A DNA stretch of 21,925 nt, taken from the IMG/VR virus record IMGVR_UViG_3300030102_003258, positions 4,047 to 25,971 of that record; one strand, given 5' to 3'. The notes below the pieces were generated by a model. That model was given only the letters and a program-made list of their open reading frames with translations. It was not told the origin of the DNA and did not search any database. Positions within the stretch are counted from its first letter, which is position 1. Every line of letters starts with the position of its first letter. The position numbers were made by a program, and so were the translations under genes. The stretch is from a virus. This document shows positions 1-21,925 of this stretch, piece after piece.

Positions 1-1269
1 CTAAATTATATAATTGGTATTCACTCTTATTGGCTTTTGCCAATCCGATCTTTCTAAAGGTTCTACGATAGCACCATATCTGAAACTGTCGCAAAAGTGT
101 GAAGCCCAGTTGTGAAGCGGTCTGTTACGAAAACAGTTATTTTTTTCATCCCATCGCTTACAGTAGCTTTTTAACGCCTCTACTAGCTTTTTGCAATTAC
201 TTTTATGAAAATAACACTTAGGCAGCAACCGCCTTGTTTGCTCTATACCATCTTCTACACTTAGCTTTGGAGCTATATCAAACTCTAATCCCATTTCTCT
301 TGCCGTTTCCCATCTTGACTTATTAGTGCCTATTTCCCTAACTCTTATGTCATGGGGAGCTATATGCTTTGAATAAGTATAAGGTTTATCATCTATAACA
401 TTTAGATAATGCTCTAAGCCTTCGCTAGAGTTTTCATAACAATCCACAATCCTTACCTCATCGCCTCTCCTTTGAGCAAAGATTATTACAGTAGAATCAT
501 TCATTCCAAGATCCCACCATGTTTCTGTTTCTATATCCTCATCAATATCAAAGTTTGTTATTCTGCCGTCTTTCTCAAGATCCTCCATAATCTTTCCATA
601 ATAAGATCCTGATATTCCTGCTTGGAAAGAACACTCAAATTCTTGCTCATAGGCATCTGGCGACATTGTGCTTTTGGCAGCATCTAATTCATCCTGCGGT
701 ATGATTTTAGTTTCACTAGCTTTTATTCTACAAGTAAACCAATCTTTTGTATGCTTTGCCTTTTCATGTAATTCAAAGAACCAATTCCTACCATGTGGCG
801 TTCCTATGAAAATAGCAAAACCCCTTCGGTCTGCCAAGCAAGGTCTAAGTATGGTGTCAAATAAGTCTGGTGCTATGTTCTGCGTTTCATCTACGATAAT
901 GCCGTCAAAGTATTGTCCTCTGATTGCCGAACTATTCTCACCACCTATAATCTGTATTCTTGAGTTGTTAACTGAGAAATCTACTCTCAATTCTGATTCG
1001 TTAAACTTTACACCAGGTATGGCTGCCGAAAATTGTTTCATATAATCCCAAGCTGTGGATTTACCTTGCAGTCTGTAAGGAGAGATAAAAGCATATCTTG
1101 GATAAGGTTTTTTATTGGTTAACGCAGCTCTGATTAAATGGTTTATAGCAAACACAGTCTTACCACCTCTTCTATGCACCACCACAACATTGAACCGGTT
1201 CACATCGCATTTTTTGTGCAAAAATTTTTGGATTTCTCTTGGCTTGTAAGGAATTACGATTTGTTTCAT
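1..1269 (-). CDS. terL: Terminase large subunit (packaging ATPase/nuclease)
   Basis: The motor of DNA packaging: it pumps DNA into the prohead using ATP and cuts the concatemer. The 422-residue length is usual for the family. The N-terminal ATPase domain shows a Walker A variant HRRGGKT at residues 32-38, a Walker B DGIIVDE at 122-128 followed by T129, and the coupling motif IGTPHG at 155-160. The C-terminal RNase H-like nuclease domain shows WWDLG with Asp253, a second acidic strand around Asp276, and the terminal HFCDSFRYG with Asp394, which together give the expected acidic triad. The ATG at 1269 has a run of five G about 12 bases upstream that overlaps the stop region of the preceding gene. 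The TAG stop sits on the first bases of the window, so the gene is complete. It is separated from the small terminase by two other genes, which is unusual. Identification is secure. Confidence 0.97.
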   Translation of the reverse strand: MKQIVIPYKPREIQKFLHKKCDVNRFNVVVVHRRGGKTVFAINHLIRAALTNKKPYPRYAFISPYRLQGKSTAWDYMKQFSAAIPGVKFNESELRVDFSVNNSRIQIIGGENSSAIRGQYFDGIIVDETQNIAPDLFDTILRPCLADRRGFAIFIGTPHGRNWFFELHEKAKHTKDWFTCRIKASETKIIPQDELDAAKSTMSPDAYEQEFECSFQAGISGSYYGKIMEDLEKDGRITNFDIDEDIETETWWDLGMNDSTVIIFAQRRGDEVRIVDCYENSSEGLEHYLNVIDDKPYTYSKHIAPHDIRVREIGTNKSRWETAREMGLEFDIAPKLSVEDGIEQTRRLLPKCYFHKSNCKKLVEALKSYCKRWDEKNNCFRNRPLHNWASHFCDSFRYGAIVEPLERSDWQKPIRVNTNYII

Positions 1270-1285
1270 ACTTTAATAAAACCCC

Positions 1286-1813
1286 CTATACTTCATTTCC
1301 CCAAACATCCCAACCTTTTCTTTTTTGTCTAGCAAAGATGTCAATTCTGTCGTTTCCTAATGGTTCAATCATTTCATAAAATTTATCAGGTTTCTGTGAG
1401 TGTCTAATATTTTCAGCTTGAAATATTAATGGAATAAGTTTTTTACCTTTACACCAAAAATCAGGTGTATTGTTATATCCTATGGCTATAAATTCTGCGT
1501 TCCATCTAAAACCAAACATTGGTTGACCTGATGATTTTCCAAATGTTTTTTCCCAAGCTCCCATGCACAAATATTTAAAACCCCAATTTTCTAAAATAGA
1601 TTTAGATTCAAAAATGTATTTTTGAATATTCCAAAGAAAAACCCAGCAATTATCTTTTGCTAAACTTTTTATTGGCATTTTTTTAATTTGTTCTAGTTCC
1701 ATTATAGGATAGTCCATTTCAACTTGATTAGACCTAATTTTTCTTTTAACTTTTTTTATCTTTCATGGTGGATCTATAACAATTATGTCGTATTTTTTAT
1801 TAGGAAAATTCAT
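1286..1813 (-). pseudogene. MT-A70-family adenine methyltransferase, interrupted by TGA at the catalytic DPPW motif
   Basis: An SAM-dependent N6-adenine methyltransferase of the small phage MT-A70 type. Reading from the ATG at 1813 gives residues 1-16 ending in YDIIVIDPP, then TGA at 1765-1763 (codon 17), then an open frame to the TAG at 1286. The family motif is DPPW, so TGA stands where TGG (Trp) is expected. The rest looks intact for 159 more codons: a CWVFLW strand, a HSQKPDKFYEMIE segment and a C-terminal RKGWDVWGNE, all familiar from this family. The ATG abuts the TAA of the upstream gene, as expected for the true start. Restart at the ATG at 1717 would give 143 residues without the catalytic motif. 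TGA is a normal stop in neighbouring genes, so a nonsense mutation or a sequence error is the likely reason. Confidence 0.85.
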
Positions 1814-1993
1814 TTAGTGCATTGTAACATCATCTTCTGGAATATCGTCAATGTATTGCTCTTTTAAAATTTGAGAAAAATCATGTGCTTCTTGCTCATC
1901 CTGAAAACCATAGAACTTTGTAACAACAACTGGTCTGCCTGTTGTTTTATCTTTCATGATGAATATCGCTGTTCTTAATATCAAATCTTTCAT
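1814..1993 (-). CDS. Hypothetical protein, start uncertain
   Basis: A small protein of 59 residues from the ATG at 1993, or 86 from an in-frame ATG at 2074. The shorter form begins MKDLILRTAIFIMKDK, a plausible beta-strand start, and has an AAGG about 13 bases upstream; the longer form has no visible ribosome-binding site. The C-terminal half carries an acidic helix (QDEQEAHDFSQILKEQ) and ends DDVTMH. The TAA is directly followed by the ATG of the methyltransferase gene, so the two are probably co-translated. It lies in the terminase operon. I do not recognise the family and no catalytic motif is visible. Confidence 0.6.
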   Translation of the reverse strand: MKDLILRTAIFIMKDKTTGRPVVVTKFYGFQDEQEAHDFSQILKEQYIDDIPEDDVTMH

Positions 1994-2110
1994 TTGTTTG
2001 TGTGTACCTTGTATCAATTTTAATCTAACGTCAAAAGTCAAAAATGGGGTATCGGCTCTCAAAAACCCCCACATCTAGTAATCTACAACCATAAATCCAC
2101 TAATTAAACC

Positions 2111-2169
2111 TTCCGATAATTAATCGTTAACGGAAATATTACTATTGATAATAAAAAGTTCTCAATAGT
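2111..2169. other. Two hairpins in the longest intergenic gap
   Basis: In the gap between the small-terminase gene and the next gene downstream there are two inverted repeats. The first is TTCCG-A-TAA (2111-2119) paired with TTA-A-CGGAA (2127-2135), one internal mismatch, seven-base loop. The second is ACTATTGA (2141-2148) paired with TCAATAGT (2162-2169), eight perfect pairs, thirteen-base loop. Neither has a clear run of T after it on the transcribed (minus) strand beyond a short TTT. They could mark a processing or attenuation point between terS and the genes that follow. No convincing gene was seen here; the tiny ORFs present have no ribosome-binding site. Confidence 0.4.
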
Positions 2170-2262
2170 GTTCATGTTTTGTTCTTATTCATGTGCAATA
2201 ACTATGTTTTATGTGTGCAAGAAATGACAACAACTCAAGTAAATCAACACTTCTAGCTTAAC

Positions 2263-2685
2263 TTAGTTCTGCCAGGAAATGCTAAGTGGCTCATTTTTAT
2301 CACCTTTTATTGTCAGTTCAGCAGCTTTTCCATATCTTTTACTGCTTATTTTAGACGCTGACCACTGCGAACTAGCAACAATCACCTTATATAAATTAAC
2401 TAAGTTCTGTCCGGCTTTGCCGTCAATATCTCCGTTTTCTATTTTAGCTTCTAACTCTAACCTTTTATCTTTTAAGTTTGAAAGCTCCAAATCAATAGCC
2501 AATTCTTTTGCCTTTTGATAACGATCCATCAATTCAGGATCTGCAACAAGTTCTTTTCTGAAACTAGTCCAAGTGTAATCTATTTCTGGCTTTTCAAATA
2601 CCTGTCTTATTGTAAGTCCATCGCTGAGATAATCTAATATCTGTTCTGTTAATTTTTTAGATAATTTTCTTTTTCTGCCTGCCAT
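2263..2685 (-). CDS. terS: Terminase small subunit
   Basis: The DNA-recognition subunit of the packaging terminase, which binds the phage packaging site and loads the large subunit. The 140 residues have the usual plan: a basic start (MAGRKRKLSKK), an N-terminal helix-turn-helix at about residues 11-45 including DGLTIRQVF, a long helical oligomerisation region at about 50-85, and a C-terminal SQWSASKISSKRYG at 106-119 of the kind seen in small terminases (W-x-A-x-K...K-x-Y-G). The ATG at 2685 follows AAGGGAT at a good distance. It lies in the same orientation as the large subunit but about 1 kb upstream of it, with two genes between. The DNA directly upstream holds several inverted repeats and could be the packaging site. 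Family call is strong by pattern, though small terminases diverge greatly. Confidence 0.85.
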   Translation of the reverse strand: MAGRKRKLSKKLTEQILDYLSDGLTIRQVFEKPEIDYTWTSFRKELVADPELMDRYQKAKELAIDLELSNLKDKRLELEAKIENGDIDGKAGQNLVNLYKVIVASSQWSASKISSKRYGKAAELTIKGDKNEPLSISWQN

Positions 2686-2700
2686 AATAATCCCTTTAGT

Positions 2701-2786
2701 GAGGTGGGCGTATAGAAAGGAAAGAAAGTAACGCCCAACCTCTAGTGATCACTTAATAAATACTAGCGAAAGGGTGAAGCTAGTAT
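2701..2786. repeat. Cluster of three inverted repeats upstream of terS
   Basis: GAGGTGGGCGT (2701-2711) pairs with ACGCCCAACCTC (2731-2742) with a single bulged base. AGTGATCACT (2744-2753) is a perfect ten-base palindrome. ATACTAGC (2760-2767) pairs perfectly with GCTAGTAT (2779-2786) around an eleven-base purine-rich loop. The first stem is G+C-rich compared with its surroundings. The cluster fills the gap just upstream of the small-terminase gene, where cos or pac sites often lie; it could equally be an mRNA leader structure or a terminator for the gene before it. Confidence 0.5.
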
Positions 2787-2816
2787 GCTTTTACTTATAT
2801 AACACAATATATAGTT

Positions 2817-3125
2817 TTAAAAGTCAAAAACACCTTTAGGCTTGAAAAAAGGTTTATTTTCGCTTGTTAATGGATTTTTTCTAATGATATTCTTTTTAAG
2901 CATATCATCTAAGATTAGCTTTGCAGTATAGCCACCAAACTTTTTATTTTTAATAATCCAAGTTAATTGTTCTGCAGCTAGCATACCGCTATTGTAATCA
3001 CTCCAAAGATTCATCGTAATTTCTAGCTTTTGAGCCTTACTATAATAATTGTTAAAAGTGTCCTCCAACTCCTTATCATTATAATAATATGGTCGTTCAA
3101 GAGAGGGGGGAGCGGTTTTAGTCAT
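2817..3125 (-). CDS. Hypothetical protein, possible second winged-helix partner
   Basis: A 102-residue protein starting at the ATG at 3125; a GTG three bases earlier is less likely. The gene overlaps the end of the upstream helix-turn-helix gene by eight bases (ATGACTAA) and has AAAGGGA about ten bases upstream, so translation is probably coupled. The N-terminus is proline-rich (TAPPSLERP), followed by Tyr-rich helices. Residues from about 53 on, with LTWIIKNKKFGGYTAKLILD and then MLKKNIIRKNP, look like a small winged-helix unit. I do not recognise the family. Tight coupling to a probable replication organiser suggests a partner in replication initiation or regulation, which is inference. Confidence 0.7.
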   Translation of the reverse strand: MTKTAPPSLERPYYYNDKELEDTFNNYYSKAQKLEITMNLWSDYNSGMLAAEQLTWIIKNKKFGGYTAKLILDDMLKKNIIRKNPLTSENKPFFKPKGVFDF

Positions 3126-3525
3126 CACTTTTAAATCCCTTTAGCTTTTTAAATCTTTTAGATCCCTTATTAATAATAGTATTTCTATAATTAGTATTAT
3201 CTTTATAATACTGCGTAGTTTTTGGGTAGGGTGATTGATCAGATTTTGACATAGTGACTACCCTATTTTTGGGTAATCTCAGATCATAATAATTAGCTGA
3301 TGATAACCTCTTAATAACCAAGTATTTATGCTGAACCAACTCCTCCTTACATTTCTGCAATGTATTAATAGAAAGACCCAATTTGGACTTCAAGTTGGAG
3401 TTTCGCAAGGTTCTAAAATTAGGTGAAAGGGATCTAATATAACAAAATAATAGCTTTGCGTCATTGGATAGCCTATCATCCAAAATCAAGCTATTTGGCA
3501 CCATTGTAAAACCGCTTTTTTTCAT
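3118..3525 (-). CDS. Winged helix-turn-helix protein, probable replication organiser or regulator
   Basis: A 135-residue protein with an N-terminal DNA-binding domain of the kind found in phage and plasmid replication initiators (RepA/DnaD-type, HTH_36-like). Residues 5-17 give GFTMVPNSLILDD, a common start for this fold. Residues 18-75 give the helices and wing, with LSINTLQKCKEELVQHKYL as turn and recognition helix and IKRL as the wing. The tail from about residue 95 is Lys/Asn/Tyr-rich and probably disordered. The ATG at 3525 lies just downstream of a good promoter and AAAGG/AAAGGG sequences. Copies of a TTTTGGGTA repeat lie within the gene and in its promoter, as would fit binding to its own gene for initiation or autoregulation. 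The function beyond DNA binding is inferred. Confidence 0.75.
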   Translation of the reverse strand: MKKSGFTMVPNSLILDDRLSNDAKLLFCYIRSLSPNFRTLRNSNLKSKLGLSINTLQKCKEELVQHKYLVIKRLSSANYYDLRLPKNRVVTMSKSDQSPYPKTTQYYKDNTNYRNTIINKGSKRFKKLKGFKSDD

Positions 3526-3565
3526 AACCCTTTGCCTTTCTTATATACACAAATTTTGGGTAATC
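3219..3565. repeat. Dispersed TTTTGGGTAATC-type repeats (iteron- or operator-like)
   Basis: The 12-mer TTTTGGGTAATC occurs exactly at 3267-3278 and 3554-3565. A related TTTTTGGGTAGGG lies at 3219-3231, and an inverted related copy (ACTACCCT) at 3258-3265. Two direct copies and the inverted copy lie inside the helix-turn-helix gene, and one falls in the spacer of its own promoter. Repeats inside an initiator gene are known from lambda-type origins; as an origin or autoregulatory site here this is inference. Confidence 0.45.
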
Positions 3566-3570
3566 AACAA
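3542..3570 (-). promoter_or_regulatory. Sigma70-type promoter for the helix-turn-helix gene
   Basis: On the minus strand, TTGTTG (3570-3565) is followed after exactly 17 bases by TATATA (3547-3542). The predicted start of transcription falls about ten bases before the ATG at 3525, so the leader would be very short. One copy of the TTTTGGGTAATC repeat lies in the spacer, a good place for repression by the gene product. Confidence 0.6.
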
Positions 3571-3614
3571 GAACATTACTAGAACAAAAAACTTATAAAA
3601 AAACTTTGGATTAC

Positions 3615-3644
3615 TTGTACAAATATGGTACAACAAATTATGCT
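3615..3644 (+). promoter_or_regulatory. Candidate promoter with overlapping operator for the plus-strand early cluster
   Basis: TTGTAC (3615-3620) lies 18 bases before TATGCT (3639-3644), a possible -35/-10 pair for the gene starting at 3676. The -35 hexamer is also the left arm of a perfect inverted repeat, TTGTAC-N7-GTACAA (3615-3633), which would place a dimeric repressor over the promoter. It faces away from the promoter at 3542-3570, so the two units are divergently transcribed. Confidence 0.45.
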
Positions 3645-3675
3645 TACGAATCATAAAACTAACAAAGGGGGAAAC

Positions 3676-4167
3676 ATGATAAAAGCACAATTACAAAAAG
3701 ACTCTAACTTAGACAGAGAGTTCTTAAAAATCAATAAACCGGTTGGGATCAAAGATGGTTCAATATACTTTTTAGAAGAAATCTTTAAATATAAAGATGG
3801 TTTTAAAGGTGCAGTTGGTACAGTCCTTGATCCAATTACTCAGTCTGAAATTGATCAAAATAATGATTTAGACAATGCAACTGAATTCCATAGAGAATTA
3901 TGGCAACAGGCAGTTGAGGGTGGTCACACAGAACAATCATTAAGTGATTATGTTGAGGATTGTTTAAATCATCAGGATGGGGAATATCCAGGACATGATA
4001 ATTCATATTCTAATTTACATGATGAAGCTAAAAAACATTTTGATGATGTTGTAGTTACTTTTCATTGTTCAGGTGGTGGTAGATGTTTTAACAAAGAATT
4101 ATTGTCAACTTTTGATGAAGTTATAGATCAATCATTAATTGACTTAATTAAACAATATGAGGATTAA
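3676..4167 (+). CDS. Hypothetical acidic protein
   Basis: A 163-residue protein. The ATG at 3676 is chosen over an earlier one at 3625 because AAAGGGGG lies five bases upstream of it. The protein is acidic, rich in Asp, Glu and His, with a YPGHDNSYS segment near the middle and a TFHCSGGGRCF segment close to the C-terminus; the Cys/His content could mean metal binding, but no known site is clear. There is no signal peptide or membrane segment. It is the first gene of a short plus-strand cluster that follows the divergent promoter region, so it is probably expressed early and may counter a host function. I do not recognise the family. Confidence 0.8.
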   Translation: MIKAQLQKDSNLDREFLKINKPVGIKDGSIYFLEEIFKYKDGFKGAVGTVLDPITQSEIDQNNDLDNATEFHRELWQQAVEGGHTEQSLSDYVEDCLNHQDGEYPGHDNSYSNLHDEAKKHFDDVVVTFHCSGGGRCFNKELLSTFDEVIDQSLIDLIKQYED

Positions 4168-4170
4168 TTT

Positions 4171-4299
4171 ATGGAAACATTTAAAGAACTATTAAACTTT
4201 GCTATCTTTCTATTAATAATGTGGGGTCTATTTGTATTGTTGCAATATGCTCCACAATTAGAGTCCTTAATAATTAATATGAAAGGTGGTGCAATCTGA
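4171..4299 (+). CDS. Small single-span membrane protein
   Basis: A 42-residue ORF with one hydrophobic helix at about residues 9-27 (FAIFLLIMWGLFVLLQYA), a short N-terminus with two acidic residues, and a C-terminal tail MKGGAI. A GAGG lies eight bases before the ATG, inside the end of the preceding gene, which ends three bases earlier. The last bases contain AAAGGTGG, a possible ribosome-binding site for the next micro-gene. The position in a tight early cluster suggests a host-membrane effector, which is speculation. Confidence 0.6.
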   Translation: METFKELLNFAIFLLIMWGLFVLLQYAPQLESLIINMKGGAI

Positions 4300-4394
4300 A
4301 GAAGATCATTAACTGTATATTAAATGCTATGCTTTATGTGTCGTTTAGTGCTTTGATTTTGTTCTATTTCTTATTGGTGCTAGAAATCATATGA
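4296..4394 (+). CDS. Micro membrane protein, probable CTG start
   Basis: A 32-residue ORF that reads LKKIINCILNAMLYVS followed by a strongly hydrophobic helix (FSALILFYFLLVLEII). No ATG lies at its upstream end. A CTG at 4296 overlaps the TGA of the preceding gene (CTGA) and has AAAGGTGG six bases upstream, so a CTG start is plausible. A shorter form could start at the in-frame ATG 33 bases later (21 residues). The TGA overlaps the ATG of the next gene as ATGA, which argues that the frame is translated. Lys at the start then a membrane helix fits an N-in single-span peptide. Confidence 0.45.
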   Translation: MKKIINCILNAMLYVSFSALILFYFLLVLEII

Positions 4395-4579
4395 AAGCAG
4401 TAACAACTACATTAAGAGCAGAATACGATAGTTTGCCAAAGGAGATCAAAGAAAAGATTAGCTTTGGCGACTATTGTAATTGTCCTAATATTAAATCTTA
4501 TATTGAAACGGCTAAAAACATAGCTATAGGGAGAATGCAGATAGCCATACAAAGAAGGAAAGGAAATTACAGAAATTGA
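4391..4579 (+). CDS. Hypothetical small protein
   Basis: A 62-residue soluble protein. It starts at the ATG in the ATGA overlap with the preceding micro-gene and has no ribosome-binding site of its own, so it probably depends on coupling. The middle holds FGDYCNCPNIKSYIET with two Cys, and the tail is basic (RRKGNYRN). It ends ten bases before the convergent oxygenase gene, with no clear terminator between. I do not recognise the family. Confidence 0.65.
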   Translation: MKAVTTTLRAEYDSLPKEIKEKISFGDYCNCPNIKSYIETAKNIAIGRMQIAIQRRKGNYRN

Positions 4580-4588
4580 TAGAAGTTT

Positions 4589-5266
4589 TTATTGTTCTTG
4601 AGTTGGTTTCTCTTGTTTACTACCTAAATCAAACATAATAGTTGCATTAAAAGAAAAACTAATTCTTTCTTCATTATCATCAGAGTTAAAAGGGTAAACC
4701 AAGTGCGTAAGTGAATTAGGAAATAATATCCAATCTCTTTCATTAGGCACTACCCTATAATTAACATCAGTAAACATACCCTCAGAACCCTCTATAAACT
4801 CAGTATTACCACTAAAGTCGTTATGACTCTTCGCATTGTCTGTAGGTTTCATTGATGTAGGGATCTGCAAATATCCTACGCAAGATAAATGATAGTTGCC
4901 TTTAATGTATTCTGTATGTCTATGGCAAGGATTAAAGTCATTTGGTTTGCTAATAACATACCAAGCTGAGTTAATTAATATTCTTTCAATCTTATCTTCT
5001 TTGTAATGTGCGTTTGCGTATGAAGCTATGATAGGGTCAAAAAATGCTTTTTTCCATTTCATCATAATTTGAGGACTTATTAAATATTCCTCAGATACAT
5101 GACCAACAAGACGTTTACCCCAATTATGCTGCACTTTCTTTTTTTCGTCTTTTCTTATTTGTTGTAAATCCTCTTTAAAATCTTTCATTAGTTCAAGAGG
5201 TAATGTTGCTTTAGCTAAAGTAGAACCAAATGGCTTAAATAATTTAAAATTTATTTTATCTTTCAT
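4589..5266 (-). CDS. 2OG-Fe(II) oxygenase (2OG-FeII_Oxy_5-like)
   Basis: A 225-residue member of the double-stranded beta-helix dioxygenases that use Fe(II), O2 and 2-oxoglutarate. Residues 102-119 (WYVISKPNDFNPCHRHTE) hold the first iron-binding part with His115 and His117. Residues 182-208 hold LFPNSLTHLVYPF with His188, then EERISFSFNA with Arg201, the usual 2OG-binding Arg and strand of this family. The LSCVGYLQIP between them is the expected core strand. The substrate is unknown; hydroxylation of a host protein or of a phage component is possible. The ATG overlaps the stop of the preceding gene as ATGA. It is last in a minus-strand unit with the adenine methyltransferase. Confidence 0.85.
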   Translation of the reverse strand: MKDKINFKLFKPFGSTLAKATLPLELMKDFKEDLQQIRKDEKKKVQHNWGKRLVGHVSEEYLISPQIMMKWKKAFFDPIIASYANAHYKEDKIERILINSAWYVISKPNDFNPCHRHTEYIKGNYHLSCVGYLQIPTSMKPTDNAKSHNDFSGNTEFIEGSEGMFTDVNYRVVPNERDWILFPNSLTHLVYPFNSDDNEERISFSFNATIMFDLGSKQEKPTQEQ

Positions 5267-5745
5267 AAATCACTTATAGGGTATAGCTCTTTTATTTCAA
5301 CCTTATAAGCAGGAGGTCTGTTAGGATGCCCAAAATTCGTAAGCCTTTGTGGCATATCTGTAATAAAAGGGTACCAACCCATAATTGAAAACTCAAAATT
5401 ACCTTCATCAATAACAAGAACATATCTAGCTCTTTTCTCATTAGGTCTAATCAATAAAAAATTATAATCTTTTCTCTTTTGTGATCTTATTTCTATTTTG
5501 TTTTGCATATCGGAATCTGTGTACCTAGCGTAACGATCTGAATAAGAACCATTAAAGTATTTGTTTTGTGATTTAGCAAAAGCAACTTCAGCACAAGCAC
5601 CCATGATACCAAGAACTAAGGTCTTTTCATCAGATCCTTTATAACCATAAGAAAAAGATTTACCCATTTTGAGGTTTTCTATAAATCTTCTTGTTGCTGT
5701 GTTAGCAGCTAGTTCAACTTCAAAAGGTTCAAGTTTTATCTTCAT
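5263..5745 (-). CDS. Putative PD-(D/E)XK-like protein, function unproven
   Basis: A 160-residue protein. The ATG at 5745 overlaps the TGA of the upstream gene as ATGA, so it is preferred over a TTG two codons earlier. The pattern is a helix with GACAEVAFAKSQNKY, an acidic loop, then IEIRSQ, then FLLIRP and YVLVIDEG, ending in a GWYPF segment. A Glu in the first helix followed by Asp and E-x-R on adjacent strands is reminiscent of a small PD-(D/E)XK fold with Arg in place of Lys, seen in unannotated marine phage proteins. If correct it may be an inactive or unusual nuclease. The call rests on pattern only. Confidence 0.6.
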   Translation of the reverse strand: MKIKLEPFEVELAANTATRRFIENLKMGKSFSYGYKGSDEKTLVLGIMGACAEVAFAKSQNKYFNGSYSDRYARYTDSDMQNKIEIRSQKRKDYNFLLIRPNEKRARYVLVIDEGNFEFSIMGWYPFITDMPQRLTNFGHPNRPPAYKVEIKELYPISDL

Positions 5746-6338
5746 ATCCAATCAATAGTAGGTTTACCTTTAAAACCTTTTTCCCAAATAAACCAACCGA
5801 AAGCTAACATACCCCCACCATGAGTTTTAAGTCCACTATTTGGGTTGGTAAATGTGATTCTTTTTGAAAAAATATATATTTGTTTGATAGGTGTTTCTTG
5901 AAACATTTTTTGTCTAGCGATACCCTCTAAAAATGTTATTCTACATAAAAAAGCTACCTTCTTATTTACAGATTCAACGGCTTTATAAACAAAAGGTAAA
6001 GATAATTTAAAAGGAGGATTAGTAATAATATTATCAAATTTTTTATTAGTTTGTAAAAAATCAATACCTGTTTCACCATAACCTCTATCAATCAAATCAG
6101 AGCTGTAAACATTATAACCTTTATCAATTAATATTTTAGAAATAGCACCATCACCACAAGCACACTCCCAAATATTTCCCTCAAACTTTTCTTTTTCAAG
6201 TAACGGCAAAATTCCTGAAGGAGGTGTTGGGTAAAAATCATTTTTTTCTCTTGTTTTTGTTATATCATGACCAGCTAGTCTTAATTTTGTTTTTGATTGT
6301 GCTTGACTTCTTGCTAATGCTTTATTGACTTGATTCAT
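5742..6338 (-). CDS. DNA adenine-N6 methyltransferase (NPPF type)
   Basis: A 198-residue SAM-dependent methyltransferase. Motif I, for SAM binding, is WECACGDGAISKIL at 57-70, followed by the acidic strand end SSDLIDRG at 79-86. The catalytic motif IV is TNPPF at 106-110, preceded by FDNIITNPPF as in N6-adenine enzymes. The sequence before motif I (DFYPTPPSGILPLLE) is the usual lead-in of phage and integrated-element methyltransferases. The C-terminal part has few recognition-domain residues, so specificity cannot be read. AAAGGATAAG lies upstream of the ATG at 6338, which overlaps the preceding stop as ATGA. The likely role is protection of phage DNA from restriction. Confidence 0.85.
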   Translation of the reverse strand: MNQVNKALARSQAQSKTKLRLAGHDITKTREKNDFYPTPPSGILPLLEKEKFEGNIWECACGDGAISKILIDKGYNVYSSDLIDRGYGETGIDFLQTNKKFDNIITNPPFKLSLPFVYKAVESVNKKVAFLCRITFLEGIARQKMFQETPIKQIYIFSKRITFTNPNSGLKTHGGGMLAFGWFIWEKGFKGKPTIDWI

Positions 6339-6586
6339 TTCTTATCCTTTCTATTTTCCCTAAACATTTTTAGCATTTCATAATAAGCCTTACCACCGGC
6401 ATATTCTATTTCTTTACAAAGTTCTTTTTTTTCAATTACTTTTGGAACATTATCAAGTTTTGTATGCCAAATTTTTTTTGCGTAACAATCAGCACATAAA
6501 GGTTTGCCGTTATGTTCTATTAATGCTGTCATTACGCATTCGCTGCATTCTTTCCATTTTTCCACTTCAGGATATAAATAACTCAT
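6335..6586 (-). CDS. Small zinc-finger-like protein
   Basis: An 83-residue protein with two CxxC knuckles, Cys14-x2-Cys17 and Cys31-x2-Cys34, separated by 13 residues, the layout of a zinc ribbon. The rest is a charged helix ending RENRKDKK. It overlaps the metallopeptidase gene upstream by 20 bases and the methyltransferase gene downstream by four. It may bind DNA, RNA or a protein partner; nothing more specific can be read. Confidence 0.75.
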   Translation of the reverse strand: MSYLYPEVEKWKECSECVMTALIEHNGKPLCADCYAKKIWHTKLDNVPKVIEKKELCKEIEYAGGKAYYEMLKMFRENRKDKK

Positions 6587-6872
6587 TTAAACACTTTCTC
6601 AAAGACCTATTCTTTTTAAGTATCGGTGCAAACTCTTGACTTAAATAAGCTGTCTTTTCCTCTCCTATCTTATTAATATCAACTCCATTTAAATCACAAA
6701 TAATATGCCAAAGCTCATGATAAATAGTTTTAGCCATATTCATTTTTGATTGATTTGGGTCTATAGTTAGTTGTAATTTACTACCTTCATACAAACCCCA
6801 ACAATCTTTTAATGTTTTCCAATAAACTTTTATTTGTTTTTGTTTATATTTAATCTTGCGAAATTTCTGCAT
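6567..6872 (-). CDS. Small HExxH metallopeptidase-like protein
   Basis: A 101-residue zincin-like protein. Residues 49-57 give TIYHELWHI with the zinc-binding HExxH as HELWH at 52-56. About 15 residues further on, GEEKTAYLSQEF could supply the third, acidic ligand. The N-terminal half forms the short strands expected before the active helix, with YEGSKLQLTIDP. The size and order recall the ImmA/IrrE or SprT-like peptidases in phages, which often cut regulators, but the target here is unknown. It overlaps the cytosine methyltransferase gene by 23 bases and the zinc-finger gene by 20, so it belongs to one transcript. Confidence 0.8.
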   Translation of the reverse strand: MQKFRKIKYKQKQIKVYWKTLKDCWGLYEGSKLQLTIDPNQSKMNMAKTIYHELWHIICDLNGVDINKIGEEKTAYLSQEFAPILKKNRSLRKCLNELFIS

Positions 6873-7860
6873 CTACTATTGCCTTACCTATTTCATAAGC
6901 TATTTGTGGCACAATACTATTACCAAGTGCTTTTATTCTGTTGGATCTATCTTTGTCCAATTCATAGGATATCCCATGAGGAACTCCACAAAGTTCGGAT
7001 TGAGTTTGCCACCAGGTTTTCCATGATTTTCTTTTGCTATTTGAATTGGTAATCTCATTTGTGTGTTGTCTAAATACTCTTTCTTCCATTGTGTTATGTT
7101 CCCTGTATCCTTCCAATCCCTTGCTGATGGTGTGTAATACATTTTTCTCTCCAGGTAGAGCATCGCATCCGACAGCTTTGCTCCGAATGTGCTGTTCGGT
7201 TTGTTCTTCTTTCGGAGTATAAAACCTCCAGATTTCGTTTGCTCTACTCTCTTGCTCTGTTCCCCTCCCTCTTCGCAACCTACTGTTGGAGTTGGAAACA
7301 TCTTTATTGCTACTGTTAATGGTGTTCCCCCTTGTTTGTATTTCTTTGTTCTCTCCGATGCTGAATCTTGAGTTGGAGTTGGCAATAATCCAAACTCTTT
7401 TTCTTTGATGCCAAGCACCGATGCCTGAAGCTGGAATAATAAGACATTGGACTTGGAAACCTTCTTTTTCCAAATCAGTTTGCACCTGTCTGAGTACCAA
7501 GCCGTTGTTGATGTTAATAATCCCTTCAACATTTTCGCCAACAAACCATTTTGGTTTTGTTTCGGCAACAACTCTAATAGTTTCATCCCAGAGGTAACGA
7601 TCATCGTCTTGTCCTCTTCGTTTTCCTGCAACTGAGAATGGTTGGCATGGGAATCCTCCTGAAACAATGTCGGCTGTGTAGTTTGATCCTTTAACATTTC
7701 TAATATCCTCCTCTATTGGTATATTTTTAAAATTTTTCTGCAATACTTTTTGGCAAAATTTGTCTTTTTCTACAAATCCTATGGTTTTGATTCGTTTTGT
7801 AGCTTCCATACCTAGCGAAAAACCGCCAATTCCGCTAAATAAATCAAGTAATCTGAGCAT
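6850..7860 (-). CDS. dcm: DNA cytosine-C5 methyltransferase
   Basis: A 336-residue enzyme that transfers a methyl group from SAM to C5 of cytosine. Motif I is DLFSGIGGFSLGM at 6-18, motif IV is GGFPCQPFS with catalytic Cys72, motif VI is ENV at 109-111, motif VIII is QRKRVW at 152-157, and motifs IX/X are represented by RIKALGNSIVPQ at about 308-319. The target-recognition region between is Ser/Asn/Arg-rich with repeated NSNS. That region and much of the catalytic part are also open in a second frame for 254 codons (see the nested gene). The ATG at 7860 has no clear ribosome-binding site. It is the first gene of the minus-strand unit down to 4589 and would protect DNA from restriction. Confidence 0.95.
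   Translation of the reverse strand: MLRLLDLFSGIGGFSLGMEATKRIKTIGFVEKDKFCQKVLQKNFKNIPIEEDIRNVKGSNYTADIVSGGFPCQPFSVAGKRRGQDDDRYLWDETIRVVAETKPKWFVGENVEGIININNGLVLRQVQTDLEKEGFQVQCLIIPASGIGAWHQRKRVWIIANSNSRFSIGENKEIQTRGNTINSSNKDVSNSNSRLRRGRGTEQESRANEIWRFYTPKEEQTEQHIRSKAVGCDALPGEKNVLHTISKGLEGYREHNTMEERVFRQHTNEITNSNSKRKSWKTWWQTQSELCGVPHGISYELDKDRSNRIKALGNSIVPQIAYEIGKAIVDAEISQD
6933..7697 (-). CDS. Long ORF nested in the cytosine methyltransferase gene (+1 frame), PTPT/MGYP protein
   Basis: A 254-codon ORF wholly inside dcm, read one base forward of its frame. The ATG at 7697 has AGGAGG (7712-7707) nine bases upstream, made from the dcm codons for Glu-Glu. The product has LLPTPTQDSA at 104-113, MFPTPTVG at 133-140, YYTPSARDWKD at 187-197 and LNPNFVEFLMGYPMNW at 232-247. 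I know this set of motifs from ORFs seen with phage cytosine methyltransferases. The PTPT motifs arise from CCAACTCCAAC repeats that encode NSNS in the dcm frame. A stop-free run this long in AT-rich DNA is very unlikely by chance. The function is unknown. It may be a second product or an evolutionary echo of a frame change in the recognition region. Confidence 0.55.
   Translation of the reverse strand: MLKDQTTQPTLFQEDSHANHSQLQENEEDKTMIVTSGMKLLELLPKQNQNGLLAKMLKGLLTSTTAWYSDRCKLIWKKKVSKSNVLLFQLQASVLGIKEKEFGLLPTPTQDSASERTKKYKQGGTPLTVAIKMFPTPTVGCEEGGEQSKRVEQTKSGGFILRKKNKPNSTFGAKLSDAMLYLERKMYYTPSARDWKDTGNITQWKKEYLDNTQMRLPIQIAKENHGKPGGKLNPNFVEFLMGYPMNWTKIDPTE
7707..7712 (-). promoter_or_regulatory. 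AGGAGG ribosome-binding site for the nested ORF
   Basis: A perfect AGGAGG on the minus strand, nine bases before the ATG at 7697 and inside the methyltransferase coding sequence (Glu50-Glu51, codons GAG GAG). It is stronger than the site of the host gene itself, which has none visible. Confidence 0.6.
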
Positions 7861-7902
7861 ATTCGCTTGTAGATTATTTAATAACTTTAATCAAGATGTA
7901 TA

Positions 7903-7931
7903 TTGCTTTTACAATATTTGTTCTATATAAA
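7903..7931 (+). promoter_or_regulatory. Candidate promoter of the early operon, near-leaderless
   Basis: TTGCTT (7903-7908), 17 bases, then TATAAA (7926-7931). The first ATG of the operon at 7939 is only seven bases after the -10, and no ribosome-binding site precedes it, so the mRNA may be leaderless. The -35 match is weak. Confidence 0.35.
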
Positions 7932-7938
7932 CGAATCA

Positions 7939-8199
7939 ATGCTGATAAAAATAGGAAAGGAATGGAAACACAGAAAGGATGGTGGTTGCTTTTCAGCAGA
8001 CCATCTTTCTCCCTCACAATGTAATAAACCTACGGATCAATGGTTTTATAACTATTGCGTCTTATCGGAAGATGAAAGAAAGAAGTTGCCACCAAACTGT
8101 AAGATGATTTTTGGAGCTATGATAGGAAGAGCTTTACAAGACATCATTGTTTATAAATTAACAATCAAAGAAGTAATGGAAGGAAAGAAAAATGGCTGA
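7939..8199 (+). CDS. Probable N-terminal half of a PD-(D/E)XK exonuclease
   Basis: An 86-residue protein. The ATG at 7939 is preferred over a TTG at 7903 that lies within the candidate promoter. The sequence FSADHLSPSQCNKPTDQWFY (18-37) followed by IFGAMIGRALQDII (57-70) matches the N-terminal part of RecB/Cas4-like phage nucleases, where a Ser-x-Ser-Gln cluster precedes an FG-x2-IG-x-A-x-Q helix. The catalytic Asp, Glu and Lys are absent and the protein stops soon after this helix. The gene at 10713-11369 has exactly the missing part. The two may form one split enzyme that resects DNA ends for the annealing recombinase. The stop overlaps the next ATG by eight bases. Confidence 0.65.
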   Translation: MLIKIGKEWKHRKDGGCFSADHLSPSQCNKPTDQWFYNYCVLSEDERKKLPPNCKMIFGAMIGRALQDIIVYKLTIKEVMEGKKNG

Positions 8200-8437
8200 T
8201 GTAGGTTATAATCCAATGGCGAATACCCTCAATGAATTAAAAAGGGAACTTGAACATTATAAAAGAGATTACCAGGAAGCACAAAGAATTAATAATTCTC
8301 ATAAAGTTATGAATGGTAAACTAAGTTTACAAATCAATAACCTTAATTTTGAAAATAAAAAATTAAAAAATAAAATTGCTGAACTAGAAGAACAAATCAA
8401 ACAGAAAGGGTCTAATGACAAAGCAAAAATCAACTGA
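8192..8437 (+). CDS. Coiled-coil protein
   Basis: An 81-residue protein. Almost all of it after residue 12 is a predicted long coiled coil rich in Glu, Lys, Asn and Leu (for example LQINNLNFENKKLKNKIAEL). AAGGAAAG lies four bases before the ATG at 8192, which overlaps the preceding gene by eight bases. The 3' end overlaps the annealing-protein gene by 23 bases. It is likely to be an adaptor or oligomerisation partner of its neighbours; no family recognised. Confidence 0.75.
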   Translation: MADVGYNPMANTLNELKRELEHYKRDYQEAQRINNSHKVMNGKLSLQINNLNFENKKLKNKIAELEEQIKQKGSNDKAKIN

Positions 8438-9014
8438 AGAAAAAGAATCTAATAAAGGTTCGTTTAAAGATAGATATAAAAAATGTTTATCTGAACTAAA
8501 AAAAATACCTACAGTTAATATAAAAGGTAAAAAATATTCTACTGTGGCTGAAAGATTTAAACATTTAAAAGAATATTTTCCTGAATCTAAAATAGATGAA
8601 CAACTAATACACCATGACAATGATAGAGTTGTAGCAAAAACAACATTATATATTGGAGATCAACCTTATGCAGTTGGTCATAGTGAAGAGTTTCGTAATT
8701 CATCATTTATAAATAAAACAAGTGCTATGGAGAATGCCTTCACAAGCAGTTTAGGAAGGTGCATCGCAGCATTTGGATTAGCAGGATCTGAATATGCTAG
8801 TGCTGATGAACTTACTGTAGCTTTATTAAGTCAAGGAATAAAAAAAGATAATGAAGATGTGCTAAAAAAAATAGAAGGCACAACTACAAAAACAAAATTA
8901 AATAGCACCTATAGTGAATATATGAAAAAACATGAAAACATTATGAGTGCTTTTAATAAAAAAGAAAAGACCATTGAAACTAACGGAGGACAAAATGTCA
9001 AATCAAAGTGGTAA
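8415..9014 (+). CDS. Single-strand annealing protein (Erf/DUF1071-like, Rad52-type)
   Basis: A 199-residue protein that would bind and anneal single-stranded DNA for phage recombination. Residues 71-92 hold a beta region with AKTTLYIGDQPYAVGHSEEF. Residues 102-122 hold TSAMENAFTSSLGRCIAAFG, and 128-133 hold ASADEL. The pattern E-x2-x-TS-x-x-GR-x-(I/L)-A-x-x-G with a following (A/S)-S-A-D-E is the signature of this family in phages. The tail from about residue 145 is charged and disordered. AAAGGG lies upstream of the ATG at 8415. Its neighbours, an exonuclease and a possible SSB, form a lambda-Red-like module. The superfamily call is firm, the exact subfamily less so. Confidence 0.75.
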   Translation: MTKQKSTEEKESNKGSFKDRYKKCLSELKKIPTVNIKGKKYSTVAERFKHLKEYFPESKIDEQLIHHDNDRVVAKTTLYIGDQPYAVGHSEEFRNSSFINKTSAMENAFTSSLGRCIAAFGLAGSEYASADELTVALLSQGIKKDNEDVLKKIEGTTTKTKLNSTYSEYMKKHENIMSAFNKKEKTIETNGGQNVKSKW

Positions 9015-9351
9015 AGAGAAGGATTGGGTATTCTTTGAATACGATCCAAGTAACGAAAGGTCTGTAAAAATAGATTTCTCAGGTAACATTAAATTAAACA
9101 ATGGTGCTAAAGGAACTATTTTAGGATCTAAAGGTTCATCAAAAGATGGCAACACCAAGTTTGTTAGAATTTTTAAACAAGTAGGAGTTTTGTTTAAGGG
9201 TGATGATAATAAATTTACAGGCGATATAAACGATGCTGAGATTGGTGGAAAGAAAGCACTTATAGGTTGGTTAAATGCAGACGCTAAAGTTAAAAACATT
9301 AGTGGTTATGCAAACGAACCAAAAGCCAAAAATAATGATATGAACTTCTAA
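8995..9351 (+). CDS. Possible single-strand DNA-binding protein
   Basis: A 118-residue protein. The ATG at 8995 has GGAGG five bases upstream and is preferred over an earlier TTG-type start within the annealing gene, which it overlaps by 20 bases. The sequence alternates short strands: WVFFEYDPS, VKIDFSGNIKLN, FVRIFKQVGVLFKG, ALIGWLN, as expected for a small beta barrel. It ends NNDMNF, an acidic-then-Phe tip that resembles the C-terminus of SSB proteins. The location just after the annealing protein supports a DNA-binding role. This is inference; I do not recognise a named family. Confidence 0.65.
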   Translation: MSNQSGKEKDWVFFEYDPSNERSVKIDFSGNIKLNNGAKGTILGSKGSSKDGNTKFVRIFKQVGVLFKGDDNKFTGDINDAEIGGKKALIGWLNADAKVKNISGYANEPKAKNNDMNF

Positions 9352-9533
9352 TGGATGTTCTTGTCGTCATCATGCACTTATTAAATGGTTCAGTAGTTGA
9401 GGCTTCGGTTTCAGCTACTGCTCCAAAAATGCTTTGCCATGATGCTTTTGAACAAATAACACAGTTTGATACGGCTAAAAGCAAAGCATATTATAAAGGA
9501 AAAACAGTTTTATACTACTACTGCAAGGATTGA
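9351..9533 (+). CDS. Hypothetical small protein
   Basis: A 60-residue protein whose ATG overlaps the TAA of the preceding gene (TAATG). The N-terminus is hydrophobic (MDVLVVIMHLLNG) but too short for a clear membrane span. The C-terminus has YYKGKTVLYYYCKD. Such small proteins occur in marine phage early operons, but I know no function. A possible ribosome-binding site for the following gene (AAGGAT) lies in its last codons. Confidence 0.65.
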   Translation: MDVLVVIMHLLNGSVVEASVSATAPKMLCHDAFEQITQFDTAKSKAYYKGKTVLYYYCKD

Positions 9534-9534
9534 A

Positions 9535-9843
9535 ATGTCGGATAATATTGAAAGCATACACAAACTACCAAAACATTTAGAGAGATTATTAAAAGAAAAA
9601 GAAGAAGAATATGGCTCTTTCTCAAAAACAAGCTATGTCATGCAAAAGATTATTGAAGGTTATTTATCAGCTTATAATGGATATGTTGTAAAAGCACCTA
9701 AAAATATATGGGGAATATTAAATATTGATGAAAAGAATTGGAGAAGTATAACCAATAAAAAATATAAAAAAGATACCTATGATGATATTAATGGGTATGC
9801 AGAATGTAATAGAGGATTGGCGTTAAATGACAGAAAAAAGTAA
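9535..9843 (+). CDS. MazG-like / DUF6378-like protein
   Basis: A 102-residue helical protein starting at the ATG at 9535, which has AAGGATTG just upstream; an earlier in-frame start at 9466 lies inside the preceding gene. The layout is EKEEEYGSFS at 21-30, a helix with IIEGYLSAYNG, then IDEKNWRSITNKKYKKDTYDDINGYAE at 64-90. E-x2-x-YG near the start and D-(S/T)-x2-D-x2-GYA near the end is the pattern of DUF6378 and related all-alpha MazG-like proteins, which act on nucleotides. If so it may adjust the nucleotide pool. Enzyme activity is not shown. Confidence 0.6.
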   Translation: MSDNIESIHKLPKHLERLLKEKEEEYGSFSKTSYVMQKIIEGYLSAYNGYVVKAPKNIWGILNIDEKNWRSITNKKYKKDTYDDINGYAECNRGLALNDRKK

Positions 9844-10054
9844 AATACCCATGACACCAGTTATGCTGCGTCTATTGAATTTTATCAAAAAATACTATAA
9901 AAAAAATAATTATATGCCAACTTTTCAAGAAATGGCAGAGGGTCTGGACTACAAATCCAAGAACTCAATAACTGTCTTGATAGATAAATTGGCTGAAAGA
10001 AATGACCTGAAGAAAATTAAAGGTTATAGAAGGAATATAGAATTGAATGACTAA
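9827..10054 (+). CDS. LexA-type winged-helix DNA-binding protein
   Basis: A 75-residue protein equal to the N-terminal domain of LexA without the protease part. MTPVMLRLLNFIKKYYKKNN (9-28) is the first helix, PTFQEMAEGL (31-40) the second, and KSKNSITVLIDKLAERNDL (43-61) the recognition helix and following turn. The wing is KIKGYRRNIEL. The start overlaps the preceding gene by 17 bases and the stop overlaps the next ATG region by eight. A small regulator of phage or host SOS-type promoters is likely. Lacking the self-cleavage domain, it would not respond to RecA as LexA does. Confidence 0.8.
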   Translation: MTEKSKIPMTPVMLRLLNFIKKYYKKNNYMPTFQEMAEGLDYKSKNSITVLIDKLAERNDLKKIKGYRRNIELND

Positions 10055-10298
10055 AGTACAAAAAGATACACTTGCAGAACTTATGGTCAACTTCAGAGAA
10101 ACTTTTGAGGGTGCTACTGTAGAAGAAGCTACAGAAAAAGCTCATTCCTCAAAAAAGCCTAGCGATGACGCAGAAGTAACAATCACCGATAAGCGTTTTG
10201 TTAGGTCAAATATAAAACTGATCGGTGAGGAAACAAATGACAATAGAACCAAAGAAACTCAAGGATCTGGAGTCGAAGCAGGAGAGGTTAGTAAGTAG
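10047..10298 (+). CDS. Hypothetical acidic protein
   Basis: An 83-residue protein with a possible helix at the start (VQKDTLAELMVNFRETFEG) and an acidic, probably disordered remainder. The ATG overlaps the stop of the LexA-like gene. Its last 62 bases overlap another ORF in a different frame at 10237-10404, which has its own ribosome-binding site. No family recognised. Confidence 0.55.
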   Translation: MTKVQKDTLAELMVNFRETFEGATVEEATEKAHSSKKPSDDAEVTITDKRFVRSNIKLIGEETNDNRTKETQGSGVEAGEVSK

Positions 10299-10404
10299 AA
10301 TGTATAAGCACAAAACATTATACTTAAAAAGCAAAGCTAGATTACCTCAAATAGCTGAGAAGATCATGGAGTTGAAACAAAGACAAACTAGAATAACTAC
10401 TTAA
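10237..10404 (+). CDS. Small basic helical protein
   Basis: A 55-residue ORF. The ATG at 10237 follows GTGAGG at seven bases. The protein begins MTIEPKKLKDLESKQERL and continues as one long Lys/Arg/Gln-rich helix (KARLPQIAEKIMELKQRQ) with a heptad-like pattern. It overlaps the preceding gene by 62 bases. The stop lies in the loop/right arm of a hairpin at 10385-10413. Possibly a DNA-associated or adaptor protein; no family recognised. Confidence 0.55.
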   Translation: MTIEPKKLKDLESKQERLVSRMYKHKTLYLKSKARLPQIAEKIMELKQRQTRITT

Positions 10405-10413
10405 TTCTAGTTT
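10385..10413 (+). terminator. Hairpin after the first part of the early operon (weak terminator candidate)
   Basis: AAACTAGAAT (10385-10394) pairs perfectly with ATTCTAGTTT (10404-10413) around a nine-base loop, followed by TTA only. The stem is A+T-rich and the T run short, so termination would be partial. It precedes the Cro/C1-like gene and could set a lower level for the genes after it. Confidence 0.35.
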
Positions 10414-10471
10414 TACATTCAAAAGTTGCAACAAGGGTTAAAGGGTTCTTTGTCTTAAATGAAAGGAAACA

Positions 10472-10729
10472 ATGTCTGAAATATCATTAGAACAAAAAGA
10501 AAGAGAGTTTTATCAAAAACTTGGAGTTGCTTTACGTCAAGCAAGAAGAGCAGCTAATAAATCACAAAGCGATGTTGCTCAATCAATCAATGTAACTTTC
10601 CAACAAATTCAAAAGTATGAGAAAGCTACAAACTATCCAAAAGAATTTAGAACTAGACAAATAGTAAAATTCTTAGGTAGAAATGATTACGATGGTTTTT
10701 TAAGGGATTTTAATGTTCACACCAATTAG
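10472..10729 (+). CDS. Cro/C1-type (XRE) helix-turn-helix regulator
   Basis: An 85-residue DNA-binding protein. KLGVALRQARRAANKSQSDV (16-35) followed by AQSINVTFQQIQKYEKATNYP gives the canonical five-helix HTH_XRE unit, with the helix-turn-helix at about 31-50. The C-terminal part is short (VKFLGRNDYDGFLRDF). AAAGGAAAC lies upstream of the ATG. The last 17 bases overlap the next gene, the catalytic nuclease half. It probably controls one of the divergent early promoters; no operator can be assigned with confidence. Confidence 0.85.
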   Translation: MSEISLEQKEREFYQKLGVALRQARRAANKSQSDVAQSINVTFQQIQKYEKATNYPKEFRTRQIVKFLGRNDYDGFLRDFNVHTN

Positions 10730-11369
10730 AGAAAAATTAAATAGCTTAATACCTGATACTAAGGAGATAGACGCTTTTAATCATTACTCAACTATTATTG
10801 AAAGAATGATTGTTAATGGTGATGCTGCACATAGGAGCATACCAGGTTTTGAAAAGTGTAAGCCTGAGATAGAAACTTATAAAGTCTTTGATGGCATAAC
10901 TATACCGGTACATGGTTATGCAGATTTGAAAGCAGACAAAGCTGATAACTTCAAAGGTATGATTATTGAAGATAAATGTAAGTTTCCAAGAAGAGGTAGA
11001 GTTAAGAAAGATGGTACAAGAAGTTGGACCACAGCTAAGTTACCTCAAGATGTGCCAGAGTCTTATCACTTAATACAAACAGATTTTTATTACTATGCTA
11101 CTGAACTCCCAATATATATTTGTTATATTAATGAGGAAGGTTACAAAGTATTTAGTGCTGAGAACTGTGAGCTCCTAACACCTAAGAGCATAGAGAGCAG
11201 GAGAAAAGACTTTATCCAAAGATGTAAGGTAAGACAAAACTTACTTAGAATATCAGATGATGCTAATGTATTGAAAGATTATATACAGCCTGACTTTGAT
11301 CACTTCTTTTGGAAAAACGACCTAGATCCAAGCTATTTAGAAAACGCTAAAAAGTTTTGGTCTAGTTAA
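10713..11369 (+). CDS. PD-(D/E)XK exonuclease, catalytic half
   Basis: A 218-residue nuclease of the RecB/Cas4-like group. HGYADLKAD at 68-76 holds the catalytic Asp71, and MIIEDKCKF at 83-91 holds E86-D-K88. Residues 118-130 (YHLIQTDFYYYAT) give the Q-x3-Y motif that follows the core in this group. The C-terminal IQPDFDHFFWKNDL is a recognisable tail of marine phage exonucleases. Full-length relatives I know of have about 80 more residues at the N-terminus, and the gene at 7939-8199 resembles that part. AAGGGA lies five bases before the ATG. It ends the early operon. It would provide single-stranded DNA for the annealing protein. Confidence 0.8.
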   Translation: MFTPIREKLNSLIPDTKEIDAFNHYSTIIERMIVNGDAAHRSIPGFEKCKPEIETYKVFDGITIPVHGYADLKADKADNFKGMIIEDKCKFPRRGRVKKDGTRSWTTAKLPQDVPESYHLIQTDFYYYATELPIYICYINEEGYKVFSAENCELLTPKSIESRRKDFIQRCKVRQNLLRISDDANVLKDYIQPDFDHFFWKNDLDPSYLENAKKFWSS

Positions 11370-11374
11370 TATTT

Positions 11375-11417
11375 GGCGGCAATCAATGCTGTAAGCAGTA
11401 TTCCCCTGATTGTCGCC
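11375..11417. terminator. Long two-part hairpin between convergent operons
   Basis: GGCGGCAATCA (11375-11385) pairs with TGATTGTCGCC (11407-11417), eleven pairs with one G-T. Inside, ATGCTG (11386-11391) pairs with CAGTAT (11396-11401), one G-T, loop TAAG, leaving a TCCCC bulge. It sits between the last early gene and the last late gene, which face each other, so it probably acts as an RNA 3'-end structure in both directions. No T run follows on either strand, so it is not a standard intrinsic terminator. Confidence 0.5.
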
Positions 11418-11422
11418 TAGTA

Positions 11423-11626
11423 TTACCAATCATTAAAAGGAATAGTTTTTCGTTTTATATATTTATCATAGCAGCTAGACACCCCTTCAGTATGGGTTTC
11501 ACAGAATACCTTGTTCTCTGCATTTATAATCCAACCGCTTTGATCTGATGAATGTTTGTGTTTACAGAAATGACAAGAACCAATAACCCTTGAAACATTT
11601 TTTCTGTCCCAAGTTTTTTTCTTCAT
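11423..11626 (-). CDS. Small Cys/His-rich protein
   Basis: A 67-residue protein with CHFCKHKH at 18-25 and VFCETHTEGVSSCYDKY at 41-57. The Cys/His pairs look like a zinc-binding module (C-x2-C ... C-x2-H ... C). The start is basic (MKKKTWDRKN). The ATG overlaps the stop of the preceding gene as ATGA. It is the last gene of the long late operon, followed by the intergenic hairpin. No family recognised. Confidence 0.7.
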   Translation of the reverse strand: MKKKTWDRKNVSRVIGSCHFCKHKHSSDQSGWIINAENKVFCETHTEGVSSCYDKYIKRKTIPFNDW

Positions 11627-11871
11627 GTTCTTGCGTAATTAGGTTTCTTTCCTTTTCTTGATCTTCTTTCTGCTCTATTTTTTCTAGCAACAGCAGCTCT
11701 TCTTTGTCCTGATGACATTGATCTTGCTTTAGCTAATGGCACACATTTAGGATAGTTTCTTCTCTTCTCACCTTTTTTTCTACCACATGGAGGAAAACTA
11801 CCATCGGATCTTTTGTTAGCTATATCTACCCATCTTTCAGCAACCCAAGACCTTAATCCTTTTTTAGCCAT
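11623..11871 (-). CDS. Basic DUF5872-like protein
   Basis: An 82-residue, highly basic protein. KKGLRSWVAERWVDIANK (3-20), then PPCGRKKGEKRRNYPKCVPL (27-46), then a Lys/Arg-rich tail. W-V-D-I, C-G-R and Y-P-K-C-V-P in this order match the small phage family I know as DUF5872 (recognised from memory). The charge suggests nucleic-acid binding in the particle or the cell. The ATG overlaps the TAA of the gene before it by one base. Confidence 0.75.
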   Translation of the reverse strand: MAKKGLRSWVAERWVDIANKRSDGSFPPCGRKKGEKRRNYPKCVPLAKARSMSSGQRRAAVARKNRAERRSRKGKKPNYART

Positions 11872-12026
11872 TATCTTCTTCTTTTAGTTTTCTTTTTTTT
11901 CTTTTTACCACCTGGTGTTATTTTACCTGAACAAACACCACTAGCATACATATTAGCGTAAGCTGAAGGATAAACCTTGAACTTACGTTTAGCAGCAGCC
12001 TTACCTCTTGCACAAAGTTTAGCCAT
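11871..12026 (-). CDS. Small basic protein (51 aa)
   Basis: An ORF of 51 residues that starts MAKLCARGKAAAKRKFKVYP, continues SAYANMYASGVCSGKI, and ends in a poly-Lys/Arg tail. The KAAAKRKFKVYPSAYAN core is a pattern I have seen in small phage proteins, always basic. It overlaps both neighbours by one base in TAATG junctions, strong evidence for real, coupled translation. Two Cys residues are conserved in position. The function is unknown; DNA or RNA binding is suggested only by charge. Confidence 0.75.
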   Translation of the reverse strand: MAKLCARGKAAAKRKFKVYPSAYANMYASGVCSGKITPGGKKKKKKTKRRR

Positions 12027-12151
12027 TACTTTCTCTTCTTTCTCTTTTTTCTTTTCTTTAACATAGCAAAATCAGCACCAGTTATTTTATCTCTTGGTGG
12101 TGCAATCCTTGCTAGTTTCTTTTGTTTTGGACTATATTTACTAAACGGCAT
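12026..12151 (-). CDS. Small basic protein (41 aa)
   Basis: A 41-residue ORF beginning MPFSKYSPKQKKLARIAPPR, then DKITGADFAMLK and a run of Lys/Arg. The K-Q-x-K-L-A-x-(I/V)-A-P-P-x-D-x-I-T-x-x-D-F pattern is familiar from small phage proteins. AGGAGA lies five bases before the ATG at 12151, and the TAA overlaps the next ATG (TAATG). No catalytic residues; probably nucleic-acid or protein binding. Confidence 0.75.
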   Translation of the reverse strand: MPFSKYSPKQKKLARIAPPRDKITGADFAMLKKRKKRKKRK

Positions 12152-12187
12152 ATTTTCTCCTATTGTTAGTTTCCCTCCGACTCTCCC

Positions 12188-12204
12188 AGCTAATTCAGTT
12201 AGCT
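12188..12204. repeat. Short hairpin in the small-gene cluster
   Basis: AGCTAA (12188-12193) and TTAGCT (12199-12204) form six perfect pairs with a five-base loop, in the only sizeable gap of this cluster. It may separate the translation of two micro-genes or stabilise an mRNA end. Confidence 0.3.
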
Positions 12205-12208
12205 ACAC

Positions 12209-12313
12209 CTAGTATTTACTTTTTACTTTTTTCTTTTTTTTCTTTGCGTACATCTTAGCGGCTTTCTTGCCTTTCTTAGTGTATGCAAACTTTTTTTTAC
12301 CAACCATTGGCAT
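12209..12313 (-). CDS. Small basic protein (34 aa)
   Basis: A 34-residue ORF: MPMVGKKKFAYTKKGKKAAK, then MYAKKKKKKVKSKY. The start MPMVGKKKF-x-Y-T-x-x-G is a pattern of tiny phage proteins I have met before. GAGGAGAT lies about six bases before the ATG at 12313, a strong ribosome-binding site. Nearly half of the residues are Lys. Likely to bind nucleic acid by charge, which is inference. Confidence 0.7.
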   Translation of the reverse strand: MPMVGKKKFAYTKKGKKAAKMYAKKKKKKVKSKY

Positions 12314-12315
12314 AG

Positions 12316-12447
12316 TTATCTCCTCTTTTTGTGTTTACCCATATACCATTCTGAAGGTTCATAGTTCCATCGTTTACCATGATGACCTCTCAGATCAGCA
12401 TATTTCATTCTTAATCTTACTATACTCTTTATTAAGAATTTTTTCAT
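12316..12447 (-). CDS. Small basic protein (43 aa)
   Basis: A 43-residue ORF starting MKKFLIKSIVRLRMKYADLR and ending in HKKRR, with GKRWNYEPSEWYMGKH in between. The ATG at 12447 overlaps the TAA of the preceding gene (TAATG). It contains three aromatic residues in a basic background. The purine run in its last codons (AAGAGGAGA) is the ribosome-binding site of the next gene. No family recognised. Confidence 0.65.
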   Translation of the reverse strand: MKKFLIKSIVRLRMKYADLRGHHGKRWNYEPSEWYMGKHKKRR

Positions 12448-12725
12448 TAACAATTCCACTTACGTAGAGCTTTATTAATTCTTGAATTTGGATCATTTGC
12501 TGTCTTAGCTGAAGTTAATCTTCTTTTCATCCCTTTCATTCTAGCACAAAAACTCTTTCTACGTTTATAAGCACTAGATCCTTTTTTTAATTTACTTGGT
12601 TTAGTTGTTACCGGTGCTTTTAAATTACCACCTGTTCTTCTATTATAACTAGCTCTACCTTTGGCGTTTAATCCACCTGATTTAGATTTACCTTCTTTTC
12701 TTTGCCATGCAGCAGTTCTAGCCAT
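12447..12725 (-). CDS. Basic DUF6321-like protein
   Basis: A 92-residue basic protein. WQRKEGKSKSGGLNAKGRAS (7-26), then TGGNLKAPV, then KSFCARMKGMKRRLTS and a C-terminal DPNSRINKALRKWNC. This order (RKEG-x-x-x-GGLN-x-KGR, then SFCARM-x-G, then ALRKW-x-C) matches the small phage family I know as DUF6321, often next to structural genes. Two Cys are in the usual places. The gene starts one base after the peptidase stop, with GGGAAT upstream. A virion-associated or DNA-binding role is likely but unproven. Confidence 0.8.
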   Translation of the reverse strand: MARTAAWQRKEGKSKSGGLNAKGRASYNRRTGGNLKAPVTTKPSKLKKGSSAYKRRKSFCARMKGMKRRLTSAKTANDPNSRINKALRKWNC

Positions 12726-12726
12726 A

Positions 12727-13182
12727 TTATTCCCAATTTTTATAACCTTCTTTATCTTTTATCAAAGATTGTTTTCTATTGCTACCATCTCTTTTATAAC
12801 TAACATGAATCCAACCACTATCAGCTATACCTTCTTCATAGTATTCGCTAATAAGCTGATCAAAGTCAAAATTGTTTTTTATGTGTGCAGCAACTTGTTT
12901 ATTGTCAAATCCTGGTATTTCAAAATCTACAGCTTCGCCTTTACAATGTTGTGATCTTGCTGATGAACCTATAGCTTCTGATAATTTTTCTGACCTAAAG
13001 CCTGAGCTGACCATTATGGGTCTTGATTCATAATATTCTCTTAATGGTTCTAATATGTTTTCACATAATGCTTTTAGGTTTTCTATTTGTTCTTCATTTG
13101 GTGTGTTATCCAAGCCAAGCCTAGTAGCTGTGCCGGATTTAGTCATCTCTTTTTCACTAAAGTGTTTTGATAATTGTGTCAT
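12727..13182 (-). CDS. Peptidase M15-type endolysin
   Basis: A 151-residue zinc peptidase of the D-Ala-D-Ala carboxypeptidase/L-Ala-D-Glu endopeptidase group, which cuts the peptide bridges of peptidoglycan. SSGFRS at 59-64 leads to SQHCKGEAVDFE at 77-88, the S-x-H-x2-G-x-A-x-D motif with zinc ligands His79 and Asp86. GWIHVS at 123-128 supplies the last ligand His126. The N-terminal LSKHFSEKEMTKS is the usual lead-in. There is no signal peptide, so release should need the holin. The ATG overlaps the stop of the preceding gene as ATGA. Confidence 0.9.
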   Translation of the reverse strand: MTQLSKHFSEKEMTKSGTATRLGLDNTPNEEQIENLKALCENILEPLREYYESRPIMVSSGFRSEKLSEAIGSSARSQHCKGEAVDFEIPGFDNKQVAAHIKNNFDFDQLISEYYEEGIADSGWIHVSYKRDGSNRKQSLIKDKEGYKNWE

Positions 13183-13403
13183 GCCATTCTCCTATCTGGG
13201 TTATCATCGTAATAACATTTGAATCTTATTACAATCTCATTTTTATTTATTTCTTTTCTACCAATTTCTTTTGTTTTCTTTTTAGCCTCTTCATAGCCTG
13301 AAATCAAGCAATCATAGAAAGTATCATGGTGGTTAAGCATATGAGGTTTCATACATTCTCCTGCAACTTGGCTACATATAATCATTATTAAGGCTACTTT
13401 CAT
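13179..13403 (-). CDS. Small secreted or membrane-anchored protein near the endolysin
   Basis: A 74-residue protein. The N-terminus MKVALIMIICSQVAGECMKP is a short hydrophobic segment with Cys residues, like a weak signal peptide. The rest is charged, with further Cys residues (YDCLISGYEE, FKCYYDD) that might form disulfides in the periplasm. It lies directly upstream of the endolysin gene with an ATGA overlap. It may be a spanin-like or other lysis accessory protein; no typical spanin motif is seen. Confidence 0.65.
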   Translation of the reverse strand: MKVALIMIICSQVAGECMKPHMLNHHDTFYDCLISGYEEAKKKTKEIGRKEINKNEIVIRFKCYYDDNPDRRMA

Positions 13404-13639
13404 GGATGTTCTGTTAATAGTTTATTTGTTTCTTTTATCTCTTTTAGTTTTTTCTCTAGTTCTTTAACTTGTTTATTAGCTTTTTCAAGATCATCATTGG
13501 CATACTCTAGCTTTTGTAAGCATCTCTTATTAGCTGAGTCTTTGCTTTTATTTTGATCTTCAAGCTCATCAACTTGCTGTTTGAGTATTCGCACTTGTTC
13601 TTTATACTCACTAATTATCTCTCTACTTGTATCAGACAT
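13400..13639 (-). CDS. Coiled-coil protein of the lysis region
   Basis: A 79-residue protein that is one long coiled coil (EYKEQVRILKQQVDELEDQN, later KANKQVKELEKKLKEIKE), with a single Cys. It has no membrane segment of its own. The stop overlaps the next ATG (ATGA). In this place it could be a soluble partner of the small secreted protein that follows, similar in layout to a two-part spanin without its anchor. Confidence 0.7.
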   Translation of the reverse strand: MSDTSREIISEYKEQVRILKQQVDELEDQNKSKDSANKRCLQKLEYANDDLEKANKQVKELEKKLKEIKETNKLLTEHP

Positions 13640-13646
13640 AATTTAA

Positions 13647-13727
13647 TTAAGGTCTTAAAGTCCAAAGGAGCATACCACAAATAACAACTAAAGCTAATGC
13701 GGTATTTATAGGAAAAGAAAATTCCAT
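13647..13727 (-). CDS. Micro membrane peptide (26 aa)
   Basis: A 26-residue ORF, MEFSFPINTALALVVICGML followed by LWTLRP, with one membrane helix from about residue 8 to 22. The ATG is shared with the TGA of the micro-gene before it (TGATG), and AGG lies just upstream. A longer frame from an ATG at 13751 is possible. It lies between the holin candidate and the coiled-coil gene, so a holin or antiholin role is possible. Confidence 0.5.
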   Translation of the reverse strand: MEFSFPINTALALVVICGMLLWTLRP

Positions 13728-13783
13728 CAACCTGACATTCCCATTAGCCATAGCATAATAAAAATATAGCAGATTGGTTCCAT
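13727..13783 (-). CDS. Micro-ORF (18 aa) in the lysis region
   Basis: An ORF of 18 residues, MEPICYIFIMLWLMGMSG, mainly hydrophobic. Its ATG overlaps the TAA of the holin candidate (TAATG) and its TGA overlaps the next ATG (TGATG). It may be a real membrane peptide or only a coupling device that carries ribosomes to the next gene. Confidence 0.35.
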   Translation of the reverse strand: MEPICYIFIMLWLMGMSG

Positions 13784-14172
13784 TATTTTTTCTTAAATGT
13801 AGATACGCCTTTAATACCTAATATTGTACTGAAAGCACCTACTACTAGAGCTTGATAGAACATTGGAAGGTTAGAAAATTTATCAAAGAATATGTCTATC
13901 TTAGCTTGAATATCAGGGTCATCACTAAATACAGACCATGCAAGTAAAAGCAAAGGAATGGAAATTAATATCAAGCAGAATTCGTCTTTCCAGTCATTTC
14001 TATGTGAATCAATAACAGCTTTCTTAAACTCAACTTCACCATTAGCCATTTTCTCAGCTAACTTTAGTTCAGCAACTGATTCTAATTCTTTTGCTTTTCT
14101 TCTGTTGGCAGCTATAGACATACCTGTTTTGATAATGCCTGGTACTAATTTAGCTGCAATATTCATCCACAT
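13783..14172 (-). CDS. Holin candidate (two membrane segments)
   Basis: A 129-residue membrane protein. The N-terminal half is a charged helix (ANRRKAKELESVAELKLAEK) that ends in KKAVIDSHRNDWKDE. Two membrane segments follow, at about 66-82 (CLILISIPLLLLAWSVF) and 104-121 (FYQALVVGAFSTILGIKG), with a short basic tail. The shape recalls the GTA/phage holin families with a helical N-terminus before paired spans. Its position three to five genes ahead of the endolysin fits. The start could also be the second Met (14166); no strong ribosome-binding site is seen. Confidence 0.65.
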   Translation of the reverse strand: MWMNIAAKLVPGIIKTGMSIAANRRKAKELESVAELKLAEKMANGEVEFKKAVIDSHRNDWKDEFCLILISIPLLLLAWSVFSDDPDIQAKIDIFFDKFSNLPMFYQALVVGAFSTILGIKGVSTFKKK

Positions 14173-14174
14173 AA

Positions 14175-14342
14175 CTATTTATAAAAGTCTTTGAATAACC
14201 ATTCAACATATTTTTTCCATAATTTTTTTATGTATTTCATGGGTTTCTCCTTGTTATCACTATGAATTTCAGCAGTTTTTAACAATGCCTGATTCATTGG
14301 TGGGTTAGGCTGTGCAGGTGATGGTCTAAAAAATTTACTCAT
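14175..14342 (-). CDS. Small protein with a separately startable amphipathic C-terminus
   Basis: A 55-residue ORF. The N-terminal part is Pro-rich (FFRPSPAQPNPPMNQALLK). The C-terminal 21 residues start at an internal ATG (14240) with AAGGAG six bases upstream. They form a perfect amphipathic helix: charged at 2, 5, 6, 9, 10, 13, 17, 18 and 21 (seven Lys), aromatic or aliphatic at the others. The upstream ATG at 14342 overlaps the previous gene by eight bases and has no usable ribosome-binding site. Both forms may be made. A membrane-active role near the holin is inference. Confidence 0.6.
   Translation of the reverse strand: MSKFFRPSPAQPNPPMNQALLKTAEIHSDNKEKPMKYIKKLWKKYVEWLFKDFYK
14247..14252 (-). 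promoter_or_regulatory. Internal AAGGAG ribosome-binding site
   Basis: AAGGAG on the minus strand, six bases before the in-frame ATG at 14240 inside the 55-residue gene. It is the best ribosome-binding site of that gene and suggests a 21-residue second product. Confidence 0.5.
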
Positions 14343-14553
14343 CCTTAATTATTTTTTTAATAGATTTAGAACCATCTACATTTTTTTCTAACTCTGCTTT
14401 TACAGTATCGCATTTATATTGTATGCCTTCTTGATATTGTCTTTCAGCAGTTCTTTTATGCTTTAAACAATCAGACATAGCAGATTGTATTCTGTGTTCT
14501 TTCAGTTCACCTGATATAAACATACAAAGAGCAACAACACCTTCTACAATCAT
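14335..14553 (-). CDS. Small membrane-anchored protein
   Basis: A 72-residue protein. The N-terminus MIVEGVVALCMFISGELKEH is a short hydrophobic segment, followed by a charged helix with two further Cys (SDCLKHKRTAER, YKCDTVKAELEK). It ends in DGSKSIKKIIKDE. I have seen similar small proteins in marine phages near lysis genes, without a known function. The ATG has AAGG four bases upstream and overlaps the previous stop (ATGA). Confidence 0.7.
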   Translation of the reverse strand: MIVEGVVALCMFISGELKEHRIQSAMSDCLKHKRTAERQYQEGIQYKCDTVKAELEKNVDGSKSIKKIIKDE

Positions 14554-14714
14554 AATACCTTACCTTTGTTTTTACCTTCTTTTAAAACATATTTTTGTGT
14601 GCCGTTAGCACCAATCTCTACTTCTTTTTTTAGTTCTTTAACAAAACGCATTTGTTTAGCTTTCTTTTGCATATCATTAATATAGTTAATTATTTGTTTA
14701 GTGATTCTTTCCAT
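14550..14714 (-). CDS. Small basic protein (54 aa)
   Basis: A 54-residue ORF starting MERITKQIINYINDMQKKAK and ending in KEGKNKGKVL, overall basic and helical. The ATG at 14714 overlaps the preceding gene by 17 bases, and the TGA overlaps the next ATG (ATGA). EVEIGANGTQKYVLKEGKN could be a beta hairpin. No family recognised; a role in the lysis or late cluster is suggested only by location. Confidence 0.6.
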   Translation of the reverse strand: MERITKQIINYINDMQKKAKQMRFVKELKKEVEIGANGTQKYVLKEGKNKGKVL

Positions 14715-15111
14715 TGGCAAATTCTCTTTGTTTGTCTTTTAATTTTTCTACATCAGATAATAATTTATCAATTTGTTTACTATGAAATTCTATATTTACT
14801 TTGTTAGTCATATTCATTTCTTGTGTTTCTTGTAATTTCTCAACTGTTTTATAAAGTTCCTCCACTAACATGAAAAGCTCATTTATCTGAGGTGATACCA
14901 TTTTTCCTTTTGGAACTCCTATAATAAATTCGTTAGCAGACTGTAAATCTTTTTCTACTAACTGATTTTTAGTTTCTAATACATTCAATCTTTCAATTAC
15001 AGAGAAAGCAAACCAAGCACCAATTACACAGATGCTAATTAAACTAGCAACTGTTTTCATTGGCATCTGCACAGCTTGTGATTCGTCTATGTTTAATGGT
15101 TTATTCTTCAT
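14698..15111 (-). CDS. Membrane-anchored coiled-coil protein
   Basis: A 137-residue protein with a cytoplasmic start (MKNKPLNIDESQAVQMP), one membrane span at about 19-39 (TVASLISICVIGAWFAFSV), and then about 90 residues of coiled coil (FMLVEELYKTVEKLQETQEM and on) outside. This is the layout of inner-membrane spanins and of some phage membrane assembly proteins. The ATG overlaps the end of the nuclease gene by 11 bases. A spanin or lysis role is plausible. Confidence 0.7.
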   Translation of the reverse strand: MKNKPLNIDESQAVQMPMKTVASLISICVIGAWFAFSVIERLNVLETKNQLVEKDLQSANEFIIGVPKGKMVSPQINELFMLVEELYKTVEKLQETQEMNMTNKVNIEFHSKQIDKLLSDVEKLKDKQREFANGKNH

Positions 15112-15463
15112 AATCTATCATCAAAAGTCTTATACCTAATTTCTTTTGTTCCTTAGTTGGAGCTCTATGTATTTTGTAAGAACCTTTAGGTTTATCTTTT
15201 AATATTTTACCTTTAGCTCTTTTGCGATATGTAATTGTCTTAATATCTAAAAGCTGTATTTTACCATTTTTGTCAACAATCACAATATCAAAAGGACAAG
15301 CAGGATCACAACTCTTTGCCACATAGTAGCCAGCTTTTGTTAGTTTTGCGATTGTTTCGTATTCGCCAACAGTACCTTTTAATGATGTTTTCTTCCCTTT
15401 TAAGATAGAAGATTTACGACTAAGTTTATTAGACCACTTAGACTTATTGTTACTACGACCCAT
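15101..15463 (-). CDS. PD-(D/E)XK nuclease (Holliday-resolvase-like fold)
   Basis: A 120-residue small nuclease. After a basic N-terminus of about 28 residues come KGTVGEYETIAKLTKAGYYV (29-48) with Glu34/Glu36, then PFDIVIVD with Asp59, then LLDIKTITYR with Asp73-Ile-Lys75. This E...D...D-x-K order is that of the small PD-(D/E)XK endonucleases, including the intron-endonuclease and resolvase-like families. It may trim branched DNA before packaging, as resolvase-like nucleases do in T7-type phages. It overlaps the XhlA-like gene by 64 bases. Confidence 0.85.
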   Translation of the reverse strand: MGRSNNKSKWSNKLSRKSSILKGKKTSLKGTVGEYETIAKLTKAGYYVAKSCDPACPFDIVIVDKNGKIQLLDIKTITYRKRAKGKILKDKPKGSYKIHRAPTKEQKKLGIRLLMIDYEE

Positions 15464-15606
15464 AAAAGTTTATAAATATTATTCACCCTCTTATCAAGGT
15501 GAGCTAAGTGATTGTCTTTTATTGTTGTTATCTTTTCATGGATAAGTTTAACTTCGCCTTGTAGTTTAATAATCTCTTCTGAATTTTTTTGTGATTGTGT
15601 TTTCAT
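15400..15606 (-). CDS. XhlA-like membrane protein
   Basis: A 68-residue protein with a coiled coil (IIKLQGEVKLIHEKITTIKD) ending in HLDKRVNNIYK, followed by one membrane span at about 46-67. This order is that of the XhlA/hemolysin-like phage proteins that help holins. The ATG overlaps the TAA of the large virion gene (TAATG). The span is encoded by the same bases that, in another frame, encode the basic N-terminus of the nuclease. A lysis role is likely by family. Confidence 0.75.
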   Translation of the reverse strand: MKTQSQKNSEEIIKLQGEVKLIHEKITTIKDNHLAHLDKRVNNIYKLLWVVVTISLSGLINLVVNLLS

Positions 15607-17570
15607 TATTTTGTTTTAGTTGTCATTATCATTTGTAGATATTCATTTATAGCTTGTCTTGATTCAGAATCTGCGTTACCCATAATTACACCTAATCTAC
15701 CAAGATGTTCAATAACACCATCAACACCTTTGTTACCACCAATCCTAATTCCTTGTGCTAACCATTTTATAAAAGATGGATTTGTCATTAATCTTGCAGA
15801 AACATTAGCACCTCCAATAATTAAAGGTACAGATAAAATAAAAGCAGGATTACCAGTAAAAGCAGTACCAGCACTACCAAATAAAATACCTTGTCCTACA
15901 AGTCTATCAGCAGTTCCTGAAGGATTTCTAAATGTTTTACCGCTTTCTCTTATAAAATTAGAAATATTTAGTATTTGGTCAAAATCTTTTTTCATTCCTT
16001 TAGTCCAACCTTTACCACTAAATAAAGCATCTTTTGCTTGTTTTGATAATCTACTGTAATTAGTTAGAAAAGTTTCAGATGAAAATTTACCTGTTCCTTC
16101 AAATAGTTCTCCAGTCAATGCTTGACCTGGTTGTATTCTTCCTAGTCTTTCAATTACATTAGAAAGAAAAACATTATATTGATCTGTAGTTAAACTTTTT
16201 TTAATAGCATTTAATCTTGATGCTCCCTCTTTACCTGTATTTAATAATAAAGAAGACACTCTGTCTGGATCAGCAATTTTAGATATAGGAGCTAAGTAAT
16301 TATCTATTCTTTTTAAACCACTATTGTAATAATTGTTTGCTCTTGATAAAGCGTTAAGACCTTTTGTATTACCTTTCAAAGCTATTTTAATATCTTCACT
16401 TAAAGCACCATAAATTGTTTTTAACTGTGCTTTATCTACAGGATTAACTAAATCAAAACTACCTATTTTATTTCCTATTTTTCCTTTAACAGATTTAACT
16501 GCTTGATAAGGTAAAGATCCACCACCTTTTGCTAAATCAGATTCTAAACCTTTTAATACATCATCTAAAAATTGATTTTTAAATACTATACTTGTTTTTT
16601 CTGCACCTTTTACAGGTGATACTAATTCTTTTAATTTAGCAACAGTTTTATCTAATTTTATTCCTTTATCAGCTTGTAAATATTTATCTAACTCTCCATA
16701 TAATGAACCTGATCTTGAATGAAATCTACCAACAAAACCATTTGAAGCATTAACTCCATCTTTAATACCTTGATTTATTACTCTTCCAACAGCAACTTCA
16801 TCAGCAGGTAAAGTTTTATTAATTGTTTTAGATGCTAAATTTAATGCATTTTTACCAAGTTGATCTTGTGCTTTTTGTGCTACAGCAGATATTCTTCCTG
16901 AACCTCCTGGAATATTACCTAATACCATCTCTACTGTTTGAATACCTCTGCTTTGAGTCACTTGACCTAATGATGGTGTAACACCGGCATCAATATAATT
17001 TTTTAATCTCTCTGATGTAGCTTTAGCTGTTTTTCCAAAACCTGTAATTGAACCTTTAACAACTTTACCAACTAATGGTGCTGCTGCTTGACCTACAGAA
17101 CCAAAAGCAAAATCTGTCATTCTTTGTGCAGCATGTTCTTTGTTAGTTCTTAAAACTTCTGAACCAAATTGTTTTGCAACTCTCTCAAATACTTCTGCAC
17201 CTAAAGCTGTACCAGCTCCTGCTCCTGCAACAGTACCACCAGGACCTACAGCAGATCCAACTGTAGCACCACCTATAGCACCAGCTATTTCTGTTAACTC
17301 TTTACTTACATCTATAACATCACCAAATGTAAATTTTTTTTTATTATCTAATTGAAATTTTTTTCCGCTTTCATCTGTTACAATAAAATTATTACTTTCT
17401 TTTGTATCTACTTGAACTTCAGGATAAAATTTTTTTAGTGTTGCTATTTTAGATTCTAAATTAGGAGATCCTTCTACTAAAAATCTAATTTTATTTGGTA
17501 TTTCTTGTAATTGTTCCTCTTGTCTTGCTAGTTCAGATGGTAATTCAGAAACATAAGTAATTTGCGACAT
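15606..17570 (-). CDS. Large internal virion protein (putative ejection protein)
   Basis: At 654 residues this is the longest gene in the window. A Gly/Ala-rich, zipper-like hydrophobic stretch lies at about 95-125 (AGAIGGATVGSAVG and on) and a second hydrophobic segment at about 562-595 (near ILSVPLIIGGANVSAR). The rest is helical, with many Lys and Ser. Such proteins, with membrane-active Gly zippers in a long helical body, form the internal core of podovirus particles and enter the host envelope with the DNA. No peptidase or transglycosylase motif was found. It lies after two other presumed virion proteins in one coupled unit (TAATG at both ends). Function is inferred from shape and position. 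Confidence 0.7.
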   Translation of the reverse strand: MSQITYVSELPSELARQEEQLQEIPNKIRFLVEGSPNLESKIATLKKFYPEVQVDTKESNNFIVTDESGKKFQLDNKKKFTFGDVIDVSKELTEIAGAIGGATVGSAVGPGGTVAGAGAGTALGAEVFERVAKQFGSEVLRTNKEHAAQRMTDFAFGSVGQAAAPLVGKVVKGSITGFGKTAKATSERLKNYIDAGVTPSLGQVTQSRGIQTVEMVLGNIPGGSGRISAVAQKAQDQLGKNALNLASKTINKTLPADEVAVGRVINQGIKDGVNASNGFVGRFHSRSGSLYGELDKYLQADKGIKLDKTVAKLKELVSPVKGAEKTSIVFKNQFLDDVLKGLESDLAKGGGSLPYQAVKSVKGKIGNKIGSFDLVNPVDKAQLKTIYGALSEDIKIALKGNTKGLNALSRANNYYNSGLKRIDNYLAPISKIADPDRVSSLLLNTGKEGASRLNAIKKSLTTDQYNVFLSNVIERLGRIQPGQALTGELFEGTGKFSSETFLTNYSRLSKQAKDALFSGKGWTKGMKKDFDQILNISNFIRESGKTFRNPSGTADRLVGQGILFGSAGTAFTGNPAFILSVPLIIGGANVSARLMTNPSFIKWLAQGIRIGGNKGVDGVIEHLGRLGVIMGNADSESRQAINEYLQMIMTTKTK

Positions 17571-18547
17571 TATCTTATTCCTTTAGTTTTAAATAATTCT
17601 CCTGTTGGAAGTCTAAAATAATATTCTCCATCTTTGTAATCAACAAGTTGTATTCCTGTTGGATTACCAAATTTGATTTGTTTCATTTGACCTGTTGGAT
17701 TTTTAGGATCTACAGGAATACTAAATTCACCTGATTGTGGTCTTATATCACTATCAACAAATATATTAGTTGTATCTAATTTTTGATTTTTTGCTATTCC
17801 CATAAACGAAGCTCTTAAATTATCTAAAGTAGATTGTTCACCTTGATAAAAAGCTATAGCTGCTTTTTTAAAATTATCTTTCTCTCTGTCTGTTAATCTT
17901 TCACCAGTTCTTAATTTTTTCCAAGTTTGATATGCTTTTTCAAAAGATGCTAATTTTGCACCACCAGTACCTTCAGCAACTTCAAATTCACTTTCTCTTA
18001 CTACAGATTGTGGATCAAGTGTTTTCATAAATGCAAAAACACCTGCAACATCTCCTGCACCTGTTCCTTGTTCAAAAGAAGTTAACATTTTTTTTAATTG
18101 TGTACTTGCTTGATTAAATTGTTGAACTGATTTGTCTTTAGTATAATTTCCAAATAACATATTTTCTTGTGATCTTTTAATTTTTGCTGATTCAGGTTCT
18201 TCTGGTTTTGGTCCAAATCTATCTAAATCAGATTGTATTTGTTTTTCAGTTCTATAAACTTGTTTACCTAATTTTTTATCAAAAACTAATTTAGTTTTTC
18301 CTATTGTTGGTGCTAATGCTTTTTGTATTTGTGCAGCTTGAAGTACAGCAGGAGTAATAGCACTAAAAGGATCTGTGCCTTTTACACCAGCTCCTAATAT
18401 ATTTGCACCTATAAGTAATTTAGCTGTAGGATCACTCATTAAACTACCTAGTAAACCTGATTGTGCTTGGTTAGTTGATAACAGATTACTTTGATTCTGT
18501 TGATTTTGAGCTTCCTGCATAAATAGTAATTTTCTTAAATCTATCAT
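17570..18547 (-). CDS. Virion protein with a LDPxSVVRExE motif
   Basis: A 325-residue protein. A Gln/Asn-rich start (QEAQNQQNQSNLL) is followed by a small hydrophobic region at about 40-55. Residues 171-192 hold FAFMKTLDPQSVVRESEFEV, a motif I know from internal or DNA-ejection proteins of tailed phages. The following part (TGGAKLASFEKAYQTWKKL) is helical, and the C-terminus, with DYKDGEYYFRLPTGELFKTK, is a short beta domain. AAAGGAAT-type sites and TAATG junctions link it to both neighbours. It probably packs with the 654-residue protein in the particle. Confidence 0.65.
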   Translation of the reverse strand: MIDLRKLLFMQEAQNQQNQSNLLSTNQAQSGLLGSLMSDPTAKLLIGANILGAGVKGTDPFSAITPAVLQAAQIQKALAPTIGKTKLVFDKKLGKQVYRTEKQIQSDLDRFGPKPEEPESAKIKRSQENMLFGNYTKDKSVQQFNQASTQLKKMLTSFEQGTGAGDVAGVFAFMKTLDPQSVVRESEFEVAEGTGGAKLASFEKAYQTWKKLRTGERLTDREKDNFKKAAIAFYQGEQSTLDNLRASFMGIAKNQKLDTTNIFVDSDIRPQSGEFSIPVDPKNPTGQMKQIKFGNPTGIQLVDYKDGEYYFRLPTGELFKTKGIR

Positions 18548-19437
18548 TATATTAATCCTCTTGTTTGAAGATACGGAATATTAAAAGGGTTCGTACCTAA
18601 ATTTGTAGCCGTTAGAGCTCCATACGGCTGCTCTGAGTAGCCAAACTGCTGTGCTAAAGGGGTAACACTCAAAGTATTAGCAACATTAGCTTTAGCAGCA
18701 TTATAATCGCTTTCTAGCTGAGATGAAAGTCCTGATTGTGAACCTAAGTTAGCAAAGAACTTATTAACTTGTGATTCTATTGGTTGCTGTCCCCCAACTA
18801 CATAAGATGCTTGTGGTATCAATCTTCTTACCTCCTCTGATTCAGATTGAGATAAATTTTGTAAATTACTGACATCTCCTGTTTCATATAAATCTTTAAA
18901 AGATTGAGTTCTAAATCCATCTTTAAAAGCTAGTTTATCTAATTGTTGTTGTGTTTCTAAATCTTCTGAAGAATAATCAGTAGTTAATCCTCTTGATTCA
19001 GCCCAATCACCAACAGTAGAAACATAATCACCTTCGCCATAACCATCTTCACCAGTTATACCTGCATATTGATTTTCAGGTGTTCCAAAAATATCTGATA
19101 CAGTTCTAATACCTTGACCTATCAAACCTCCGCTTGTGATATAATCTGTAAGTTTATCACCAAAAGTAGGTTCTTGAGTTGGTGTTACATTAAACTCTGT
19201 TCCTGTTGTGTAAGTAGCATCAATATCGTCACCATTACTAAAATTATCATCACCACCTCCATACGTTGTTTCAGTTCTAGTTCCTTGACCACCTAATTCA
19301 GGTGATCCTTCAAAACCTGTTGAATAAGTTGAACCACCAGTTAAAGCTACTTCATCTACTAATGAAGAATCTGGACCATAGTAATCTGCTGTTACTGCAC
19401 CTGAGCTTCCAGAATCAGATCCTGAGCTAGTACCCAT
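18547..19437 (-). CDS. Ser/Gly/Asp-rich virion-associated protein
   Basis: A 296-residue protein. The ATG at 19437 is preferred over a TTG at 19449 because GGAGG lies five bases upstream. The first 90 residues are low-complexity Ser, Gly, Thr, Asp and Glu. The middle is acidic with DWAESRGLTTDYSSED and helices after it. The C-terminus is YGALTATNLGTNPFNIPYLQ. No known domain. The position between the Gln/Ala-rich and the LDPxSVVRExE proteins suggests a structural or internal particle role. Confidence 0.6.
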   Translation of the reverse strand: MGTSSGSDSGSSGAVTADYYGPDSSLVDEVALTGGSTYSTGFEGSPELGGQGTRTETTYGGGDDNFSNGDDIDATYTTGTEFNVTPTQEPTFGDKLTDYITSGGLIGQGIRTVSDIFGTPENQYAGITGEDGYGEGDYVSTVGDWAESRGLTTDYSSEDLETQQQLDKLAFKDGFRTQSFKDLYETGDVSNLQNLSQSESEEVRRLIPQASYVVGGQQPIESQVNKFFANLGSQSGLSSQLESDYNAAKANVANTLSVTPLAQQFGYSEQPYGALTATNLGTNPFNIPYLQTRGLI

Positions 19438-19438
19438 A

Positions 19439-19558
19439 TTAACCTCCAAAAATTATAATGACTAAACAAAATGCTATAAACATTCCTAACATAGCTTTGC
19501 TAGGATTGTTTTTAATTTTTACATCAAAGTCATACATGATCTTTTGTATTTTTTTCAT
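19439..19558 (-). CDS. Small single-span membrane protein (39 aa)
   Basis: A 39-residue ORF: MKKIQKIMYDFDVKIKNNPS, then a membrane helix AMLGMFIAFCLVIIIFGG. The ATG overlaps the TAA of the preceding gene (TAATG), and its last codons supply the GGAGG of the next gene. Basic start and C-terminal span make an N-in tail-anchored peptide. It may aid particle assembly or lysis; no family recognised. Confidence 0.65.
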   Translation of the reverse strand: MKKIQKIMYDFDVKIKNNPSKAMLGMFIAFCLVIIIFGG

Positions 19559-20262
19559 TATAGTAATCCTCCTAGTAATCCAACACCTGCACCAACTAAA
19601 GGATTGAAACCTAAGGCTGAACCTAAGACTGCTCCACCTGCTGCTGTTGTTAATGGATTAGCTCTTGTATTAACACCACCTGATGTTACAGGAAATCCTG
19701 ATGCAATAGGTGAAACTAAACCAGCATATTGTTGTAATGCTTGGAATGGTGCTAAATTCTGTTGTCTTTGTAATTGTTCTAGTTGTTGACCTGTTTGAAT
19801 TAAACTTGGAGCTCTTGTAGCAATACCAAGTTGTCTTTGTCTTTCAGCACCATACTCACCAAAAGCTAAAGGTAATGCTGCTTGAGCAACTTGAGCTAAT
19901 GCTTGTTGTTGTGCCAATGGAGATGTAGGTGTTCTACCTGCTCCTGAAAATTGTTGAGCAACATTAGTTGAAATGTCTGCTGCTGTTTTTTGTATTAATG
20001 GTGATAAAAAAGGATTTAAATATTGTCCGCCTAAAGTTGCAGCTAATTGTTGTTGTGCTGCTGTACCAAGTTGTTCTTGTTGAGCAAGACCTGTAAGTGT
20101 TTGTTGTGTTGGAGCAACATAACCTGCTGCTTGTGGACCTTGAGCATATAACTGACCAGCTTCAGAAATAATTTGATTTAATGCTGGTTGTGCTGCTGCA
20201 TAAGGTTGAACTGATTGTGTAGTTGTTTGTGATCCTCCTGATGATCCTCCGCCAAAACTCAT
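19558..20262 (-). CDS. Gln/Ala-rich virion protein
   Basis: A 234-residue protein. The start MSFGGGSSGGSQTTTQSVQP is followed by long Gln/Ala helices (AQQEQLGTAAQQQLAATLGG) and a C-terminal Gly-rich hydrophobic stretch at about 207-234 (ending VGAGVGLLGGLL). The early pattern S-Q-x-T-x-x-x-P-Y...P-A-L, then the GGQYLNPFLSP segment, is known to me from marine podovirus structural proteins. GAGGAG lies five bases before the ATG at 20262. It probably forms part of the internal core or tail. Role inferred. Confidence 0.65.
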   Translation of the reverse strand: MSFGGGSSGGSQTTTQSVQPYAAAQPALNQIISEAGQLYAQGPQAAGYVAPTQQTLTGLAQQEQLGTAAQQQLAATLGGQYLNPFLSPLIQKTAADISTNVAQQFSGAGRTPTSPLAQQQALAQVAQAALPLAFGEYGAERQRQLGIATRAPSLIQTGQQLEQLQRQQNLAPFQALQQYAGLVSPIASGFPVTSGGVNTRANPLTTAAGGAVLGSALGFNPLVGAGVGLLGGLL

Positions 20263-20705
20263 TTTTGCTCCTCTTCTTTTTTAATTTTTTTTTCTAAAAC
20301 AACATGGGTTCTATTATATCCATAGTTGTTTAAAATTTTTTGCCAACCTGGTCTAGCAATCAACTCCATCATTTGACATCCTTCATCTTTTGCAAACTGT
20401 TCAATGTCTTTGACTAAGTATTGCCACTTGTGTCTTTGTCTGCCAGTCATAATATAGATATGACAAACTTTTCCTAGTTGACGTTTTATAATCTCTGTAA
20501 CAACTACTCCGAAATATTTATCTACCGGTGTTGCTTTAGATTTATCCCAAAGAACCCAAATTTGAAACTTGCCTTCTTTGGCAGTATTTAAAACGTAATC
20601 AGAACTGGTAAGTTGACTTGAATAGTGTAAAGCATCTCTAATATCTTTTTCTATTAGACCCCATACTTTATCAAGTTCTTTGATAGGTATTCTAACTAAT
20701 TCCAT
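20259..20705 (-). CDS. GNAT-like acetyltransferase fold protein
   Basis: A 148-residue protein. The strands FQIWVLWD, KYFGVVVTEI and KVCHIYIMTG run into the helix KWQYLVKDIEQFAKDEGC, and MELIARPGWQKILNNYGY ends the fold. R-P-G-W-x-K-(I/L)-L-x-x-(F/Y)-G-Y is a clear GNAT end motif as seen in phage proteins located among virion genes. Whether it binds acetyl-CoA is not clear; the usual Q/R-x-x-G-x-G/A loop is only weakly present. The stop overlaps the next ATG (ATGA). Confidence 0.75.
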   Translation of the reverse strand: MELVRIPIKELDKVWGLIEKDIRDALHYSSQLTSSDYVLNTAKEGKFQIWVLWDKSKATPVDKYFGVVVTEIIKRQLGKVCHIYIMTGRQRHKWQYLVKDIEQFAKDEGCQMMELIARPGWQKILNNYGYNRTHVVLEKKIKKEEEQK

Positions 20706-20729
20706 AAATACACTAATATAGTATCTTTG

Positions 20730-21071
20730 TTAAGGACTTTTTTCGTCAAATATCTCTAAATAACTAACAATACCAGCTATGTTATTAGCTGATGCAGCTT
20801 CTAACTTCAAAGCATCTCCAGCTTCTAAAACCATTGTTCCTTTAACTAAATTCTCTACTGTTTTTGATGCTAATGATATATGTGCTACTTCATGTTCAGC
20901 ATTAGAATCAGATGCGTCTGTAGCAAATGCTTCTACTTCAACAGCTCCAGTATGAATATTAGTAACTTGTATTGCTTTTATTAAAGCTGTCCTATTTGTA
21001 GGACAAGTATAAACAGTTGTTTTGTTTGTCGTTGTAAGATCAAACATTGCATTTTTATATATATTAGCCAT
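20730..21071 (-). CDS. Small beta-rich virion protein
   Basis: A 113-residue protein with alternating beta strands: TTTNKTTVYTCPTNRTALIK, then IQVTNIHTGAVEVEAFATDA, LEAGDALKLEAAS and IVSYLEIFDE. This is typical of small phage structural proteins (tail or decoration). There is no ribosome-binding site; a hairpin lies 10 bases before the ATG, perhaps to hold the site open or mark a 5' end. No named family recognised. Confidence 0.7.
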   Translation of the reverse strand: MANIYKNAMFDLTTTNKTTVYTCPTNRTALIKAIQVTNIHTGAVEVEAFATDASDSNAEHEVAHISLASKTVENLVKGTMVLEAGDALKLEAASANNIAGIVSYLEIFDEKSP

Positions 21072-21082
21072 AGTAATTAAGA

Positions 21083-21118
21083 GGGATGAGCAAGGTGGTT
21101 AGGTGGTTTTGCTCACCC
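21083..21118. other. Hairpin with a GG-repeat loop
   Basis: GGG-A-TGAGCAA (21083-21093) pairs with TTGCTCACCC (21109-21118), ten pairs with one bulged A. The loop starts GGTGGTTAGGTGG (21094-21106), four GG pairs able to form a two-layer G-quadruplex on the plus strand; on the minus, transcribed strand it is C-rich. It lies between the oxygenase gene and the virion gene of the late operon. No T run follows, so a processing or regulatory element is more likely than a terminator. Confidence 0.5.
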
Positions 21119-21132
21119 CAGTCGGTATTCTA

Positions 21133-21786
21133 TCACTTTTTAAACCAAGCTGGTAGTCCTAAATGCGGTCTTCTATCATTTACATTCTGATCTGCATTTT
21201 TAGACTTTTGGTCATTGTAGTGTAGAAAAACTTGACAGCAATCGTTACCCTGAAATTCTTCTCTCCAATGTTCTAGTTCCATACCTCTATAGACTAGCAT
21301 ATCACCAGGTTTTAAAACGACTCTAGTTCCTTTATTGTTGCTTGATACTGTAATTTTTTTACCATCAGGAATACCTACATTCTTTTTAGGTTCTAAATAT
21401 ATTGGCCACAAATCACCACCTAGATTTAATGTTGTAGATATTTCACAACTAAATCTATCTTTATGTCTATGCAACACATCTCCTGTTTTATATATTCTTG
21501 CATAAGAATATGTAGGATTTAATTTTAATCCTGTTTTCTTTTCCATAACAGGTAAAGTTCTCATCAATAAAGTTTCCATAGCTATATCAGCATAATGCGA
21601 ATATGTATTTGGAACTTGTGAATCAGCCCAAGTACCCCATTCTTCTGTAAAGTTAGAAATGTATCTTTGATCAAATAAAGTTCTTGCAACTTGTCTTTTT
21701 AATAAAAAATAATTGTAAACAAATGTTGCTATCTCTTTTGGTACAGCTTCTTTGATTACACAATATTTATTTTTTTGGAAGCTCAT
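21133..21786 (-). CDS. 2OG-Fe(II) oxygenase (prolyl-4-hydroxylase-like)
   Basis: A 217-residue dioxygenase. The ATG at 21786 is preferred over one at 21822 because AAGGAG lies five bases upstream. The core is YSYARIYKTGDVLHRHKDRF with the iron ligands His108 and Asp110 (H-x-D), LNLGGDLWPIYLE as the next strands, then LKPGDMLVYRGMELEHWRE with the third ligand His173. CCQVFLHY ends the fold; the usual 2OG-binding Arg is not obvious. Related genes are common in marine phages, where substrates are unknown. It lies just downstream of a second oxygenase, which it overlaps by 20 bases. Confidence 0.85.
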   Translation of the reverse strand: MSFQKNKYCVIKEAVPKEIATFVYNYFLLKRQVARTLFDQRYISNFTEEWGTWADSQVPNTYSHYADIAMETLLMRTLPVMEKKTGLKLNPTYSYARIYKTGDVLHRHKDRFSCEISTTLNLGGDLWPIYLEPKKNVGIPDGKKITVSSNNKGTRVVLKPGDMLVYRGMELEHWREEFQGNDCCQVFLHYNDQKSKNADQNVNDRRPHLGLPAWFKK

Positions 21787-21925
21787 TATTACTCCTTTCT
21801 TTTGATATTGCTGTTTCAACAACTTTAATATTCCAATGTATAAATCTAAATGGTTCTATTCCTGCATCTACTGCAAACTGATGTGGAACATAACCTGGAA
21901 ATACAATCATAGTTCCTGGTTTTGG
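21767..21925 (-). CDS. C-terminal part of another 2OG-Fe(II) oxygenase (runs off the window)
   Basis: A partial frame of 52 codons that enters from beyond the right end of the window and stops at a TAA (21769-21767). It reads KPGTMIVFPGYVPHQFAVDA and then EPFRFIHWNIKVVE. P-G-x-(M/L)-(I/V)-x-F-P-x-x-x-x-H with a following (F/Y)-R-x-x-(I/L)-x-(F/W)-N is the last part of the 2OG oxygenase fold, with the iron-binding His and the 2OG-binding Arg. The stop lies inside the next gene. Together with the gene after it this forms a tandem pair. The N-terminus is not in the window. Confidence 0.75.
   Translation of the reverse strand, partial: PKPGTMIVFPGYVPHQFAVDAGIEPFRFIHWNIKVVETAISKERSNNELPKK

Follow-up and report, generated by a model that had tools for sequence, protein, structure and literature searches.

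Does the cytosine methyltransferase (dcm) gene of this phage hold a second gene in another reading frame, and what might the product of such a gene do? The question was raised by a sequence-only reading of the window, which is the whole 21,925-nucleotide stretch of viral DNA analyzed (IMG/VR record IMGVR_UViG_3300030102_003258, positions 4,047 to 25,971). That reading had described a 254-codon open reading frame in the +1 frame of dcm, preceded by its own AGGAGG, and had offered two interpretations: a true overlapping gene pair or a gene that switches frame in order to change its specificity.

Two open reading frames share one stretch of DNA

The nested ORF was confirmed on the minus strand at 7697..6933, and its AGGAGG (7712-7707) was found exactly nine bases ahead of the ATG at 7697. 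The PTPT motifs, the LNPNFVEFLMGYPMNW segment, and the CCAACTCCAAC-type repeats, which encode NSNS in dcm and PTPT in the +1 frame, were all present as described. For reference, the ORF in the dcm frame is designated alpha and the nested ORF beta. All 254 beta codons lie inside the alpha gene, in its +1 frame. The features of the locus are as follows.

6850..7860, minus strand: alpha gene (dcm frame), C5-cytosine methyltransferase with motifs I-VIII and X, 336 aa (PF00145, E=2e-54; TIGR00675, E=3e-48)
7801..7851, minus strand: motif I of alpha, LLDLFSGIGGFSLGMEA (sequence; HhaI alignment)
7707..7712, minus strand: Shine-Dalgarno sequence AGGAGG of beta (sequence; conserved in relatives)
6933..7697, minus strand: beta gene (+1 frame of dcm), 254 aa, ATG start, phrog_1008
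7383..7697, minus strand: N-terminal part of beta, residues 1-105, over alpha motifs IV-VIII (beta omega, 0.29-0.43)
7621..7659, minus strand: motif IV of alpha including the catalytic Cys, GGFPCQPFSVAGK (sequence; HhaI alignment)
7387..7410, minus strand: motif VIII of alpha, HQRKRVWI (sequence; HhaI alignment)
6940..7380, minus strand: alpha stretch between VIII and X, low complexity, rich in S/E/N/R/K (dcm omega, about 0.7-2; stop-free; composition)
7299..7382, minus strand: beta module 1, PTPTQDSASERTKKYKQGGTPLTVAIKM (module families across 144 betas)
7140..7298, minus strand: beta module 2, FPTPTVGCEEGG...FGAKLSDAMLYLERKM (module families across 144 betas)
7008..7139, minus strand: beta module 3, YYTPSARDWKDTG...HGKPGG (the automatic split merged modules 2 and 3)
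6954..7004, minus strand: motif IX-like segment of beta, LNPNFVEFLMGYPMNWT (beta omega, 0.05-0.14; profile matches)
6877..6939, minus strand: motif X of alpha, RIKALGNSIVPQIAYEIGKAI (dcm omega, 0.05-0.07; +1 frame unconstrained)

Alpha carries motifs I, IV (PCQ), VI (ENV), VIII, and X in one Dcm-like chain, and HhaI could be aligned across its residues 2-160 (E, about 2e-21). Motif IX is absent from the alpha chain, and an IX-like segment is found in the +1 frame of the same DNA. Motif X of alpha begins where the beta gene stops.

The nested frame is kept open beyond chance

At the window locus the +1 frame is free of stops for 259 codons. When codons were shuffled synonymously with the dcm protein held fixed, none of 20,000 shuffles reached this length (median longest +1 run, 81 codons; 99.9th percentile, 192), which bears out the suggestion that the ORF is longer than chance would allow. 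The median longest run fell at 53 codons when the shuffles used the codon usage of other genes in the window. In the remaining alternative frame the longest run was only 52 codons.

A search of viral contigs with the +1 protein yielded 80 loci, and the relative frame was identical in all of them. In 57 nonredundant viral relatives, 4 stops were observed in the +1 frame, compared to 521 expected from synonymous shuffles; shuffling with the dcm protein preserved gives about 9 +1 stops per gene. The other alternative frame of these relatives had 1254 stops versus 1617 expected. A search by the +1 protein is biased toward loci in which the +1 frame is conserved, and it was therefore repeated with residues 1-160 of the dcm frame only. 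In the relatives found with this query, the recognition region was covered by a long +1 ORF wherever their length allowed judging. Relatives with a second frame full of stops were looked for among these sequences, and no such case was encountered. The motif LNPxFVExLMGYPxxW was located in the +1 frame at 151 of the 163 pooled loci and in the dcm frame at one (L082), and the rest were mostly cut by contig ends.

Bacterial and archaeal genomes were scanned with the beta alignment. Beta lay in the +1 frame of alpha at 78 of 80 loci (the best 80 of 233), and no stand-alone beta was shown among these best 80. They came from Bacteroidota, Clostridia, Bacilli, Pseudomonadota, and other groups, and rarer arrangements may be missed in a set consisting of the best 80 of 233 loci picked by motif pattern.

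The alpha frame is also kept open. Between motifs VIII and X the 57 relatives had 0 alpha-frame stops versus 374 expected if beta alone mattered, a count that is partly selected because the relatives were chosen with an uninterrupted dcm frame (only full-length matches were required, and very few were skipped). Therefore, both full-length chains appear to be needed.

Three individual records are of interest for their annotation or structure. L002 (KT997847, 1294-2207), which is the closest record with annotation, has a break in the alpha frame near codon 45 and is annotated with a short methyltransferase and the beta ORF; this beta has one stop ahead of its start and another close to its end. 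In Mycobacterium phage XFactor (L256, 1501-2371), the beta frame alone is annotated, as a hypothetical protein, and the alpha frame is unannotated, an instance of one frame obscuring the other. In L082 (about 1645-3144), an indel moves the beta IX segment into the dcm frame, which gives a 500-codon open frame that is either a natural fusion or a sequencing error.

The start signals of beta are conserved

The ATG of beta was kept in 54 of the 57 relatives, compared to 23.7 expected from synonymous codon choice, and the mean pairing of its Shine-Dalgarno sequence was -9.8 kcal/mol versus -4.6 under synonymous resampling, figures that come from related sequences and are not independent probabilities. 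The Shine-Dalgarno sequence varies across relatives (GAGGAGG, AAGGAG, GAGG) without being lost. A +1 stop stands two codons upstream of the beta start in 42 of the 57 relatives.

Selection acts on different frames in different regions

Synonymous and nonsynonymous change in both frames, a comparison that the sequence-only reading had proposed, was evaluated in 27 pairs of relatives: each single-base difference was assigned a class according to what it does in either frame, and the classes were set against all possible changes. Both frames are selected as proteins, depending on the region. Upstream of beta and in the motif X region, dcm omega was 0.05-0.14 and +1 omega about 0.8-4. Over motifs IV-VIII, constraint was strong in dcm (0.11-0.16) and moderate in the +1 frame (0.29-0.43). 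Between VIII and IX the order was reversed, with omega values of 0.10-0.20 for the +1 frame and 0.67-1.39 for dcm; all omegas were obtained by counting, with the transition weight held fixed, and few changes fall in the double-synonymous class, yet the reversal is large. It had been suspected that the second frame is under tighter constraint than the first in the recognition region, and this proved to be so. In the IX segment the values were 0.05-0.14 for the +1 frame and 0.8-2 for dcm.

The alpha sequence between VIII and X is thus selected only to stay open. It is free in its amino acids yet free of stops, and therefore alpha is read through to motif X; the stretch is probably a flexible linker. 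The nested +1 ORF is a genuine second gene, and the stop counts, the selection on two frames, and the conserved start strongly support the overlapping gene pair that had been envisaged.

Beta carries an IX-like motif that alpha lacks

It had been suggested that the 254-residue product be searched against protein databases and structure predictors. This placed beta in phrog_1008, a cluster that PHROG labels 'DNA methyltransferase', and gave no Pfam or PDB counterpart: beta alone matched no Pfam family, its profile matched none of the PDB sequences, and its AlphaFold model, which is of low confidence (pLDDT 66.7, pTM 0.30), had no PDB match. The N-terminal part in this model is a helix-helix-hairpin of moderate confidence with conserved residues W76 and L90, and this part (residues 1-105) is a candidate alpha-binding domain. 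A structure model of alpha made without an alignment had a pLDDT of 30.7, too low for interpretation.

The C-terminal LNPNFVEFLMGYPMNW of beta was placed on the HhaI segment RKLHPRECARVMGYPDSY by a low-scoring second HMMER alignment. When alpha residues 1-160 were joined to beta residues 110-254, the matches to PF00145 and TIGR00675 continued through the IX segment of beta. A model of canonical motif IX scored at least 5 bits in 27 of 114 betas, always at the IX-like position, compared to 1 of 114 in the alpha frame of the same DNA and none in shuffled sequences; the segment of the window beta scored a weak 0.9 bits. Motif IX of canonical phage Dcms is encoded in the dcm frame, where a strict pattern finds it in 60 of 78. 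The +1 stops of these 78 genes are near expectation (1289 versus 1389), and no beta-type IX was found in their +1 frame.

In 10 relatives (L022, L032, L035, L042, L048, L056, L069, L071, L081, and L086), beta extends beyond the alpha stop by about 150 aa. This C-terminal extension is a conserved domain, YRTPTAMD...KTKIEHWFRKD.CFSYPSI.DW, for which Pfam and PHROG gave no confident match.

The central part of beta is an array of reshuffled modules

In 144 betas, the region from the N-terminal part to IX could be divided into 0-6 units, which have a median length of 41 residues and mostly open with xPTPxxxD. An automatic split, in which some units were merged, distinguished 68 rough families and 87 different orders. 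Where the DNA of two relatives was at least 90% identical over alpha codons 1-160, the module order differed in 233 pairs and agreed in 22. Window relatives whose alpha DNA is 97-98% identical had the orders A-B, K-B, C-A-B, A-a, V-B-D, B, or L-2, and near-identical modules were shared by backbones less than 72% identical.

An exchange of specificity units would look like this reshuffling. Enzymes of Bacillus phages have tandem recognition domains (PMC8936443), and by analogy we infer that each beta module may read a DNA sequence. One tentative possibility, to which we would give a little under an even chance, is that phages reshuffle PTP modules of about 41 residues, each open in two frames, and so change the sequence that is methylated while the catalytic alpha chain stays nearly constant.

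The proposal that the gene switches frame to change its specificity was not supported. Almost all complete relatives keep both frames open along their length, and the nested frame starts at a conserved site of its own. The locus also lacks a tandem repeat that might slip: a 14-nt unit occurs at 3 scattered sites but forms no array, and phase variation via repeats was rejected on this ground. Specificity may well change by exchange of modules rather than by change of frame.

A probable two-chain methyltransferase and its alternatives

Very probably, the nested ORF is the gene for the beta subunit, and the dcm ORF the gene for the alpha subunit, of a two-chain C5-cytosine DNA methyltransferase. 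Beta is probably the chain that determines which DNA sequence is methylated, and the two cooperating proteins would then be encoded by a single stretch of DNA. Most likely, one mRNA would be translated twice, alpha from its own start and beta from the internal Shine-Dalgarno sequence. In alpha, an unconstrained linker would connect the catalytic domain (I-VIII) to motif X, at the place where other Dcms have their recognition region. Beta would consist of its N-terminal part, the xPTPxxxD modules of about 41 residues as the putative target recognition region, and motif IX. The two chains would assemble into one active enzyme to which beta supplies the recognition region and IX. Such an enzyme probably modifies phage DNA against host restriction, with a specificity that would come from the beta modules.

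It is extremely improbable that dcm is the sole gene and that the open, conserved-looking +1 frame is a by-product of the dcm protein and its codon usage. Overlap with a conserved protein does yield shared +1 residues, chiefly over motifs IV-VIII, and the canonical set has slightly fewer +1 stops than expected. However, the dcm-preserving shuffles introduce about 9 stops per gene where relatives typically have none, the +1 protein is conserved between VIII and IX whereas the dcm protein is not, and the Shine-Dalgarno sequence and ATG of beta are conserved beyond synonymous expectation. As a full account, this explanation is refuted by the constraint specific to the +1 frame.

The joined alpha-beta reading matches dcm profiles through IX, and the indel in L082 shows that IX can move into the dcm frame, as might be expected if a single fused chain were made by programmed +1 frameshifting from alpha motifs I-VIII into beta near VIII. 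Such a chain is very unlikely as the explanation: it would require a second shift back to reach motif X and would have no need of an alpha frame open throughout the linker, while beta owns a Shine-Dalgarno sequence, an ATG, and upstream stops, and its N-terminal part is under selection, yet would go unused if the shift occurred near VIII. A shifted product might nevertheless be made alongside the two separate chains. We consider it very unlikely that beta, though a real protein, has a role other than that of a methyltransferase subunit, such as that of a regulator or of a protein for evading restriction whose gene happens to overlap dcm. Beta accompanies alpha at all but a few loci, it has the motif IX that is absent from alpha and present in canonical Dcms, and gp79 of mycobacteriophage SheaKeira unites the beta family and motif X in a single chain; on the other side, beta alone has no Pfam match, and its binding to alpha or DNA is a prediction.

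A second class of nested ORF in phage Dcms

Among HhaI-like phage Dcms in which IX and X are both in frame, many carry a +1 ORF over motifs IV-VIII, which ends with a conserved SLSDILEEQVDQKYFLS-type segment and corresponds to protein cluster phrog_16143. Examples are L348, L319, L323, L370-L449, and others among viral contigs, as well as Streptococcus phage IPP53 (L257) and a Coprococcus phage (L255). In 80 relatives found with a dcm-frame query, this frame had 1 stop versus 340 expected from GFPCQ to VIII, and +1 omega was 0.08-0.19 just after VIII; stops reappear downstream (620 versus 464 expected). In SPbetaL5 a SLSDILEEQVDQKYFLS-like segment is located in the dcm frame. If the module exchange proposed above is real, the movement of small-domain pieces into the +1 frame of dcm would be a general habit, and this second class another instance of it.

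Neighboring genes and significance

The window contains two further likely DNA methyltransferase genes on the minus strand, at 1286-1717 (MT-A70, 1e-18) and 5742-6338 (phrog_799, 2e-61). With these, the phage appears to have three or more modification enzymes. These genes are consistent with protection of phage DNA from restriction. Other minus-strand neighbors include a 2OG-Fe(II) oxygenase by Pfam (4589-5266, 1e-14) and a gene (21133-21822) that matches a PHROG labeled ferrochelatase (1e-47), a label that may be wrong because, in our opinion, the protein looks like an oxygenase. The gene directly downstream of alpha (6567-6872, minus strand) encodes an HELWH metalloprotease-like motif and has weak SprT/IrrE-like matches below the cutoff. 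Several neighbors in the window had no confident family in Pfam and PHROG matching.

To our knowledge, long overlapping gene pairs in which both frames are selected and a function is split between them are rare in prokaryotes and phages. Here, one stretch of DNA probably encodes two subunits of a single enzyme, with the specificity part in the frame that annotation often omits; some records annotate one frame only. If this is correct, many phage and prophage 'Dcm' entries represent half an enzyme, so expression of the dcm frame only, or prediction of specificity from it, would fail. The locus family would then also be a natural library of recognition modules.

Comparison with known systems

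M.AquI (alpha/beta) and SheaKeira gp80/gp79 resemble the window locus in being split enzymes with motifs I-VIII in the first chain and a recognition region in, or reaching into, the second. They differ in that X stands together with IX in their second chain, whereas X of the window enzyme is in alpha. The genes for gp80 and gp79 overlap by about 100 nt only, compared to full nesting in the window. SheaKeira gp79 has PTP modules, an MMGYPxxW segment, and motif X in one chain; it matches phrog_1008, the family it has in common with the window beta, at 4e-70 and the Dcm C terminus in phrog_116 at 5e-6. By these matches, gp79 shows a beta-type protein outside full overlap and ties it to a Dcm C terminus.

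Recognition units of the SPbeta group of phage methyltransferases are about 40 residues in size. Multispecific phage C5-methyltransferases (SPbeta group, M.SPRI, M.H2I) carry tandem recognition domains (PMC8936443). The window system is similar in having tandem units, as candidate recognition domains, in a phage enzyme. The SPbeta-group enzymes, however, are single chains with recognition units in the frame of the catalytic motifs (SPbetaL5), whereas the units of the window are in beta and in the other frame, and the likeness of PTP modules to SPbeta units is one of arrangement. In PHROG, the clusters for beta (phrog_1008) and alpha (phrog_363 and phrog_116) are all annotated 'DNA methyltransferase', with no mention in their descriptions of the overlap or of the division of labor.

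M.EcoHK31I is an E. coli enzyme (YGGCCR), and M.EaeI is probably similar. The gene for its small subunit is nested in that for the large subunit in a different frame, and methylation is reported to require both chains. This two-chain C5-methyltransferase is reported to carry motif IX on a different subunit from motifs I-VIII and X, and its predicted recognition domain was placed in the large subunit (PMC3404938); the sequence is X82231 (PMC6174562). The window locus likewise keeps I-VIII and X together in its large chain, with IX in the small chain, a likeness based on arrangement, not on alignment. Because M.EcoHK31I has the same split of motifs, this kind of enzyme is already known. Unlike what was predicted for M.EcoHK31I, the recognition region of the window enzyme is constrained in nested beta and free in alpha, and unlike that of M.EcoHK31I it is an array of exchangeable modules. 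The window gene also differs in being a phage gene with no restriction endonuclease recognized nearby; the E. coli and plasmid relatives that were examined lie in prophage-like or plasmid surroundings with no recognized partner endonuclease. What is new in comparison to M.EcoHK31I is the breadth of the arrangement, across phages and many bacterial phyla, and a recognition region that lies in the nested frame and is built of rapidly reshuffled PTP modules of about 41 residues.
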